A stretch of DNA of 64,000 bases from Thermospira aquatica (GTDB lineage Bacteria; Spirochaetota; Brevinematia; Brevinematales; Thermospiraceae): contig NZ_CP073355.1 in the NCBI RefSeq assembly GCF_023525255.1, positions 558,001 to 622,000 on the forward strand, read 5' to 3'. Position 1 is the stretch's first letter. The number at the start of each line of letters is the position of its first letter. The translations under genes and the position numbers were made by a program. Under the pieces are notes generated by a model, which had not been told where the DNA came from, made no database searches, and saw nothing but the letters and a program-made list of their open reading frames with translations. Shown here in pieces: positions 1 to 64,000 of this stretch.

Positions 1-2
1 AA

Positions 3-425
3 AAGGTTAAAAAACTGTTTTCTTCGGAGAGAAATATTCCCCTCTGGCTTATAGAAATCTTTGGAGAAGCCCCATGGGTACGCTCTCTTCTTTTTTGTGT
101 GAGATGGGAGAACACGTTAGCCCTTGCCCGTCATCAAAAAGAAAAAAACACCCTTTATTTTCTGATTGAAGAGGCGACATTGGGGCGATGGTATGTGCTT
201 CTCGAATGGACAGAGCAAGCAATTACTGTGGGGATACGTATGGATCCTGGAATATGGGAGGTTTATAAAGACGATCTCGAAAAGTGGGCTCAAGAGAGCG
301 AAAAACGATGGAACATGATCACCCCCCGGCGTGTAAACGTCAAAATTTTTCCATGGGAAAACCCGTGGGAGTTTTTTCTCTCAGAGGAAGAACCATCCAT
401 GCGAGGTATTAACCTGTATGTATAA
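3..425 (+). CDS. C-terminal part of a FliK/YlqG-like flagellar protein (cut by window edge)
   Basis: The reading frame is open from the first bases of the window to the TAA at 423-425, so this is the last ~140 residues of a longer protein. The segment with EEATLGRWYVLLEWTE followed by a long amphipathic stretch and VNVKIFPWENP has the pattern of the C-terminal domain of FliK-type hook-length control proteins (a 'gr..v.l.w....v.v.f' strand pair). The strongest support is context: the next gene, 26 bp downstream, is the FlhB C-terminal homologue FlhX, and in Bacillus the FliK-like ylqG precedes the flhX-like ylqH. An internal GTG at 99 could be picked as a start but has no convincing ribosome-binding site. 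The assignment is inference from weak similarity plus synteny. Confidence 0.5.
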   Translation, partial: KVKKLFSSERNIPLWLIEIFGEAPWVRSLLFCVRWENTLALARHQKEKNTLYFLIEEATLGRWYVLLEWTEQAITVGIRMDPGIWEVYKDDLEKWAQESEKRWNMITPRRVNVKIFPWENPWEFFLSEEEPSMRGINLYV

Positions 426-451
426 CCGATATACATCGAAGGAGGTAAAAA

Positions 452-703
452 ATGAATAAAGCTGTTGCCCTCAAATACGAACCAGAAATGGATGCTGCCC
501 CCAAAATCCTTGCCAAGGGAGAAGGAGAGGTAGGAAAATACATCCTTGAACTCGCCCAAAAAAATCACGTGCCCATTTACAAAAATGATAAGCTGCTTGA
601 ATCTCTCTATCGTCTCAAACAAAATGAAGAAATTCCCCCGGAACTCTATCAAATAGTTGCAGAAATTTTCAGTTTCGTGTATGCTTTAAAGAGCAAAAAA
701 TAA
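452..703 (+). CDS. FlhX, stand-alone homologue of the FlhB cytoplasmic C-terminal domain
   Basis: This 83-residue protein matches the part of FlhB that follows the NPTH autocleavage site: AVALKYEPEMDAAPKILAKG at residues 4-23, then the basic/acidic helix region and the signature EEIPPELYQIVAEIFSFVY near the end. In FlhB this domain belongs to the flagellar type III export gate and takes part in substrate-specificity switching. Free-standing copies (FlhX/FhlB) are known to substitute partly for it. It has no membrane segment and should be cytosolic at the export apparatus. A strong AAGGAGG site ends 5 bases before the ATG. It sits directly downstream of a probable FliK-like gene, a common pairing. 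The identification is firm; its exact role in this organism is inference. Confidence 0.87.
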   Translation: MNKAVALKYEPEMDAAPKILAKGEGEVGKYILELAQKNHVPIYKNDKLLESLYRLKQNEEIPPELYQIVAEIFSFVYALKSKK

Positions 704-724
704 AAAAAACCAAGGAAAGCTTAT

Positions 725-1912
725 ATGCCAGAGATGAGACGTATCCCCCTCTCTGACCTGCGGCCGGGCATGATTTTTGACAAATCTCTTTTTGACAGCA
801 ATTACAATATCATCCTGCCAGCAAGGAAACCCCTGGATCGAGCCACAATTGGCATGTTGTACAACCGTGGCATCACAGAGGTGAGTACAGCAGGAGAACT
901 TGTTGAAGTAGTTGATGAATCCAAAATCCACCCCAAAAAACACCCAACTCAAACGGAAACAGACGCTCAAAAAAAGGTTATTATAGACAAAGATGCGGCA
1001 AAACACATCGAATTCTACAAAAATGCCGTCACCAAAATCAATAACCTCTATCAAAGGTACAAAAAAGGAGAGAGTCTTGACATCAATCAGCTTCAACAAC
1101 TTGCTCATGAATTTGTCAACACCATCATGGCTGAAAAAAAAGTAGAGGTCTGGATTAATCTCATCAATGCGGCTGGTCGAGGGGATTATCTTTCTCTTCA
1201 CATTATCAATACGACGATTCTTGCGCTTCTTTTAGGCAAAAAACTGGGATACTCCGCTGTCAAACTCATCAACCTCACCATGGCAGCTCTGTTGTTTGAT
1301 ATTGGAATGCTGAAAATCCCGGCATACATTGTTGAGAAAGAGGAAAAGCTTACCCCGGAAGAATTTAATCAGATCAAAACCCATCCCATTCATAGTTATC
1401 AAATTATCGCCCGTGAACTCAGTTTGCCTGTGGAGATCGCCCGTGTGGGCCTGGAACACCATGAACGCTTTGATGGCACAGGCTATCCCCGACACCTCAA
1501 AGGACAGGAAATCTCTGAAATGAGTCGCATTATGGCTATAGTAGACACCTACGAGGCTCTCACCAAAAAGCGATCCTACCGTGAAAAGAAAGAATCCTAC
1601 GATGCCATGAGACTCATCCTCGGTGAAGGCTCTCGAAAGTTTGACCCTGAAATCTTAAAGGTTTTCCTCTCACTTATGTCCGTATATCCTGTAGGAAGCT
1701 ATGTACAGCTTAACAACAAATGTATAGCTCGTGTCGTTGCTTCCGACAGTGTTTCCCCATTTCGTCCTACGGTGAAGATAGTCCGAGACGAGTTCGGGGA
1801 TACCGTCGAGGATGGAGAGATTATTCGACTTGCCAAAGAAACAGATCTCTACATCGTCAAGGTTGTTTATTCCAGTGAGATCCAATCAGAGAACAATGCT
1901 TCCCTCAGTTAA
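725..1912 (+). CDS. HD-GYP domain protein with a substituted HD motif
   Basis: A 395-residue cytosolic protein. Residues ~1-60 form a small N-terminal domain seen before HD-GYP domains (DUF3391-like), and ~150-325 are the HD-GYP domain that in active members hydrolyses cyclic di-GMP. The HHERFDGTGYP signature is intact at 245-255, as is the DTYEALT helix. The usual LLHDIGK sequence reads LLFDIGM at 189-195, so the metal-binding His of the HD dyad is Phe and the following Lys is Met. H159 in the preceding helix remains. The paralogue at 13945-15114 keeps every one of these residues. Activity may therefore be lost or changed and the protein may act as a c-di-GMP sensor; this is inference. It lies between flhX and yraN, 21 bp after flhX, in what looks like a flagellar operon. 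Confidence 0.9.
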   Translation: MPEMRRIPLSDLRPGMIFDKSLFDSNYNIILPARKPLDRATIGMLYNRGITEVSTAGELVEVVDESKIHPKKHPTQTETDAQKKVIIDKDAAKHIEFYKNAVTKINNLYQRYKKGESLDINQLQQLAHEFVNTIMAEKKVEVWINLINAAGRGDYLSLHIINTTILALLLGKKLGYSAVKLINLTMAALLFDIGMLKIPAYIVEKEEKLTPEEFNQIKTHPIHSYQIIARELSLPVEIARVGLEHHERFDGTGYPRHLKGQEISEMSRIMAIVDTYEALTKKRSYREKKESYDAMRLILGEGSRKFDPEILKVFLSLMSVYPVGSYVQLNNKCIARVVASDSVSPFRPTVKIVRDEFGDTVEDGEIIRLAKETDLYIVKVVYSSEIQSENNASLS

Positions 1913-2258
1913 CCATTCCACACTAGGCAAATGGGCCGAGGAAGAGGCTGTCCGTTATCTCAAAAGTCAGGGCGTAGAAATTCTCGCCCAAAATTATCGA
2001 ACGAAAACAGGAGAAATCGATATTATTGCTCGAGAAAATCAAACACTCCTCCTGATTGAGGTAAAAAGCCGGAAAGCCTCACAGTTGTCCTGGATAGAAT
2101 ATGCCGTTTCTCCTACAAAAATTAAACGAATTTTGAAAACAGCCGAAAAATATATAGAAGAAAACACAGTATCATTTCAAGAGATGCGGGTGGATGTAAT
2201 ATGGCTCATACGAAGCAAAAAGGGTGTCCAGCTGAGACACCACAAGGAGTTCGTGTAG
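1896..2258 (+). CDS. yraN: YraN/UPF0102 family endonuclease-like protein
   Basis: A 120-residue protein of the UPF0102 family, which has a PD-(D/E)XK nuclease fold. The order LGKWAEEEAVRYLKSQG, then GEIDIIA, then IEVKSR is the family hallmark and supplies the Glu, Asp and Glu-x-Lys of the putative metal site. The length is normal for the family (~115-125). The ATG at 1896 is chosen because the conserved domain begins right after it. It overlaps the end of the HD-GYP gene by 17 bp, suggesting translational coupling. An upstream in-frame start would lie deep inside that gene. The biological role of YraN proteins is poorly defined; DNA repair or uptake roles have been proposed. Confidence 0.88.
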   Translation: MLPSVNHSTLGKWAEEEAVRYLKSQGVEILAQNYRTKTGEIDIIARENQTLLLIEVKSRKASQLSWIEYAVSPTKIKRILKTAEKYIEENTVSFQEMRVDVIWLIRSKKGVQLRHHKEFV

Positions 2259-2491
2259 AACCAACGGAGACGTTGGCCGGTTTTGATGATATTATCATCA
2301 AAACCCAAAAACGGAAAAATTTTCACCGATTGATTGTCAAGACCAACTCCAGTTCTCTTTCTGAAGAGAGAATGAATGTTTTGCGACAAAAGATCCATGA
2401 CCCAAATTACATCCGCTTTGCTATTGATAAACTCGCCGAAAATATTAGCCAGGCCCTTCTCGAAGGTTATCTGGAACAAAAGGATAAATAA
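2201..2491 (+). CDS. Possible FlgM-like anti-sigma-28 factor
   Basis: A 96-residue acidic/basic protein with a low-complexity N-terminal half and a helical C-terminal half. The segment RMNVLRQKIHDPNYIRFAID followed by KLAENISQALLEGY resembles the C-terminal helix of FlgM, where a 'v..l...i..g.Y.vd...iA..il' pattern binds sigma-28. FlgM is the secreted anti-sigma factor that couples hook completion to late flagellar gene expression. The start at 2201 overlaps yraN by 58 bp and a later start is possible. The flagellar neighbours (flhX, FliK-like end) support the idea, but the similarity is short. A conserved spirochaete protein of unrelated function is the alternative. Confidence 0.4.
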   Translation: MAHTKQKGCPAETPQGVRVEPTETLAGFDDIIIKTQKRKNFHRLIVKTNSSSLSEERMNVLRQKIHDPNYIRFAIDKLAENISQALLEGYLEQKDK

Positions 2492-2538
2492 TCATTCTTT
2501 TTTCATTTTTTTAAAAAAACATTTTTTCAGTTAAAGTA

Positions 2539-2567
2539 TTGACTTTTTCACAAAGATAGTCTATACT
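2539..2567 (+). promoter_or_regulatory. Sigma-70 type promoter for the 2605 gene
   Basis: TTGACT (2539-2544) and TATACT (2562-2567) are separated by exactly 17 bp in an A/T-rich gap after the flagellar operon. The transcript would start near 2574 and run into the 486-codon gene and recG. Confidence 0.75.
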
Positions 2568-2604
2568 ATCAAAGGGGAAAGATAAATAATCAGGGAGAAA
2601 TCGT

Positions 2605-4065
2605 ATGGGTAGACTCTACGATAGTTTGCCGGACAGTTTTCTCAAAAAGGTACTTGCAGGTGAGGACAGTGAAATTGTAGAAAACCTTCTCTCCCTCAAA
2701 AAGCAATACGAAACAGAGACAGATAAAGAACGGAAAACTGTTTTTCGCGATCGTTTTGCCAACGCTATCTGGAACCTCTACTATGCCATTGGCCAGAAAA
2801 TGAGTCCCAACACCCCAAAAGAAAAACGCCTCTTTATCCGATATGGAATTCTCGATCTCCGGTATCTCCAACCGGAAGATCAAAAACTCATCCTTTCTCT
2901 TCCGTTTGAAGAACATGATCCCGATAATAGTGTTTTTTACGTTGATGAGTGGCTTATCGAGGTCCTCTCCGGCAATATCAAACCCAGTATGACTGATGAA
3001 CGCCCTAAAACAAGCGCTCAAAAAAAAGACGATGCCATGCAGGCAAAATTTGAGCGTATGACAGGAGCTCTCGAAGCCGAACGCAACGTTTATCAATCTG
3101 CCCTTGAGAGACGCCGTATACTTGAAGAAAATCTCCAGAGCATGGTAGCTCAGATTATTCAACATACCACCGAACCACTCCTCAATCTCCCTGATACCTA
3201 CACCGAGTCCCAACTCAAAAGCCTCGACGATCTCCTTGAACTTGCCCGGGACCTCAAAAAAGCTGACAAAGAGCTTGTCGTTACCAAAAACTCTTATGCC
3301 AAACACTACGAGGAGCTTGAAAAGGTTCAGCAAGAACTTAACATGGAAGTAGACGAAAAGATCACCTACACGGTGGATAAACACACCGCCGAAAACGAAC
3401 TGAATACCATCCGTCAGATGATCAAGATGACAGTGGGAAGACAGGGGAATCATTTTCCTGCCCTCTCCAGCACGATGATGCCAAGAGAAACTCGGGATTT
3501 TAATTTTAAGCTCAAGACGCTCGAAAGACTTCGTCAGGTAGAAGAGCTTGATTATACTCTTTTTCAGCGTACCTTTCGTCAGCATACCAACCGTGTCCCA
3601 CCGTACGTGATCCTTGTGCCGGGTTATGGAACCTATGGGATGTGCTGGGAACCCTATGATCGTTATAACAAAGCAACGAGTAAAGGACGCGTCGCTATCC
3701 CTATCTTCAGTAAAAACCCCATGTTTTCGATCGTTATGGCTATGGGAGATTTTCGCTGGCAGGTCGCCAAAGAGTTTGCCGGTTATCACTGGATGGATGA
3801 AGGACTCTCGGGGAAATACTACGAATATATCTCTTCTAACAAGATCAAAGGGGATATCAAGCTCAATTTCATCAATGATTATATCCTCTGGATGACCAAA
3901 GAAAGCGAGGGTATTCAGAAACTCGCAGACAATGATGTGCGGTTTATTTTCTGGCGATATGTTCCATTCCCCGACAAGCTCAAAGAGGACCTCAGCAAAA
4001 GAGGTTACTATTATGACAAACTCTACAAAAACGAGCTCAGTTATCGGATGTCTCAGGGCAAGTAA
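2605..4065 (+). CDS. Conserved protein of unknown function with central coiled coil
   Basis: A 486-residue soluble protein with no signal peptide or membrane segment. Residues ~1-130 are a folded N-terminal part. Residues ~135-280 are rich in Glu, Lys, Leu and Ala with heptad-like spacing and should form a coiled coil. Residues ~300-470 form an aromatic-rich globular domain (VPPYVILVPGYGTYGMCWEP, HWMDEGLSGKYYEY). I do not recognise a named family. The gene has its own consensus promoter at 2539-2567 and GGGAG upstream of the ATG. It ends with a TAA directly abutting the ATG of recG, so the two are almost certainly co-transcribed. The opposite strand has a long open frame over the same stretch, but it lacks a promoter and ribosome-binding site. 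Confidence 0.8.
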   Translation: MGRLYDSLPDSFLKKVLAGEDSEIVENLLSLKKQYETETDKERKTVFRDRFANAIWNLYYAIGQKMSPNTPKEKRLFIRYGILDLRYLQPEDQKLILSLPFEEHDPDNSVFYVDEWLIEVLSGNIKPSMTDERPKTSAQKKDDAMQAKFERMTGALEAERNVYQSALERRRILEENLQSMVAQIIQHTTEPLLNLPDTYTESQLKSLDDLLELARDLKKADKELVVTKNSYAKHYEELEKVQQELNMEVDEKITYTVDKHTAENELNTIRQMIKMTVGRQGNHFPALSSTMMPRETRDFNFKLKTLERLRQVEELDYTLFQRTFRQHTNRVPPYVILVPGYGTYGMCWEPYDRYNKATSKGRVAIPIFSKNPMFSIVMAMGDFRWQVAKEFAGYHWMDEGLSGKYYEYISSNKIKGDIKLNFINDYILWMTKESEGIQKLADNDVRFIFWRYVPFPDKLKEDLSKRGYYYDKLYKNELSYRMSQGK

Positions 4066-6129
4066 ATGTACCTTGGTGACCTTCGTTCATGTTCTTTAGA
4101 AAGTCTCGATTTTATCACGAACCGACAAAAAAGAATTCTTCAAAAATTTGGCTTTGAAAGTGTTTATGATCTGATAACCTATTTCCCATTCCGTTACGAG
4201 GATCGCAAGGAAATTGCTTCTATTGAAAAAAGCCTCTTATGGCAAAAACCAGTGACAACAATTGTACGTGTAATAGAACACGATCATATTTACTTTCAAA
4301 ATAAACGACACCCCAAGATCATCATCCAGGATGATACGATGCGGGCTGCTCTTGTAGGATTTCATAGACCGTATCTGAGTAAAAATCTTCGTATTGGGGA
4401 AAAGTACTGGATTTATGCTCAGTTTACCATGAAGTACAATGAAATCCAGACATCAAGTTTTGAATTCGAGCCTTATCAGGAGAATGTTCAACCCAAGAAT
4501 TTTGGCAGGATTTTCCCCATTTACCGATTGCCTGGAGAACTTTCTCTCAAAGAGTTTCACACGATTCTTAAGAAACTGCTTGACAGTTATCTTCCCCAGA
4601 TGGAGGATGAGATCCCCGTCTATGCTGTTACAGGACATAAACTTCTCACAAAAGAAGAGGCGTACAGGGAGATACACTTTCCGACTGATCAGAAGCTTTT
4701 ATATCGTGCTCGTCTCCGTATTGCTTATGAAGAGATCTTTGGGATACAGATTGCTATCCAGCTAAAACGAAGGGCTGTCTCCTCGTATACCAAGCCAGCC
4801 CGCTATCAAAAGAGAGAGAAAACAGATGCTCTCATAGGTGAACTTCCCTTTGCTCTGACAAATGACCAAAAAAAAGCCATGGAAGAGATTTTTCACGATC
4901 TCTGTTCTCCCCATCCGATGCACCGTCTCTTACAGGGAGATGTAGGAGCAGGAAAAACTGTGGTGGCTTTTTTTGCGATGCTTCTGGCAGCCGAAAATCA
5001 TCATCAGGCCGCACTTTTAGCACCTACAGAATCCCTGGCGTTTCAGCACTATGAAAATCTTGTTCGGATGGTCAAAGACAGGGTAGATGTTGCCCTTCTT
5101 ACCTCGAGTACCACGCTCGCCGAACGGAAAAATATCCTTGCTCGTCTGAAGAGTGGAGATATTGCGCTCATTGTGGGCACACATGCCCTTTTGCAACCCG
5201 ATGTGGTTTTTTCTGATTTAACAACGGTGGTTTTTGATGAACAGCACAAATTTGGAGTGGAACAACGTATTGCACTGGCAAAAAAAGGCAATCATCCAGA
5301 CATGCTTGTCATGACCGCTACCCCTATCCCTCGTACCATTGCTCTCACCCTCTATGGTGACCTTGATATCTCCATCATCAGACAAAAACCCAGCGACCGT
5401 CTTCCTGTTCGTACACACTGGATCCGCCCTTCCGAATACCACCAGATGCGTGAATTTATAAGAAAACAACTCGAACAGGGAAGACAGGCTTTCTTTGTGT
5501 ATCCCGTCATTGAGGCTTCGGAAAAACTCGAATTAAAAAGTCTTGAACACTACTATCATCAAATCAGGGAGTGGTTCAAACCCTTTTCAGCTGTTCTCCT
5601 TCATGGAAAAATGTCCACAGAAGACAAGATGGTCTCTCTTGAGAGCTTTCGCTCGGGGCGAGCCCCTATCCTTGTCTCAACCCTTGTGATAGAAGTGGGT
5701 ATTGATGTCCCCAACGCCACAGTGATGGTCATTGAATCGGCAGAGAGATTCGGACTCTCACAACTTCACCAGCTCCGTGGCCGCGTGGGAAGAGGACGAC
5801 ACCAAAGTTTTTGTTTTCTGGTTACTGAAGAGGATATTACCCCCGAGGGGAAGGAAAGAATGGAAATCATGTGCCGTACGGAAGATGGTTTTGAAATTGC
5901 AGAGGCAGACTTCAAACAACGAGGACCTGGAGAAATTCTCGGGGTACGACAATCAGGTCTTCCCGAACTCAAGGTGGCCAATCTGTACGATCACCGTTTC
6001 CTTGCAATGTGTACTGAGGACGCTAGACGGATTATCAGTTACGACCCACAACTTACCCTTCCTAAACACCAGGGCATTGTACAAGGAATTTTGAGGTTTT
6101 TACCGCTCGATTACCTTCGTTCTGGCTGA
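4066..6129 (+). CDS. recG: ATP-dependent DNA helicase RecG
   Basis: A 687-residue superfamily 2 helicase that reverses stalled forks and processes recombination intermediates. An N-terminal wedge (OB-fold) domain lies in residues ~1-180. Walker A GDVGAGKT is at ~292-299, the DEQH box at ~391-394 inside VVFDEQHKFG, and motif III MTATPIPRT follows. The C-terminal helicase domain has LVSTLVIEVGIDVPNA and the QLHQLRGRVGRG motif VI, then DFKQRGPGEILGVRQSG typical of RecG. The length matches the family (650-700). The ATG follows the TAA of the upstream gene without a gap. The 3' end overlaps the convergent NfnA-like gene by 19 bp. Confidence 0.97.
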   Translation: MYLGDLRSCSLESLDFITNRQKRILQKFGFESVYDLITYFPFRYEDRKEIASIEKSLLWQKPVTTIVRVIEHDHIYFQNKRHPKIIIQDDTMRAALVGFHRPYLSKNLRIGEKYWIYAQFTMKYNEIQTSSFEFEPYQENVQPKNFGRIFPIYRLPGELSLKEFHTILKKLLDSYLPQMEDEIPVYAVTGHKLLTKEEAYREIHFPTDQKLLYRARLRIAYEEIFGIQIAIQLKRRAVSSYTKPARYQKREKTDALIGELPFALTNDQKKAMEEIFHDLCSPHPMHRLLQGDVGAGKTVVAFFAMLLAAENHHQAALLAPTESLAFQHYENLVRMVKDRVDVALLTSSTTLAERKNILARLKSGDIALIVGTHALLQPDVVFSDLTTVVFDEQHKFGVEQRIALAKKGNHPDMLVMTATPIPRTIALTLYGDLDISIIRQKPSDRLPVRTHWIRPSEYHQMREFIRKQLEQGRQAFFVYPVIEASEKLELKSLEHYYHQIREWFKPFSAVLLHGKMSTEDKMVSLESFRSGRAPILVSTLVIEVGIDVPNATVMVIESAERFGLSQLHQLRGRVGRGRHQSFCFLVTEEDITPEGKERMEIMCRTEDGFEIAEADFKQRGPGEILGVRQSGLPELKVANLYDHRFLAMCTEDARRIISYDPQLTLPKHQGIVQGILRFLPLDYLRSG

Positions 6130-6962
6130 CACTGACACCACGTTTCGTAAGCCTTTTTCTCCATCTCTTGAAAACGTTTGTTTCGATTCTCAAGTTCTGT
6201 AAAATCTATCCCCTCTGCAAGAAACTCTGGACCATCCACACAAACATGGTAAATTTTTCCATGAATAGAAACCCTACACGAGCCACACATTCCTGTCCCA
6301 TCAACCATGATTGAAGTCAGACTCACATAGGTTGGAAGATTATACTTTGCGGCTATTTTTGTTACGGCTTCCATCATCCTGTTCGGACCAATGGCTTTGA
6401 CAAAAGCGACCTCAGAAGCATGCTCCTGTAAATAGGTCTCCAGGGCATCCGTCACAAACCCCTTGACACCACAGGAACCATCATTGGTCGCTATCAACAC
6501 ACGATCAGAATGACGTTCAAACTCATCGCGAAAAAGGAGAAGATCCTCGGTTCTGGCCCCAATAACAGAAACAACAAGAGTGCCAACGGCTCGAAAAGCA
6601 TACATTTCCGGTAAAATAATGGCTGCTCCCAGCCCTCCCGATACCAGGACAACGGTTTTATCGAGTTTTTCAATATGAGAAGGTTTGCCAAGAGGTCCCA
6701 AAACTGCATGGAGTTTCTGACCTGGCTGCAAGGTGGACAAAAGTACCGTCGTTTTCCCCACTACCTGATACACCAGAGTAATAATATTTGTTTTGGGGTC
6801 CGCCCGATTGATGGTAAGAGGAATCCTCTCTCCCGTTTCCAAAGGAATAACTATCACAAATTGACCTGTTTTTGCATGAGAAGCAATCCTCGGTTCATAA
6901 AAAGAAAGCCGAAAGACACCTGGTGCCACAGACTCATGGGAAACAATCTCATCAATCACCAT
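6111..6962 (-). CDS. NfnA/SudB-like ferredoxin-NADP reductase subunit, orphan
   Basis: A 283-residue flavoprotein of the ferredoxin-NADP+ reductase type. The N-terminal FAD barrel contains IPLTINRAD and the NAD(P) domain begins at VVLVSGGLGAAIILPEMYAF. The C-terminal cysteines in DGTGMCGSCRVSIHGK and YHVCVDGPEF are the [2Fe-2S] ligands of NfnA (small subunit of NADH-dependent ferredoxin:NADP+ oxidoreductase) and of sulfide dehydrogenase beta subunits. These enzymes normally pair with a ~460-residue GltD-like subunit encoded next door, and no such gene is present here. Instead it is the last gene of a minus-strand cluster of envelope proteins, 3 bp after the 656-residue gene. It overlaps recG at the 3' end. 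Function without a local partner is uncertain. Confidence 0.85.
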   Translation of the reverse strand: MVIDEIVSHESVAPGVFRLSFYEPRIASHAKTGQFVIVIPLETGERIPLTINRADPKTNIITLVYQVVGKTTVLLSTLQPGQKLHAVLGPLGKPSHIEKLDKTVVLVSGGLGAAIILPEMYAFRAVGTLVVSVIGARTEDLLLFRDEFERHSDRVLIATNDGSCGVKGFVTDALETYLQEHASEVAFVKAIGPNRMMEAVTKIAAKYNLPTYVSLTSIMVDGTGMCGSCRVSIHGKIYHVCVDGPEFLAEGIDFTELENRNKRFQEMEKKAYETWCQCQPERR

Positions 6963-6965
6963 ACG

Positions 6966-8936
6966 TTATTGCTCCAGTTTATTCTGGAAGATAGAGCGCA
7001 TCAATATCGTTGAATCACTTTTCCCTCCTTGAGACCATGAGACACGCAAAGCAACAAGAATATCATCTCGTACAAACTTGTCTGAAGCGAGATCTAAAGA
7101 AAAACTCAACAAAGCTTCTGAGGTCTCTCCTGGAGCCAGCGTATTCCAATCCAAGCGAGGTGTTCCATTGAGACGAACCATTCTGGTAGGGATATATTCC
7201 ACAGAAAGCTTCTCCAGAGGAAGAAGAGAACGATTTTGAAGCCGAAGACGAACGAGAAAAGTATTGGCGTTCGTGTCTACGGATCTTGGAGTTACCACAT
7301 CAATATCCAAAGGAAATGAGGTAAAGATCTCACGAATTCTACGAAAACTTTCCCCTGCCCCCATAAGCCATTCGATCGGATTATACGGTCCCCGGTTTCC
7401 GTACATTGCCTTGTAGAAATTTACCGCCAAACCCAGAGAAGGTTCGGATGAAACCGTATTTTTCACCACGTGTTCATTCATGGCAACAAAACCATCTATA
7501 GGGAGAGTTCTTTCACTGGAAAGATAAAAATTCTGATATTGCACCTGATTGACCCAAACAATACGGGAAAGATAGAGTCGAATAGCGCTATGTTCCAAAA
7601 GTTGTTTCCCTCTATCTAAAAACTCTCTGTAAGACATCTTGAGCTGAACAACAAAAAAGTCAAACCCCGCCTGAGCTAAAACCTCAAGCATGTCTGGTCT
7701 CGCCTCAAGTTCCTCCCAGTTAAGCACATAGAATAAAGGTTTACGAATAGGCCCCAGAATATCACGAAGCCTACTAACAAGGTAGTAGCGCTTCCATTGG
7801 GTAAAAACCTGGTAGTTTTGCTGGTTCTCAATATAATTCCGCGCGAAAGCAAATTTTTGTTCCCACGTCCTGTTTGTCCAGTCATCGGGGAGCCTTGAAA
7901 CCATAGTCTCCACAAAAGGAATCGCAAGCTCCATCGCATAGTTATCCGGCAAGAGAAAATCCGAGAGTCCGACATACGAAACACTCTCCTGTTGACTCAA
8001 GGAGTTCAAGAGAGCAGCCAAAGAACGATAACGAGATTCTACTTGAAACGATATGGTACTCACATCCCGTACCCACTGGTTGTCTTTTTGATACCAGGAA
8101 GACTCATAACCTGTACCACTAATCAAATTCCCATCTCCGCGAAATGCTTTCACCCAGATGCCGCAACTCCTTCCCTGTCCCGATGCCCATCGACTGATCG
8201 TCAGAGATTCCTGAAGTTTCTGATTGTTCCAGGGGTCCTGGAGAGAATATTCCTCCATAAAACGTGTCACTCCCCCCATCACAAACACCCCATCAACGTT
8301 AAGAAGCGACATCCATTGGGGAAGGGTGTTCCAGTCCCGCTCCTCATTATCAACACTCAAAAGACTCCGCCTTGAAAGACTCTCCATCTCCTCTATAAAA
8401 AAGAAGGTCATGCCCTGGCGTATATTCCGAAGGCTTGGCCTTTGTCTCAGAAACACCTCTCGTTCTACGACAATAGGCTCTGCAGGATCCTGAAACTGAG
8501 CACTCGCCACGAAGCGCACCGTATCCGGATTTTCTTCAAGGGAAGGATACCACAGACCTCGCCAATCCCCTGTCTCCTGGTCATACTGGAGCCAGAGTTC
8601 ATCATATCCCCGAATATCACGGAGGATCCTCCCTGTTCCATCCTTTACCTGAACTCGAATGAAAACATTAGAAACAACTGTGAGTTTTTTTCTGTCCCTC
8701 ACAATGACTGAAAAAGGTATAGGTTCATAACGTAAAAAACTTCCCTTGTTAAATTGAAGAGTGATTTCATACTTCTGTGAAGTCGCAAAAGAAAAAGGCT
8801 CACTCGTTGAAATAGCCGTAGAGAAATACTTCTGAAAAAAAACCTGCCAGAAGGAGTAAAAAACATTTCCTACACTCAGGACAAGAATCATAACAACAAG
8901 GAAAATCCAGGAAAGAGTAAGAAAAAACCGTTTCAT
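6966..8936 (-). CDS. Membrane-anchored extracytoplasmic protein of unknown function
   Basis: A 656-residue protein with one N-terminal hydrophobic segment (residues ~5-27) and no lipobox, so it is probably anchored in the inner membrane with its bulk in the periplasm. Residues ~55-160 look like a beta-sandwich. The middle third (FVMGGVTRF, FYVLNWEELEARPDMLEVL, FDFFVVQLKMSYREFLDRG) has alternating helices and strands and could be a TIM-barrel-like domain. The last ~120 residues (FLVRLRLQNRSLLPLEKLSV, WNTLAPGETSEALLSFSLDL) resemble a CARDB/NEW3-type beta domain. I recognise no family name. A GGGGAG site precedes the ATG. It lies 14 bp after the small membrane protein gene and 3 bp before the NfnA-like gene, so the three form one transcript. 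Confidence 0.75.
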   Translation of the reverse strand: MKRFFLTLSWIFLVVMILVLSVGNVFYSFWQVFFQKYFSTAISTSEPFSFATSQKYEITLQFNKGSFLRYEPIPFSVIVRDRKKLTVVSNVFIRVQVKDGTGRILRDIRGYDELWLQYDQETGDWRGLWYPSLEENPDTVRFVASAQFQDPAEPIVVEREVFLRQRPSLRNIRQGMTFFFIEEMESLSRRSLLSVDNEERDWNTLPQWMSLLNVDGVFVMGGVTRFMEEYSLQDPWNNQKLQESLTISRWASGQGRSCGIWVKAFRGDGNLISGTGYESSWYQKDNQWVRDVSTISFQVESRYRSLAALLNSLSQQESVSYVGLSDFLLPDNYAMELAIPFVETMVSRLPDDWTNRTWEQKFAFARNYIENQQNYQVFTQWKRYYLVSRLRDILGPIRKPLFYVLNWEELEARPDMLEVLAQAGFDFFVVQLKMSYREFLDRGKQLLEHSAIRLYLSRIVWVNQVQYQNFYLSSERTLPIDGFVAMNEHVVKNTVSSEPSLGLAVNFYKAMYGNRGPYNPIEWLMGAGESFRRIREIFTSFPLDIDVVTPRSVDTNANTFLVRLRLQNRSLLPLEKLSVEYIPTRMVRLNGTPRLDWNTLAPGETSEALLSFSLDLASDKFVRDDILVALRVSWSQGGKSDSTILMRSIFQNKLEQ

Positions 8937-8950
8937 TGTATACTCCCCAT

Positions 8951-9157
8951 TTATTCTTTGATTTTAGAATAGAGGTCATGAAGAGGAAGAAAAGAAACGA
9001 GACTCAGGAGAATCACCCACCCTGCCCCGAAAAGCCACATCCACCGAACATAGGGAGCGAATACTCGATACATAATCAGCACAAACCCCATCCCCATAAA
9101 GAAAACCACAAATTCGGTAAAAAGGATCAAGAGATACACAAGAAGTGCCTTTTTCAT
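8951..9157 (-). CDS. Small two-helix membrane protein
   Basis: A 68-residue protein with two hydrophobic helices (about residues 4-30 and 36-57) joined by a short charged/aromatic loop, ending in a charged tail. No family is recognised. The ATG at 9157 is preferred over one five codons upstream because the AAGGAGG ribosome-binding site lies between them, 4 bases before the chosen ATG. It is the first gene of the minus-strand cluster 9157-6111. Insertion sequence copy 1 lies just upstream of it (from 9219). Confidence 0.65.
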   Translation of the reverse strand: MKKALLVYLLILFTEFVVFFMGMGFVLIMYRVFAPYVRWMWLFGAGWVILLSLVSFLPLHDLYSKIKE

Positions 9158-9218
9158 GCTTTCCTCCTTCACATGAGAGTAATATTATAAAGCTAAAAGG
9201 GAGAAAAATCCAAAAATG

Positions 9219-10677
9219 CGAATTGCTTCATAATAAAAGTACTCGAAAAGGGAACGCTATTGCAAAATAAAAAAGTACTCCAAATCTGTGTATAAAATAA
9301 TCCAGTTCATGGCTCGACAAGCTCGCCAACCGTGGCTCGACAGGCTCGCCAACCGGAATTGGGGTGGCGATGTTTGAAAGGAGACCTATTTACAGGGAAA
9401 CGGCGAAATGATATGCTGAGCTTGTCGAAGCAGAGTATCAAAAAGCCAGCAAAAAGGAGAAAAAGGAGATACTGGATTATTTTGTGAGGATAACAGGCCT
9501 AAAAAATCGAAACTATGCCGCCAGGCTCTTGAGGCAGCACGGAAAAACCATCTATGTAGGCAAGAAAAATTACCTTAAAGCCGACATAGCCAAGAAGGGC
9601 AAAAGACCTGGCAGAAAGAAAAAATTCGGCGAAGAGGAACTAAAACTTCTAAAAAAGGTCTGGGAAATTGAAAACTACATGTGTGGCAAACGCTTAAAGC
9701 CGATTCTCAATGAAGTTTTAGATAATCTCTTAGCAAACGGGCATCTCCACGGTTCTCCACAGGCTATAGAAAACTTGCGCCATATAAGTGCCTCAAGTAT
9801 TGACCGACTTTTGAAACATGAGCGTAAAAAGCTTGAGATAAAAGGACGAAAAGGTACAAAGCCTGGAACGTTGTTAAAGCAACAAATAGCTATACGCACG
9901 TGGGCAGAGTGGGATGAAAATTGCCCTGGTTTTATGGAGATTGATCTGGTTGCCCATGAGGGGAGAAATAGCCCAGGGGAGATTTTGCTCAAACATTAAA
10001 AGGTGGATGTTTGGAGCGGTTGGACAGAGCTTGTGGCAATCAAAACAAGGCTTCAAAATGGGTAAGAGAAGCCATATAGAAAAGTCAAAGGAAGACTTCC
10101 TTTTGATTTACGGGGAATTGATTCTGATACGGTGCTGAATTTATTAATCATCCTCTGCGTGATTGGTGTGAGAAGCACCAGATAAAATTTACAAGGGGTA
10201 GCTCCCGTTCCAATGATAACTGCTACGTTGAGCAGAAAAACTATTCCATAGTCCGCCAGAATGTTGGATACTTCCGCTACGATACCGAGGAAGAAGTCTA
10301 CTACTTGAACCGACTCTATGCGTATCTCAGGCTTTATGCCAACTTTTTTCAACCGGTTATGAAAATGACAGAGAAAAAGAGAATCGGAAGCAAGGTGCAA
10401 AAGAAGCATGATGATATTAAAACTCCCTACCAGCGGCTTTTAGAAAGCTCTTATGTAAGTGAGGCACAAAAGGAACGCCTAACAAGGCTTTATAAGGCTC
10501 TCGATTTGTTTCACCTAAGACAAAAAATTACGGCTTGCCAGAGAAAACTTTTCAGCCTTCAAAAGAAAAAGAATGTAAAAAACAAAAATTTGGAGGAAAC
10601 TGTATGGAATTTTTGAGTACTTTTTTTTATGAGGCAATGATTCGAATTTCGAGTACTTTTTTATTTGACGCAACGGG
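9219..10677 (+). mobile_element. Insertion sequence copy 1 (decayed), flanked by AAATG duplications
   Basis: The element begins with CGAATTGCTTCATAATAA and ends with the complement of CCCGTTGCGTCAAATAA. The direct duplication AAATG is seen at 9214-9218 and 10678-10682, giving a 5-bp target duplication and exact ends. Each end carries two related sites in tandem: an outer TTGCnTCAnAATAAAAGTACTC-like site and an inner ATTGC...TAAAAAAGTACTC site, probably transposase-binding sites. Length is 1459 bp. The same element occurs three more times at 19282-23577. Copy 1 shares with copy 2 an inserted TGCTGAGCTTGTCGAAGCA segment near the transposase start, so these two are the closest relatives. Confidence 0.92.
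9370..10616 (+). pseudogene. Frameshifted integrase-core transposase of insertion sequence copy 1
   Basis: Compared with the intact gene in copies 2 and 3, the reading frame is broken by single-base changes in length. One group lies around 9960-10010, where GGNSRGDFAQTLNMVDVW is disrupted, and another lies near 10130. Two open pieces remain (9484-9999 and 10305-10616). The pieces retain the HTH-like N-terminal half, the first catalytic Asp in GFMEIDLVAHEG and the C-terminal LFHLRQKITACQRK region. The original start is uncertain because a short palindromic repeat has been inserted upstream of codon ~20. The gene is inactive. Confidence 0.9.
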
Positions 10678-10789
10678 AAATGTCCCTCAAGTGTCACAAC
10701 AATACATCAAGAACCAACAAAAAGTCCCCTTTTGTACCAAAGAAGTAAATGGAAAACAAAAATCCGTCAAATAAAACCATCTAAAAAAC

Positions 10790-11010
10790 GTAGCTTTTAA
10801 ACATGCTATTATCACAAGCGAAGAGTGGTTTTTGGGCGGCAACCAGGACTACAAAAAGGTAACAGCATCTCACGTTTTTCAGGAAAACTTCCTATTACTT
10901 TATCGCAAAGCGAGTCCAAAGGCCAAAAAACTATAAAAAACTGTCCCTTTGAGAATTTCAGGTTAAACGTTTAACCAATGCTTTTTTCAATCTGATGCAA
11001 AAATGAAAAG
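10790..11010. repeat. Decayed copy of the 19-bp repeat array
   Basis: Recognisable but degraded units of the family in arrays A-E: ACTACAAAAAGGTAACAGC at 10848-10866, a minus-strand relative around 10891-10908 (CCTATTACTTTATCGCA), and a trailing AAGAAATAGCAAG. They accompany a perfect GGTTAAACGTTTAACC palindrome at 10961-10976. No good unit lies at the 19-bp distance seen elsewhere. The stretch 10678-11230 has no convincing gene. It lies directly beside insertion sequence copy 1. Confidence 0.55.
10961..10976. repeat. Palindrome GGTTAAACGTTTAACC in the decayed array
   Basis: A perfect 16-bp palindrome with central CG, identical to the copy in array A. The form (A/T-rich arms around CG) resembles LacI-family operators, but its consistent linkage to the 19-bp repeats suggests it belongs to that system. 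Confidence 0.7.
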
Positions 11011-11230
11011 AAATAGCAAGAATCGCTTATCGCCCGTCTCACCCTGCAAAAGACGTAACCATACGCAACCCCAAGATTGTTATTCCCTTGACAAGCGCTT
11101 GTTTCTCGTATAAGAGACAAAAATTTTGACCTTAGAAAAACTTTCATCAAGCGTTCAGCCTATCTTTTCAAGAAGGATAACAAAAGCACGCAATCAAGGC
11201 ATATCAAGACATGCCTCCACCATGGAAAAC

Positions 11231-11259
11231 TTGCTATTTTCCCCTCTTTGTGCTATGAT
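11231..11259 (+). promoter_or_regulatory. Promoter of the hybrid histidine kinase gene
   Basis: TTGCTA (11231-11236) and TATGAT (11254-11259) with a 17-bp spacer, 18 bp before the ATG at 11277. AAAGGAG lies in between as ribosome-binding site. Confidence 0.6.
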
Positions 11260-11276
11260 GAGAAAAAGGAGAAAAT

Positions 11277-13901
11277 ATGGTTTATAAAATCGCCATTGTT
11301 GAAGACGAGGCGATTGTCGCTCATAGCATTGAACAAAAACTTCTCAAGCTTGGATACGAAGTAAGTGGCGTCTTTCATAAGGCAGAGGATCTTTTTGTCT
11401 TTCTTGAACAAAAATCTGTCGATCTTATTCTCATGGACATTCTCCTCCAGAATGGCATCAGTGGAATTGAGGCAGCAGAGCAGATTCTCCATCGTTACCA
11501 CATTCCTGTTATCTATCTCACCGCTTTTTCAGACGATGCTACACTCCAAAAGGCCGCCCGTACTGAACCCTACGGTTATCTTATAAAACCCTTTAACGAC
11601 AGGGAACTCAAAGCCACGGTAGAAATGGCTCTCTACAAAGCTGGGGCAACCAAAGAACTTGTTTACCGGGAGGCACGATGGAAAGCCGTATTTGTCCATA
11701 TGCGCGAGGGAATGGTGGTAACAGACAACAGGGGGCAAATCATCTCTGTCAACCCTGCTATGGAATCCCTCGTGAATCTTCCAGCCGCTGCAATGGAAAA
11801 CAAGAGCCTTGATGAGCTTTTTATTTTTTCTCCAACAGGAACAGGCGAACGCACATTTTACCTCCAGGTCAAATCGGAAAACATCCGTATTCCTGTCCAC
11901 TGGATCTCCTCACTCATATCAGATGATTTGGGACAAACATTAGGAAGCGTACACATCTTTCATGACATACGAGATCAGTTTGCCTATGAGAATGCTCTCA
12001 TAGAAAGTGAGGAACGCTATCGTCGTCTCGTGGAGTATCAAACAGACTGGATCGTTCGATTAGACGAAAGTGGTTCCATACGGTATGCCAACCATGCCAT
12101 GGCGGATGCTCTGGGATGGGAAAAAGAACAGATCATCAATCAAAATTTTTTTGATATTGTACCCAGTATGGACAGAGAAAACTGGAGAAAACTTTTTGAC
12201 TCCCTTACAGAACCCTCAGAAGTAAAAAGTGTTCTCCTCGATTATGAAAAAAACGGAAGACGCTACGTTATTGAATGGTGTTTCCGATGCGTTCATCCAA
12301 CAAATAGAACAAAAACCTGTAAAGAATATCAGGGAGTGGGAAGAGATATCACCCTTCTCCGGGAAACCGAGGAAGCTCTCAGAGAAGAGGATGAGTTTCT
12401 CAAACGGATTCTCACGACGATCGATGAAGCGGTTGTCATCACTGATGAAAAGGGAAGAATCGAGTTTACAAATCCTCGAGGAAGAGAAATAGTAGGAACA
12501 ATCGAAGAAAAAAAAACCTATCTCATCGATATCCTCTCGTTTACCACACAATTTGGTGAAGAGGTGAAAGATTTTGAAAAACTCTGTCACAAAGCAAGTT
12601 CACTCCCTGCTGCCGTATGGGTGATCACTAACCAATACAACAGACGTTATGAGGTTATGCTGGATATCTCAAGCCTCAGGCGAGAAGACAAAGGGAAAAC
12701 CGAATGGCTCTTTCTCATGACCGATCTCACCCTTTTCAACAAACTCCAACAGGAATTTTACCGCATCCAGCGATTTGAGGCGATGGAGGTACTGGCTGGT
12801 GGTATAGCCCACGATTTCAACAACATTCTGACCGTCATCATGGGGAATATCTCACTCCTCCGATTGCAGCTAGGAGAGAATAACAATACTCTCACCGGTT
12901 ATCTTCAGGAGGCTGAAGAAGCTTGTGAAAGGGCAAAAAAACTTACCTCCCAGATGCTTTCATTCTCTCACGGTGGCTCCCCTATGCTCAAACAGGAAAA
13001 CATTCTCAAGATGCTTGAAGATACTGTGCGTTTTATGCTTCAGGGCTCTTCTATCACATGGAAAATCAACCAGCTCACAGAAAACGTCACCATTCCCGTG
13101 GATATTACCCAACTGGGACAGGTGATCCAGAACCTGGTGCTCAATGCTCGTGAAGCCATGGACAACAGCGGAGAAATAGTCATCTCTCTCGAAAAAATTG
13201 AAGCCTCCCACATCCAGCAAAGAATTCCTGAACCACTGCCCAATATTACCCATTATCTCCGTATTACCATCCAGGACACAGGACCAGGTATCGATCCGGA
13301 AATTCTTCCTCGCATCTTTGACCCCTACGTGTCCACAAAATCCCGAGGAAGCGGTTTAGGACTTGCGATTGTCTATACCATTATTCGCAGACACCATGGC
13401 CTTATCGAGGTAGCGTCAGAACCCGGGAAAGGAACTACCTTCTTCATCTACCTTCCCCTCTACCAAGTAGAGGAAGAACCTTCCTCCAAAGAAACAGATC
13501 AATTAAACACCTTTCCTTCAGGAAATGGTAAACGGATTTGGATTCTTGATGATGAAGTAGGGATTGTAAAAGTTCTTGAAAAAACCCTTAGACAACAAAA
13601 CTACGAGGTAAAGAGTTTCCAGAAAGCAAGCGACTTTCTCGCAAGGATAGAAGAAATCGCACCTCAGGACCTCGTTATCATGGACATCACCATTCCAGGT
13701 GACATCAGCGTGGAAAAAAGACTTGAAAAACTCTTCCAAACCTCCCCAAAAACAAAGGTAATCTTAATCAGCGGTTACACCCAAAAAAACTTTCACATAC
13801 CAGAAGGACAAGCTATCGCCTACCTCACAAAACCCTTTAGCGTTCAACAGATACTGCAAAAGATAGACGAGGTCCTTACAGAAAACTCTTCATCAGCTTG
13901 A
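11277..13901 (+). CDS. Hybrid sensor histidine kinase with two receiver domains and PAS domains
   Basis: An 874-residue cytosolic kinase with no membrane segment. Domains in order: receiver 1 (residues ~3-120, phospho-acceptor D54 in LILMDILL), three PAS-like domains (~130-235, ~245-360, ~370-490), a dimerisation/phospho-acceptor helix with H512 in GGIAHDFNNILTV, an ATPase domain (N box with N623, DTGPGI 667-672, GSGLGLA 691-697) and receiver 2 (~752-870, D803 in LVIMDITIPG). The GIAHDFNN form is typical of soluble PAS kinases that relay to an attached receiver. The next gene, 43 bp on, is an intact HD-GYP protein. A link between the kinase and c-di-GMP turnover is plausible but inferred. The signal is unknown; the absence of membrane helices points to an intracellular ligand or redox cue. 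Confidence 0.93.
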   Translation: MVYKIAIVEDEAIVAHSIEQKLLKLGYEVSGVFHKAEDLFVFLEQKSVDLILMDILLQNGISGIEAAEQILHRYHIPVIYLTAFSDDATLQKAARTEPYGYLIKPFNDRELKATVEMALYKAGATKELVYREARWKAVFVHMREGMVVTDNRGQIISVNPAMESLVNLPAAAMENKSLDELFIFSPTGTGERTFYLQVKSENIRIPVHWISSLISDDLGQTLGSVHIFHDIRDQFAYENALIESEERYRRLVEYQTDWIVRLDESGSIRYANHAMADALGWEKEQIINQNFFDIVPSMDRENWRKLFDSLTEPSEVKSVLLDYEKNGRRYVIEWCFRCVHPTNRTKTCKEYQGVGRDITLLRETEEALREEDEFLKRILTTIDEAVVITDEKGRIEFTNPRGREIVGTIEEKKTYLIDILSFTTQFGEEVKDFEKLCHKASSLPAAVWVITNQYNRRYEVMLDISSLRREDKGKTEWLFLMTDLTLFNKLQQEFYRIQRFEAMEVLAGGIAHDFNNILTVIMGNISLLRLQLGENNNTLTGYLQEAEEACERAKKLTSQMLSFSHGGSPMLKQENILKMLEDTVRFMLQGSSITWKINQLTENVTIPVDITQLGQVIQNLVLNAREAMDNSGEIVISLEKIEASHIQQRIPEPLPNITHYLRITIQDTGPGIDPEILPRIFDPYVSTKSRGSGLGLAIVYTIIRRHHGLIEVASEPGKGTTFFIYLPLYQVEEEPSSKETDQLNTFPSGNGKRIWILDDEVGIVKVLEKTLRQQNYEVKSFQKASDFLARIEEIAPQDLVIMDITIPGDISVEKRLEKLFQTSPKTKVILISGYTQKNFHIPEGQAIAYLTKPFSVQQILQKIDEVLTENSSSA

Positions 13902-13925
13902 CAAATCGAAATTTTACCTTACACT
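13898..13925 (+). promoter_or_regulatory. Possible internal promoter before the HD-GYP gene
   Basis: TTGACA (13898-13903) overlaps the stop codon of the kinase gene. TACACT (13920-13925) follows after 16 bp. It would allow the HD-GYP gene at 13945 to be expressed separately from the kinase. Confidence 0.5.
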
Positions 13926-13944
13926 AAAAGCCGAGGAGGTAAAA

Positions 13945-15114
13945 GTGGCAAAAGCGCTGTCTGTGAGTGTCAATTTCTTGTATCCGGGTATCATGCTAAA
14001 AGGGGATGCCTACACCGAACAAGGAGAAAAGGTTCAACCCGGCTTTGTTCCTTTTACCGATGAGAAGATTGCTGAACTCAAGGCCCGCGGCATTACAACC
14101 ATCTACTACACCCCTCACCCAGAACCTACCCGTTTTCCGGGAAGTGAGCCGATAATCCCCCAGGAAACGATAAATAAAGGCCTAGAAATCGCCAAAGAGG
14201 TTGAACGCCGTCTCAAAGAAAACGCTCCCCTCCCTGTTCGAGAGATCAACACTCTCATTGACGAATTTGTGGAAAAGGTTGTGGCCCTGCAAGGAAACAC
14301 CCTGAACCTTGCGGAACTCCGGGATTATGATGATTATACGTATACCCATTCACTTAACGTAGCACTCCTTTCGCTTTTGATGGGGAAAAAGCTCAGCTAC
14401 ACCGAAGATCAACTCAAGATTCTGGGAGTGGGAGGCATGCTCCACGATATAGGCAAGGTAAAAATTCCCAAAGAAATTCTCAACAAACCAGATCGTCTTA
14501 CCCCACAAGAATTTGATATTATGAAGCGGCATCCGGTATACGGATTTGAAATCGTCAAAGACACATACTCTCGTTTCGTTCAGTCAATTGTCCTCTATCA
14601 CCACGAAAAAATCAACGGAAGTGGCTACCCCCTCGGTAAAAAGAATAACGAGATGGGAGAATTTGCTCAGATAGCCAGTCTTTGTGATGTGTTTGATGCG
14701 ATTACCAGTGCCAGGAGTTACAAGCCCGCCCAGCCCTTCTGGTATGCTCTCCTCTGTATCTACCGAGAACAGGGAAAGAGTTTTTCTCCCCGTCTCGCTC
14801 AAATATTTCTCAAAGAACTCCCACAATACTTTGGCAATACCCCCATCTTCTCAAAAGGAAGCTTTGTCTTGCTCAATACAGGAGAAATAGCATATGTGCC
14901 GGAGGATAGCCGTACCCTCTGGCCCCAGGTATGGCTTCTCATCAACAGTCGCAAAGAGATCTCTCAACGAAAGGTTATTCTCGACCTGTCTCTGGAAGAA
15001 AACCGGATGATCGAACGCCAGATTTTTGACGAAAAACTGACGGCCACACTTCAAAAGATTGTTGAACGTTATCTTGATAAACCAGAAAAACCAAAGGATT
15101 GGAACTTGAAATGA
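13945..15114 (+). CDS. HD-GYP cyclic di-GMP phosphodiesterase
   Basis: A 389-residue soluble protein. Residues ~1-60 form the same small N-terminal domain as the paralogue at 725-1912. Residues ~125-300 are a complete HD-GYP domain: H135 in YTHSLNV, LHDIGKVKIP with H167-D168, the HP of KRHPVYG, YHHEKINGSGYP with H219-H220 and GYP at 227-229, and LCDVFDAITS. All metal ligands are present, so hydrolysis of c-di-GMP is expected. The start is GTG at 13945, with GAGGAGGT just upstream. It follows the hybrid kinase by 43 bp and overlaps the radical SAM gene by the ATGA at 15111-15114. Its low similarity outside the catalytic core to the paralogue suggests separate inputs. Confidence 0.94.
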   Translation: MAKALSVSVNFLYPGIMLKGDAYTEQGEKVQPGFVPFTDEKIAELKARGITTIYYTPHPEPTRFPGSEPIIPQETINKGLEIAKEVERRLKENAPLPVREINTLIDEFVEKVVALQGNTLNLAELRDYDDYTYTHSLNVALLSLLMGKKLSYTEDQLKILGVGGMLHDIGKVKIPKEILNKPDRLTPQEFDIMKRHPVYGFEIVKDTYSRFVQSIVLYHHEKINGSGYPLGKKNNEMGEFAQIASLCDVFDAITSARSYKPAQPFWYALLCIYREQGKSFSPRLAQIFLKELPQYFGNTPIFSKGSFVLLNTGEIAYVPEDSRTLWPQVWLLINSRKEISQRKVILDLSLEENRMIERQIFDEKLTATLQKIVERYLDKPEKPKDWNLK

Positions 15115-16115
15115 AAGAAGCCCTCTTTTGGTCTCAAGAAGCTAAAGCTGTCCGTTGTGAACTCTGCCCCCACCACTGCCTCCTTTCTGAGGGGAAAAGT
15201 GGCATCTGTGGTGCAAGAAAATCTCTGGAAGGCAAACTTTTTTCCCTCAATTATGGAGCCATCGCTGGCATGGCTGTTGACCCCATCGAAAAGAAACCCC
15301 TGTTTCACTTTTATCCGGGGAGCCGTATCTTTTCTATAGGAACGGTCGGTTGCAACCTCCACTGCCCTTTTTGCCAGAACAATGGACTTTCTCGTTTTTT
15401 TGATGAATTTGGAGGGCAGTCAGAGAAGCTCGAACATCTTTCTCCCGAAGAACTCATTGATCTCGTAGAGCGTACCAAGAGCGAACCAATAATAGCCTAT
15501 ACCTACTCCGAACCTGTTGTATGGTTTGAATATGTTCTCGAAACCATGCAGCTTGCCAGGAAAAAAAACATCAAAAATGTTCTTGTCACCAATGGTTATA
15601 TAGAAGAAAAACCCCTTGAGGCGTGGATTCCTTTCGTTGACGCTGTGAATGTCGATCTCAAGGCATTCACAGAAGCTGGTTATAAAAAACTCGGTGGCAC
15701 TCTCGAACCTGTCAAAAGAACCATCCAGCGTCTTTTTGAAGCGAAAGTCCATGTAGAGGTAACAACGCTTGTTGTCCCGGGCATTAACGATGACCTCACA
15801 GAAATGGAACAGCTTGCTGCCTGGCTTGCTTCCCTCTCTCCCGAGCTACCTCTCCACCTCTCCCGTTACTTCCCCCATCATCGTTATCATGCCCCCTCTA
15901 CCTCTCTTGACCTCTTGCACCGCGTTAAAGAAATTGCAAAGCGTTTTCTCTTCCATGTTTATCTGGGAAACGTAGTGGAAGACGCCTCTACCTTTTGTTC
16001 TCAATGTGGGAAACTCCTTATCCGCCGTGAAATTTACAGCGTAGAGGTCGTAGGACTCCAGCATGGTCGCTGTATTTCCTGTGGAAAACCCCTGTGGGGT
16101 CACTATGCAGATTGA
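15111..16115 (+). CDS. amrS: AmmeMemoRadiSam-type radical SAM enzyme (AmrS/PflA-like)
   Basis: A 334-residue radical SAM protein. The N-terminal CELCPHHCLLSEGKSGICGAR carries extra cysteines, and GTVGCNLHCPFCQN supplies the CxxxCxxC ligands of the [4Fe-4S]-SAM cluster. The C-terminal CSQCGKLLIRR and CISCGKPLWG motifs form a zinc-ribbon-like tail. This layout is that of AmrS, the radical SAM member of the AmmeMemoRadiSam set. Its partners (AMMECR1 and Memo) are not encoded nearby. The ATG at 15111 is chosen because it overlaps the preceding TGA as ATGA. The 3' end overlaps the next gene by 11 bp. The substrate is not established from sequence. Confidence 0.88.
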   Translation: MKEALFWSQEAKAVRCELCPHHCLLSEGKSGICGARKSLEGKLFSLNYGAIAGMAVDPIEKKPLFHFYPGSRIFSIGTVGCNLHCPFCQNNGLSRFFDEFGGQSEKLEHLSPEELIDLVERTKSEPIIAYTYSEPVVWFEYVLETMQLARKKNIKNVLVTNGYIEEKPLEAWIPFVDAVNVDLKAFTEAGYKKLGGTLEPVKRTIQRLFEAKVHVEVTTLVVPGINDDLTEMEQLAAWLASLSPELPLHLSRYFPHHRYHAPSTSLDLLHRVKEIAKRFLFHVYLGNVVEDASTFCSQCGKLLIRREIYSVEVVGLQHGRCISCGKPLWGHYAD

Positions 16116-17451
16116 AATAGGTGAAGAAAAATTTCGTTTTGTAAAAATAGAGGGTCGATACCTCTACAGCCCTTACAATCCCTTCCGGGAGATAGAGCGC
16201 ACCTTTCAGAACCTCCCCTCCGTTGAGAGACCATTTTTTGTGGTGTTTGGTTCGGCCCAGGGACATGTGGTTGAATTTCTGCTAAATCAGGGATATGAAG
16301 CTAAAGATATATGGGTAACCGAACCCCATCCCGATCTCGAAGCCTGGTCAAGAGAACATATAGGATTTGCGATGGAGGGAACACTGGCATCACGACTAAT
16401 ATTGCTTAATGAAGAAATTTTTTTATCCTTGAATACATTTTTCACCTTTCAAACATTTTTACACCACTATGAGATAGTTCTTACCCAAACAATAGAAAAT
16501 ATTAAAGTAACAGCATTTTTCTCTAAACTGTGGTGGATAAACTTTGTAAGAAACCTTTCCATGGTCTCTCAACGTGAGGTCTATAAAATCCCGTCTCATT
16601 TCACCCCTTATGATATTCCTATTTTGGTTACTGCTTCTGGTCCTTCGCTTACCACCCTTCTCGAGAGTATTTTTGAGTGGTATCAGGCAGGGGGAAAGAT
16701 TCTTGCCTGTCTGTCATCGTGGCCAACCCTTGCCTCAGCTAACATCGTTCCCTGGGGAGTGGTAGTAAGTGATGCGGGGGTGGGCAATATCCTCCATGCC
16801 CAGAATCTACCCCATGAAGTCATCGTTTTCGCAAGTGTGTACGCCAATTCAGCTCTTCTTTCCTCGTTACCGCAGAGGATTGTCTATTATGATATTGATA
16901 AGGAGGAAAGCTCTCCTTCCTTTATGCTTTCCCAACCTTCTGTAGTCCTTGATGCCCTTACACTTGCCAAACGCCTCTTCACAGGAGAAATTTATATTGC
17001 GGGCCTCGATCTCGGTTATACCCTCCGCGGCACCCACGCCAGAGGCAACATGGTCGCCCTTCGTCAGGAGCTTCTGTGTTCCAGGCTTTATCCTGTCGAA
17101 ACAGAAAAAATAGGATTTCTCAAAAGAAAGGATATTCAACAATTCAACGACCATGTCTGGACCACGCCATCTTTCCAGTTAATCAAGCAAGAGATAGAAA
17201 AGATTTTCCCCGACGTTCACATTCTTCACCCCATTCAGCCATGGAAAAACCCTATCCGTGAAACACTTCCTATCCCGTCCCCCCTGAAAAGAGAAATAAC
17301 CTTCGAAAAAATGGGGGATGTCACCCCTCTCCTCCACAAGGCAAAAACCTACCTTGAAACGTCCAATACTACGGTATACCTCCGGGAGGATCTCCTCGAA
17401 ATGCCAAGAGAAACCGTAAAAAACTACTTACTATACAAACTTTTAGAATAA
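16105..17451 (+). CDS. MptE-like / DUF115 motility-associated protein
   Basis: A 448-residue protein of the 6-hydroxymethylpterin diphosphokinase MptE-like (DUF115) family, whose bacterial members include motility accessory factors involved in flagellin glycosylation. The N-terminal part contains FFVVFGSAQGHVVEFLL and the core begins at PILVTASGPSLTTLLES, followed by ILACLSSWPTLAS, VVVSDAG and IYIAGLDLGYT, the standard order in this family. Two such copies are common in spirochaetes near motility genes. The ATG at 16105 is chosen because the conserved region begins there and it overlaps the AmrS stop; an upstream start would lie inside amrS. The substrate is inferred only. Confidence 0.82.
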   Translation: MQIEIGEEKFRFVKIEGRYLYSPYNPFREIERTFQNLPSVERPFFVVFGSAQGHVVEFLLNQGYEAKDIWVTEPHPDLEAWSREHIGFAMEGTLASRLILLNEEIFLSLNTFFTFQTFLHHYEIVLTQTIENIKVTAFFSKLWWINFVRNLSMVSQREVYKIPSHFTPYDIPILVTASGPSLTTLLESIFEWYQAGGKILACLSSWPTLASANIVPWGVVVSDAGVGNILHAQNLPHEVIVFASVYANSALLSSLPQRIVYYDIDKEESSPSFMLSQPSVVLDALTLAKRLFTGEIYIAGLDLGYTLRGTHARGNMVALRQELLCSRLYPVETEKIGFLKRKDIQQFNDHVWTTPSFQLIKQEIEKIFPDVHILHPIQPWKNPIRETLPIPSPLKREITFEKMGDVTPLLHKAKTYLETSNTTVYLREDLLEMPRETVKNYLLYKLLE

Positions 17452-17460
17452 GGAGCATGT

Positions 17461-18396
17461 GTGAAAAAATATCATGTGATAATGGCAATCGTTCTTATGA
17501 CACTTACAGGGTGTGCCACAAAGACGGAGTTTTTCTTTCTGAACCGATGGATAGTGATGGATAAGAATACTGAACAACTCCTAGACAGAGAGTTTCTTCC
17601 TATCACTGTTCTCCGGTATCGATGGCTTTCTCCCACCGAGGCAGTCGTGTATGGCATGGATGAACAGCAAAAGAGGGGGTGTTGGCTCTGGGACGGCTGG
17701 AGAAAAACATTTTCTTCCCTCGATGAGGATATTCAGGGTTTTGATGTTTCTGGCAAGACTCTTCTTCTTATGGGGAGTACATGGGATAATGGTTACACTT
17801 TAAAACTCGGAAAAATTCACAAAAAAAGCTTTGTTTCCCAAAAGAGCATCCTCTTTCCTTTCATCCCCCAGAATTCTCTCGGAGTGGATGGGGGTTTTTA
17901 TCTTTCAGCCAGAGATGACGCAGGTTTGAGACGCGTGTTTTTTGTCTCTCTTGCCGGGGAACTGCAAGAGGTTCTGGTACTCTCCAATACCATGGCCACC
18001 CTGCGTTTTCTTCGGGTAAATAAACGCCCCCTGGTTTACACCTCCTACGAAAAAGAAAAAGAACCATCCCTGTATGCTTTCGTGGATAATCCCTCTCCAA
18101 AGTGGCAAAACTTTCCCATTGAAGGAACCATAGGACAAAAAGCCGTGTCCCTTTCGGAAGCTATAGGATTTGTCCTCATGAGAGAGGGAAAAAACTTCTG
18201 GGCTGTCTGTGATACCAATATGCAACCATTGACAACCGGTCCAGAGTGGCGGGCTCTTATCTTTGAGGAACTTTTTGACAACCTGGACAAAACACAAGGG
18301 GTGTTTCTCTGCCTTCTTCCCGACGAAAAGAGAAGCACGCTTATGGTTTTCCGCTGGGAGGAAAATCAGTGGCGATGGAAGAGTTTCGCTCCATGA
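17461..18396 (+). CDS. Lipoprotein of unknown function
   Basis: A 311-residue protein with a short positively charged N-terminus, a hydrophobic core and a lipobox LTGC with the lipidated Cys at 18. The mature part is rich in beta-prone stretches with repeated Trp-containing segments (GCWLWDGWRKTF, LLLMGSTWDNGYTLKLG), perhaps an irregular propeller. No family is recognised. The start is GTG with AAGGAG upstream, 9 bp after the MptE-like gene, so it is in the same transcript. It is the last gene before repeat array A. Confidence 0.75.
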   Translation: MKKYHVIMAIVLMTLTGCATKTEFFFLNRWIVMDKNTEQLLDREFLPITVLRYRWLSPTEAVVYGMDEQQKRGCWLWDGWRKTFSSLDEDIQGFDVSGKTLLLMGSTWDNGYTLKLGKIHKKSFVSQKSILFPFIPQNSLGVDGGFYLSARDDAGLRRVFFVSLAGELQEVLVLSNTMATLRFLRVNKRPLVYTSYEKEKEPSLYAFVDNPSPKWQNFPIEGTIGQKAVSLSEAIGFVLMREGKNFWAVCDTNMQPLTTGPEWRALIFEELFDNLDKTQGVFLCLLPDEKRSTLMVFRWEENQWRWKSFAP

Positions 18397-18491
18397 TGGT
18401 CTTTCCTCAAAAATACCTCTCTGTATGCAACCATGAATGAAATTTTTTCCTTCTCTTAAGACTCGTCTTTGTCTTTTCAGCTCCTTTTTGA

Positions 18492-19196
18492 CCTGAAACA
18501 GGGGAATAACTCTCGCCCCTTACGTTTTCGCTGCGACATGGGAAGAGCTTCTCGCTAGCCGGTGTTCCACTGCAACAGGGTAATAGCTGGTAACCTTTTG
18601 TGCCTGACTGTGAAAGGGTAATAGCTTGAGTTTTGTCTCTGAGCCGGTTAGGAGTGAATCTTTGAAAAAACGGAAAATGCTCTTCCCTTGTTGCAGTGTA
18701 AGCACAGAGTTTAAAGCTGTGATAAGGAAATAGCTGGAATTGCCTCCATACTGCAACAGGGTAATAGCAAGTTTTTTCCTGTGATAAAGGAAGAGCACAG
18801 GTTTTTCTCCCTACAACAAAGGAAAAACCATTCCGCCTTCAAAATCTCCTGCGACAAGGTAAGAGCTTCCATTTTCCCATATTGCCACTGCGATAAGGAA
18901 ACAGCAAGTTTTCCCCTTCACTGGAAAAAGGGAAGAGCAAATCTCAATCCACCAGAATAAAATAAAAAAAATGGTGGTTAAACGTTTAACCTGGAATTTT
19001 CGACATATGCTCTTTCCTTGTTGCAGTGTATGATCCCCTAACCTTAGACTGTGATAAGGTAAGAGCTGGAGTTTTTGTACTGCAACAAGGTAATAGCTAG
19101 AGAACCTTCTTCTCACTACACCATGGTAATAGTCCCCATGAGAGAAACACTGCAACAAGGTAATAGCAAGTTTTCTCACTGCAACAAAGGAAGAGC
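18492..19196. repeat. Array A: 18 degenerate 19-bp repeat units
   Basis: Units match ACTGYRAYAAGGWAAKAGC. Plus-strand units start at about 18492, 18530, 18569, 18607, 18716, 18750, 18778, 18810, 18848, 18887, 18920, 19048, 19079, 19115, 19149 and 19178. Minus-strand units are at 18679-18697 and 19010-19028. Start-to-start distances within runs are 28-39 bp. Each minus unit is followed after 18-19 bp by a plus unit, so the pair can form a hairpin. The gaps often read AAGTTTT or GGAGTTTTT. Variation is mainly C/T at position 5, A/G at 6, C/T at 8 and G/T at 16. The region 18397-19281 contains no credible gene; minus-strand open frames here merely read the units as LQQGKS. Confidence 0.93.
18977..18992. 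repeat. Palindrome GGTTAAACGTTTAACC of array A
   Basis: A perfect palindrome. The 12-bp core TTAAACGTTTAA lies exactly 19 bp before the minus-strand unit at 19010, with TTTTCGACATA in the interval. The same arrangement recurs in arrays B and E. Confidence 0.85.
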
Positions 19197-19281
19197 ATCA
19201 AGCTCACTCCCCCATCTTTTTTTGTCAATTATAAGGAAACAACATCCTTTCACGGAGATTATTTTTGAGGAAGGCCATGAT

Positions 19282-20744
19282 CCCGTTGTGTCAAATAAAA
19301 AAGTACTCGAAATTCGAATCATTGCCTCATAAAAAAAAGTACTCAAAAATTCCATACAGTTTCCTCCAAATTTTTGTTTTTTACATTCTTTTTCTTTTGA
19401 AGGCTGAAAAGTTTTCTCTGGCAAGCTGTAATTTTTTGTCTTAGGTGAAACAAATCGAGAGCCTTATAAAGCCTTGTTAGGCGTTCCTTTTGTGCCTCAC
19501 TTACATAAGAGCTTTCTAAAAGCCGTTGGTAGGGAGTTTTAATATCATCATGCTTCTTTTGCACCTTGCTTCCGATTCTCTTTTTCTCTGTCATTTTCAT
19601 AACCGGTTGAAAAAAGTTGGCATAAAGCCTGAGATACGCATAGAGTCGGTTCAAGTAGTAGACTTCTTCCTCGGTATCGTAGCGGAAGTATCCAACATTC
19701 TGGCGGACTATGGAATAGTTTTTCTGCTCAACGTAGCAGTTATCATTGGAACGGGAGCTTCTCCCCCTTGTAAATTTTATCTGGTGCTTCTCACACCAAT
19801 CGCGTAGAGGATGATTAATAAATTCAGCACCGGTATCAGAATCAATTCCCCGTAACTCAAAAGGAAGTCTTCCTTTGACTTTTTCTATGGCTTCTCTTAC
19901 CCATTTTGAAGCTTTGTTTTTGATTGCCACAAGTTCTGTCCAACCGCTCCAAACATCCACCATATTTAATGTTTGAGCAAAATCTCCCCGGCTATTTCCT
20001 CCCTCATGGGCAACCAGATCAATCTCCATAAAACCAGGGCAATTTTCATCCCACTCTGCCCACGTGCGTATAGCTATTTGTTGCTTTAATAGCGTTCCAG
20101 GCTTTGTACCTTTTCGTCCTTTTATCTCAAGCTTTTTACGCTCATGTTTCAAAAGTCGGTCAATACTTGAGGCACTTATATGGCGCAAGTTTTCTATAGC
20201 CTGTGGAGAACCGTGGAGATGTCCGTTTGCTAAGAGATTATCTAAAACTTCATTTAAAATTGGCTTTAAACGTTTGCCACACATGTAGTTTTCAATTTCC
20301 CAGACCTTTTTTAGAAGTTTTAGTTCCTCTTCGCCGAATTTTTTCTTTCTGCCAGGTCTTTTGCCCTTCTTGGCTATGTCGGCTTTAAGGTAATTTTTCT
20401 TGCCTACATAGATGGTTTTTCCGTGCTGCCTCAAGAGCCTGGCGGCATAGTTTCGGTTTTTTAAACCTGTTATCCTCACAAAGTAATCCAGTATCTCCAT
20501 TTTTTCCTTTTTGCTGGCTTTTTGATACTCTGCTTCGACAAGCTCAGCATATCATTTCGCCGTTTCCCTGTAAATAGGTCTTTTTTCAGACCTCGTTAAC
20601 CCAATTCCTGTTGGCGAGCCTGTCGAGCCACGGTTGGCGAGCTTGTCGAGCCATGAACTGGATTATTTTATACACAGATTTGGAGTACTTTTTTATTTTG
20701 CAATAGCGTTCCCTTTTCGAGTACTTTTATTATGAAGCAATTCG
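19282..20744 (-). mobile_element. Insertion sequence copy 2
   Basis: A complete element of 1463 bp with the same ends as copy 1: CCCGTTGTGTCAAATAA at the left and the complement of CGAATTGCTTCATAATAA at the right. The left flank is ATGAT (19277-19281); the right flank is AAAAT (20745-20749), shared with copy 3. It is the first of three tandem copies in the same orientation, placed directly after array A. Its transposase is open except for a truncated N-terminus. Confidence 0.93.
19343..20500 (-). CDS. Integrase-core (DDE) transposase, copy 2
   Basis: A 385-residue transposase. An N-terminal HTH region (RITGLKNRNYAARLLRQHGK) is followed by a basic linker and an rve-type catalytic core: Asp in GFMEIDLVAHEGGNS, Asp in RGIDSDTGAEFINHP, and Glu in RSNDNCYVEQKNYSIVRQ. 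The protein is close to IS481/IS3-type integrase-core transposases; I cannot place it in a named family with certainty. In copy 4 an older start (GGAGGT, then ATGGAGTTAGCGATG) lies ~25 codons upstream. Here that region holds an inserted TGCTGAGCTTGTCGAAGCA repeat bringing an in-frame TGA, so translation would have to begin at the ATG at 20500. Activity is therefore uncertain. Confidence 0.88.
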   Translation of the reverse strand: MEILDYFVRITGLKNRNYAARLLRQHGKTIYVGKKNYLKADIAKKGKRPGRKKKFGEEELKLLKKVWEIENYMCGKRLKPILNEVLDNLLANGHLHGSPQAIENLRHISASSIDRLLKHERKKLEIKGRKGTKPGTLLKQQIAIRTWAEWDENCPGFMEIDLVAHEGGNSRGDFAQTLNMVDVWSGWTELVAIKNKASKWVREAIEKVKGRLPFELRGIDSDTGAEFINHPLRDWCEKHQIKFTRGRSSRSNDNCYVEQKNYSIVRQNVGYFRYDTEEEVYYLNRLYAYLRLYANFFQPVMKMTEKKRIGSKVQKKHDDIKTPYQRLLESSYVSEAQKERLTRLYKALDLFHLRQKITACQRKLFSLQKKKNVKNKNLEETVWNF

Positions 20745-20749
20745 AAAAT

Positions 20750-22182
20750 CCCGTTGCGTCAAATAAAAAAGTACTCGAAATTCGAATCATTGCCTCATAA
20801 AAAAAAGTACTCAAAAATTCCATACAGTTTCCTCCAAATTTTTGTTTTTTACATTCTTTTTCTTTTGAAGGCTGAAAAGTTTTCTCTGGCAAGCCGTAAT
20901 TTTTTGTCTTAGGTGAAACAAATCGAGAGCCTTATAAAGCCTTGTTAGGCGTTCCTTTTGTGCCTCACTTACATAAGAGCTTTCTAAAAGCCGTTGGTAG
21001 GGAGTTTTAATATCATCATGCTTCTTTTGCACCTTGCTTCCGATTCTCTTTTCTCTGTCATTTTCATAACCGTTGAAAAAGTTGGCATAAAGCCTGAGAT
21101 ACGCATAGAGTCGGTTCAAGTAGTAGACTTCTTCCTCGGTATCGTAGCGGAAGTATCCAACATTCTGGCGGACTATGGAATAGTTTTTCTGCTCAACGTA
21201 GCAGTTATCATTGGAACGGGAGCTTCTCCCCCTTGTAAATTTTATCTGGTGCTTCTCACACCAATCGCGTAGAGGATGATTAATAAATTCAGCACCGGTA
21301 TCAGAATCAATTCCCCGTAACTCAAAAGGAAGTCTTCTTTGGACTTTTTCTATGGCTTCTCTTACCCATTTTGAAGCTTTGTTTTTGATTGCCACAAGTT
21401 CTGTCCAACCGCTCCAAACATCCACCATATTTAATGTTTGAGCAAAATCTCCCCGGCTATTTCCTCCCTCATGGGCAACCAGATCAATCTCCATAAAACC
21501 AGGGCAATTTTCATCCCACTCTGCCCAAGTGCGTATAGCTATTTGTTGCTTTAATAAGGTTCCAGGTTTTGTGCCTTTTCGTCCTTTTATCTCAAGCTTT
21601 TTACGCTCTTGTTTCAAAAGTCGGTCAATACTTGAGGCACTTATATGGCGCAAGTTTTCTATAGCCTGTGGAGAACCGTGGAGATGTCCGTTTGCTAAGA
21701 GATTATCTAAAACTTCATTTAAAATTGGCTTTAAACGTTTGCCACACATGTAGTTTTCAATTTCCCAGACCTTTTTTAGAAGTTTTAGTTCCTCTTCGCC
21801 GAATTTTTTCTTTCTGCCAGGTCTTTTGCCCTTCTTGGCTATGTCGGCTTTAAGGTAATTTTTCTTGCCTACATAGATGGTTTTTCCGTGCTGCCTCAAG
21901 AGTCTGGCGGCATAGTTTCGGTTTTTTAAACCTGTTATCCTCACAAAATAATCCAGTATCTCCATTTTTTCCTTTTTGCTGGCTTTTTGATATTGTTTTG
22001 CCGTTTCCCTGTAAATAGGTCTTTTTTCAGACCTCGTTAACCCAATTCCTGTTGGCGAGCCTGTCGAGCCACGGTTCTTCAGCTTGTCGAGCCATGAACT
22101 GGATATTTTACACAAATTTAAAGTACTTTTTTATTTTGAAGCAACGTTCCCTTTTCGAGTACTTTTATTATGAAGCAATTCG
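20750..22182 (-). mobile_element. Insertion sequence copy 3
   Basis: A complete element of 1433 bp in tandem with copies 2 and 4. Left flank AAAAT (20745-20749), right flank ATGAT (22183-22187). It shares small deletions in the 3' half of the transposase gene with copy 4 (for example a shortened run before the RIGSK codons). It lacks the TGAGCTTGTCGAAG insert of copies 1 and 2, but does carry GGCTCGACAGGCTCG-type repeats in its 5' region. Confidence 0.93.
20811..22115 (-). CDS. Integrase-core (DDE) transposase, copy 3, longest open frame
   Basis: A 434-codon open frame with the same domains as copy 2 and an N-terminal extension from a GTG at 22115 that reads through inserted GCTCGACA repeats, so its first ~25 residues are probably not native. 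The segment RPIYRETAKQYQKASKKEK before MEILDYFV corresponds to the ancestral N-terminus seen in copy 4. Compared with copy 2, the stretch LYANFFNGYENDREKRIGSK replaces LYANFFQPVMKMTEKKRIGS. Three single-base deletions close together cause a local frame change that is then restored. The catalytic residues are intact. Confidence 0.85.
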   Translation of the reverse strand: MCKISSSWLDKLKNRGSTGSPTGIGLTRSEKRPIYRETAKQYQKASKKEKMEILDYFVRITGLKNRNYAARLLRQHGKTIYVGKKNYLKADIAKKGKRPGRKKKFGEEELKLLKKVWEIENYMCGKRLKPILNEVLDNLLANGHLHGSPQAIENLRHISASSIDRLLKQERKKLEIKGRKGTKPGTLLKQQIAIRTWAEWDENCPGFMEIDLVAHEGGNSRGDFAQTLNMVDVWSGWTELVAIKNKASKWVREAIEKVQRRLPFELRGIDSDTGAEFINHPLRDWCEKHQIKFTRGRSSRSNDNCYVEQKNYSIVRQNVGYFRYDTEEEVYYLNRLYAYLRLYANFFNGYENDREKRIGSKVQKKHDDIKTPYQRLLESSYVSEAQKERLTRLYKALDLFHLRQKITACQRKLFSLQKKKNVKNKNLEETVWNF

Positions 22183-22248
22183 ATGATCCCGTTGCGTCAA
22201 ATAAAAAAGTACTCGAAATTCGAATCATTGCCTCATAAAAAAAAGTAC

Positions 22249-23469
22249 TCAAAAATTCCATACAGTTTCCTCCAAATTTTTGTTTTTTACATTCTTTTTC
22301 TTTTGAAGGCTGAAAAGTTTTCTCTGGCAAGCCGTAATTTTTTGTCTTAGGTGAAACAAATCGAGAGCCTTATAAAGCCTTGTTAGGCGTTCCTTTTGTG
22401 CCTCACTTACATAAGAGCTTTCTAAAAGCCGCTGGTAGGGAGTTTTAATATCATCATGCTTCTTTGCACCTTGCTTCCGATTCTCTTTTCTCTGTCATTT
22501 TCATAACCGCTGAAAAAGTTGGTATACAGTCGAAGATAGGCATAGAGTTGGTTCAAGTAGTAGACTTCTTCCTCGGTATCGTAGCGGAAGTATCCAACAT
22601 TCTGGCGGACTATGGAATAGTTTTTCTGCTCAACGTAGCAGTTATCATTGGAACGGGAGCTTCTCCCCTTGTAAATTTTATCTGGTTCTTCTCACACCAA
22701 TCACGCAGAGGATGATTAATAAATTCAGCACCGCATCAGAATCAATTCCCCGTAAATCAAAAGGAAGTCTTCTTTGGACTTTTTCTATGGCTTCTCTTAC
22801 CCATTTTGAAGCTTTGTTTTTGATTGCCACAAGTTCTGTCCAACCGCTCCAAACATCCACCATATTTAATGTTTGAGCAAAATCTCCCCGCTATTTCTCC
22901 TCATGGGCAACCAGATCAATCTCCATAAAACCAGGGCAATTTTCATCCCACTCTGCCCACGTGCGTATAGCTATTTGTTGCTTTAATAGTGCTCCAGGCT
23001 TTGTACCTTTTCGTCCTTTTATCTCAAGCTTTTACGCTCATGTTTCAAAAGTCGGTCAATACTTGAGGCACTTATATGGCGCAAGTGTTCTATAGCCTGT
23101 GGAGAACCGTGGAGATGTCCGTTTGCTAAGAGATTATCTAAAACTTCATTTAAAATTGGCTTTTAAACGTTTGCCACACATGTAGTTTTCAATTTCCCAG
23201 ACCTTTTTTAGTTTTAGTTCCTCTTCGCCGAATTTTTCTTTCTGCCAGGTCTTTTGTTCTTCTTGGCTATGTCGGCTTTAAGGTAATTTTTCTTGCCTAC
23301 ATAGATGGTTTTTCCGTGTTGCCTCAAGAGCCTGGCGGCATAGTTTCGATTTTTAGGCCTGTTATCCTCACAAAATAATCCAGTATCTCCATTTTTCCTT
23401 TTGCTGGCTTTTGATACTCTTTCGCCGTTTCCTGTAAATAGGTCTCCTTTCAAACATCGCTAACTCCAT
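22249..23469 (-). pseudogene. Transposase of copy 4, multiply frameshifted
   Basis: The reading frame is broken at many points by one- and two-base deletions. Open fragments are visible at 23214-23453 and 22678-22863. The ATG at 23469, eight bases after GGAGGT, gives MELAMFERRPIYR, the likely native N-terminus of the family. Confidence 0.88.
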
Positions 23470-23479
23470 CTTTGTACCT

Positions 23480-23496
23480 CCAGTTCTTTGAACTGG
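23480..23496. repeat. Hairpin in the 5' leader of insertion sequence copy 4
   Basis: CCAGTTC-TTT-GAACTGG, a perfect 7-bp stem with a 3-nt loop, just upstream of the transposase ribosome-binding site. In copies 1-3 the loop region has been replaced or expanded by GGCTCGACAAGCTCG-like repeats while the outer CCAGTTC remains. Confidence 0.7.
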
Positions 23497-23582
23497 ATTA
23501 TTTTACACAAATTTAAAGTACTTTTTTATTTTGAAGCAACGTTCCCTTTTCGAGTACTTTTATTATGAAGCAATTCGATGAT

Positions 23583-23611
23583 TTGACAAAAAGAACTCTC
23601 TTCTTTAAAAT
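23583..23611 (+). promoter_or_regulatory. Promoter of the rpsF operon
   Basis: TTGACA (23583-23588), 17-bp spacer, TAAAAT (23606-23611). The -35 box begins directly after the ATGAT duplication of insertion sequence copy 4, so all sequence upstream of the core promoter has been replaced by the element. Confidence 0.72.
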
Positions 23612-23634
23612 ATCTTATCCTTCCTGTTTTTTTC

Positions 23635-23653
23635 GCTGTTCAAAACGAACAGC
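23635..23653 (+). promoter_or_regulatory. Leader hairpin before rpsF, possible S6:S18 autoregulatory site
   Basis: GCTGTTC and GAACAGC form a 7-bp stem around AAAAC in the mRNA leader, followed by ACGGGCGAA and the AAGGAGG site. Many bacteria regulate rpsF-rpsR by S6:S18 binding to a leader hairpin. The position fits, but I cannot match the known motif in detail. Confidence 0.35.
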
Positions 23654-23689
23654 AAGTAAAACGGGCGAATAAGACCATAAGGAGGAAAA

Positions 23690-23977
23690 ATGAAACGAAC
23701 GTACGAAATGGCGTTCCTTCTCAAAGAAGGAGAAGCCTCAGTACAGGCTCAGTCCAGAATCAAGGACTATGTGAAAAGGTTTAATGGTGTTGTTGTGACG
23801 GAATCAAACATGGGCCTACGTGATCTCGCCTATGTAATTCACAAAAAGCGTCAGAAATTCTTGCGGGCTTTTTACTACTTTTTGGATGTAGAAATGGAAA
23901 CAAGTCAGGTTGATGCTTTTGAAAAGCTCGTCCACTACGACGAGGATGTGATTCGCCACATGGTTTTGGTGAAGTAG
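23690..23977 (+). CDS. rpsF: Ribosomal protein S6
   Basis: A 95-residue 30S subunit protein. It has the S6 pattern: RTYEMAFLLKEGE at the start, VVVTESNMGLRDLAYVIHKK in the middle and the ferredoxin-like fold's last strand ending in VIRHMVLVK. AAGGAGG lies 5 bases before the ATG. It is the first gene of a ten-gene plus-strand run ending at 30539. ssb starts one base after its stop, the classic rpsF-ssb-rpsR order. Confidence 0.97.
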   Translation: MKRTYEMAFLLKEGEASVQAQSRIKDYVKRFNGVVVTESNMGLRDLAYVIHKKRQKFLRAFYYFLDVEMETSQVDAFEKLVHYDEDVIRHMVLVK

Positions 23978-23978
23978 T

Positions 23979-24434
23979 ATGAGTTGGGATATCAATCGAG
24001 TTGTTCTCGTTGGTAGATTGGCTCGCGATCCAGAAATCAAGTACACCCCAAGTAACACGGCTGTTGCTCGTTTCACTCTGGCTGTTGGTGGAAAACAGAA
24101 AAATGATGGTACGGATTCGGTGTCGTTTCTCCCGATCGTAGTATGGGGAAAAACGGCGGAAACCTGCAAACAGTACCTTTCAAAAGGAAAGATGGTAGCG
24201 GTAGATGGTCGATTAGAGCAACGCTCCTGGAAGGGTCAGGATGGCTCTCCACGGAGTACCATCGAGATTGTGGCTGAAAGAGTAGAGTTTCTGGGAGGCG
24301 CATCAGGCCCAGGAAAAACAGCGGATATACGTTCTGAGGTACCAGACATGGCTGCTGCCCCTGATTTCTACTATGATAACACTGAAACAGCTATTGATTT
24401 CAATCCTGTCAATCCCGAAGATCCCAATTTCTAA
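23979..24434 (+). CDS. ssb: Single-stranded DNA-binding protein
   Basis: A 151-residue SSB with an OB fold in residues ~1-110 ([54 protein letters not shown]). A flexible acidic tail follows and ends NPEDPNF. The usual tip is DDIPF; here Asp-Pro and a terminal Phe are kept, but the tip is less acidic, which may affect docking of partner proteins. It is encoded between S6 and S18, and its TAA overlaps an upstream ATG of the rpsR frame. Confidence 0.96.
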
Positions 24435-24469
24435 TGACAGGAAACCAAAAAACACGAGAAGGAGAGTAT

Positions 24470-24817
24470 ATGATTGATAAAGACAATGAACTTCAGATGG
24501 ATGTTGTTGTTCCCGAAGAGGTAGAAAAGGAAAAAGAAGAAAGCCTCGAACAAGAAGGTGGAGAGAGAGGGGCTTCTCCAGAAAAAGAAAAGAAGCGCTT
24601 TTTCTACTCCAAAAAGGTCTGCCGTTTTTGTACGGGACAGATAAAAAAAGAAGAAGTTACCTACAAGAATGTTGAACTTCTTCGCCGTTATATTATGCCA
24701 AGTGGTAAGATTCTCCCCCGAAGAATCACGGGCACCTGTACCAAACACCAGCGCGTGTTGGTAGCAGAGATCAAAAAAGCCCGCATTCTTGCTCTTTTGC
24801 CATTTTTGGCACGGTAA
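24470..24817 (+). CDS. rpsR: Ribosomal protein S18 with acidic N-terminal extension
   Basis: The S18 core occupies roughly the last 75 of 115 residues: [36 protein letters not shown] and [19 protein letters not shown]. The first ~40 residues are Glu/Lys-rich and low in complexity, longer than in typical S18 (75-90 residues). The ATG at 24470 is chosen because GAAGGAGAG lies just upstream; an ATG at 24434 lacks a site. S18 binds S6 on the 30S platform, which fits the gene order. Confidence 0.95.
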
Positions 24818-25513
24818 GTGAACGGCGAATTTAGGTTTTTTCTGGCTCTGGCCCTTCTAGGAGGATGGCTGGCGCTGGAGACTTCCACAGCAGTAGCTCG
24901 CCTTTTGAAAGGGAAGAATGCGTGGCTGTTAGCTAAAAACAACAGGTTCATGCTTCTAGCAGGGAGCATGGCGTTTGTAGTTATAGAAGTCTATGCCTTC
25001 TTCCAGGATTGGATCTGGCATCGGCTACGTTTGCCTCTGGAGATGTGCCTTCTCCAATGGAAAGTGAGCTATGGCGTATGGGAAGTTGCGGTGTTTTTTC
25101 GTCCATGGTACGCCGGTTATTTCATGGCAATAGTACTATGGGGAATATATAAGGGACTTGGGAACTACCCTGTCACACTCTGGTTTCGGCTGGTACATCA
25201 ACGGCTGACAAGGACAAGCATCCTGTTTATAGGGGCTTCCCTGGGAATGGTAGCCGCAGCCTTAGGACATTTAGTGTGGCTTTTCCGACTACTTTCCGGG
25301 CCATGGATGGTGCTACTTTTCTTTTTTACCTGGAGAGGGGTGATGGCGGTGGCTTATAGTTCGGTCCTGAGGGGTATCCCTCGGGTGTTTATAATAGCAG
25401 TTTTCCTGGTTCTTTTTATAGGACTGGGAGAAAATTTCCTCACCCTGATCTGGGTAATGATGGGTGTAGGATTGGTAAGTGATTGGATGGTAAGAAAAAA
25501 AGAAACAAGATAA
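24818..25513 (+). CDS. Polytopic membrane protein between rpsR and rplI
   Basis: A 231-residue protein with about six hydrophobic helices (for example FFLALALLGGWLALE, FMLLAGSMAFVVIEVYAFF, FIGASLGMVAAALGHLVWLF, FIIAVFLVLFIGLGENFLTL). The start is GTG directly after the rpsR stop. Membrane proteins of the DUF2232/YybS type often sit at this position before rplI, but I cannot confirm membership from motifs alone. No catalytic signature is visible. Confidence 0.7.
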   Translation: MNGEFRFFLALALLGGWLALETSTAVARLLKGKNAWLLAKNNRFMLLAGSMAFVVIEVYAFFQDWIWHRLRLPLEMCLLQWKVSYGVWEVAVFFRPWYAGYFMAIVLWGIYKGLGNYPVTLWFRLVHQRLTRTSILFIGASLGMVAAALGHLVWLFRLLSGPWMVLLFFFTWRGVMAVAYSSVLRGIPRVFIIAVFLVLFIGLGENFLTLIWVMMGVGLVSDWMVRKKETR

Positions 25514-25524
25514 GGAGGACTTCT

Positions 25525-25965
25525 ATGCGTGTAATTTTGCTTGAGAATGTTATTGGACTGGGAAAGGCTGGAGAGATAAAAGAAGTTCGTGATGGATATG
25601 GGAGAAACCACCTGATTCCTAAAAAGCTGGCGGTCCTTGCCACAAAGGAACAGGAGCACCATTTCCAGCGACTGGCAGCAAAACTCGCTGAAAAAGCAAA
25701 ACAGCAGTTTGAAAACGCCATGCAGCTCAAGGATTCTCTTGAAAAAGAGACCCTGGAAATATCTGCCCGTGTAGGAGAAGGTGGCCGTTTGTTTGGTTCT
25801 ATCACAAATACCGATGTAGCGAACCTTCTCGCACAAAAAGGTTACACCATCGAAAAACGGAAAATTGTGAATGAGCATATCAAAACGGTTGGCGAGCACA
25901 CTGTTCGGATCCGTCTCGATGAAGGTGTAACGGCAGAAGTCAAATTGGTCGTAAAACCTGAATAG
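25525..25965 (+). CDS. rplI: Ribosomal protein L9
   Basis: A 146-residue 50S protein. The N-terminal domain has the L9 signature MRVILLENVIGLGKAGEIKE and DGYGRNHLIPKKLA; a long helix (~40-75) and the C-terminal RNA-binding domain (GGRLFGSITNTDVANLL, VRIRLDEGVTAEVKLVV) follow. The ATG at 25525 has AAGGAGG at the proper distance. Length is standard. dnaB starts 8 bp downstream. Confidence 0.97.
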   Translation: MRVILLENVIGLGKAGEIKEVRDGYGRNHLIPKKLAVLATKEQEHHFQRLAAKLAEKAKQQFENAMQLKDSLEKETLEISARVGEGGRLFGSITNTDVANLLAQKGYTIEKRKIVNEHIKTVGEHTVRIRLDEGVTAEVKLVVKPE

Positions 25966-25973
25966 TTGAATGT

Positions 25974-27359
25974 ATGGCCGGGGAAGAATTACTCAAAAGG
26001 CTTCCACCATACAGTTCTGAAGCAGAAAAAGCTCTCCTGGGGGTTATGTTAAAAACCCCCAGGATTTTGAGTGAAGTGGGCGAACTTACCGAAGAAGATT
26101 TTTTCGATGAAAGACACCGTCTGATCTATCGTGCCATGCTCGATCTTTCCAATCATGGCGGAGGAATTGACCCGGTTACTGTAGCAGAGTGGTTAGAAAG
26201 AAAACAACTTCTTGAACGTGCTGGCGGAAGAGCATATCTTGCCCAAATTCAAGACGTTCCTGTCATGGTCTCTCATTTCGGTTCTTACAAGAATATCTTA
26301 CTCGAAAAATCTCTTTTGCGCTCTCTCATTGGCGCTGCAGAGAATATCATTCGTGATTGCTATGAGTCTCAGTCCGATGCTGAAGAAATCTGCAATACCG
26401 CAGAAAAACGTATTTTTGATGTAACGAACAGACGTCTCCGAGGAGATATTGTCCACATCAAAGATGTCTTAATGAATAGTGTCAATACCGTTGAGCTTCA
26501 CAAACAGGGACAGGTTGTCTTTTCAGGATATACCACAGGCTACCGTGAAATTGATGAAAAGATCCTGGGGCTTCAGAGGCAGGACATGATTGTTCTGGCA
26601 GCCCGTCCTTCCATGGGGAAAACGGCGTTTGCCCTCAATATCGCTCTCCGCCTCACAGAAATACAACCAGAAACAGCCGTACTCCTTTTTTCCCTCGAGA
26701 TGAGTAACCTTGAAATCGCTTTCCGTGCCATCTCCTGCGCTTCTCGTATCCCGCTTCACAAAATCCGCTCCGCAAAGATAACAAAAGAAGAAATGAGTCT
26801 TCTCGTTTCAACAGCCGGAGAATTATCTCATCGAAAGATTTTACTCGATGATACCCCTGCCATCTCGCTTAATGAACTTCGTTCCAAAGCAAGAAGAGCC
26901 AAGTCTCGCTATCCCGAGCTAGGCCTTATTATCATCGACCATATTCAGTTGATACGGACAACAGATTCTATCATCAACAACCGTGTTCAAGAGCTTTCGT
27001 ATATCTCAAGAAGCCTCAAGGCCTTGGCCAAGGAACTCGATTTGCCAGTAATTGTTCTGTCTCAGCTCTCTCGTGCTGTCGATCAGAGAGAGGATCATAG
27101 GCCGATTCTTTCTGATTTGAGAGACTCCGGTGCTATTGAACAGGATGCTGATCTTGTAATGTTCCTGTATCGTGAGGAATACTATAAACCTCAAACGGAG
27201 AAAAAAAATATTGTTGAAGTGATTATAGCCAAGCATAGAAACGGCTCTGTGGGAACACTGGAGCTTGCTTTCTTTGGAGAGACCACTCGTTTTGAAGAAC
27301 TTGAGAAAAGTTTTATTTCTGTCAGCGGGAGTGATTCTGGAGGGGGACGTGAATTTTAA
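25974..27359 (+). CDS. dnaB: Replicative DNA helicase DnaB
   Basis: A 461-residue hexameric 5'-3' helicase of the replisome. The N-terminal helical domain (EAEKALLGVMLKTPRILSEV) is followed by a linker and a RecA-like domain with Walker A ARPSMGKTAFALN at ~208-220, Walker B LGLIIIDHIQLI, and the C-terminal DLRDSGAIEQDADLVMFLYR motif. No intein is present. The order rplI-dnaB is conserved in many bacteria. Its last codons overlap the start of mlaE. Confidence 0.97.
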   Translation: MAGEELLKRLPPYSSEAEKALLGVMLKTPRILSEVGELTEEDFFDERHRLIYRAMLDLSNHGGGIDPVTVAEWLERKQLLERAGGRAYLAQIQDVPVMVSHFGSYKNILLEKSLLRSLIGAAENIIRDCYESQSDAEEICNTAEKRIFDVTNRRLRGDIVHIKDVLMNSVNTVELHKQGQVVFSGYTTGYREIDEKILGLQRQDMIVLAARPSMGKTAFALNIALRLTEIQPETAVLLFSLEMSNLEIAFRAISCASRIPLHKIRSAKITKEEMSLLVSTAGELSHRKILLDDTPAISLNELRSKARRAKSRYPELGLIIIDHIQLIRTTDSIINNRVQELSYISRSLKALAKELDLPVIVLSQLSRAVDQREDHRPILSDLRDSGAIEQDADLVMFLYREEYYKPQTEKKNIVEVIIAKHRNGSVGTLELAFFGETTRFEELEKSFISVSGSDSGGGREF

Positions 27360-28131
27360 AGAGAGGGTTTTACTCTTTTTCCATGAAACGGGAGAGTTTT
27401 TTCTTTTCTTTTTTCAAGCGGTAAAAAAATTTCGTGGTGGTATGCGTCAGGGAGAAGAGCTTGTCAAGCAGATATACATGATAGGTTTTGAATCGATTCC
27501 CGTCGTGATACTCACAGGACTCTTTTCCGGATTGATTATGGGACTTTCTCTGGGAAATGCCCTGGAGAGTATTATCATGGGAACGGCACAGTATCTCAGT
27601 GGAGGACTCTCGGTGGCTCTGGTCAAGGAACTTGGTCCGGTATTAACAGCCCTCATTGTCGTGAGTCGTGTGTGTTCTTCAGTAACAGCCCATCTTGGTA
27701 CCATGCGGGTGACAGAACAGATTGATGCTCTGGAGACTATGGGAGTGGATCCTGTAGAGTATCTCGTGGTTCCACGGGTTATGGCAGGAATGATCTCACT
27801 TCCTATTCTCGGATTGATTTCCATTGTGTTTTCTCTTGTAGGGGGATGGATGATGATCTCTGGCATCCATGGGGTACAGACATCCGTATATATTGAATGG
27901 GCTCAGATTCCCTTGAAGATAAACTATATTGTAGAATCTCTTTTTAAAATGATATTTATTGGTGGATTTATTTTGATGGTGAGTACGTTTGAGGGATTTC
28001 GGGCAAATGGAGGAGCCGCAGGTGTGGGAAATGCTACTATCCGTTCGGTGGTAACCAGTAGTGTCATGGTGATCTTTCTTGACTATGTTCTGGGAACGCT
28101 TTTTATGATCGTAAGTGGGGGGGGGGTTTAA
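27349..28131 (+). CDS. mlaE: MlaE-type permease of a phospholipid/MCE ABC transporter
   Basis: A 261-residue inner-membrane protein of the MlaE family: SIPVVILTGLFSGLIMGLS, ALVKELGPVLTALIVVSRVC and RVTEQIDALETMGVDPVEYLVVPRVMA (read in pieces) are diagnostic. It transports phospholipids with MlaF and MlaD to maintain outer-membrane asymmetry. The start is GTG at 27349, preceded by GGAGGGGG inside the end of dnaB; earlier starts would lie well within dnaB. The last codons are GGG GGG GGG GTT TAA, created by a run of ten G. The TAA overlaps the ATG of mlaF as TAATG. Confidence 0.93.
   Translation: MNFKERVLLFFHETGEFFLFFFQAVKKFRGGMRQGEELVKQIYMIGFESIPVVILTGLFSGLIMGLSLGNALESIIMGTAQYLSGGLSVALVKELGPVLTALIVVSRVCSSVTAHLGTMRVTEQIDALETMGVDPVEYLVVPRVMAGMISLPILGLISIVFSLVGGWMMISGIHGVQTSVYIEWAQIPLKINYIVESLFKMIFIGGFILMVSTFEGFRANGGAAGVGNATIRSVVTSSVMVIFLDYVLGTLFMIVSGGGV
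28117..28126 (+). repeat. G10 homopolymer at the mlaE/mlaF junction
   Basis: Ten consecutive G at the 3' end of mlaE, four bases before the mlaF ATG. It is the longest G run I noticed in the window. Length change by slippage would shift the mlaE stop and alter coupling to mlaF, a configuration seen in phase-variable genes. Confidence 0.85.
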
Positions 28132-28958
28132 TGGCAGACATGATCGAAGTTTACGATCTCTACAAAACGTTAAACAAAAAAAAGGTTTTGGATGGACTCA
28201 CCGTGAAGATCAAAAAAGGTGAAACCTTTGTACTTATCGGTCAGAGTGGCGTGGGGAAAAGTGTTCTCCTCAAGCACCTCATTGGACTCATGCGTCCCGA
28301 TAGTGGAGAAATTTATATTGATGGTATCAAGCTAGATTACGATAATCCCGAGATACTTGCTTCCCTTCGTTGTCGGTTCGGAATGTTATTTCAGGGGGGA
28401 GCTTTGTTTGATTCTCTCACGGTAGGAGAAAATATTCTCTTTGCTCTTGATCACCTGCGACCAGAGATGCATCAAGAAGAGAAAAAACAACGCATGCTAC
28501 GATCCCTTGAACTGGTAGAACTCCCTGGTGTAGAGGATCTGATGATTTCTTCTCTTTCCGGGGGGATGATGAAACGTGTGGCTCTGGCGAGGGCTATTGT
28601 AGCAGAACCGGAAATCGTGCTCTTCGACGAACCAACCACAGGACTTGATCCCATTACCACAGCAACGATTAACGATCTCATCATTGAGTTGAAAAAAAAG
28701 CTTGCTATCACCTTTGTGGTGGTGACCCACGATATCCGGAGTGCTTTTTTTATAGGCGATCGTATAGGCATGCTGTATAAAGGCAAACTCATTTTTGAAG
28801 GAACACCGCAGGATTTTCAGCATACCGAAAATCCCTATGTTCGTCAATTTGTTGAAGGCCTTTCAAAGGGACCGATTACCGAAGAGTATCAAAAACAGCT
28901 TCACGAGAAAAAAAAGGAAGACAAAACAACAGGAGGCTTGCGATGGAAAAACAGATAA
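28131..28958 (+). CDS. mlaF: MlaF-type ATPase of the phospholipid/MCE transporter
   Basis: A 275-residue ABC ATPase. Walker A is GQSGVGKSVLLKHL (~residues 38-50), the signature is SSLSGGMMKRVALARAI, Walker B is EIVLFDEPTTGLDP and the switch is VVVTHD. The FQGGALFDSLTVGENI segment is typical of MlaF rather than of other importers. The start codon overlaps the mlaE stop (TAATG) and the 3' end overlaps mlaD by 16 bp, so the three are translated together. A Lys/Glu-rich tail follows the domain. Confidence 0.94.
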   Translation: MADMIEVYDLYKTLNKKKVLDGLTVKIKKGETFVLIGQSGVGKSVLLKHLIGLMRPDSGEIYIDGIKLDYDNPEILASLRCRFGMLFQGGALFDSLTVGENILFALDHLRPEMHQEEKKQRMLRSLELVELPGVEDLMISSLSGGMMKRVALARAIVAEPEIVLFDEPTTGLDPITTATINDLIIELKKKLAITFVVVTHDIRSAFFIGDRIGMLYKGKLIFEGTPQDFQHTENPYVRQFVEGLSKGPITEEYQKQLHEKKKEDKTTGGLRWKNR

Positions 28959-29857
28959 AACAGAAAGTGCTCTACGTTGGCATATTTGGCTTTCTGGGGA
29001 TTTTTTTACTGGTAGGGTTTGTCATTTTCGCAGGCAAATACAACGCTATTCTAGGAGGAGCATATAAACTTAAACTTGTGTATACCTTTCTCGATAACCT
29101 TCAGGAAGGAGCAAAGGTAAAAATCGCCGGAGGCCCGGCTGTAGGTTATGTGGATAAGATAGATTTACGTGGAGGAAAGCTTGTAGTGAATGTCTACATA
29201 AAGAAAAAGTACAAAATCAACCGTGGTGCAGAGTTTAATATCTATTCAACGAGTTTGGTAGGACAAAAGTATATCAACATATCTCACTACAATCCAGATA
29301 CCACTGATTTTTATACCAATAATGAGGAGATTATCGGTGTCACTCCGATGGGATTTGCCCGTGTGATTGAAGTAGCAGGAGTTGGATTACAAAGCCTTGT
29401 ATCTGGTGAAAATGTAGATACCCTCTACCAGGTGAAATCAACGTTTGAAAATACCGCTCAACTTATTGCAGGATTGAATGCTCTTGTCAGAGACAATAGC
29501 GCGGATATTCGTTCAAGTATGGCAAATTTGAGCAAGGCTTTACGTTTTTCCGAAGACATGGTAAAGCATGTGAATACGATTATTCTCAATCTTGAAATAG
29601 CATCAGCCCAGCTTAACAAACGTATCGAAGCAGTAGACGAAAGACAGCTCTCGACAACCATCCGGGATATTCAGATCACAGCAGAGGAACTTCGTAAATT
29701 TTCTCAGGGGCTAAATCGTATTATCCTGGATAAAAATAGCATGATAGCCCTCTTGAAAGACAAGGAGATAAAAACCTCCCTCGAGAACACCATTAAAAAT
29801 CTTGAGGAATTCAGTAAAAAAGTCAAAGAAAATCCAACAAAACTCTTCTTTAAATAA
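28943..29857 (+). CDS. mlaD: MlaD/MCE-domain substrate-binding protein
   Basis: A 304-residue protein with one N-terminal membrane helix (residues ~8-32) and an MCE domain at ~38-115 (FLDNLQEGAKVKIAGGPAVG, then INRGAEFNIYSTSLVGQKYI). The rest is helical and forms the periplasmic needle/coiled-coil part seen in MlaD and PqiB-type proteins. It binds lipid in the periplasm and hands it to MlaE-MlaF. The gene overlaps mlaF and is 10 bp before the rhomboid gene. Confidence 0.92.
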   Translation: MEKQIKQKVLYVGIFGFLGIFLLVGFVIFAGKYNAILGGAYKLKLVYTFLDNLQEGAKVKIAGGPAVGYVDKIDLRGGKLVVNVYIKKKYKINRGAEFNIYSTSLVGQKYINISHYNPDTTDFYTNNEEIIGVTPMGFARVIEVAGVGLQSLVSGENVDTLYQVKSTFENTAQLIAGLNALVRDNSADIRSSMANLSKALRFSEDMVKHVNTIILNLEIASAQLNKRIEAVDERQLSTTIRDIQITAEELRKFSQGLNRIILDKNSMIALLKDKEIKTSLENTIKNLEEFSKKVKENPTKLFFK

Positions 29858-29867
29858 GGGGAACACG

Positions 29868-30539
29868 ATGATACCTATAGGCGATGAAAATCCAAATACC
29901 TCTTTTCCACTGATAAACACCCTTCTTCTTGTGACAAATATCGGTGTTTTTCTGTATGGAGTGTTTCATCCTGATTTGTATGATGTGTGGATTCGACAAT
30001 TTGCCTTTGTTGCCAGCGAGTTCTGGCATAGTCCTTTCGAACATGCTTTCACTCTCATAACGTATACTTTTCTGCATGGAGGATGGGGACATATTGTGGG
30101 CAATATGCTTTTTCTCTATATTTTTGGGGATAATGTGGAGGATAGGCTTGGTCATCTCTCATATTTATTTTTCTATTTTCTTGCGGCTATAGGAGGAGCT
30201 CTCCTTCAGGGGTGGTTTCTCAGGGATTCATATATTCCTATGATTGGGGCAAGTGCCGCTATATCGGCAATCGTTATTGCCTATATGTTTTTCTTTCCCA
30301 CCAAAAATGTAGTAACCCTCATGTTTTTGGGCTTTTTTCTTGTTCCCGTACGCATACCGGCGTTTTTCTATATTCTGGGATGGGCTTCCCTCCAGGTAGT
30401 TTACTCGCTTTTGATGGTAGGCAATATGAGTTTATCGGGTGGTGTAGCTTATCTGGCTCATCTTGGAGGAATAGTTATAGGAATATTGTGGGTAATATTC
30501 GGTCCAAAAAAAACACTCAGGGTACGTTCACGCTGGTAA
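29868..30539 (+). CDS. Rhomboid family intramembrane serine protease
   Basis: A 223-residue membrane protein with six or seven helices. The rhomboid landmarks are present: TLITYTFLHGGWGHIVGNML with the HxxxN motif, the nucleophile Ser in MIGASAAIS (GxSx) and the catalytic His in AHLGGIVIGI. The protease cleaves single-pass membrane proteins within the bilayer. The ATG at 29868 has AAGGGG upstream; earlier starts would overlap mlaD. It closes the rpsF-rhomboid operon. Its 3' end overlaps the convergent lipoprotein gene by 23 bp. Confidence 0.93.
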   Translation: MIPIGDENPNTSFPLINTLLLVTNIGVFLYGVFHPDLYDVWIRQFAFVASEFWHSPFEHAFTLITYTFLHGGWGHIVGNMLFLYIFGDNVEDRLGHLSYLFFYFLAAIGGALLQGWFLRDSYIPMIGASAAISAIVIAYMFFFPTKNVVTLMFLGFFLVPVRIPAFFYILGWASLQVVYSLLMVGNMSLSGGVAYLAHLGGIVIGILWVIFGPKKTLRVRSRW

Positions 30540-31536
30540 GAAGAAGATTGTCCTGATGCCAGAGAAGAAGTTTACCCTTGTCACTGAGAGGGAGAAGATG
30601 AGAGACTACCCTCCCGGGAATGTTGGTCAAAAGGGAGAATGTTCTGTTCTCGAACTTAAGAAGAGAAATCCCGTTGTATTGATCTGCCAACCAGAGGCCA
30701 TTTGGAGAAAGAGCCACGTCCAGGGTATTGCCTAAAGCTTCATAGACAGCCACAAACTCCGGTTTCCATGGATTCTGGATACTGTAGGCACGTACTCCAT
30801 TGATTCTATCCGCCATGATAAGAATTTGTTCTTTTTCGATGAGAGCAAGAGATTCAATCGAACCTATGATCCAGGAATAGTTAGTGATACGTTTCCGTTT
30901 GAGATCGAGAAGGGTAAGTCCTTTCTCCCCCTGGGCTATATAAAGCACGTTTTCATACTTCAGAGCCGACGATATTCTGTAAGGATAGGGAAATGAAAGT
31001 GTCATGAACTCTCTGGGAGGGATAGCGTTTGTTAAAAAAACAAAAAACAGGGTGTTGTCCGCAGCCCAAAAAAGGGTTTCCTGGTCATACCATACCCCAT
31101 AGATCTCTTTGTACGCCAGAGAAGAGAGAGGTGTAACAGCAAGTTTGTTAGTATTCGTCTGGGAGGATGGAATAGGTTGAATATCCATATCTGTGGAAAA
31201 CCAGAGAAGGTTTTGAGAGCTTCCTGTCGTTGTCCAGGCCAACCCATAAAAAGTATTGGAGAAATTTGTAAGCCACAGAATCTTAATAATGCCCTCGAGG
31301 GGTAAAAAAAACTTCTGAATGGAAGAAGGTCGTTCAACAGGGAAGATGGCAATTTCTCCCGTATTCAGGGTAACAAGAATGTTGGAATGAAGTATATTCG
31401 CGGTTTGAATGAATGCATTTTTCGGTGTTTTCCATTCCCATTCAATAAGAAAATTCGCCTGGCGAAAAGAGGAACGATGTCCACACGCCAAAAGAATTAC
31501 TACAAAAAAAGGAAATATCCTGAAAAAAGATTTCAT
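30517..31536 (-). CDS. Lipoprotein with beta-propeller-like repeats
   Basis: A 339-residue protein with signal peptide and lipobox ILLAC (Cys 18). The mature part contains repeated modules such as LYIAQGEKGLTLLDLKRKR, ILIMADRINGVRAYSIQNPW and GLWLADQYNGISLLKFENR. This resembles LVIVD-type propeller repeats ('ayva.g..gl.viDis'), so a surface or periplasmic scaffold is likely. No specific partner is evident. It is transcribed divergently from the outer-membrane protein gene at 31672. Confidence 0.7.
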   Translation of the reverse strand: MKSFFRIFPFFVVILLACGHRSSFRQANFLIEWEWKTPKNAFIQTANILHSNILVTLNTGEIAIFPVERPSSIQKFFLPLEGIIKILWLTNFSNTFYGLAWTTTGSSQNLLWFSTDMDIQPIPSSQTNTNKLAVTPLSSLAYKEIYGVWYDQETLFWAADNTLFFVFLTNAIPPREFMTLSFPYPYRISSALKYENVLYIAQGEKGLTLLDLKRKRITNYSWIIGSIESLALIEKEQILIMADRINGVRAYSIQNPWKPEFVAVYEALGNTLDVALSPNGLWLADQYNGISLLKFENRTFSLLTNIPGRVVSHLLPLSDKGKLLLWHQDNLLLTSVNVP

Positions 31537-31578
31537 TTTTTGGCCTCTTTTACGGTATATTATATAGTGAAAAAACCA

Positions 31579-31605
31579 TTTCCTCTATAGATGATACAGA
31601 GGAAA
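31579..31605. other. Hairpin in the divergent intergenic region
   Basis: TTTCCTCT and AGAGGAAA form an 8-bp stem with an 11-nt loop, in the leader of the 31672 gene or upstream of it. Function unknown; an operator or mRNA-stability element are both possible. Confidence 0.3.
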
Positions 31606-31671
31606 AGGTATTTTTGCAAAAAAATGAAGATGTGGCATAGGAATGCCGATAACTGAGAGCAGGAGGAAAAT

Positions 31672-33012
31672 ATGAGGTATGTTTCTCTTGTACTTTTTAC
31701 ATTATTCTCTCTTTCCGCTTTTGCAAGTTTTGAGGATATCGGATGGACGATGAGAAGCAAGGGAATGGGAAACGCGATCTTTGGGGATTTTGATGGAGTC
31801 AATACGATGCACTATAACCCTGCAACGATCAGTATGACACGAAGTATCCAGCTATATACAGGGTGGAATACTCCATACGTTGGATTCGATGATAACTCAA
31901 TGATCAATATAATCGATGTAAATCTCGTAGCACCCTTCTGGAACAGGTTCACTATTCCTCCCGATAGTTTCTTTACTAAACGAGGAGCTATAGGACTTTC
32001 CTTTCACAGGTTAAGCTTGATAGGGCCTGATGGTCTCTCTGAGAATACGGTGGAGTACTACCATGAGGGAGTTTATAGTCTTATCTATGCCAAGGATCTG
32101 AATGATGTGCTTTCTCGTGGAGCAAAGATCTCTTTGGGTACCAAACTGAGTCTGTACGATATAGGGGTAGGAGGATTTGAAGACACCACGGCTAATCCTG
32201 AACTCGGTGGGGCTATGCAGCGACTCGGATTCGGAGTGGATGTGGGTGCAACCTATGATTTCAGTGAAACAATCCGTCTGGGTTTAGTGTATAAGAATCT
32301 GATCTCTCCGAATGTTTCTATTCTGCCAGATGGACAGGATGTTCTCCCCTCCGAACTTCGTATCGGGGCCAATATGGAAATGGGAAATATCTTCTTTATG
32401 AAAAAGGCAAAACTAGGAATCGGGTATGTTTCATACGGCCGAGAATGGAACAAGGAAACAAACGACAACCGCCAATCTGATTCATCGTGGCATGTAGGGT
32501 ACGAATTCTGGCAGTTGACCGCTGCAGATCTCTTCCCAACAAGTCTTTATAAAGGAGAGATGTTAGCCGTACGTGTGGGAATGGTTTTTGAACCAAGGAA
32601 AGTAGGAGACGAACTGGATCTGTTCCTTCTGAAACTCACCGGAGTGTTAAACTTTACCTTTGGTTTGGGATTTACCTATGTCTTTAATTATAGTCATCAG
32701 GTGACCGTTGATTCTGCCCTGCAGTGGGGTGTAAATATGGGTAAAATCGAACCAAGTGTTGGCTTACAATATCAGTTCCTGCTTCCCAATAGTGCTTTTG
32801 CGTACCGTGAGGAAGAGATTAAGGCTCGTCAACTCGAAGAAGAAGTGCAGAAACGTCAGGAAGAACTGAGAATAGAGGAATTGAAGAAACAAAAGCAACA
32901 GACCAATACCCAAACAAACGCTCAAACTAATACTACATCGACACTCCAAAGTTCTACCAATACCACGACCACTCCTCCTGCTTCCTCCAATCCTACCAAA
33001 AAGAAAAAATAA
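31672..33012 (+). CDS. UPF0164/PorV-like outer-membrane beta-barrel protein
   Basis: A 446-residue protein with a cleavable signal peptide (after ASA/FAS at ~19-20). The N-terminal motif GMGNAIFGDFDGVNTMHYNP is that of FadL/PorV-like barrels, found in spirochaetes as the UPF0164 family. Amphipathic strands continue to residue ~385 (GIGYVSYGREW, FTFGLGFTYVF, PSVGLQYQFLL). After that the chain changes to a Glu/Arg coiled-coil (~390-410) and a low-complexity Thr/Asn/Gln/Ser tail ending in lysines, an unusual extension after a barrel. GGAGGAAAA precedes the ATG, and a strong terminator follows at 33028. Confidence 0.75.
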   Translation: MRYVSLVLFTLFSLSAFASFEDIGWTMRSKGMGNAIFGDFDGVNTMHYNPATISMTRSIQLYTGWNTPYVGFDDNSMINIIDVNLVAPFWNRFTIPPDSFFTKRGAIGLSFHRLSLIGPDGLSENTVEYYHEGVYSLIYAKDLNDVLSRGAKISLGTKLSLYDIGVGGFEDTTANPELGGAMQRLGFGVDVGATYDFSETIRLGLVYKNLISPNVSILPDGQDVLPSELRIGANMEMGNIFFMKKAKLGIGYVSYGREWNKETNDNRQSDSSWHVGYEFWQLTAADLFPTSLYKGEMLAVRVGMVFEPRKVGDELDLFLLKLTGVLNFTFGLGFTYVFNYSHQVTVDSALQWGVNMGKIEPSVGLQYQFLLPNSAFAYREEEIKARQLEEEVQKRQEELRIEELKKQKQQTNTQTNAQTNTTSTLQSSTNTTTTPPASSNPTKKKK

Positions 33013-33027
33013 ATATCATGCCTCAAG

Positions 33028-33056
33028 CGCCCGGCATTCTGGCCGGGCGTTTTTTG
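33028..33056 (+). terminator. Rho-independent terminator after the UPF0164-like gene
   Basis: CGCCCGGC and GCCGGGCG form a perfect 8-bp G/C stem around ATTCTG, followed by TTTTTT. It ends the transcript 16 bp after the stop codon and separates it from array B. Confidence 0.93.
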
Positions 33057-33123
33057 TGTTTTTTGCTGGTGTGACCTGAAAAATGAAGGTTCTTTTTTTA
33101 TCGGAAATGAGAGACAAATTTTT

Positions 33124-33566
33124 GCTATTCCCTTGTTGCAGTGCAAAAAACGCTAGCTATTACTATTTTGCAGTAAATGTGTGGGACCTGAAGGCTGTTT
33201 CCTTGTTGCGGGGGAAAGGTTTTTGCTATTACCATGTTGCAGTCTAGAAACTGGGCTAGCTCTTACCATATCGCAGTAAGGATCCTAAGCTATTCCCTTG
33301 TTGCAGGAAAAAACTCTTGCCGTTACCTTGTCACAGTGGGAAAAATTCCAGCTATTACTTTTTCACAGTGGTAAACCTCGCGATAATACTGCAAAAAGGT
33401 AAGAGCTTATGTCGAAAACTCCAGCTTAAACGTTTAATCTTTATATGCCCTCTTACAATCTCACTTACTTTGAGATTTGCTCTTACCATGTTGCAGTAAA
33501 GAAAAAACTTTCTCTTACCCGACCTTAGGAAATCTCTTGTCCCACACACTGCAAAAAGGTAAGAGC
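33124..33566. repeat. Array B: 11 clear 19-bp units, mostly minus strand
   Basis: Minus-strand units (GCTMTTWCCTTRTYRCAGT) start at 33124, 33156, 33194, 33225, 33259, 33289, 33319, 33351 and 33479. Plus-strand units are at 33388 and 33548. Distances within the minus run are 30-38 bp. The pair 33351/33388 forms the inverted hub with an 18-bp loop. A palindrome lies 19 bp beyond it. Read on the opposite strand, the layout is the same as in array A (palindrome, inverted unit, run of direct units). Two weak units are also visible near 33448 and 33510. The array ends 128 bp before the IS1595-like gene. Confidence 0.92.
33426..33437. repeat. Palindrome TTAAACGTTTAA of array B
   Basis: The core is separated by exactly 19 bp (33407-33425, containing TATGTCGAAAA) from the plus-strand unit 33388-33406. 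This is the mirror image of the arrangement in array A. Confidence 0.85.
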
Positions 33567-33694
33567 ATTTTTCTCAACCCCCAAAATCTCCCCATCGATC
33601 TTACTTTTAAAATATATAAAACATCTTTTTTAACAACTATAACAAAAAATTTTCGATATATATAGTATGAAAAAATTTCTCTAAGGAGAAAGCT

Positions 33695-34492
33695 ATGGAA
33701 AAGGATTTTTTCACACTCTCAGAAAACGAATCTTACCAGATTCTCGAAAAAGCCCTCTGGCCAGAGGGACCTATTTGCCCAAGGTGTAAGGCAAAGGCTC
33801 ACCTTCTCTCGTGCCGGCTCGTGTATCAGTGCCCCAAGTGTGGCAGACAATTTTCCTTAAAAAGCCAGTCCATCATGCGAAAAAGTCACCTCTCGCCAAA
33901 AATCTGGCTTTCTGCCATGTTTCTTGTCTGCCAGGATTGTGGCATAAACGTCAAACTCTCGAAACTTCTTCATATCAGCTACAAGGCAAGCTGGCTTCTT
34001 CTTCAAAAACTGCGAAGCCTTATGCGGCTTACCACTCGCCATCACACGAAATCCCTCCAAAAGCTTGTGAAAACCTTTTTCTTTCTCTCCGGCATCAAAC
34101 GCCGCCAAAGAAAAAACTTTTCCCCCATGCAGGTTGTCGAACTTGATGCGGATGATACCCCTTCTAAACTTCACATTCACCTTGTGGATGATGTGAGTAG
34201 CGATTGGCTTTCAGACTTTTTTGGCAAGCTTTTCCGCCACACCTCGGTGGAAAAAAGAACGCCTTGGCTTTCCCACCTTAACGATGGGTTGAAAAACCTT
34301 CTTGAAGACGTCTATCACTATGGTTGTCGAAAGCACATGCAGCGCTATCTTGATGAGTTTTGCTTTCGGTTTAACATCGAGGGGGTTTCTTCCAGGCTTG
34401 AAGAGCTTTTAAGAAGGCTTGGCAAACGTCGCCAGCTTCTCCCGTGGAAAAAGCTTGTTGCTGAAGGGCTTATTCTTCCCATCTGGGCGTAG
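33695..34492 (+). CDS. IS1595-like zinc-ribbon protein with missing catalytic core (probable domesticated transposase)
   Basis: A 265-residue protein. Residues 25-60 form the IS1595-type zinc ribbon, with Cys pairs at 28/31 and 46/49 in CPRCKAKAH and CPKCGRQFSLKSQSIM. A helical DNA-binding region follows (~63-112). After a basic linker (KRRQRKNFSP) the DDE-fold part begins with VVELDADD at ~148-154. The chain then jumps quickly to VYHYGCRKHMQRYLDEFCFR, the C-terminal signature of IS1595/ISXO2 transposases. Only ~50 residues separate these landmarks where a transposase usually has more than 100, and the second Asp and the HxNxxE motif are not seen. A ~35-residue C-terminal extension is present. 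The ORF is intact with GGAG upstream. No terminal inverted repeats are visible; instead repeat arrays B and C lie on both sides in mirrored order. A DNA-binding role at those repeats is a hypothesis. Confidence 0.72.
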   Translation: MEKDFFTLSENESYQILEKALWPEGPICPRCKAKAHLLSCRLVYQCPKCGRQFSLKSQSIMRKSHLSPKIWLSAMFLVCQDCGINVKLSKLLHISYKASWLLLQKLRSLMRLTTRHHTKSLQKLVKTFFFLSGIKRRQRKNFSPMQVVELDADDTPSKLHIHLVDDVSSDWLSDFFGKLFRHTSVEKRTPWLSHLNDGLKNLLEDVYHYGCRKHMQRYLDEFCFRFNIEGVSSRLEELLRRLGKRRQLLPWKKLVAEGLILPIWA

Positions 34493-34660
34493 GTTTTCGT
34501 TTTTTCTTTCTCAACACATTTCCTGCGTCTGTCAAATAGAAAACTAAAAGTTTTTGTTTCCTTTTGTTTTTTTGGAAAACTTTTCGTTGTCCTCTACGAA
34601 AAAGGCAAAAAAGCGTTTTTTCTTACAAAAAAGAAGTGGAAAAAGGGATAAAAACCCCAT

Positions 34661-35120
34661 GCTCTTCCCTTGTTGCAGTGAAAAAACGTTCTTGCTATTC
34701 CTTTTTCACAGTTTTTCCTCTGATCCAAGACTGTAAAAGAGTAATAGCATCTTTTTTCTCAGGTGAAACCTTTCACCAATTTCCTCCTCGTGTTTTTTTT
34801 TGAGAGTAGCTATTACCTTTTCACAGTCCCCAGAATTATAAAAACTGAAACAAGGTAAGAGCAGCGTCTATACTACCATCCCCCGACGATACTTTTGGAG
34901 AAAAAAGAAAACTCCAAAATCCCTGCTCTTTCCTTATCACAGTCACCTTATTGATAGAATCTCACTGAAACATAGTAAGAGCAAGCCCTCTCTTACTGCG
35001 ACAAAGTAAGAGCAGTTTTTTCTCACTGCAACAAAGTAATAGCTGTCCCCCAAATCCCCTTGTCCCCCACTGCAACAAGGTAAGAGCAAGGCCCCAGCCC
35101 CACTGTAACAAAGTAATAGC
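34661..35120. repeat. Array C: 11 units, mixed then plus strand
   Basis: Minus units start at 34661, 34694, 34809 and 34925; plus units at 34730, 34844, 34964, 34995, 35025, 35069 and 35102. Three head-to-head pairs (34694/34730, 34809/34844, 34925/34964) have loops of 16-20 bp. The last five plus units are spaced 30-44 bp. A solitary weak minus unit is near 35264. No TTAAACGTTTAA palindrome is seen, the only intact array without one. Confidence 0.92.
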
Positions 35121-35418
35121 ATCCCCCACCCGCGCTTTACCTACTACCCCCAACAAACCCCCGTCCCATACCTAAAAAAACAAAAAAGAAAAAACACCAA
35201 GAAAACGGACAACAGGATTCATGGGAAACACTTAGGCAAAAGCCCCTCTGACCGAAACAAAAACGTCTTTACCTTATCACAAAAAAACAACATTGACTCT
35301 TAGACAAAAATACAGACAGAAGTTTCAAGGAACGCTTCCATCCGAAAGAAAATATCGCCATAAACAAGTAAAAAGACACTCATCCCCTCACAGCTCACTT
35401 GCCGTTTATCCCGAAAAG
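35121..35418. other. Gene-free stretch after array C
   Basis: Between the last clear repeat unit and the end of the FecR-domain gene I see no gene, terminator or strong structure. There is only A/C-rich sequence and one weak 19-bp unit near 35264. Confidence 0.5.
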
Positions 35419-36954
35419 CTAAAACCTTGCCCCTACAACCATCGTGGCCCACCCTTTCCCCCACTTTTGGAGAGCCTGAGTATACTCAAACGCAACAAAG
35501 AAACGATCAAAATGAGTATTCAGCCGAAAAAGAGCAAGGCTCTGCTCCGCGAGCTGGTCAAAAGAAACTCCTGCCAACCCTCCCTCAGTTGAAAAAAGAA
35601 ACTCCACCGTCGTGAAAGGGAAAAGATTTTGTCCAAGAGAAAATCCACTCTCTATAGTCCACCATTCCCCATTACGATTTTTGATACCCCACTGCAAAGC
35701 AAGAGATTTTTTCTCCCCAAGAGTCCCATCAAGAGCCCACCCTACAAAATCCCTCTTTCCGAGCAACATCTGCTTAAGGGGTCTTGTATATCGATAAAAA
35801 GAATCAAAATACCAGGGCACATACCCTTCCTTACTCCAGGAAAATCTCCCACGCAGAGAAAAAAGTCTCCCATACCCAAAAGTAGCCCCACCCATATAGC
35901 CTGCCTTCTCATTAAGCCCCCCAATTTCACCCAGAAGGGCCACTGTCCATTCTTTCACATTCACGACTGGAACAAAGGCACTGATACCATATCCCGTAAC
36001 ATAGGAAATTTCTCCATTCGTCACCTGAAAAACCCCCGGGAAAAAGGGAGTGGAAGCATCATCTTCATTAACTATAAAAGCCTTGATACGAGTAGCTTCA
36101 AAAGGAGACCCGCTTCCCCAAAAAGGATGGATAAAGGTTTCCACCCCCCATCGGTCCCCATCAGAAGGTTTGTCAAAAAAAACACGCACTCCAACATCAC
36201 CAAAGTTTACTTGAGCCTGAAGAATATTCTCAGACCATGTGTAAGGATTATATCGTTTGATACTTTCTTCAACTAAAGCACCCTCACCAAACTGAAAAGA
36301 TGCTTCTCCCCACTGAACAAAGAAAAAATCTTCCCTGTTTCCAATGCTCACCGACTGAAGAAGTGCCAACCAGCCATCCAGTGTTTTCCAACGGGCATCC
36401 TCAAAACCATTGGTCCCCCATACCAGAGGAAGAGCAACCGAAATATCAAGAAAATCATTTGAGTATCCTGTTTCGATGAGCACACCTCTCTTTTCACTAC
36501 TGAAAATACCGCCTAACCCAATCGTTATACCCCTCGTCTGAGATTGTCCTGATTCGAGAGAAGTACGACCCTGTCCCTGCACACTTCCTCTCACGGCAGC
36601 CACAGCCACTTCACTCTGAATCTCAATAAGGGGTTTTTTCTTTCTAAAAAGGCCTGCCAATCCTTTTTTAGGTTTAGGGGCTTCCACAAGACGACTGACA
36701 GGGATGAGCGTTTTCCCAACAAGGCGAATAAGAGTACCATCACTTCGTTCAAGTTCAGCACTATCGTTTTCCCCAGAAAGTCTTAGAAACCCCTGAAGGG
36801 GCACCGTATCCTCTACATTCAACGTCCGCCATGGGCCAAACTCCATCGTCGCAAACTCAAGCTTCCCAACATACGAAATCACAGTAAGCGAAAGCTCCTG
36901 AGCAAATACCGAAAAAAAAGCCCCTAATAAAAAAAACATTGCATATTTCTTCAT
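35419..36954 (-). CDS. FecR-domain outer-membrane-associated protein
   Basis: A 511-residue protein with a signal peptide (cleavage after VFA at ~18). Residues ~25-135 form a FecR-like domain: VGKLEFATMEFGPWRTLNVE, DSAELERSDGTLIRLVGKT, and VAAVRGSVQGQG in place of the common 'vaaVRGT.f'. The remaining ~370 residues alternate hydrophobic and aromatic residues (GRLFSLRGRFSWSKEGYVPW, FVAFEYTQALQKW) and the chain ends in Phe, as outer-membrane barrels do. FecR domain plus barrel suggests a surface protein sensing or anchoring at the envelope; the function is unknown. Downstream there is no clear terminator before array C. Confidence 0.72.
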   Translation of the reverse strand: MKKYAMFFLLGAFFSVFAQELSLTVISYVGKLEFATMEFGPWRTLNVEDTVPLQGFLRLSGENDSAELERSDGTLIRLVGKTLIPVSRLVEAPKPKKGLAGLFRKKKPLIEIQSEVAVAAVRGSVQGQGRTSLESGQSQTRGITIGLGGIFSSEKRGVLIETGYSNDFLDISVALPLVWGTNGFEDARWKTLDGWLALLQSVSIGNREDFFFVQWGEASFQFGEGALVEESIKRYNPYTWSENILQAQVNFGDVGVRVFFDKPSDGDRWGVETFIHPFWGSGSPFEATRIKAFIVNEDDASTPFFPGVFQVTNGEISYVTGYGISAFVPVVNVKEWTVALLGEIGGLNEKAGYMGGATFGYGRLFSLRGRFSWSKEGYVPWYFDSFYRYTRPLKQMLLGKRDFVGWALDGTLGEKKSLALQWGIKNRNGEWWTIESGFSLGQNLFPFTTVEFLFSTEGGLAGVSFDQLAEQSLALFRLNTHFDRFFVAFEYTQALQKWGKGWATMVVGARF

Positions 36955-37026
36955 AGTTTCCCTCCTGTTTTTCTATAACATTATACATCCATAAAAAAGA
37001 AAAGTCAAAAAAACATCTGTAAAGGC

Positions 37027-37055
37027 TTGATTTTCTTTTCATCTTCTGTTATAAT
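37027..37055 (+). promoter_or_regulatory. Promoter of the TPR gene cluster
   Basis: TTGATT (37027-37032), 17-bp spacer, TATAAT (37050-37055), 37 bp before the ATG at 37093. It should drive the three genes 37093-40150. Confidence 0.8.
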
Positions 37056-37092
37056 CATAGAGGAAAAGTACTGATTTACAAGGAGGGATTTT

Positions 37093-37602
37093 ATGAAAAT
37101 GAGTCGTTTATCATGGTTAATTTTCGTGGGAATGCTGTTGGTTTCGTGGGTTTTTGCACAGGATTACTCCATGTATTCTCCTGACGCCCGCAAAACACTG
37201 GCCAGCGATTGGCTTCTGACGGGTAAAGCATACCTGCAGGTGAAAAAATACAGCAAAGCAAAGAACTGTTTCATCTATGCCCACAATCTCTATCCTATGG
37301 GCGAAGCTGCTCAGGAAGCCCGCGAAATCCTTTCTCAACAATTTAAAGTCAAACTCACCTACGACGCGGAAAAGACATTTACGACTTTTGTATCTCAGGC
37401 TCAGCGGGCAAATAATCTCCAATCTCGCATCAATCTCTACCTCATGGCCCTCGACGCCAAAAAAGACGCAAGAATTTATGAGCAAGTGGCTTTGACCTAC
37501 CTTGAGCTGGGACAGAGAGATAAAGCAAAAGAATACGCTCTCATGGCCGTTCAGGCAGGCCTGCCAAAAGAGGAGCTTGATAGTCGTCTTAGTAGCCTGT
37601 AA
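37093..37602 (+). CDS. Small exported TPR-like protein
   Basis: A 169-residue protein with a signal peptide (cleavage after VFA at ~22). The mature part has helix pairs with TPR spacing: SDWLLTGKAYLQVKKYSKAK and, near the end, ARIYEQVALTYLELGQRDKAK. It is probably periplasmic and mediates protein contacts. The following membrane-anchored TPR protein, 19 bp downstream, is a likely partner. No exact family name is recognised. Confidence 0.75.
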   Translation: MKMSRLSWLIFVGMLLVSWVFAQDYSMYSPDARKTLASDWLLTGKAYLQVKKYSKAKNCFIYAHNLYPMGEAAQEAREILSQQFKVKLTYDAEKTFTTFVSQAQRANNLQSRINLYLMALDAKKDARIYEQVALTYLELGQRDKAKEYALMAVQAGLPKEELDSRLSSL

Positions 37603-37621
37603 ATCCTCATAAGGATATATC

Positions 37622-39343
37622 ATGTTCTGGTTTACTGTGGCAATTGTTCTGGCAGGACTTACAGCGTACTTTCTTTATGCCACTATGCAAGAGGGAAAAA
37701 CAAAGCAAGCGCAGAGGGCTGTGGAGAGTGGAGATCTTGATACAGCCCTCTCTATTTTTATGGAATCGCTTCGTCACGATCCAAACAATGTTGAAGCATT
37801 ATGGCATCTTGGCAACATCAACGAGGAAAAAGGTCTTATCCCCGAAGCGATTGGCTACTATGTCAAACTCATTGAAATCGGTAAGGAATCGAAGCTTTTT
37901 ACCATGTTTGAGCTTTACCGCCGTGTGGGACTGTTGTATCGCCGGTTGGGAAGAGACAATGATGCCCTGGATTACCTCTTGCAAGCGTATCAGATCATTC
38001 CCTCGGCAAAAGACGTGATCCGTGAAATAGCAGATATCCTTTTCTCTCAAAAGTCTTTTTTCAGAGCTTTGAGTTTTTTCGAAAAAGGTGCAGTTTTTCT
38101 TAAAGATGAAGCACCCTTTATCAAACAGTACGCCTTCTGTCTTATCATGACAGACAAGGTGGAAATGGCCCTCCCCATGCTTGAAGCCTTAGAAAAAATG
38201 TTCTCTCATGATATTGAGTTTTTGTTTTTACTCAGTTTTGCCTATTTCAAGACAGCGGCTTACCAGCGAGCAAGAGAAATAATGGAAATAGCTCTCAACA
38301 GCAATTTCTCCCTACCTCTCAGCATGATGTACTTTGGGGTTAAGTTGCTTTTTGTTTGTTATCTCTATGCCAAAAACTATGAGATTGCAAAACAACTATG
38401 GGACCAACTTAAAAATCTTTCATTAAATTATACCGATGAAGGAGAACGACAACGAGAGCTTTCTATGGCTCTCATCATGCTTCGTACAAAACAAGGATAC
38501 TATGAAAATGCCATGGAGGAGTTAAAAGCAAACTTTCAAAAAGAAATTGCTTCAGGAGAGACAGGCGGAGGAAGCACTCTTGAGAGTAAACAGAGTCAGA
38601 GTTTTCTCTACAAGCTGCTTGCTATTCTCCATCGCTACAAGAAAGAACAGGAAAAAGAAGCGTATATGGGAAGTTCTGCCAAACAGACCCTGGATTATGC
38701 CAGACTTGAGAACGAAGCCAAAGATGCGATGGTAAAACTGGATCAAGTCTACCAGCAGTGGCTCTCCAGCTTTATCACCAAAGAAGAACTATGGGCCAAT
38801 TTCCGCCCTAAGGTATCCCTCACGTTTGATCCCATTCCTATCCTGGAGAAATACCTCGCCCCCAAAGAAAAACTCAAAAAAAGTAGTGGAAAACCAGAAC
38901 ATCTCTCTCGTAACGAAAAACAGGGAAAATACGAAACCCTGGGGCTCAATCCTAACAACCCCTGTGAGTCTCTTCTCTCGGTCGACTTCCCGTCGTTCAC
39001 AATCATCGTGAGAGAGCTCGCCTCAGATATGGGATACAGAGTACTCAGTCAGGTAGTCAAGGTAGATCCTCACGCCTATGGAGAAGCTAAAGGGTTTGAT
39101 CTCCTCTGTGAGGAAAAAGCAGATAATCGGTCAAGAGTACTCTTTTGCGTAAGAAGATGGACTGAACCCATAGGCTCTATCTATCTCACCAACCTGCTCT
39201 CCGCCGCAAAGGAGTTCGATGTTGAACGTATTGTAATGGTGGCGACTTCTTCCCTTTCACAAGAAGCAGAACGCTGGTTAGAAACCAACAAAAAACTGCA
39301 GTATCTCAATTGCGAGGATATTATTAGTTTTCTGTTAAACTAG
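37622..39343 (+). CDS. Membrane-anchored TPR protein with C-terminal Mrr-like nuclease fold lacking key residues
   Basis: A 573-residue protein. Residues 3-22 are a membrane anchor. Residues ~28-330 contain about eight TPR units (for example AVESGDLDTALSIFMESLRH, EALWHLGNINEEKGLIPEAI). A Ser/Lys-rich linker (~410-445) leads to a domain at ~450-573 whose pattern GFDLLCEEKA, RVLFCVRRWTEPIG, LTNLLSAAKEFDVERIVMVA, LSQEAERWLE follows Mrr-type restriction endonuclease folds. In active Mrr the second strand has Gln/Glu-x-Lys; here it reads Cys-Val-Arg, so catalysis is unlikely. The anchor near the N-terminus puts the bulk either in the cytosol or periplasm; a nuclease-like fold suggests cytosol. The gene is between two envelope-related genes in one operon. 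Confidence 0.7.
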   Translation: MFWFTVAIVLAGLTAYFLYATMQEGKTKQAQRAVESGDLDTALSIFMESLRHDPNNVEALWHLGNINEEKGLIPEAIGYYVKLIEIGKESKLFTMFELYRRVGLLYRRLGRDNDALDYLLQAYQIIPSAKDVIREIADILFSQKSFFRALSFFEKGAVFLKDEAPFIKQYAFCLIMTDKVEMALPMLEALEKMFSHDIEFLFLLSFAYFKTAAYQRAREIMEIALNSNFSLPLSMMYFGVKLLFVCYLYAKNYEIAKQLWDQLKNLSLNYTDEGERQRELSMALIMLRTKQGYYENAMEELKANFQKEIASGETGGGSTLESKQSQSFLYKLLAILHRYKKEQEKEAYMGSSAKQTLDYARLENEAKDAMVKLDQVYQQWLSSFITKEELWANFRPKVSLTFDPIPILEKYLAPKEKLKKSSGKPEHLSRNEKQGKYETLGLNPNNPCESLLSVDFPSFTIIVRELASDMGYRVLSQVVKVDPHAYGEAKGFDLLCEEKADNRSRVLFCVRRWTEPIGSIYLTNLLSAAKEFDVERIVMVATSSLSQEAERWLETNKKLQYLNCEDIISFLLN

Positions 39344-39358
39344 TAATAAGGAGTAAAG

Positions 39359-40150
39359 ATGAAAAAAATTTTCGACTTTCTTCTGACGCTTTTACTCACG
39401 ATTATCGTGGCACTCTGGGTATACAGGCTTTCAATAACATATCAAGCCCTTCCAAAAGGAGAAAATCTCGCATACATTTATTTCATCGTAGAACTATGGA
39501 TTTTTACCTTTTTCCTGATAGCGTCAGGCATTGTGGTACTCTGGACATGGAACACTGAAAAACAAAAAACAGAAAACTCCCAGGAACTTGCAAAAGAGGT
39601 CAAACGACTCTCTCTTTTACTGGACAGAAAAGATTTTCAAATCCAACGAGGGAAAACCGATGAGCTTGATATAAGAAAACTCGAGATGTTTCTCCGTCCA
39701 CTCCGATCAAGTACAACAGCAGAATGGGCCACCCATGTAATCGAAGAATGTTTTGTCCTGTGTGGAGCGAGGAGAATCTCTGTTTTCATCAAAAGGGGAG
39801 AGAATCTCCTTCTTGAAAAGTCTATGGGTCTCCCGGATGCAAAAGTAGGCCAAAAAGTTGCCCCTGAAGACCTCGCATTTCGGATGTTTCAGAAACAGAA
39901 GAGACTCTTTGTCACAGAGATTGAAACTCATCCAGAAATTGGCCGCCCGAACCGAATGGGATATGCTTCTCACTCTTTCCTTATTATTCCCATTACGACG
40001 TATCAGCAAGAAGCTCTCGGAGTAATCAACCTCACTGAAAAGGAAAACGCTGGAACCTTTACCCAAACAGAACTTGACATGGTCTGTCATCTCATCACGA
40101 TAGCATCATACCGTCTCAAGACACTTCTTGAGCAGGAGGAAAAACTTTAA
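39359..40150 (+). CDS. Membrane protein with GAF domain
   Basis: A 263-residue protein with two hydrophobic helices (~residues 7-26 and 40-63), a short coiled coil (~70-95) and a C-terminal GAF domain (~115-255: RRISVFIKRGENLLLEKSMG, FLIIPITTYQQEALGVINLTEKENAGTF in parts). GAF domains bind small ligands or cyclic nucleotides, but no output domain is attached, so it may act with a partner. It follows the TPR/Mrr-like gene by 15 bp. Confidence 0.8.
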   Translation: MKKIFDFLLTLLLTIIVALWVYRLSITYQALPKGENLAYIYFIVELWIFTFFLIASGIVVLWTWNTEKQKTENSQELAKEVKRLSLLLDRKDFQIQRGKTDELDIRKLEMFLRPLRSSTTAEWATHVIEECFVLCGARRISVFIKRGENLLLEKSMGLPDAKVGQKVAPEDLAFRMFQKQKRLFVTEIETHPEIGRPNRMGYASHSFLIIPITTYQQEALGVINLTEKENAGTFTQTELDMVCHLITIASYRLKTLLEQEEKL

Positions 40151-40204
40151 TTTTCTCCCGACAAAGAAACTCCTCGAAATAGGCATCAAAAAAGTGTCCT
40201 TATT

Positions 40205-40244
40205 TTGTGCAAAAACCTGTGCAAAATGTGCAAAAATATGTGCG
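40205..40244. repeat. Four TGTGCAAAA-type repeats at helical spacing
   Basis: TGTGCAAAAA, TGTGCAAAAT, TGTGCAAAAA and TGTGCG start at about 40206, 40218, 40227 and 40239, i.e. every 9-12 bp. They lie between the ends of two convergent genes. They could be protein-binding sites on one face of the helix or a slippage product. Confidence 0.4.
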
Positions 40245-40255
40245 TCATTTGAATA

Positions 40256-40969
40256 TCACTTGAAACTCTTATGTGCTTCCTCACAAAAAGAAGCAAGAGG
40301 GCAATCCAAACACTGCGGTTTCTTTCCACAAAGTTTCCCTGTCACAACCAGAAGAGCGTGATACTCACCGTAGAGATATGGATCCGGGGGAAGAGAGCGG
40401 TGAAACAGCTTCTGAAGCTCATCGTAAGAAGCTTGTGCTTGAGTATAACCCAATTTCTTGAGAATACGACGGGTATAGGCATCGATCACAAATACCGGGA
40501 AACGTAACCCATACAAAAGGATAGAATCAGCCGTTTCTGGACCAATCCCCCACAGAGAAAGAAGGGCTTTTCTTGCTTCAGCCAAAGACATGGATTTAAG
40601 CTGTGAAGGATCACCCGAGAGAGCAGTAAGAATATATTCCATCGAAATATGGATCTTTTTTGCTTTCTGAGTATAGTAACCGGCTGAACGAATAAGAGAC
40701 GCTAACTTCTCTTCGGGACAGGAAAATAACGCCTCCGGCGACATAGCAATCTCTGATTTCAGAGCAATAAGAGCCTTTTCAACGTTTTTCCAGGCGGTGT
40801 TCTGGGTGAGAATAGCCCCTATCCAGATTTCAAGGATCTCTTCCTTCGTCCTCTCCCGGCGAACATACTCAGGGAGATAGCGAGATGTGCCGTTTTCTAC
40901 GATAGGCCACCAATTTTGAGGACCAAAGGCCTCAAAGAGAAGATCGTAAAGCTCACGAAGGGAGATCAT
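40256..40969 (-). CDS. Endonuclease III-family DNA glycosylase
   Basis: A 237-residue HhH-GPD protein. IWIGAILTQNTAWKNVEKAL begins the domain. LSLWGIGPETADSILLYGL is the helix-hairpin-helix, FVIDAYTRRIL contains the catalytic Asp, and CGKKPQCLDCPLASFC is the [4Fe-4S] loop (Cx6Cx2Cx5C). The usual Lys that marks bifunctional Nth is replaced (Gly-Pro-Glu-Thr follows the hairpin), so a monofunctional glycosylase acting on base damage, as in the MagIII/archaeal Nth-like group, is possible. Its start overlaps tsaC by 17 bp at the end of the minus-strand operon from 45969. Confidence 0.87.
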   Translation of the reverse strand: MISLRELYDLLFEAFGPQNWWPIVENGTSRYLPEYVRRERTKEEILEIWIGAILTQNTAWKNVEKALIALKSEIAMSPEALFSCPEEKLASLIRSAGYYTQKAKKIHISMEYILTALSGDPSQLKSMSLAEARKALLSLWGIGPETADSILLYGLRFPVFVIDAYTRRILKKLGYTQAQASYDELQKLFHRSLPPDPYLYGEYHALLVVTGKLCGKKPQCLDCPLASFCEEAHKSFK

Positions 40970-41954
40970 TCCCTTCCTCCAACCATTGATTGCCAGCGGC
41001 TTTTCTCATTCTGTTCATCAATGCTCTCCCGACACCTTTTTCTGGAACAGCCTCTAAAATTATTACTTCAATTCCCTCTTTTTCTAAGTTGGCAAAAGTG
41101 GCGAAAAGTTCTTTAGCGTAGCGGGAAATATCCGGGAAAATCACTTTCTTCCAGGGCCCTTGAGGGACAGACAGTCCCACAAGGGCCAGTCGTTTCCCCC
41201 GAAAGTGGGAAAGAAGAAAAGAGGTATCCCAATTTTGGGCAAGCCATACCTCGGCGTGGGGTTTGTAATGGGTGTATTTCATGCCCGGGGAGAGAGGTTG
41301 TGTGGTACTCTCATATCCTTGTCGTACCGAAAACCCGTGCTCTAAAAACATTTCCTCTGTAATGGCCCCCGGTCGAAGGATGACTACCTCGTTGCCTTGG
41401 ATCATGACTACCGTAGACTCAAGTCCATGTTCACACTCTCCCCCATCAATAATAGCATCAACACGCCCGTCCATATCCTTGATAGCCATATCGCAGTTTG
41501 TGGGACTCGGACGGCCAGAAAGGTTGGCTGAAGGCGCCGCCACAGGAACACCTGCCAGGGTAATAAACTGTCTTGCAAGGGGATGCGATGGAATACGAAT
41601 TCCAACAGTTGGAAGTCCCGCCGTCACAACCTCAGGAAGTTCGGGATGTTTCTCACAGATCACAGTAAGTGGCCCGGGTGCAAAAAGAGAAAAAAGACGA
41701 TAAACCGCCTCTGGCACACGTGCAGTGACCTGTGGAAGCATGGAAAGATCGGCTATATGAACAATAAGAGGATTGTCAGAAGGTCTTCCTTTAGCAAGAA
41801 AGATCTTTTGTACCGCCTCCGCACAAAGGGCATTGGCACCAAGCCCATAAACCGTTTCTGTTGGAAAAACAACAAGTCCATTTTCTCGAAGGATACGAGC
41901 AGCTATTTCAAGCTCATGATGCTGGAATGGGGGATGAAAGATTCGTGTTCTCAT
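40953..41954 (-). CDS. tsaC: L-threonylcarbamoyladenylate synthase (Sua5 type)
   Basis: A 333-residue enzyme that makes threonylcarbamoyl-AMP from Thr, bicarbonate and ATP for the t6A37 tRNA modification. The YrdC domain spans residues ~10-205 (GLVVFPTETVYGLGANALCA, KGRPSDNPLIVHI, VPVAAPSANLSGRPSPTNCD). A C-terminal Sua5 domain follows (~235-325), which makes it the long form. The PGMKYTHYKP linker is typical of the Sua5 family. GGAAGGAG precedes the ATG. It lies 60 bp after the YkgJ gene. Confidence 0.95.
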   Translation of the reverse strand: MRTRIFHPPFQHHELEIAARILRENGLVVFPTETVYGLGANALCAEAVQKIFLAKGRPSDNPLIVHIADLSMLPQVTARVPEAVYRLFSLFAPGPLTVICEKHPELPEVVTAGLPTVGIRIPSHPLARQFITLAGVPVAAPSANLSGRPSPTNCDMAIKDMDGRVDAIIDGGECEHGLESTVVMIQGNEVVILRPGAITEEMFLEHGFSVRQGYESTTQPLSPGMKYTHYKPHAEVWLAQNWDTSFLLSHFRGKRLALVGLSVPQGPWKKVIFPDISRYAKELFATFANLEKEGIEVIILEAVPEKGVGRALMNRMRKAAGNQWLEEGNDLPS

Positions 41955-42014
41955 ACTCCTTCCCTTTATTATACGACAAAGAGGCGAGATTTTCCAGGTT
42001 TTTCGTGGGAGTTG

Positions 42015-42299
42015 CTACCTTTGCGGTCTCGTTTTCTCTTCGAGAATGGTCAGATACACCCACGCCTCTTCACGACTCTGTCCACACATTTCATAGGAAG
42101 GTTTCAAAGAGACACAAAAGGAGGGACGTTCTGGTTTCCCATAGAGCCGACAACGAAGGTTTTCATCAAGATGGATACAGGGAACACCTGCAGGTTTCCC
42201 CTCAGGCATCCCGGGAAGAGGGGTAGTAATAGAAGGAACAATACAACACGCAGCACATCCCTCACGACACGTTTCAAGGAAGACACTCTTTTCGTTCAT
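42015..42299 (-). CDS. YkgJ-family cysteine cluster protein
   Basis: A 94-residue protein with the YkgJ pattern: CREGCAACC at the N-terminus, GVPCIHLDENLRCRLYGKPE in the middle and FCVSLKPSYEMCGQSREEA near the end. The Cys cluster is thought to bind zinc or an Fe-S cluster. The ATG at 42299 is preferred over an upstream TTG because GAGGAAA precedes it. It overlaps the end of the MATE gene by 26 bp. The function of the family is not established. Confidence 0.85.
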   Translation of the reverse strand: MNEKSVFLETCREGCAACCIVPSITTPLPGMPEGKPAGVPCIHLDENLRCRLYGKPERPSFCVSLKPSYEMCGQSREEAWVYLTILEEKTRPQR

Positions 42300-43695
42300 T
42301 TTCCTCACACTCAAATGCTGCCACTGCTTCCAGAGCCTCTAAAGGAATATGGTGTTCTTTCACCACAACTTTATTTCTCCATCGTCCCGTGAGAAAATAG
42401 AGCCCAGAAAAGACCATGCCGAAAAGCCAGGCAACAGGGATCCCCCACCATATGCCGTTTGTTCCCCAGTATCTTGAGAAAAAAACCGACACAGGAATAC
42501 GAAGTCCCCACAAGGATAGAATCGTAATAATCATAGGGATAAAGGTATCTCCTGCTCCTCTCAAAGCCCCATTAAAAACAAACATCACCATAAAGGCAAG
42601 ATAAAAGGGAGCCACAATCCACATATATTCACGTCCAATACGTACCACGGAAGCATCCCGGTTAAAGATCATCACAAGCGACTCGGCAAATGTCACCATC
42701 AATAAGGACAGAACAACCGAAAGAAGAGTGGCCATAACCAAAGCTACGCCAACACCCTGCTTTACCCTGTCTTCACGGCCAGCCCCAATATTCTGTCCAA
42801 CAAAAGTCGAAATAGCCATACTGATATTCATCGCCGGCATCATCGTAAATGATTCGATCCTTCCTGCCGCCGTAAAAGCCGCAATAGCATCTGTACCAAA
42901 AGCATTCACGAGACCAACCAGTATCATACTGCCAATAGCCACCATCACCTGTTGAACACCAGAAGGCATCCCTATAGCTAGACTTTTTTTCATAATATCC
43001 CAATCAAAACGGAACTCTTTTGGGCGAAACCGGAAAAACTCACTTTTTTTGAAAAGAAAAAGAAGTCCAAAAACAAAAGAAAAAGCCTGCGCAATTACCG
43101 TCGCCACTGCTACTCCCTCTACTCCCCATTTCCATACAAGAACAAAAAGAAGATCAAGAAGAATATTGAGTATGGTAGAAAAGATAAGAAGATACAACGG
43201 CGTTTTCGAATCCCCCATACCCCGAAGAATCGCGCTAAGCCCATTGTACCCAAAAAGAGCAAACATACCCAAAAACATGATCATCGTATAACGATGTGCC
43301 ATAAAAAAGATATCCCCAGGAGTTCTTATCAATTTGAGTATCCATCCACCAAAAAGAACACCCAGAAGCGTTACAACCACCACAGTCCAGAGAAGAATAA
43401 ACGTGGTAGTACTGATAGTCAATTTTACCTTCTGGATATTTTTCGCCCCATAGTACTGAGAGATGAGCACCATACTTCCCATGGTAAGCCCCATCACAAG
43501 GGCTATGAGAAGAAACGTAATAGGAAAACTCACTCCCACTGCCGCCATTGCTTCCTTGCCCACAAACTGCCCCAGAATGATACTATCAACAACATTGTAA
43601 AGCTGCTGAAAAACACTTCCCAGAAAAAGAGGAATAGAAAAACGTATGATAGCAGAAGCAATACTTCCCTCAGTCATGTATTGAGAACTTTTCAT
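42274..43695 (-). CDS. MATE family efflux transporter
   Basis: A 473-residue membrane protein with twelve predicted helices in two MatE halves: FSIPLFLGSVFQQLYNVVDS at the start of the first, and FTAAGRIESFTMMPAMNIS and GQNIGAGREDRVKQGV in the second. Such carriers export drugs or cationic metabolites in exchange for Na+ or H+. AAGGAGG precedes the ATG. It lies 33 bp after the lytic transglycosylase gene and overlaps YkgJ. A local Na+-Rnf complex (if Na+-type) could power it; that is inference. Confidence 0.94.
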   Translation of the reverse strand: MKSSQYMTEGSIASAIIRFSIPLFLGSVFQQLYNVVDSIILGQFVGKEAMAAVGVSFPITFLLIALVMGLTMGSMVLISQYYGAKNIQKVKLTISTTTFILLWTVVVVTLLGVLFGGWILKLIRTPGDIFFMAHRYTMIMFLGMFALFGYNGLSAILRGMGDSKTPLYLLIFSTILNILLDLLFVLVWKWGVEGVAVATVIAQAFSFVFGLLFLFKKSEFFRFRPKEFRFDWDIMKKSLAIGMPSGVQQVMVAIGSMILVGLVNAFGTDAIAAFTAAGRIESFTMMPAMNISMAISTFVGQNIGAGREDRVKQGVGVALVMATLLSVVLSLLMVTFAESLVMIFNRDASVVRIGREYMWIVAPFYLAFMVMFVFNGALRGAGDTFIPMIITILSLWGLRIPVSVFFSRYWGTNGIWWGIPVAWLFGMVFSGLYFLTGRWRNKVVVKEHHIPLEALEAVAAFECEENERKECLP

Positions 43696-43728
43696 AAGAT
43701 AACCTCCTTCGATAAATATAAAACATAT

Positions 43729-45969
43729 TTACTTTTTCGTCAATAATCGAGGAAAAGAAGAAACCGGCATAAGACGATTTTCATACGTAAACAGGTACAT
43801 CTGATAATACCCCAGCACTTTGCGAATATAGAGACGCGTTTCCGTATAGGGGTGAATCTCTGCTAAAACCACATCATCGTCAGGCTGGAAACGGAATTTT
43901 GTTTTTTCTAAAGCCAGATTACCCCCATTATAGACAGCCAAAGCCCCAATAAGGCCATAAGACTGGAGGGAACTTGCCAGAAACCTTGTCCCAAGGAGAA
44001 TATTGTTAGCTGGGTCATAGATACTCACATGATGTTCATCAAAAACTGAAGGAATAATAAGACGGGCGGTACTGGGCATGAGTTGCATGAGACCAATAGC
44101 TCCGGCACGGGAACGCGCCCTTGTATAAAAGAGACTCTCCCCTTTGATAACTGCATGGACAAGGTAGGGATCAACAAGATTATTTGTCTGAAGAGAAAGA
44201 GCGAGCTTTGTTTCTTGGACATAAGGCAAAGGATACAAAACCTTCAAAAACTCTTCCGGAAGAAAGGCAAGGTGATTTTTGATGAGAGGGTTTTGCTCCA
44301 CACGGCTAAAAAGCTCTCGCGATCGTTGAAAGTTTTTATAGTAGACAAGAACCTTGAGAATAGCGAGATCAGCAACTGTTTCATTCTGAATACCGGCCTC
44401 GTAGAGAAGCTGACGGGCATAATCAGCAAACCCAAAACGGCTATACACCAACCACCGAAAGTATTTCTCCAGGGGAAGCTTCTCAAGTGGAACTAGAGAA
44501 GAGTTAAAAAAATCAGGATAGAGCTTGCCAAGCAAAACAGAAACTTTTTGTTTGTAGGTTTGTTGGGACATTCCATCAGAGAGCCCATAAAGGATCTTGT
44601 TATAAAAGAGCTTTTCCGATGGATTTTTGGTATTTTCTTCCATCGCCTCTATATCTTTTAAATATTTTTTCACCTCCTCAGAAGAGAAGATCTCACGAAT
44701 ATAGCTTCTCGCCCAAAAACCATAGTAGCCGCTCGGAGACATTCCTATAGTTCGCCCCCACTCCCGAAAAGCAAGATCACGGTCACCTATATGCCACGCA
44801 CTATAACCATACCAAAAGGCCACACCTTCAGAAATACCACCTACATTGGATACAATGCCCATCTTCTCATAGGTCTGACCAATCCAATAAACAATACGAT
44901 CAAACTGCTTGTAAGCAAGCAAATTGCGAATGAGAAGTTCGGGGTTTTTAGAGATATATTCCTGATGAAACCCTTTGGTGAGAAAGGTTTCATAATATTT
45001 TTCTGCTCGAGTTGGGTTATAGTTTGCCTTACGACTTAACGTCCGAAGCCCACGGTAAGCATACGCTGCCTGGGCAAGCGAACTCCCTTTCGGCAGAGAA
45101 ACCTGACTCATATTCCGATACGCCAAAAGCTCCTCTACCACCTTTGGATATCCCTTCTGCTTGAGAAAAGCCTCAAGTTGTTTAATAACCTCATCATCAG
45201 AGGAAGCCAGAAATATCCCCCATTTTTCAACCCAATCTCCAGGAGGATGATTCCTGGCAATGTAAAGTTTTCCCTGCTCAAGTAAAAGAGAATAAAGCGC
45301 CGGTGTAAAACTTTTTTCGAGAATCTGGAGTTGTTCCTCTGGAGACAAATTCTCCCATAGTCTTTTTACAAAAGAGGTGTAGGTTTCTCCATGCACAGCA
45401 GAAGGAGCAGGGAGAGATAAAAGAACCTGTTTTTGCTTTTTTTTCTCCCCTATCCGGGTATAAATATCAAGAAGGGCAAAAGCTGTATCAAATTGCCGAT
45501 ACATCGTCGGTAGATTCCAGGCTTCTTCCAAAAATTCCCGTGCCTTGGAGAGGTTTTTCTCCCTGGCAAAGATCCTGGACATCCCCACTAGAGCGTCTCG
45601 TTTCAAGAAACTTTCGCCTGTTGTAAGAGCATACATCGCCTGATACGATTTTAAAGCCCATACAGGCTTATTTTCCCGCTCGTACAATTTGCCAAGGGTA
45701 TGATAAACCTCAGGCTTTAAAATAAAACCTGTTTCGAGAAGATTGGAAAGTACTCTATGGGCATAGGCAAGATCGTTTTTGGTGAGCTTTGGTTTGGTTT
45801 CCACTGCCTGATAAACCTGATAAAATTCCTGAAGATCCGCATAGTGCTGCTCAAAAAGAGATTCTATGAGAGCACGCTGGTTGGGTTCATAAGCAAAGTT
45901 GAATACCAAAACAACTGTGAAAAAGAGAACCAAAAACTCCCAACGTATGAGATGTTTCAGATAGACCAT
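43729..45969 (-). CDS. Lytic transglycosylase (Slt-like) with TPR-rich superhelix
   Basis: A 746-residue periplasmic enzyme. Residues ~5-27 are a signal/anchor (WEFLVLFFTVVLVFNFAYEP). Residues ~40-590 are helical repeats of TPR type, as in the U-shaped domain of Slt70. The catalytic SLT domain is at ~605-725: the Glu in VIKGESLFYTRARSRAGAIG, GLMQLMPSTA, NILLGTRFLASSLQSYG, ALAVYNGG and the ETRLYIRKVLGYYQMY end. It cleaves peptidoglycan strands to 1,6-anhydro ends during growth or recycling. The ATG at 45969 has GGGGAG upstream; the open frame extends further but the leader there has the promoter at 46018-46046. Confidence 0.92.
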   Translation of the reverse strand: MVYLKHLIRWEFLVLFFTVVLVFNFAYEPNQRALIESLFEQHYADLQEFYQVYQAVETKPKLTKNDLAYAHRVLSNLLETGFILKPEVYHTLGKLYERENKPVWALKSYQAMYALTTGESFLKRDALVGMSRIFAREKNLSKAREFLEEAWNLPTMYRQFDTAFALLDIYTRIGEKKKQKQVLLSLPAPSAVHGETYTSFVKRLWENLSPEEQLQILEKSFTPALYSLLLEQGKLYIARNHPPGDWVEKWGIFLASSDDEVIKQLEAFLKQKGYPKVVEELLAYRNMSQVSLPKGSSLAQAAYAYRGLRTLSRKANYNPTRAEKYYETFLTKGFHQEYISKNPELLIRNLLAYKQFDRIVYWIGQTYEKMGIVSNVGGISEGVAFWYGYSAWHIGDRDLAFREWGRTIGMSPSGYYGFWARSYIREIFSSEEVKKYLKDIEAMEENTKNPSEKLFYNKILYGLSDGMSQQTYKQKVSVLLGKLYPDFFNSSLVPLEKLPLEKYFRWLVYSRFGFADYARQLLYEAGIQNETVADLAILKVLVYYKNFQRSRELFSRVEQNPLIKNHLAFLPEEFLKVLYPLPYVQETKLALSLQTNNLVDPYLVHAVIKGESLFYTRARSRAGAIGLMQLMPSTARLIIPSVFDEHHVSIYDPANNILLGTRFLASSLQSYGLIGALAVYNGGNLALEKTKFRFQPDDDVVLAEIHPYTETRLYIRKVLGYYQMYLFTYENRLMPVSSFPRLLTKK

Positions 45970-46017
45970 TTCTCCCCCTTGTGACTTTAGAAAACATGTC
46001 CCTTTAAGTAAGGCAAT

Positions 46018-46046
46018 ATTATAAGGAAAAAAAACTTTTTTATCAA
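46018..46046 (-). promoter_or_regulatory. Promoter of the slt-MATE-ykgJ-tsaC-nth operon
   Basis: On the minus strand TTGATA (46046-46041), 17-bp spacer, TATAAT (46023-46018), about 49 bp before the slt ATG. The remaining intergenic bases to 46269 show nothing further. Confidence 0.8.
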
Positions 46047-46269
46047 GAAATGGGAGAAAAGCATGTGTTCCCTGGATTGAAAAACGTCCCTTGAGTTTAA
46101 AAAATATCATTGGCTTTCTTCACCACCGCAAAAAGTATGTTTTTTTTGAAAGAAAACCATCAGAACCTCTGCACTACTCAGGAAAAGGCAAAAAGCTTCT
46201 TTTTTTCGGAATTTTCAACAGTGAGACGATGCTTCCGAAAGATGAGTGTCATTCTCGGGGTATGGTACC

Positions 46270-46298
46270 TTGCATTTTCCCGTTATATGCCTTAGAAT
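46270..46298 (+). promoter_or_regulatory. Promoter of the fliO-mnmA-truD genes
   Basis: TTGCAT (46270-46275), 17-bp spacer, TAGAAT (46293-46298), 46 bp before the ATG at 46345. No sigma-28 or sigma-54 motif was seen. Confidence 0.5.
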
Positions 46299-46344
46299 GA
46301 TAGTAAGTATTTTGCTATCCAGTGGCAAAATACAGGAGGATGAG

Positions 46345-46893
46345 ATGAAATCTATACTCTGGAAGATGTGTCTTTTTTTGCCGCTTCTTGGTTACAGTCA
46401 AACAACCACGAATGGCGAAACGAACGGCTTTCTGGACCGTTTTTATCAAAATGAAACTACCCAGACAGTGAATGCAGAACCAGGGGGTGGCTGGTTCTGG
46501 GTAGTGGTGCGGATTTTTCTCTACACGGCCGTCTTTGCTGTGGGAGGATTTTTCCTCGTCCGCTATTTTATAAAAAAAAGTGCAATTGAAACCTCAGAGG
46601 ATGCAAAGTTCATTGAAGTTATAGCCGTAAAACAAACAGGGCTTGGTGGCTATCTGGAGGTGGTCAAAATTGGTGCAACCTACTATATCCTGGGTACAAC
46701 AGGAGACGGTGGTGTTCGGCTTGTAGATAAAATCACAGACAAAGAAACGATTGACTATATAGAACTTCATAAGGATACCCTCAAACCAAAACCCCAGGAA
46801 TTTATGAATCTGATGGATATGTTTCCCTTTGTGAAGAAGGTTGATAGAAAACGATACCTTCAGTCTCAAAAGGATAAACTCAAAAAGCTCTAG
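46345..46893 (+). CDS. fliO: FliO-like flagellar biosynthesis protein
   Basis: A 182-residue protein with a signal-like N-terminus (residues ~1-19), a periplasmic Gly/Asn/Thr-rich segment, one membrane helix (~55-75, WFWVVVRIFLYTAVFAVGGF) and a cytosolic FliO domain: KFIEVIAVKQTGLGGYLEVV, then YYILGTTGDGGVRLVDKI. FliO helps assemble the FliP-FliQ-FliR export gate. The periplasmic N-terminal extension is common in spirochaetes. ACAGGAGG precedes the ATG. In many genomes fliO heads fliP-Q-R; here it is followed by mnmA, so it is separated from its usual partners. Confidence 0.8.
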   Translation: MKSILWKMCLFLPLLGYSQTTTNGETNGFLDRFYQNETTQTVNAEPGGGWFWVVVRIFLYTAVFAVGGFFLVRYFIKKSAIETSEDAKFIEVIAVKQTGLGGYLEVVKIGATYYILGTTGDGGVRLVDKITDKETIDYIELHKDTLKPKPQEFMNLMDMFPFVKKVDRKRYLQSQKDKLKKL

Positions 46894-46897
46894 ACTA

Positions 46898-47956
46898 ATG
46901 AAGCGGGTTTTTGTTGGCATGAGTGGCGGGATAGACAGTTCCGCCGCCGCATTTCTTTTAAAAGAAGCAGGGTATGCTGTAGAAGGGGTGACGTTCGTTG
47001 CCGCTCTGGAAACAGGAACAAAGAAATGTTGTAGCCTGGAGGAAATCGAGTCCGCCAGAAAGGTATGCCGTTTTCTTGGTATCCCCCATCATGTGATAGA
47101 CCTCAAAGATGTGTTTGAGGCGCGGGTTATTCGTTACTTTGTGGAGGAATATCAACAGGGACTCGTCCCAAATCCCTGTGTCATGTGCAATCGTCATATA
47201 AAGTTTGGTGCTCTGGTAGAAGAGTCCCTTGCTCGCGGAGCAGACATGGTAGCTACCGGCCACTATGCACGTATTCTCCCTGTTAAAGATGGCTTTGGTC
47301 TCTTCTGTGGAAAAGACACCTCCAAGGATCAGTCGTATTTTCTCTCTTATGTAAAACGCGAGATGTTTTCTTATGTGCTTCTTCCCCTTGGGGAAATGAC
47401 CAAATCAGAGGTAAGAAAGCTCATCTCAGATAGTGGTATGCCCATCTCCTCTTCCAAAACAGAAAGTCAGGATGTGTGTTTTGTCCCTGGAGACTACCGC
47501 GATTATCTGAGAGCCCGTGGGGTAAAGTCTTTTGCCGGCGATTTTGTCTACCAGGGGCAGGTAGTAGGCAAACACGAGGGTGTGGCTTTTTACTCGCTCG
47601 GACAACGTCGAGGACTGAAAATAGCAATAGGAAAACGACTCTATGTTCGGGCAATAGATGCCCAGAACAATCGTATTATCCTCGGAGAACTTCCCAAAAG
47701 CCGCAAGCTCTGGCTACGAGAACTCAATCTCCTGGTAGGAGATTTTGAAGAAGGGGAGTATGAGATACAACTCCGGTATCAAAGTAAACGGATCAAAGGA
47801 TGGGCCACGTGGGAAGAAGATAGGCTTGCTCTTTTTCTTTCTCAACCTGCAGAAATCGTTACCCCTGGCCAGCTTGGTGTATTGTATAGAAACGATCAGG
47901 TGATGGCAGCAGGTATTATAGACAAAACCCTCCTTGAGGAAGAAGATGCGGTATAA
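46898..47956 (+). CDS. mnmA: tRNA-specific 2-thiouridylase MnmA
   Basis: A 352-residue enzyme that thiolates U34 of tRNA-Lys, -Glu and -Gln. VGMSGGIDSSAAAFLL is the PP-loop, the catalytic Cys lies in NPCVMCNRHIKFG, the second in SQDVCFVPGDYRDYL, and GKHEGVAFYSLGQRRGL is the tRNA-binding loop. The C-terminal beta-barrel domain ends near the stop. The ATG at 46898 lies 4 bp after the fliO stop; earlier starts would overlap fliO. Its end overlaps truD by 11 bp. Confidence 0.96.
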   Translation: MKRVFVGMSGGIDSSAAAFLLKEAGYAVEGVTFVAALETGTKKCCSLEEIESARKVCRFLGIPHHVIDLKDVFEARVIRYFVEEYQQGLVPNPCVMCNRHIKFGALVEESLARGADMVATGHYARILPVKDGFGLFCGKDTSKDQSYFLSYVKREMFSYVLLPLGEMTKSEVRKLISDSGMPISSSKTESQDVCFVPGDYRDYLRARGVKSFAGDFVYQGQVVGKHEGVAFYSLGQRRGLKIAIGKRLYVRAIDAQNNRIILGELPKSRKLWLRELNLLVGDFEEGEYEIQLRYQSKRIKGWATWEEDRLALFLSQPAEIVTPGQLGVLYRNDQVMAAGIIDKTLLEEEDAV

Positions 47957-49100
47957 ATACCTTCCGGAAGACTTTGTAGTACAAGAAAAACTTGTCTCTT
48001 CTCCCCTTCCCAAACCAGATAAGTTCAGGATCTTTCTTCTCGAAAAGTATAACCAGGAGACCCTGAAAGTCGTAGAGAAACTTGCCCGGTTCTGGCGTAT
48101 CCCCATGATAAAGATAGGGATAGCCGGTATCAAAGATAAATATGCTCACACTTTTCAGTATATCTCCACACCTGCATGGGTAAAGAAAACCCCAAAATGG
48201 CAAGGTATCAATCTGTCACCAGCAGGTTTTTCTTCCCATCCTCTGAGTGCTGAATCTCTGGCCTGGAATGCGTTTACTCTCGTTGTGAGAGAGATAAAAC
48301 TAGAGGAAAAACCCACTGTTGAGCATCGACTATCTCTCTTAAAAGAACATGGAATGCCCAATTACTTTGATGATCAGCGGTTTGGATCGTTTGTAGATGG
48401 AGAGTGGGTAGGAAAACATCTTTTCATGGGGAATATGAAACGAGTGCTTTATCTTTACTGTAAAAGCCATGCTCCCGAAAAACTCGTATCGGATATTCTT
48501 TCCTCGTGGGGGGATTGGTCCAGGTGTCTCTTGCTCTCACAAAAAGCTTGCTGGCATGCTGGAGAGAGGGTATTTCGTTTTCTTTCGATGGAAGGGCATG
48601 AGAAGGGGTTTCGTCACGCGGTTGGGCTTCTTGACCAGAGGTATGTTCTCCTTGTTGCCAATGCTTACCGCTCGTTTCTTTTTAACCAGGCACTCTCTCT
48701 CAGGGTAAAGAGCGAAAAGGGAGTGTTCCTCGCTACCAGAGCGGGAGAAGTATTTGTCCCTTTTGAGAAAAAAGATCTCCCCAGAGAAGGATGGATTCCC
48801 GCGTATGACATGCCCGAAGAGGATCCCTATCTGCAAAGAGTTCTCGAAGAAGAAAATCTTCTCCTCTCAGATATCAAGATCCGCGGGATCTATAAAACCA
48901 CCATTCACGCAAAAAAACGATCTCTATGGGTGTATCCCGAAATTCAAGAAACGTTATGGAAAGAGGATGAATATTTCCCTCAAACTTTCAAGCTTGTTAT
49001 TTCTATGAAACTACCCCCGGGAAGCTATGCCACGCTTGTTTTGAAATGGCTCGCAGGATCCGATAACTCCTTCGAGAAAACAAACGGAAAAAGTTTATAG
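47946..49100 (+). CDS. truD: tRNA pseudouridine(13) synthase TruD
   Basis: A 384-residue enzyme of the TruD family. The catalytic Asp is in IAGIKDKYAHTFQYIS, and NYFDDQRFGSF is the second conserved motif. The catalytic domain is interrupted by the family-specific insertion domain (~residues 160-290) and closes with ELTL-like KLVISMKLPPGSYATLVLK. The length is slightly longer than E. coli TruD (349). The ATG at 47946 is preferred over an upstream TTG. Pairing with mnmA gives a small tRNA-modification operon. Array D begins 73 bp after the stop. Confidence 0.93.
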   Translation: MRYKYLPEDFVVQEKLVSSPLPKPDKFRIFLLEKYNQETLKVVEKLARFWRIPMIKIGIAGIKDKYAHTFQYISTPAWVKKTPKWQGINLSPAGFSSHPLSAESLAWNAFTLVVREIKLEEKPTVEHRLSLLKEHGMPNYFDDQRFGSFVDGEWVGKHLFMGNMKRVLYLYCKSHAPEKLVSDILSSWGDWSRCLLLSQKACWHAGERVFRFLSMEGHEKGFRHAVGLLDQRYVLLVANAYRSFLFNQALSLRVKSEKGVFLATRAGEVFVPFEKKDLPREGWIPAYDMPEEDPYLQRVLEEENLLLSDIKIRGIYKTTIHAKKRSLWVYPEIQETLWKEDEYFPQTFKLVISMKLPPGSYATLVLKWLAGSDNSFEKTNGKSL

Positions 49101-49173
49101 TTACAAAGGAAGTTTTTACCCCTTGCAAAAAGAAAATACCTCCTTGCGTGTGGGGATATTTTTCTGTGGAAGT

Positions 49174-49890
49174 GCTCTTACCTTTTCACCGTTTGATATA
49201 ATTGTGAGATGGGAAGTGGAATAAAGTAATAGGAAAAGACTCTGGTTTCGTGTTTCTTCGTAATAAGATAAGAGGAAAGAGGTCTATGGGTTTAACTGCC
49301 ATAAAGAGACAAAAAAATTTTAAAACTTTAAAAAACATAGTTGAGATACCGAAGCGAAGATGTGTGGAATAGGCTGTTATCCTTTTGCAGTTTTTAAAAA
49401 GTGTTTTTAGCTCTTCCCTTGTTGCAGTGCGACGGGAAAGCTGTTGCTATGTTGCAGTGGGGATAGAAGAAAAAACGCTGTTATACGGGAAGAGCATGTG
49501 TCTTATCATGTTCTTTTTCTCTTCAAAAGCACCCCGCGAGATGGCGTTTTGAACCTTGCTCTTACCCTGTTGCAGTTTGTGTGATTTTCTTGTAGAGATT
49601 TTTCACTGCAACAGGGTAACAGGAAAAAAAAACAGTTTTCAGGGGTGAGAGGGTAAGCACAACCCTCTCCACTCAAGAGTGTGGAAAAAACACAAGTTAA
49701 ACGTTTAACCTGAAATTTTTGTTATTACCTTTTTGCAGTTTCTGCTCGTAAACTATGACTGTAACAAGGGAAGAGGAGAGGACTTCTTCTCTCTTTCACT
49801 GCGACATGGTAATAGCAACGTGGGTGTTTTATCTTGACTGTGACAAAGTAAGAACAGAGGAGTGTTTTTTCACTGCAACACAGTAATAGC
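49174..49890. repeat. Array D: 12 units between truD and pulA
   Basis: Minus units start at 49174, 49373, 49410, 49440, 49558 and 49721; plus units at 49478, 49605, 49758, 49798, 49837 and 49872. Decayed units are visible near 49201, 49221 and 49261. Head-to-head pairs: 49440/49478 (loop 19), 49558/49605 (loop 28), 49721/49758 (loop 18). The right edge is 28 bp from the end of pulA. No credible gene lies between 49101 and 49918. Confidence 0.92.
49696..49709. repeat. Palindrome GTTAAACGTTTAAC of array D
   Basis: The core is 12 bp, rather than 19 bp, before the unit at 49721. The CGACATA part of the usual interval is missing, apparently a 7-bp deletion. It is the only intact exception to the spacing rule. 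Confidence 0.8.
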
Positions 49891-49918
49891 ACCTTTCTAG
49901 ACAAGAAAAAGAGTACCC

Positions 49919-52381
49919 CTATTCCTTCACAAGAACCAGTACCTCATATTTTCTGACGTTAATCGTCCCTATTTTACCACTGACATTGGTTGCCCCATCT
50001 CTATTGGCAATAAGCCTCCAGCTTCCCGCGGGCAAAGCAACAGTAAAATCCTCACCAGCATTGTAAACCACAAAGAGGTCATTATGCCCATTTCCTTTTA
50101 TCAGATTGGTGGTCACCTTCCATCCATTGGTTAAGCCCGATTTTACATTCTGATCCACTTCCTCCCACGTTGTATAGGAAAAGCCTCTATACGCTTTGCG
50201 GATAGCGATCAGATTACTGTAGTAATTATACACCGCAAAATTGTTTTCCTTAAGGTTCCATCTGATCTTGTTCACATTATCTCCCGCATTGTAGGAGTTT
50301 TTGGCCTGATCCCATGTCCCTCCTGTCTTTTTACTCCGAAGAAACTCATCTCCCGCATGGATAAAGGGTATCCCCTGCGATGTCAAAACAATTCCCATTC
50401 CAAATTTATTGATATTCGTGGCATGTGGGCCATAAGATGCCCCTCCGTTTGATATAACATACAGTATCTTGTCCCACCAGCAGAGATTATCGTGAGCCGA
50501 GATGTAGTTTATGGACTGCTCCGGGTCATAGGCAAACATCGAATCCCAGAGATCAGAAAGTGGTGCTGTGCTCTTGCTATACATGATTGAGCCTCGGACA
50601 CCAGCAGGAATACCTTCTGTCCAATCTGGCGACATTCCAAAGGCATACCCTCGTCCCGTTCCGTCGTTATCTCCCTTGATCCTCTCTCTGTACTTGGGAT
50701 TAAAAACCCCCACATGGGCAGAGTGAAGAGGAGGAACAGTCCCCAGCCGAACCTTTGTGCTCTCGGCAGGATCCGAAGCATAACCATTCCACGGTTCACC
50801 GTAAAGAAGAAGGTTTCTATCAGGGTATTTGGCATTGAGATACTCTCCCCATCGACGAACCTCAGCATAGGGAAAGATACCGATCAGATCAAAACGAAAA
50901 CCATCCACATTCATGTTACTCACCCAATACTCGAGAGAGTCACGAATCATACGGCTTACCATCGGATGGGAAGCATCAATGGAATTCCCACAGCCAGAGA
51001 GGTCATTAGGGGTATAGTATAAGGAGGTAATGTCTTCAAACACGGATTTATTATACGTATGGTTGTACACAACGTCCATGACCACACGGATGCCTTTTTT
51101 GTGAAACTCATTCACCATCGTTTTAAATTCTTTGATACGGTAGATGAAATCGTTTGAGTTAAGAGAATACTGATCTTCGGGAACATTATAGTTCCAGGGA
51201 TCGTATCCCCAGTTATACTGAGCTGTATAGAAATCATACACAGGGAGAAGCTGCACATGGGTAATCCCCATTTCCTGCAAATGATCTATGCCTGTTTTAT
51301 AGCCACTGTACGTGGTGCCACTCTCTACCATACCCAGGAATTTCCCTCTCTTATTTTCCGTCCCATTCCACGTGCTATCGATGGTAAAATCCCGAACATG
51401 GACCTCGTAGATAATCGCCTCTTCACGATTGGCAAGAGGTGGTCTTGGAGCCCACCCTCCATCAGGAAGAGTAAGATTCGTATAAGGATCAATCACAATG
51501 TTAAAATTGTTGCTTACCATCTTTCCGTAGGGATCGCGAACAACTTTGTTATCAATAACAAAATTGTAGGGTTTGAGCCAATGATCCCCTTCGACATACA
51601 CATAGTAAATCGTGTTGGGCTCTGCCTCTGGATACAGGGGAAGATTTGTTGGACTCATCGGGTAATCCGTACCCTCTAACCGAAGTTTTACCGTCTTATT
51701 GCCAGGCACCCAGATAGCGAAAGTGCTTCCCTCTGGAGTATAAACGACCCCAAGTTCAGTACGGTATTCTCTCTCTCCTCTGGTAAAAATGTACGTATTG
51801 GTGTTGGTAACCGTATCATTATAAGCCACAAGGGTAAGGGTACAGGTTTCTCCTACATTCATACCCTCCCCAATCACAATGGTTGCCTGATCTATATAGG
51901 ATACAAAAGGACTATTATTGGTGGAATAGGCACCCTGCGCATCTATGCCACGCAAACGAAGTGTTACCGTGACGGTATTGGTAAAAGTGTAAACCCCCGC
52001 CTCGGCCCAGGGATAGGGATCTTCAGGATTCATGTCATACCACATGTCATTCGTCCAGTACCATCCCGTCCCTTTCCGATAAAGATCCGGTGTTTTCACA
52101 GTCGTATCACCCGCTTTGTCTTTAAAAAGAAGAGCTGACTCTGACCTACCCCAGATAGTATAACGATACCAATTGTTTCCCACGTGTTCCATCGCAGGAC
52201 AACTCGTCCACGCCGTGCCGTTTGGCCAGTAGTGGATATAGGCACCTGTCCAGTTTGTAGGCTTTTTAAAATACACCGTAAGAGAGGTCCCCGTCGAATC
52301 TCCTCCCCCACCACCACCACCAGAAAGAGTGCATCCCGTTACAAAAGCTATCAAAAGTATATAACTAAAAATTCTTCTCAT
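49919..52381 (-). CDS. pulA: Type I pullulanase, lipoprotein
   Basis: An 820-residue glycoside hydrolase family 13 enzyme that cleaves alpha-1,6 links in pullulan and glycogen-like glucans. Lipobox VTGC (Cys 17) and a Gly-rich linker precede an N-terminal starch-binding-type module (~30-100), then Ig-like and CBM48-like domains (~100-310). The catalytic barrel has YNWGYDPWNYNVPE (~390), VMDVVYNHTY, the nucleophile in DGFRFDLIG (~497), the acid Glu in LLYGEPWNGY (~527) and FIHAGDEFLRSK. The chain ends with a small beta domain. It acts outside the inner membrane, on the cell surface or in the periplasm. The gene lies alone, with arrays D and E on either side. Confidence 0.95.
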   Translation of the reverse strand: MRRIFSYILLIAFVTGCTLSGGGGGGGDSTGTSLTVYFKKPTNWTGAYIHYWPNGTAWTSCPAMEHVGNNWYRYTIWGRSESALLFKDKAGDTTVKTPDLYRKGTGWYWTNDMWYDMNPEDPYPWAEAGVYTFTNTVTVTLRLRGIDAQGAYSTNNSPFVSYIDQATIVIGEGMNVGETCTLTLVAYNDTVTNTNTYIFTRGEREYRTELGVVYTPEGSTFAIWVPGNKTVKLRLEGTDYPMSPTNLPLYPEAEPNTIYYVYVEGDHWLKPYNFVIDNKVVRDPYGKMVSNNFNIVIDPYTNLTLPDGGWAPRPPLANREEAIIYEVHVRDFTIDSTWNGTENKRGKFLGMVESGTTYSGYKTGIDHLQEMGITHVQLLPVYDFYTAQYNWGYDPWNYNVPEDQYSLNSNDFIYRIKEFKTMVNEFHKKGIRVVMDVVYNHTYNKSVFEDITSLYYTPNDLSGCGNSIDASHPMVSRMIRDSLEYWVSNMNVDGFRFDLIGIFPYAEVRRWGEYLNAKYPDRNLLLYGEPWNGYASDPAESTKVRLGTVPPLHSAHVGVFNPKYRERIKGDNDGTGRGYAFGMSPDWTEGIPAGVRGSIMYSKSTAPLSDLWDSMFAYDPEQSINYISAHDNLCWWDKILYVISNGGASYGPHATNINKFGMGIVLTSQGIPFIHAGDEFLRSKKTGGTWDQAKNSYNAGDNVNKIRWNLKENNFAVYNYYSNLIAIRKAYRGFSYTTWEEVDQNVKSGLTNGWKVTTNLIKGNGHNDLFVVYNAGEDFTVALPAGSWRLIANRDGATNVSGKIGTINVRKYEVLVLVKE

Positions 52382-52413
52382 AACCGATCTCCCACCACAT
52401 ACTATTCCCCTAT

Positions 52414-52441
52414 AGTATAATGAAATTTTTTAAAAAGTCAA
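52414..52441 (-). promoter_or_regulatory. Promoter of pulA
   Basis: On the minus strand TTGACT (52441-52436), 16-bp spacer, TATACT (52419-52414), 33 bp before the ATG. The same box sequences are used at 2539-2567. Confidence 0.72.
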
Positions 52442-52806
52442 CGAATTCCAACGCTTTTTTATCAATCGAAAAAACGAAAAAAGAAAATGAGCCCTTCTTA
52501 TTGCATTTTTCTTTTTAAGATATTGCCACTTTATGGTTAAAAGAAAACCTAGAGTGAATACCGGGAGAATCCCCAAGATACCGATAAAATCTTGAAAAAC
52601 TTCCAATACGACTCGTTGTTTCTCTCAGAAGAATCTTTCCACCCCAATGATTTTTTCCTTTGACAGTTCAAAGAAAGCGTTTTTCATCATCTCCATAGAT
52701 AACCTCATCTCTAATCCACCTCTAACAAGAGAAAAAGACATTTTTATATCCGGAAAGTGTTGAAAGAACAGACGGCAAATGTTGAGACGAATATTTTTAG
52801 GAAATT
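52442..52806. other. Gene-free stretch between pulA promoter and array E
   Basis: I see no gene, terminator or unit of the repeat family here. A short minus-strand open frame (52625-52855) runs into the first repeat and lacks a ribosome-binding site. Confidence 0.5.
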
Positions 52807-53319
52807 GCTCTTTCCCTTTTGCAGTTTGATGGCTCACAGAATCAGACTGTGACAAGGTAAGAGCCTGGGTCGATATAAAAACATTCTTTTAGCTTTTGGT
52901 CTGAAGTTTCAGGAAATGCTATTACCCTTTGACCGTTTTTTGACCCCAGAAATTAAACTGGAAAAAACACCAGACAAAATTTTTTTTCTTAGCTGTGACA
53001 AAGGAAGAGCATTGGTTTTCTTCTGATAACGGTGGTAAAGAGAGAGCATGGGAATCTTTTCGTTCCCCAAGGCAATAATCCCTGTGTTCTTGATTCAGCT
53101 GTGATAGAGTAAGAGCATAGCTTCTTTGCTGGTTTTGACTGTCCCAGAGGAATAGCTTAGCCCTTCTTTCCCGACACCAACATAAGAGGTGTTTATACCC
53201 TCAAAAAGGAAAAACATCCTATACTCCCAAACTCCTCATAAATTCCCCTTCACTGTGACAAAGAAATAGCACATTCTTTCCCCTTCTGATGTCCCAAACC
53301 CCACAGAAAAAACTAATAA

Positions 53320-53331
53320 TTAAACGTTTAA
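53320..53331. repeat. Palindrome TTAAACGTTTAA, array E module 1
   Basis: Exactly 19 bp before the minus unit at 53351. Confidence 0.82.
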
Positions 53332-53697
53332 CCCACAACGTATAGAGAAAGGTATTGCCTTGTTGCAGTTTGTTAACCTCTCACCTTAGAGTATGAGAGA
53401 AAAAAAAACATGAGATTTTCTCTTTTTACTGCGATATGGTAAAAGCAAAAGTTTTTCTTTACTGCGAAAAGGGAATAGCGTTCCCCTTTGTTGTTGGCTG
53501 AAAGGGGAAGTAGTTTAAGGAAAGGGAAACTCTTTGAACTGCAAAAGAGAAATAGTAAAAGGTTTTGCCACACTTTAAGAAGGTAAAAGCCATCCAAACT
53601 TGAATTTTTACTGTGATAAAGGAAGAGCTGGTTTTTTCCTTGTAACAAAGGAATAATGACCTCAAAGTACTTACGAGTGTGAGAGAGGAGATGTTGA

Positions 53698-53709
53698 TTA
53701 AACGTTTAA
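53698..53709. repeat. Palindrome TTAAACGTTTAA, array E module 2
   Basis: Exactly 19 bp before the minus unit at 53729. The interval contains TTTTCGACATAA as in arrays A and B, and the palindrome extends to GATTAAACGTTTAATC. Confidence 0.85.
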
Positions 53710-53952
53710 TCGAAGGTTTTCGACATAAGCTATTACCATCTTGCAGTTTTGGAGTACCTGTCTGCTGGGGTAAGAGAAGATCCTGTTGCTTTTCCCCTCA
53801 CGCTGATACGGTAAAAGCTAATTTTTGAATGAAGAGGAAAAAATGCTCTTACCATGTTTCAGTTTTTTGGATTTTCTTTGATGGTTTCTTTTGACTGCGG
53901 TAAGGTAAGAGCATGTTTTGATGGACAAAGCAGAGGGAGAAAAACAAAATGG

Positions 53953-53964
53953 TTAAACGTTTAA
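53953..53964. repeat. Palindrome TTAAACGTTTAA, array E module 3
   Basis: Exactly 19 bp before the minus unit at 53984, although the interval sequence differs from modules 2 and 4. Confidence 0.82.
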
Positions 53965-54392
53965 CTTATCAGTTCTCCAACTTGCTCTTACCTTTTTGCA
54001 GTATCTGGGGAGAGTTTGCACTGCAGCAGGGTAAGATATGGTAGCCTTTTGTTTCTTACTGCAACATGGGAATAACAACAGAGCATCACGTTCTCACTGT
54101 AAGATGGTAATAACTCTTTCCCAATGCAATACAGTAATAGCATGATGGTCTTTTTAACTGTAAACAGGTAATAGATTTTGGTTTTTCACTGCAACAAGGG
54201 AATAGGTGAGAATTCTTGCTTTTCACTGCAATAAGGGAATAGCTTGCTGATCTTTGCCCTCACTGTGATAAGGTAAGAGCTCATTTTTCAAAAAGCGGAG
54301 AAAGTGCTCTTCGCTTGGTGCAGTGTATGATTCCCTCATCTTAGACTGTGATAGGGAAATAGCAAGCTTTGAGAAGAATAAGAACAATCTTT

Positions 54393-54404
54393 TTAAACGT
54401 GTAA
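54393..54404. repeat. Imperfect palindrome TTAAACGTGTAA, array E module 4
   Basis: One mismatch in the palindrome, but the 19-bp distance to the minus unit at 54424 is kept (interval with TTTTTGACGTAA). Confidence 0.75.
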
Positions 54405-54746
54405 TCTAGCATTTTTGACGTAAGCTATTACTTTTTTGCAGTTTTGGCTTTCGTCTATAGAAAGTGGAACTGAAACAAGGGAAGAGGATAGGATTTTTTC
54501 TTTCTTTTCCTGTGACAGAGTAATAGCTGGAGTTTTTGTACTGCAACAAGGTAAGAGCAAGTTTTCTCACTGCGATAAGGAAATAGCTGGAATTACTTCC
54601 AGCCTGCAATAAGGGAAGACCATCGGTTTTACTCGTCCAAAAAAACACGCCTCTCTTTTCCCCTAAGCCCTTACGTTGTTTCGTACAACTTGCATGCAAA
54701 AAACTTCTCACCCCTCTTTCGAGGATTCCCCAATGTTTGCAACGTC

Positions 54747-55328
54747 CTACTTCACAAATCCCACAAAGGCATACATTGCCATAGACATAAGAGCGCCGGA
54801 AATAAACGCAATAGGGAGCCCCTTAAAAGCCTTGGGCACCTTTGCAAGGTCGAGACGCTCACGAACACTCGCCATCATAATTAGTGCCAGCGTAAACCCA
54901 ACACCTGCTGTAAAAGCAAAAACAAGCGATTCAACAAAGGTATACTTTTCCTTCAAAACAAGAAAAGCAGTCCCAAGGATAGCGCAATTCGTCGTAATCA
55001 GGGGAAGATAAATGCCCAGGGCATGATAAAGCGCGGGAGCCATCTTTTTGAGAAAGATTTCCACCAACTGCACAAAACTTGCAATCACCAGGATAAACAC
55101 AATCACCTGCAGAAAATCAATCCCCAGTTTTACCAAAAGAAGATTGATCGGATAAATCACCGCGGTTGACATTACGAGAACAAAAATCACCGCAAATCCC
55201 ATGCCGATAGCAGAACTCATCTTCTTTGACACCCCAAAGAAGGGACAAAGACCCAAAAACCTGGAAAAAATAAAATTATTTACAAAAATAGCACTCATGG
55301 TGATGAGAAAAATCTTGTTTACATCCAT
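54747..55328 (-). CDS. rnfA: Rnf complex subunit RnfA
   Basis: A 193-residue membrane protein with six helices: LITMSAIFVNNFIFSRFLGL at the start, VIFVLVMSTAVIYPINLLLV and LPLITTNCAILGTAFLVL in the middle and GFTLALIMMASVRERLD near the end. RnfA and RnfE are homologous and hold a membrane-embedded iron-sulfur site between them through conserved Cys residues (one in LGLCPFFG, one in TTNCAILG). The Rnf complex couples electron flow from ferredoxin to NAD+ with Na+ or H+ export. It lies 12 bp after rnfE and is the last gene of the operon; the usual next gene, rnfB, is absent. Confidence 0.96.
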   Translation of the reverse strand: MDVNKIFLITMSAIFVNNFIFSRFLGLCPFFGVSKKMSSAIGMGFAVIFVLVMSTAVIYPINLLLVKLGIDFLQVIVFILVIASFVQLVEIFLKKMAPALYHALGIYLPLITTNCAILGTAFLVLKEKYTFVESLVFAFTAGVGFTLALIMMASVRERLDLAKVPKAFKGLPIAFISGALMSMAMYAFVGFVK

Positions 55329-55340
55329 AAGCCTCTCCTC

Positions 55341-55982
55341 TTACGTTTTCTTTGCTTTGGCTTTTTCAGCCTGATAGTTCTTGAGTGCCTGGAGAAAAGC
55401 CAGAAGCAACCCCATCACAATAAATCCCCCTGTCGGAAGAATCATTATCACTGCCGGATACTTTATCCACTGAGAAAAATCAATAACTGTTCCTATCCCT
55501 GCCAGCTGAAGAGTTACCGTCCCGCTTCCCAGTATTTCACGGATAAAACCAATCAACGTAAGCGCCAGCGTAAAACCAAGCCCCATCCCGAGCCCATCCA
55601 TCACAGCAAGAAGTGGGGTATTTTTCGAAGCAAAAGCCTCTGCCCGACCAAGAATAATACAGTTCACCACAATCAGGGGAATAAATATCCCGAGAGCCCT
55701 GTCAAGTTCGGGAGCAAAAGCCTTAATGACCATCTGGACAATCGTCACAAACGACGCAATGATAACAATATAGGCAGGGATGCGAACTATTTCAGGGATA
55801 AAATTACGCAACAACGAGATAATCAGATTTGACATCGTAAGCACAAAGATAACCGCCAAGCCCATCCCGATGCCATTGATGGTCTGCGTGGTTACCGCGA
55901 GCGTAGGACACAACCCAAGCACAACCACAAAGATAGGATTTTCACGAAAAATTCCCTTGGTAAATTCTTTCCAGGCGTTCAT
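55341..55982 (-). CDS. rnfE: Rnf complex subunit RnfE
   Basis: A 213-residue membrane protein homologous to RnfA: NPIFVVVLGLCPTLAVTTQT, IPAYIVIIASFVTIVQMVIK, FIPLIVVNCIILGRAEAFAS and GLGFTLALTLIGFIREILGS. The two conserved Cys (GLCP and VNCI) are present. The C-terminus is long and charged (ALKNYQAEKAKAKKT). The start codon overlaps the rnfG stop by one base. Confidence 0.96.
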   Translation of the reverse strand: MNAWKEFTKGIFRENPIFVVVLGLCPTLAVTTQTINGIGMGLAVIFVLTMSNLIISLLRNFIPEIVRIPAYIVIIASFVTIVQMVIKAFAPELDRALGIFIPLIVVNCIILGRAEAFASKNTPLLAVMDGLGMGLGFTLALTLIGFIREILGSGTVTLQLAGIGTVIDFSQWIKYPAVIMILPTGGFIVMGLLLAFLQALKNYQAEKAKAKKT

Positions 55983-56557
55983 TACCTACCTCCTGCCTCT
56001 TGAGACGTAGCAGATGTTGTACTATCACCCTCTTTTCTTTCATAAAGAGAGAGTGCTTCATGAATTGCTCGTGTCACAGCAAGCGAAGAAAAGGTAGCCC
56101 CTGAGACAGCATCATACCCCTTAGCCTTAAAGTCAGCTTTTGACGTTGGTATTTCCTCTCTCTTTTTTCCAAGAAACTGGGCAAGCCATGCTGGATTTTT
56201 TGCCTTTGTTCCAAGACCAGGTGTCTCCCCTGGCATACTCATCACGACCACCCGAGCCACCACCCCATTGGTGATAGCGGTAAGGATTTCTACCAGACCA
56301 CCATATCCTATAGCAGAAGTACGAAAAACCTTTGCTACCATCTCATCATTGCTGTATAATTCATAGAACGTCTTTCCATCAAGAGTTTTCGTTTCATAAC
56401 GAGAAAAATCAGGGTATAACTCTCTGAGAGAACGTTCAAACTCCCTTACATCAGAAGCATCAAGAAATGGCTTCAAACTTCCGTAGGTAAAAGCAAGAAG
56501 TCCACCCATCACCGTTGCAATGAGCACAAGTGGATAAAGCTTTTTCAAAAAACTCAT
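55982..56557 (-). CDS. rnfG: Rnf complex subunit RnfG (FMN-binding)
   Basis: A 191-residue protein with one N-terminal membrane helix and a periplasmic FMN-binding domain. DAVSGATFSSLAVTRAI provides the SGATxSS motif, where FMN is attached to Thr through its phosphate. GLGTKAKNPAWLAQFLGKK and GEIVGVEV-like VEILTAITNGVVARVVVMSM are the other conserved parts. It passes electrons between the Rnf flavins. It lies 1 bp after rnfD. Confidence 0.95.
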   Translation of the reverse strand: MSFLKKLYPLVLIATVMGGLLAFTYGSLKPFLDASDVREFERSLRELYPDFSRYETKTLDGKTFYELYSNDEMVAKVFRTSAIGYGGLVEILTAITNGVVARVVVMSMPGETPGLGTKAKNPAWLAQFLGKKREEIPTSKADFKAKGYDAVSGATFSSLAVTRAIHEALSLYERKEGDSTTSATSQEAGGR

Positions 56558-56558
56558 A

Positions 56559-57626
56559 CTACGACTCCCTGGCTTTTTTTAATACGGCACGGCGATAACC
56601 ATAGAGAGATGGTCGAAAATACCTATCAATCAGTGGCACAAAAATATTCATCACCGCAATAGAAAATGCCACTCCCTCGGGGTATCCACCAAACAAACGA
56701 ATCATCGTCGTAAGAAATCCCAGCATAAGAGCATAAAACACATTTCCAGAAAAACTCAAAGGAGACGTCACACTATCATTTGCCATGAAACAGGCACCGA
56801 GCATGAGGCCGCCCGACAGGATGTGAAAAAGCGCATCACCGGTAAACCATCCCGTCCCATGAGAGAGCCCCCCAAAAATCCACGAAAGAAAAGCCACCGT
56901 TCCCACATAAATTACCGGCACCTCCCAGGTAATCACCCGACGAACCAGAAGATACACAAACCCTATCAAAATTGCAAGTACCGAGGTTTCTCCAATACAA
57001 CCAGGTACATTGCCGATAAAGAGATTCCAATAATCAAAAAGCCCTTGCTTGTAGAGACCTGCATACCCATCTATCTTAAGCACCGTGAGCGCCGAAGCAG
57101 AAGTCATCATTTCAGGTGAGACGATAGCCTGTGAAGCCTGCCAGAAATCCATCCCCTTCTCCATAAAGGAACGGATAGTTGGTGACCATCGTCCCGACAT
57201 CACTCCAGACCAGGCAATCATTACGAAAAGCCTACCGCCAATCGCTGGATTCATAAAATTATACCCAAGCCCACCAAAAGCCCACTTCACAATCGCGACA
57301 GCAAACATGTTTCCAAAAACAATAACATACCAGGGTGCAGCAGGAGGAAGGTTATACGCAAACAGCAGGGAAGTAATGACCACACTCCCATCAAAAATCG
57401 TTATCCCGCGTTTTGAGAGAATCCCCATGACGAGTTCCGTAAGAAGTCCTGTCACAAGACTGATAGCTATGATCCTGAGAGCATTTGCCCCAAAAAAGTA
57501 GACACCGGCGATTCCCGCTGGAATGAGGGCAATCACCACATCCCACATCACCTTTTCAACCGAAAAAGGGCTATGAATATGAGGGGAAAACAACCCCGCA
57601 CCTGCTTTTCCTTTTGCTTTTGCCAT
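56559..57626 (-). CDS. rnfD: Rnf complex subunit RnfD
   Basis: A 355-residue membrane protein of the RnfD/NqrB family with about ten helices (SPHIHSPFSVEKVMWDVVIA, YNFMNPAIGGRLFVMIAWSG, GETSVLAILIGFVYLLVRRV, FMANDSVTSPLSFSG). The usual flavin-attachment motif (S-x-ATPL) appears as MTSASALTVL, so the Thr that carries FMN may be Ser here. That alignment is mine and needs checking. It follows rnfC by 22 bp. Confidence 0.95.
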   Translation of the reverse strand: MAKAKGKAGAGLFSPHIHSPFSVEKVMWDVVIALIPAGIAGVYFFGANALRIIAISLVTGLLTELVMGILSKRGITIFDGSVVITSLLFAYNLPPAAPWYVIVFGNMFAVAIVKWAFGGLGYNFMNPAIGGRLFVMIAWSGVMSGRWSPTIRSFMEKGMDFWQASQAIVSPEMMTSASALTVLKIDGYAGLYKQGLFDYWNLFIGNVPGCIGETSVLAILIGFVYLLVRRVITWEVPVIYVGTVAFLSWIFGGLSHGTGWFTGDALFHILSGGLMLGACFMANDSVTSPLSFSGNVFYALMLGFLTTMIRLFGGYPEGVAFSIAVMNIFVPLIDRYFRPSLYGYRRAVLKKARES

Positions 57627-57648
57627 GTGTGTCTCCTACCCAGCCTGT

Positions 57649-58983
57649 TTATTTTTTCGCTTGCGCCTGTTTACGTTTGTAGAACTCTTTGCCATAACGG
57701 ATCAGACCCACAAGAGGAATCTTGGACGGACAGATATAGGCACATGCGCCACACTCAATACAATCAAACAGCCCTATCCCCGCTGCCTCCTCCACCAGGA
57801 AGTTATCAGCAAGTTTGGCAAGTTCCGTAGGCATGAGCCCTATAGGACAGACAGCCAGACACTTCGCACAGCGAATACACGGTCTATCCTCTACTTTATA
57901 GTCTTCCTGAGGAGAAAGAAAAACAATACCACTGGTAGACTTGACAACAGGTATGTTCTCATCCGGAATCTCAAGCCCCATCATGGGCCCACCAGAAATC
58001 ATCGCTGCAAACTTCTCTGGTTTCCCATAGCTTTCGATAAGATGAGAAATAGGTGTACCGATACGCACCTTATAGTTTCCAGGTTTCGCAACTCCTTTCC
58101 CCGTATAAGTAAGCCCTCGCTCAATAAGGGGCTTATGGTGAACAACCGCCTCATAAATAGCATTCATCGTGGAGACGTTCTCCACCAGAACCCCAATATC
58201 GGCAGGCAACCCTTTGGTTGGCACTTCCTTGCCCGTAATCGCCTGGATGAGTTGTTTCTCTCCTCCCTGCGGATAGCGAGTCTTGAGAGGAGCCACGGTG
58301 ATGTCAGAACGACCGGCAAGAAGGGCCGTCCAATGATCAATAGCATCCTCTTTGTTAATTTCTATACCAATGTAGACCTTTTTAATCGTGGGCAGAATCC
58401 TACGCACAATCTCAATCGCTGTAAGAATCTCCTGTGATTTCTCAAGAAGCATCCGATGGTCAATCGTGAGATACGGCTCACACTCAGCCCCATTGAGAAT
58501 AAGGGTTTCTACAACCTTGCCGGGAGGAGGAGAAAGCTTCACGTGCGTAGGAAAAGTAGCTCCACCAAGCCCTACCACCCCTGCTTCCTGAACAAGACTC
58601 ACGAGCTGCTGACTGGAGAGATTTTCCCAGGGAAATTTCTCCCCTACCCAGTTATGAAACGAGCCTCCCGTCTTGATAACGACAAAATCAATTTGTTTTG
58701 CCGTCAGGGTGTTTGCCTTCTCGATAGCTGTTACCACACCCGAAACACTGGCATGGATATGCGCCGAGATCATCCCTGTTGCCTCTCCAATCCGTTGCCC
58801 CTCTTTCACCTCATCTCCAACGGAAACAAGAACCTTTGCCGGCGCACCAAGATGTTGTGCCATGGGAATACGAACAAGAGGAGGAACATCGGCATTGACG
58901 ATAGGCTGGGCTGCGGTAAGCTTGTTCTCATGCGGATGAACTCCGCCCCGTTTAAAGGTAAAGATTTTCTGCTTCTTGTCCAT
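57649..58983 (-). CDS. rnfC: Rnf complex subunit RnfC
   Basis: A 444-residue peripheral subunit. The N-terminal barrel-sandwich part (RGGVHPHENKLTAAQPIV) is followed by the NuoF-like NADH/FMN domain (GVVGLGGATFPTHVKLSPPP, ILNGAECEPYLTIDHRML) and an SLBB domain. Two [4Fe-4S] motifs follow: CIRCAKCLAVCPIGLMP and CIECGACAYICPSKIPL. RnfC oxidises or reduces NAD(H). The ATG at 58983 is preferred over one four codons upstream because GAGGTG precedes it. It is the first gene of rnfCDGEA and has a strong promoter at 59016-59044. Confidence 0.96.
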   Translation of the reverse strand: MDKKQKIFTFKRGGVHPHENKLTAAQPIVNADVPPLVRIPMAQHLGAPAKVLVSVGDEVKEGQRIGEATGMISAHIHASVSGVVTAIEKANTLTAKQIDFVVIKTGGSFHNWVGEKFPWENLSSQQLVSLVQEAGVVGLGGATFPTHVKLSPPPGKVVETLILNGAECEPYLTIDHRMLLEKSQEILTAIEIVRRILPTIKKVYIGIEINKEDAIDHWTALLAGRSDITVAPLKTRYPQGGEKQLIQAITGKEVPTKGLPADIGVLVENVSTMNAIYEAVVHHKPLIERGLTYTGKGVAKPGNYKVRIGTPISHLIESYGKPEKFAAMISGGPMMGLEIPDENIPVVKSTSGIVFLSPQEDYKVEDRPCIRCAKCLAVCPIGLMPTELAKLADNFLVEEAAGIGLFDCIECGACAYICPSKIPLVGLIRYGKEFYKRKQAQAKK

Positions 58984-59015
58984 GAAGCACCTCACTTCAC
59001 AAAAACATTGTTTAT

Positions 59016-59044
59016 ATGATAGCGAGAGGAAAAAAAATAGTCAA
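59016..59044 (-). promoter_or_regulatory. Promoter of the rnf operon
   Basis: On the minus strand TTGACT (59044-59039), 17-bp spacer, TATCAT (59021-59016), 32 bp before the rnfC ATG. From 59045 to 59339 I see no gene; short plus-strand frames there lack ribosome-binding sites. Confidence 0.78.
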
Positions 59045-59339
59045 GCAAAAACTAAATCATATCGTAGAGAAACTTTCCCCCGAAGAGCCCCCCATACAAC
59101 ACACAAAAATATTCACAGCTCATGGTTATTTTCTCCTACGTTATACCCTCGTTTCCGTCCCCCCCACCGGGAAAATACTACGGATTGGATGTTCGCTTTT
59201 CCAAAGGCACCTCACTCTTCCCGGATCCTTTTTGCAAAGAATTCTTTCTGCAACATTCAAAAAATTTAGAAAAATTTCTTCCCCGAAACCACCAATTGCT
59301 GAAAACTTTCTCCTTGATTGAAATGCACCCTCCACTAAA

Positions 59340-59368
59340 CAAAAAAAAGGCCTGCCTTTCGGCAGGCC
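59340..59368 (-). terminator. Terminator of the sugar-ABC ATPase gene
   Basis: On the minus strand GGCCTGCC-GAAA-GGCAGGCC, a perfect 8-bp stem closed by a GNRA-type loop, followed by at least eight T. It lies 20 bp after the stop codon. Confidence 0.95.
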
Positions 59369-59388
59369 AATACCATTTTCGAAAAAAA

Positions 59389-60498
59389 TTAGTAAATAGC
59401 CATCTCCGTTTCTTTATCAAAGAGATGGGAGCGATTGAGATCAAAGATAACCTCGCGGTTTGTATCACCCATGTGGACATTCACCTGAGGATCGTACTTG
59501 GCAATAAAGGAATACCCACCATTTGTTGCAAAGTACACAAACTCTTCAGCGCCAAGCCTTTCCACAATCTCCACATTTGCAAGAGCTGTATTAGAGTCAA
59601 TCGAGCCCTGATACATGCTGCGATCATAGATGTCTTCAGGACGGACACCAAAGGTTACCTCACGACCAACATAGGAGCGTGCCTTGTCTGCAAACTGAGA
59701 AGGGATCTTCAACTGAAATTCGTTAAAGTCAAGCCAGAGCGCCCCATTCGAATCCTTTACCGTACAATCCAGGAAGTTCATGGGAGGGCTCCCAATGAAG
59801 CCAGCCACAAACTTGTTTACAGGGTTATTGTACACTTCGAGAGGCGTACCAATCTGCTGAACAAGCTTGTTGTTCATCACTACGATCTTGTCACCCATGG
59901 TCATAGCCTCGATCTGGTCGTGGGTCACATACACAGAGGTCGTTTTCATACGAGCATGGATCTTGATAAGCTCAGCGCGCATCTGCACACGCAGTTTTGC
60001 GTCGAGGTTGGAGAGAGGTTCATCAAAAAGATACACCTTGGGCTTACGCACAATGGCACGTCCAATAGCAACACGCTGACGCTGACCACCAGAAAGAGCT
60101 TTGGGTTTGCGGTTGAGGTATTCCGTCAGACCAAGAATCTGTGCTGCCTCGTTTACCCTCTTCTTGATTTCCTCTGGTGGAAAATGACGCAATTTCAGAC
60201 CAAAAGCCATGTTATCAGCCACAGTCATGTGGGGATACAGAGCATAGTTCTGAAACACCATAGCAATATCACGATCTTTGGGTGGTTTATTGTTTACCAC
60301 AACCCCATCGATCATAATTTCACCCGTGGTAATCTCCTCGAGACCTGCGATCATACGCAGTGTCGTCGTCTTACCACACCCCGAAGGGCCTACCAACACG
60401 ACAAACTCCTTGTCGTTGATTTCCAGGTTTACGTCCTGAACGGCAACGACGTTCCCTTCGTAAACCTTGGACACGTTTTTCAACACAACGTGTGCCAT
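59389..60498 (-). CDS. Shared sugar-ABC transporter ATPase (UgpC/MsmK type)
   Basis: A 369-residue ABC ATPase of the MalK/UgpC class. Walker A is [14 protein letters not shown] (~35-48), followed by [19 protein letters not shown], the signature [17 protein letters not shown], Walker [17 protein letters not shown] and the switch [14 protein letters not shown]. The C-terminal ~130 residues form the TOBE/regulatory domain. No permease or binding-protein gene is nearby, and the gene has its own promoter (60541-60568) and terminator. This fits a single ATPase shared by several sugar importers, as for MsmK; that is inference. The pullulanase 7 kb away could supply the substrates. Confidence 0.93.
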
Positions 60499-60540
60499 AT
60501 CTATCCTCCATAGGTTTTATTTCCCATTTCACTACTATCT

Positions 60541-60568
60541 ATTGTAAGACAAAAAAAAATCTGGTCAA
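60541..60568 (-). promoter_or_regulatory. Promoter of the sugar-ABC ATPase gene
   Basis: On the minus strand TTGACC (60568-60563), 16-bp spacer, TACAAT (60546-60541), 43 bp before the ATG. GGAGG lies in the leader. Confidence 0.68.
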
Positions 60569-61014
60569 GTATTTTTTTAGAAAAAAGAAAAAAATTTTTA
60601 TCATTCAACATCAAAAAAATTTTTATTGCCCATAAAAAGTGAAAGACTCATTTTTCCCCTGATGGTTATAGCAAGTGTATCGAGATGTTTTTAAGAATAC
60701 GACTATTCTTCTTTCTTGACCCTTCGACAGCTTAAAAAATAAAAAGGCTCGCAAGCTTAAATTATTCTCAATACTAAGGTTACAGAAAATCAAAAAAATT
60801 TTTGGCTTTCGTTTTACACACTTTCGATGGCTGTCTTTTCGTTATCACTCTGTTTCAGTCTTGTTTTCTCTCGATATTCTTCTCATCTCTTCTGGCACGT
60901 TTTCTTGAAAAAAGAGATGTATTCACCGTGTTTCTTTGCACCTATTTTAAAGAAAGAATCCTGCGGATCAAAAGCTCATAAGAAACCCAAGAAGGACCAA
61001 AGAACAAGAAACTT
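60569..61014. other. Gene-free A/T-rich stretch
   Basis: No gene or terminator is evident. A solitary 19-bp segment GTTATCACTCTGTTTCAGT at 60841-60859 matches the minus-strand form of the array unit at 14 of 19 positions. CCCTTCGACAGCTT near 60720 resembles the small repeat inserted into the insertion sequence. Both may be chance. Confidence 0.4.
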
Positions 61015-61608
61015 TTACGAGATCGTATGAACAAAAAATTCAACCTGACGTTCAATTTTTTCTAAACTATCATTATTAAAAATAATAAAATCAGCCTCTT
61101 CACGTAAAAACTGAAGGTGTCTCTGGGAAAAAAGAACACTTTTAGCTTTTTCTTCAGGCCATTTTCTCTGACGTATCAGTCTCTCCATGATCATTGCCTC
61201 TGGAGCATCCACCATCAGGATAAAATCACATAAAGGAGCAAGACCAATCTCATACAGAAGAGCCCCATCCAATAATGTGTGGGTCCTCATGTTTGAGAGC
61301 TGTTGTTTTACCAGCTCCTTGATTCTGGGATGGGTGATCGCATTCAAGGTGAGAAGCATATCCATATTCCCAAAAACAATCTGCCCAAGAACGGCACGTT
61401 GAATGGTACCATCAGGCCCAACAATCTGCTGTCCAAAAACATGGATGAGTTCGTCCCTTGATAACTCAAGGGCGTGATGTCCTACCTCATCCAGAGAGAT
61501 CAGGTCAAAATGATACTCTTCTACGAGAATCCTTGCCACCGTAGACTTACCACTTCCCGCTTTCCCGACAAGGCCTATGACATAAGCATGAGAACTGCGG
61601 CTTACCAT
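61015..61608 (-). CDS. coaE: Dephospho-CoA kinase
   Basis: A 197-residue P-loop kinase for the last step of CoA synthesis. Walker A is [17 protein letters not shown] (~12-28), then [13 protein letters not shown], and [20 protein letters not shown] with the CoA-binding region, ending in the C-terminal helix [17 protein letters not shown]. The usual DADxxAH motif is [10 protein letters not shown] here, a mild variation. The start overlaps the Cys-rich gene by 7 bp. Confidence 0.92.
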
Positions 61609-61904
61609 ATGATTTCCTTGATCTCAGGAAAAGACTTACCTTCATAGAGTAGTTCAAGGATTTTTTTCACTACTTCATCCTCATGGATCCAGGTACAGGG
61701 GGAACAATCCCACACTTTTTTGGTTTCTGTGAGAAGCCACTTTCCTTTACGTTCGTCTTCGCAGGGATAAAAAGGGCAATAACAGAAAAAACAGTTCTGT
61801 TTTTTCATGTTGTGACAGGCATAATAGGGACAATCCTCATAGCACATATGAGTAAGGGAAAAAAGCATTTGCTTCTCAAAATAATAACGAGATATTTCAT
61901 CCAT
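61602..61904 (-). CDS. Cysteine-rich small protein
   Basis: A 100-residue protein with nine cysteines within ~50 residues ([39 protein letters not shown]), followed by a helical C-terminus. It fits the 'cysteine-rich small domain' family, which probably binds metal and is sometimes found with cobalamin genes. The ATG at 61904 gives the domain directly. A consensus promoter lies so close upstream (-10 at 61914-61919) that the mRNA would be nearly leaderless, and no ribosome-binding site is seen. It overlaps coaE. Confidence 0.78.
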
Positions 61905-61913
61905 AATGACTAT

Positions 61914-61942
61914 ATTATAAAGCAAGAAAGCCTTTTCTGCAA
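61914..61942 (-). promoter_or_regulatory. Promoter of the Cys-rich gene and coaE
   Basis: On the minus strand TTGCAG (61942-61937), 17-bp spacer, TATAAT (61919-61914). The expected start point near 61907 is only about three bases before the ATG at 61904. Confidence 0.65.
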
Positions 61943-62084
61943 AAGGATAGGTTTTTTCAAAGGAAACATGGTGTAAAAATCCTCTTTTACTTTCCCCCTA
62001 TCCGAAAGAAATTGAAAATAACAATGCTGACATTGCCAATAAGGAAGTCGCCAGAGAATCTTGGCCCGTCATTTTTCTAGAAAA

Positions 62085-62107
62085 AATTCTTATCGTCGAT
62101 AAGAATT
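62085..62107 (-). terminator. A/T-rich hairpin after the SPL-like gene
   Basis: AATTCTTATCG and CGATAAGAATT form a perfect 11-bp inverted repeat around a single base. On the minus strand it is followed by TTTTT. It lies 15 bp after the stop codon and probably ends the transcript, though an operator cannot be excluded. Confidence 0.6.
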
Positions 62108-62121
62108 AAAAAATTCTTTTC

Positions 62122-63207
62122 CTACCTGGGAGCAAAATAAAAACACTCGTTGCATTTCTCTTGACTAAGCCCAATCTCTTCCCAGAGAAAGCTTTTTTCC
62201 ATACAGAGGTAGAGCGGAGCGCCAGGAAAAACCCTTTCTATCGTTTGTACCATTTCCCTGTAGAAGTGCCGTCTCAGAGGATGAAGATAGCGAAATTTAT
62301 GGTCAGCATCCGAGGGAAACATCTCTCCGGCAAGAAGTACCGAAGAAGGAAAACGGCGCTCAATGGTAGGGGCAAGGCTTACGGTGTGACGGTATCCTCC
62401 TAAACTGATCCAGCGAATGAGGCGCTGATCCAGGATAGAAAAAAGATCTGTTGCCAGGGTAACATAATGAGGAAGAAAGTCTTCGATCATCACAATGGGA
62501 TCAAAATGAATGGCTATTGAAATACCTGCCTGCTGAAGGGTTTTCATAGCTTTTATACGCTGTTCGAGTGAGGCTGTTTTATGCTCATCGGTAGTGATGA
62601 ATCGGGGAATGTTTACCGAAAACCCCACGACAACATCAACCTCAGGATAGGTTTCATGAGCTTTGAGAAGCGTGCCTATCTCTTCAGACTTGGTTTTAAA
62701 CTCGATGGTGATCCGATCGTGCCACCCTCTTTTCGTGATCATTTCCAGAAAAAAGGTGGTCTCCTCGAGAATACCATCCAGGGCAAGTGAATCAGCGAGT
62801 TCTCCTGTACCTACCCTTAGAAACCCGTATCGTGCAAGGTGAGCTTCTATTTCTTCCGCCATGTCTTCTCTATTCACAAAAGCAGTGATGAAAGGGTTAT
62901 TTTCAATGTAGTTCTGGAGAATACAATAAGAACAGTCAAAAGGACAGCCACTGATGGTGTTGATGGTGAAATAGTTACAACAAACTACGCCGGTAGAACC
63001 AGGGCATTTTTTGAGAAAGCGTCCCTTTTGTCGGGTAAGAAAAAGCGTAGACTTCCCCCAGCGAAAACGTTCCTCAAGGGAAAGGCTTTTTGCTTGCTCG
63101 ACAAGTTCTTCTTTGGTGGCTTTTTGCCCCTCAAGGCCAAGTCTTGTGGCTATCCTTTCACTTTCTTCTGGGTTTACTTCAGGATCTATAAAAAGCCTCT
63201 GAATCAT
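62122..63207 (-). CDS. SPL-family radical SAM protein (spore photoproduct lyase-like)
   Basis: A 361-residue radical SAM enzyme. ISGCPFDCSYCILQNYI supplies CxxxCxxC. The preceding GVVCCNYFTINTISG and the following GFLRVGTGELADSLALDG and EFKTKSEEIGTLLKAHE are typical of the SPL family. Classical SPL repairs the spore photoproduct thymine dimer; spirochaetes do not form spores, so the substrate here is open. The protein has a C-terminal Cys (ECFYFAPR). The gene overlaps the upstream unknown gene by 4 bp. Confidence 0.88.
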   Translation of the reverse strand: MIQRLFIDPEVNPEESERIATRLGLEGQKATKEELVEQAKSLSLEERFRWGKSTLFLTRQKGRFLKKCPGSTGVVCCNYFTINTISGCPFDCSYCILQNYIENNPFITAFVNREDMAEEIEAHLARYGFLRVGTGELADSLALDGILEETTFFLEMITKRGWHDRITIEFKTKSEEIGTLLKAHETYPEVDVVVGFSVNIPRFITTDEHKTASLEQRIKAMKTLQQAGISIAIHFDPIVMIEDFLPHYVTLATDLFSILDQRLIRWISLGGYRHTVSLAPTIERRFPSSVLLAGEMFPSDADHKFRYLHPLRRHFYREMVQTIERVFPGAPLYLCMEKSFLWEEIGLSQEKCNECFYFAPR

Positions 63208-63995
63208 ACGCCCTCTCCCCGAAGGATCTTTAACGCCTCTTCGAGTTCATGAAAGAGAGTAGTCGCCTTTTCAGGAAGGGAATGGATATCCCGTGTCGTA
63301 GCCATGGGAATGGTAAGAACAATATGCTCCCCTTCAAGAAAAGCTGGCCAGGAGAGTTTCCAGCCGGTTTTCTTGTGGATGGTTTGAGAGAGCGATTGAA
63401 GTCTTGCCTCATACTCTGAAAGGTGAGGATATCTTAGATGTTTGAGTCGAACCTGAAGCACCTCCAATCTCTTGGCTGGTCCATCAGGCATGTGTTTGAT
63501 ATCCTCCCAATCAAGATGATGAAGGATATCCTGGATACTCCAGCCTCTCCCGTTTTGAAGAGCAAGAAACCCCTGCCATATCTGTCGAAGCTGATTCCCA
63601 TGAGGGACAAGAACATCAAGAGCCTCTTCAAGCCAGGTAAGCCAATGTTTTTCATTACTCCAGTCGAGAAGAAGCCTGAGAGAGATACCGTACTGCACTG
63701 CCTTCTGAATCAGAAAAGCTCGAGAAAAAAGTTTTTCCCACTCCTTTTCTCTTTGAACGAGGAATGGAACCTTCCCACTGAGAAAACTCCTTACCTCTTG
63801 ATACGAAACACCGAGAGAAAAAGCCTTTATCCCCAGGAAAAACCATTCTATCTCTTCCCCTCCCCCCTGGGAGAGAAGAATCTGGGTAAGACATTCGAGA
63901 AGTTCACCTGTATTTTCAGGAATAAAAAGGATGATTTCTCGTTCGTCTCCATCGTGAAAATCACCTTCCCAGGGGTACACCTCCCCCTGCCACAT
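63204..63995 (-). CDS. Protein of unknown function, possibly cut at the window edge
   Basis: A 263-codon frame that begins with an ATG five bases from the end of the window, so the true start may lie beyond. The sequence is mainly helical, with a ParB-C-like or repeat-like distribution of Leu and Trp (GRGWSIQDILHHLDWEDIK, RLEVLQVRLKHLRYPHLSEY). The last ~50 residues look like a small beta domain (GWKLSWPAFLEGEHIVLTIP). I do not recognise a family. The stop overlaps the SPL-like gene by 4 bp, so it is in the same operon and may help select its target. Confidence 0.6.
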   Translation of the reverse strand: MWQGEVYPWEGDFHDGDEREIILFIPENTGELLECLTQILLSQGGGEEIEWFFLGIKAFSLGVSYQEVRSFLSGKVPFLVQREKEWEKLFSRAFLIQKAVQYGISLRLLLDWSNEKHWLTWLEEALDVLVPHGNQLRQIWQGFLALQNGRGWSIQDILHHLDWEDIKHMPDGPAKRLEVLQVRLKHLRYPHLSEYEARLQSLSQTIHKKTGWKLSWPAFLEGEHIVLTIPMATTRDIHSLPEKATTLFHELEEALKILRGEGV

Positions 63996-64000
63996 GAGAG

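Follow-up and report, generated by a model that had tools for sequence, protein, structure and literature searches.

A membrane-anchored TPR protein with an Mrr-type pseudo-nuclease domain, found in most of the spirochaete genomes searched

The gene considered here lies in a stretch of 64,000 nucleotides from Thermospira aquatica, which is referred to throughout as the window and which belongs to a genome of 2.515 Mb on a single contig. The ends of its reading frame, an ATG at 37622 and a stop codon that closes at 39343, are exact, and the protein that it encodes combines an N-terminal membrane helix and an array of TPRs with a C-terminal domain of the Mrr family (Table 1). It is flanked on the same strand by a gene for an exported TPR protein, which ends 19 bases upstream, and by a gene for a membrane GAF protein, which begins 15 bases downstream, and gaps as short as these suggest that the three genes form one transcript. 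The possible promoter listed for this cluster must be read against the fact that the promoter region holds four sigma-70-like sites, compared with a mean of 4.9 after shuffling, and thus shows no excess of them. The GAF domain of the downstream protein matches its profile with 27.2 bits against a cut-off of 22.4. Two other genes of the window lie near the cluster on the opposite strand. The one at 35419-36954 encodes a divergent exported protein of 511 amino acids which appears FecR-like by eye and has no Pfam match at E≤0.001; the other, at 43729-46110 and some 3.6 kb away from the GAF gene, encodes an SLT lytic transglycosylase of large size in which TPR matches weakly. A reading frame of 265 amino acids at 33695-34492 is presumably an IS1595-type transposase-like gene, as judged by eye.

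Table 1. Features of the three-gene cluster and of the focal protein, in window coordinates
Feature	Position	Strand	Basis or remark
Possible promoter of the three-gene cluster, TTGATT-17-TATAAT, TG before the -10	37027..37055	+	10/12 matches
Exported small TPR protein, 169 aa, signal-peptide-like start	37093..37602	+	TPR_2 24.6 bits, below cut-off 27
Focal gene, TM-TPR-dead Mrr protein, long (L) type, 573 aa	37622..39343	+	Pfam, AF2
N-terminal membrane helix, aa 1-20	37622..37681	+	Positive residues after helix; AF2 helix 2-35
TPR / helical-repeat superhelix, about aa 28-395	37703..38806	+	Pfam TPR, AF2 helices, PDB TPR matches
Flexible linker, aa 413-431	38858..38914	+	pLDDT under 50 (AF2)
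Mrr_cat-like pseudo-nuclease domain, aa 453-570	38978..39331	+	Pfam profile and AF2 order
D493, retained Asp of the former active site	39098..39100	+	Sequence, alignment
C509-V510-R511-R512-W513 at the site of the active Mrr Q-x-K	39146..39160	+	RRW is the long-type signature
Membrane GAF protein, 263 aa, two hydrophobic segments	39359..40150	+	GAF aa 126-246 (39734-40096)

The first 19 residues of the focal protein are hydrophobic, with a mean Kyte-Doolittle value of 1.83, and its TPR families score above their Pfam cut-offs, the best of them being TPR_2 with 48.1 bits (cut-off 27); a fold search of the PDB returned TPR matches up to Z 19.0, with an rmsd of 5.7 over 272 residues. The initial annotation, which was made from the letters alone, had described a membrane anchor joined to TPRs between an exported TPR protein and a membrane GAF protein, and this description holds for the anchor and the repeats as well as for both neighbours, with the reservation that the TPR match of the upstream protein stays below the cut-offs. 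The orientation of the protein in the membrane can be estimated from charge. Counting lysines and arginines on the two sides of the membrane helix in 71 of 74 family members (three short or contig-cut proteins were omitted) gives more of them after the helix in 65, equal numbers in 3 and fewer in 3; one of the 71 has no membrane helix near its called start. Because of this excess after the helix, the positive-inside rule places the part comprising the TPRs and the Mrr-like domain on the cytoplasmic side of the inner membrane, where it is therefore predicted to reside.

The assignment of the C-terminal domain to the Mrr family rests on a profile match and on a predicted fold. In the Pfam scan Mrr_cat (PF04471) matches the domain with 42.8 bits (cut-off 21, E 6.5e-11), and a search of the whole 2.5-Mb genome found the same place with 43.8 bits as one of two matches at E≤0.001; the Pfam E-value, together with the conservation of the domain across the phylum, makes a chance origin of the match unlikely. 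The Mrr_N DNA-recognition domain is absent from the 22 Pfam families reported for the protein at E≤1. A full-length AlphaFold2 model, which was made from nine sequences and has a mean pLDDT of 83.7 (block means of 76-88 over residues 451-570), arranges residues 456-572 as helix, strand, short helix, strand, strand, helix, strand, helix, strand and helix, and this order matches the helix-strand-strand-strand-helix-strand core of PD-(D/E)XK enzymes as far as secondary structure goes. The earlier proposal of an Mrr-like nuclease fold in this part of the protein is accordingly supported by the PF04471 profile and by the predicted fold order, a structure prediction having returned the PD-(D/E)XK core at the level of secondary structure.

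Fold searches with the full-length model are uninformative on the Mrr-like domain, since TPR chains dominate their 50 best rows. The model of the domain by itself, which was predicted from a single sequence, is poor (pLDDT 50.7). When this low-confidence model is compared with known structures, RPB5 jaws head the list with Z 5.8 (rmsd 1.7 over 55 residues and 3.0 over 77); the AspBHI restriction enzyme reaches Z 5.4 with an rmsd of 4.5 over 118 residues, and AF1548 (1y88) stands at rank 5 with Z 4.4 (rmsd 2.5 over 66 residues). These Z values are low and amount to no more than agreement with a restriction-enzyme fold. The profile of the long type of the domain, to which the focal protein belongs, also has RPB5 as its top match among PDB chains (E 0.0013 at chain level), a marginal match whose best single stretch covers 44 residues at E 0.037. 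The profile of the short type found no clear relative in the PDB, with a best E of 0.019 for a designed protein and 0.38 for RPB5. We take the RPB5 jaw of RNA polymerase to be a non-catalytic restriction-enzyme fold that serves protein assembly; a search of the open-access literature for the jaw as a restriction-enzyme fold found no paper.

The canonical motif of Mrr enzymes is D...QxK. The focal domain fails even the wider pattern D...[QE]xK, because D493 is present and the place of QxK is taken by C509-V510-R511 (39146-39154). The extent of this loss was assessed in 74 family domains, which come from 58 of 61 genomic regions (the window included) and were selected at E<1e-15; they are a non-random sample, because the regions were picked for an Mrr_cat or focal-domain match in a frame of mostly 380-640 amino acids. 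Regions L130, L132 and L156 yielded no family domain; in L132 the protein L132_8, with E 2.8e-10, did not reach the threshold for selection. A complete D...[QED]xK occurs in 0 of the 74 family domains and in 30 of 30 stand-alone Mrr controls, which were picked by profile match alone (loci L003-L032) and are canonical by selection, since they are the best Mrr_cat scorers of the spirochaete-genome search. Partial remnants of the motif do occur: the six members which keep the Lys have neither the Asp, which is N, A or G, nor the Gln, and the four which keep Q or E have R, Q or G at the Lys position. Asp occupies its column in 36 of the 74 domains, and the column of the Lys holds R in 34, I in 8, L in 7, Y in 6, K in 6, F in 5 and others, including Val and Ser, in the rest. 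As judged from the lost motif, the domain is very likely without nuclease catalysis.

The position after that of the Lys is R in 68 family domains, K in 5 and Q in 1, and among the 33 long-type domains the Trp is invariant (100%), Arg stands at the Lys position in 94% and the next Arg is kept in 88%, while the E and the D of an E-x-x-x-x-D stretch of the pocket are each kept in 85%. The short and the Treponema-like types have conserved columns of their own and lack the RRW signature. The conservation of the RRW and of the pocket E and D within the long type suggests that the face of the former active site is under constraint, and the Asp...Arg-Arg-Trp pocket of the long type would be the fixed signature of a reused surface and not a mark of decay. 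The initial annotation had read Cys-Val-Arg in place of the Gln/Glu-x-Lys, which is correct to the residue, and the loss extends to a family in which none of the 74 domains has a complete triad; its term "degenerate" undersells a domain in which, within the long type, the replacing residues are themselves conserved.

For the purposes of this analysis, a member of the family is a protein with an N-terminal membrane helix, TPRs and a C-terminal Mrr-like domain without the triad, as found in the focal protein. The only other Mrr_cat match of its genome at E≤0.001 is in a shorter protein, of 457 amino acids, built on the same plan, and the nearest named relatives found for the genome are Brevinematales MAGs, whose proteins are 78-79% identical. 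Across 296 spirochaete genomes PF04471 matches 248 at E≤0.001, a count which includes active Mrr enzymes. The profile search in other spirochaetes which had been proposed with the initial annotation, carried out with the short-type profile, found a match in 262 of the 296 at E≤1e-5, where a match may be any type of the family or, when weak, an active Mrr, and where 14 of the unmatched genomes are outside those listed; all nine weak matches that were read (E 2e-8 to 2e-14, from eight genomes) are family-like by eye. Every Borrelia-like genome among the matches listed has one short-type match, and PF04471 found nothing in most of these genomes. In the Borrelia-like protein, TPRs and a hydrophobic segment at the N-terminus accompany the C-terminus of the family, and Mrr_cat gives no match at E≤0.01. 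The assignment of genomes to such groups follows from genome size and gene content. The family is thus present in small genomes too, both the Borrelia-like ones and a Treponema-like one of 1.1 Mb. The focal protein has no match at E≤1e-5 among plasmids and phages, as would be expected of an inherited housekeeping gene.

The types are related to each other. Profile comparison of the long type gives 98.9% probability (E 9.8e-18) with the short type and 98.1% (E 9.4e-14) with the Treponema/Leptospira-like type. In a tree of the domain, built by a quick method from 120 columns and 106 rows (30 active Mrr and 76 family rows), one branch with an SH-aLRT value of 97 separates the active Mrr enzymes from the family; because the split falls on one branch, a single loss of catalysis is the simplest reading. 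Within the family, the Treponema-like type and Borrelia form a clade (89), and the short and Treponema-like types group together (96) when one long-branched row is excluded; 42 of the 103 inner branches are open, and the long-branched L158_7 falls outside the three family types. A third, fast-evolving paralogue of the same TM-TPR-Mrr plan, with 514 amino acids, stands between the long-type and GAF genes at L063:7572-9116, L074:8323-9867 and L076:7204-8748, in genomes of one family. The Mrr_cat match of a Borrelia-like genome (G133, region L104) is in a different protein of 477 amino acids outside the family, by eye a DNA methyltransferase with a nuclease-like C-terminal part, and region L101 has a similar match in a frame of 101 amino acids. 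No locus numbers are claimed for the Treponema copies: TP0920 was rejected for the copy near 995 kb, where the next gene is by eye an MgtE-like transporter, and TP0095 and TP0471, likewise conjectural, were dropped. For BB0261, a conjectural identity of the Borrelia gene, no paper was found in the open-access literature.

The neighbours of the family depend on lineage. In the order to which the window belongs, all eight long-type loci examined have a GAF membrane gene 3' of the long-type gene or of the adjacent 514-aa paralogue, and six of the eight have the exported TPR gene directly upstream, several of these genomes being close relatives. Of the 33 long-type loci, 16, every one from another lineage, have a ParB-like gene as the immediate neighbour of the long type. 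Of the ParB-like proteins, one passes the ParB_N cut-off of 26.3 with 31.6 bits and another falls below it at 18.6, and the ParB_N-like neighbour at L068:6821-7750 shows weak similarity to the nucleoid-occlusion protein Noc. These 16 regions hold a second family gene in 13 cases and commonly a cNMP-binding and patatin-like protein, a small membrane protein and a STAS protein. A protein of about 740 amino acids with no Pfam or NCBIfam match (L068:9357-11627, L061:9339-11567) occurs in 14 of them and also in the short-type regions L137 and L146. A large TPR protein is found in 8 of the short-type regions and a second small TPR protein in 7. In a Borrelia-like genome, an M23/LysM peptidase adjoins the family gene on one side, and on the other side one unrecognised reading frame is followed by an SLT lytic transglycosylase. 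Two sister genomes have genes similar to that of the 511-aa FecR-like protein of the window close to their long type, and in L172 and L173 the short type has exported proteins nearby which were judged FecR-like by eye. Because the neighbours differ in this way, with GAF and exported TPR genes in one lineage and cNMP-patatin, STAS and ParB-like genes in others, no single partner is common to the lineages examined.

Taken together, these results describe a membrane TPR protein which includes an Mrr-type pseudo-nuclease and which recurs in most of the spirochaete genomes searched. As to its role, the best explanation, to which we assign a probability of roughly one half, is that the protein is a housekeeping scaffold of the spirochaete inner membrane in which the dead nuclease fold has become a binding module. 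The helix would hold the protein in the inner membrane, and both the TPR superhelix and the C-terminal domain would face the cytoplasm; the latter would keep the Mrr fold and be unable to cut, its catalytic Lys having become Arg and its Gln Cys; the former active-site face, with Asp...Arg-Arg-Trp in the long type, would be retained to bind a partner protein or a small ligand; and the TPRs would hold other partners. In the order of the window, the best candidate for a partner of the protein is the membrane GAF protein conserved next to it. We infer both the binding role of the pseudo-nuclease and the partnership with the GAF protein. The initial annotation had suggested a DNA- or nucleotide-sensing scaffold at the envelope, and it is the scaffold in this suggestion that the architecture makes plausible.

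Two of the alternatives give the domain or its neighbours a ligand of a more specific kind. According to one, the dead Mrr domain binds DNA without cutting it and so links the nucleoid to the membrane. This would fit an established DNA-acting fold and the ParB-like gene that adjoins the long type in nearly half of its loci, one such protein being a ParB_N match above the cut-off, but another is below it, Mrr_N is not among the families reported for the focal protein, and in the order of the window the neighbour is a GAF and not a ParB-like protein. Nor does charge decide the matter: the window domain has a net charge of -4, and the family median is 0.5 (-4 to 10) compared with 2.0 (-3 to 5) for the 30 active Mrr domains, so that, with overlapping ranges, it neither helps nor excludes DNA binding. 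On balance a DNA tether seems rather unlikely. According to the other, which we consider unlikely to a still greater degree, the domain or a partner binds a nucleotide, possibly a cyclic one, and the protein relays second-messenger levels to enzymes of the envelope; ligand-binding neighbours of this sort do exist, with GAF here and the cNMP-binding, patatin-like and STAS proteins in other lineages, but many GAF domains bind no nucleotide, and neighbours do not demonstrate ligand binding by the Mrr domain itself.

The remaining alternatives are each improbable. That the domain is still a nuclease, with altered chemistry in which Arg511 stands in for the Lys, is suggested by D493 and by the Asp kept in almost half of the family, but it is very doubtful given that no family domain has the complete motif; since the members with Lys lack both Asp and Gln, and Ile, Leu, Phe, Tyr, Val or Ser replaces the Lys elsewhere, there is no common alternative catalytic set. 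An equivalent of the Borrelia FlcA/FlcB flagellar collar, or a scaffold of the periplasmic flagellum like it, is more doubtful again. The spirochaete collar includes TPR proteins, as stated in its description (PMC8609358), and relatives of the focal protein have weak FlcA_CTERM matches; a collar identity was nevertheless rejected, because FlcA is encoded elsewhere in this genome, where only G000:C1:2459928-2461913 passes the FlcA_CTERM cut-off of 300 with 446.1 bits and the focal gene is absent from the 16 matches, and because FlcB and FlcC are described in that source with signal peptides for export, in contrast to the predicted cytoplasmic C-terminus here. Least probable of all is an anti-phage defence protein, a sensor resembling type IV restriction. 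It would be in keeping with an origin in the Mrr family, and two relatives match PADLOC models over their Mrr-like part (PDC-S02 with up to 38.5 bits, E 1.9e-10; mREase_IV with up to 26.8 bits, E 7.2e-7), but such matches are to be expected from common Mrr descent, the sole PADLOC match of the focal protein is a weak one to a TPR model (E 0.011), the protein has no phage or plasmid match, and the spread of the short-type profile is unlike that of patchy defence genes.

The membrane scaffold with a reused nuclease fold can be extended into a larger and more speculative scenario, which is possible but doubtful. An ancestral restriction enzyme would have lost its activity a single time, close to the root of the Spirochaetota, and become fused to a TPR array with a membrane anchor. 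Its descendants would have diverged into paralogous scaffolds (the long, the short and the Treponema-/Leptospira-/Borrelia-like type), which would now be core envelope machinery with an Asp...Arg-Arg-Trp face that binds a specific ligand or partner. If this were true, the family would be a signalling or assembly hub of the whole phylum, overlooked because its members are annotated as TPR proteins or as restriction endonucleases. Even apart from this scenario, the retention of a dead restriction-enzyme domain in most of the phylum is a sign of some function common to these cells, whose envelope is unusual and whose flagella are internal. When annotation is automatic and relies on PF04471, many proteins of the family could be labelled restriction endonucleases, which is very likely wrong. 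The conserved Arg-Arg-Trp face offers a direct target for mutation, and the conserved neighbours form a short list of candidate partners.

A description of this TM-TPR-pseudo-Mrr family was not found in the open-access literature on spirochete Mrr or TPR proteins or on inactive restriction enzymes. Mrr-like restriction enzymes are treated as effectors of conflict systems in a study whose available part names no such spirochaete family (PMC7159879), and a study which reports few phylum-wide core genes in spirochaetes mentions neither TPR nor Mrr in its text (PMC12236494). Compared with Mrr itself, the focal protein shares the domain family by profile and the predicted order of the core, but its family lacks the complete triad, carries a membrane anchor and TPRs, and has no reported Mrr_N. 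It resembles NA-iREase1 (PF22722, the NACHT-associated inactive restriction enzyme) in having an inactive restriction-enzyme domain fused to other modules, but it scores 14.6 bits against that profile, and the relatives scanned at most 24.5, where the cut-off is 27, and no NACHT domain is reported. The N-terminal jaw of RPB5, which heads both the long-type profile search and the low-confidence domain comparison, is part of a eukaryotic polymerase subunit, and the sequence match to it is confined to the short stretch given above. Like the collar proteins FlcA and FlcB, the focal protein is a TPR protein; FlcA is a separate gene in this genome, and FlcB and FlcC are described as exported. In overall plan it is close to LapB (YciM), an adaptor with an N-terminal membrane anchor, cytoplasmic TPRs and a small C-terminal domain, which in LapB is a rubredoxin; the focal protein scores at most 28.3 bits against the NCBIfam LapB models, far below their cut-off of 363, and so falls outside the LapB family, the corresponding C-terminal position being held by an Mrr-like domain.
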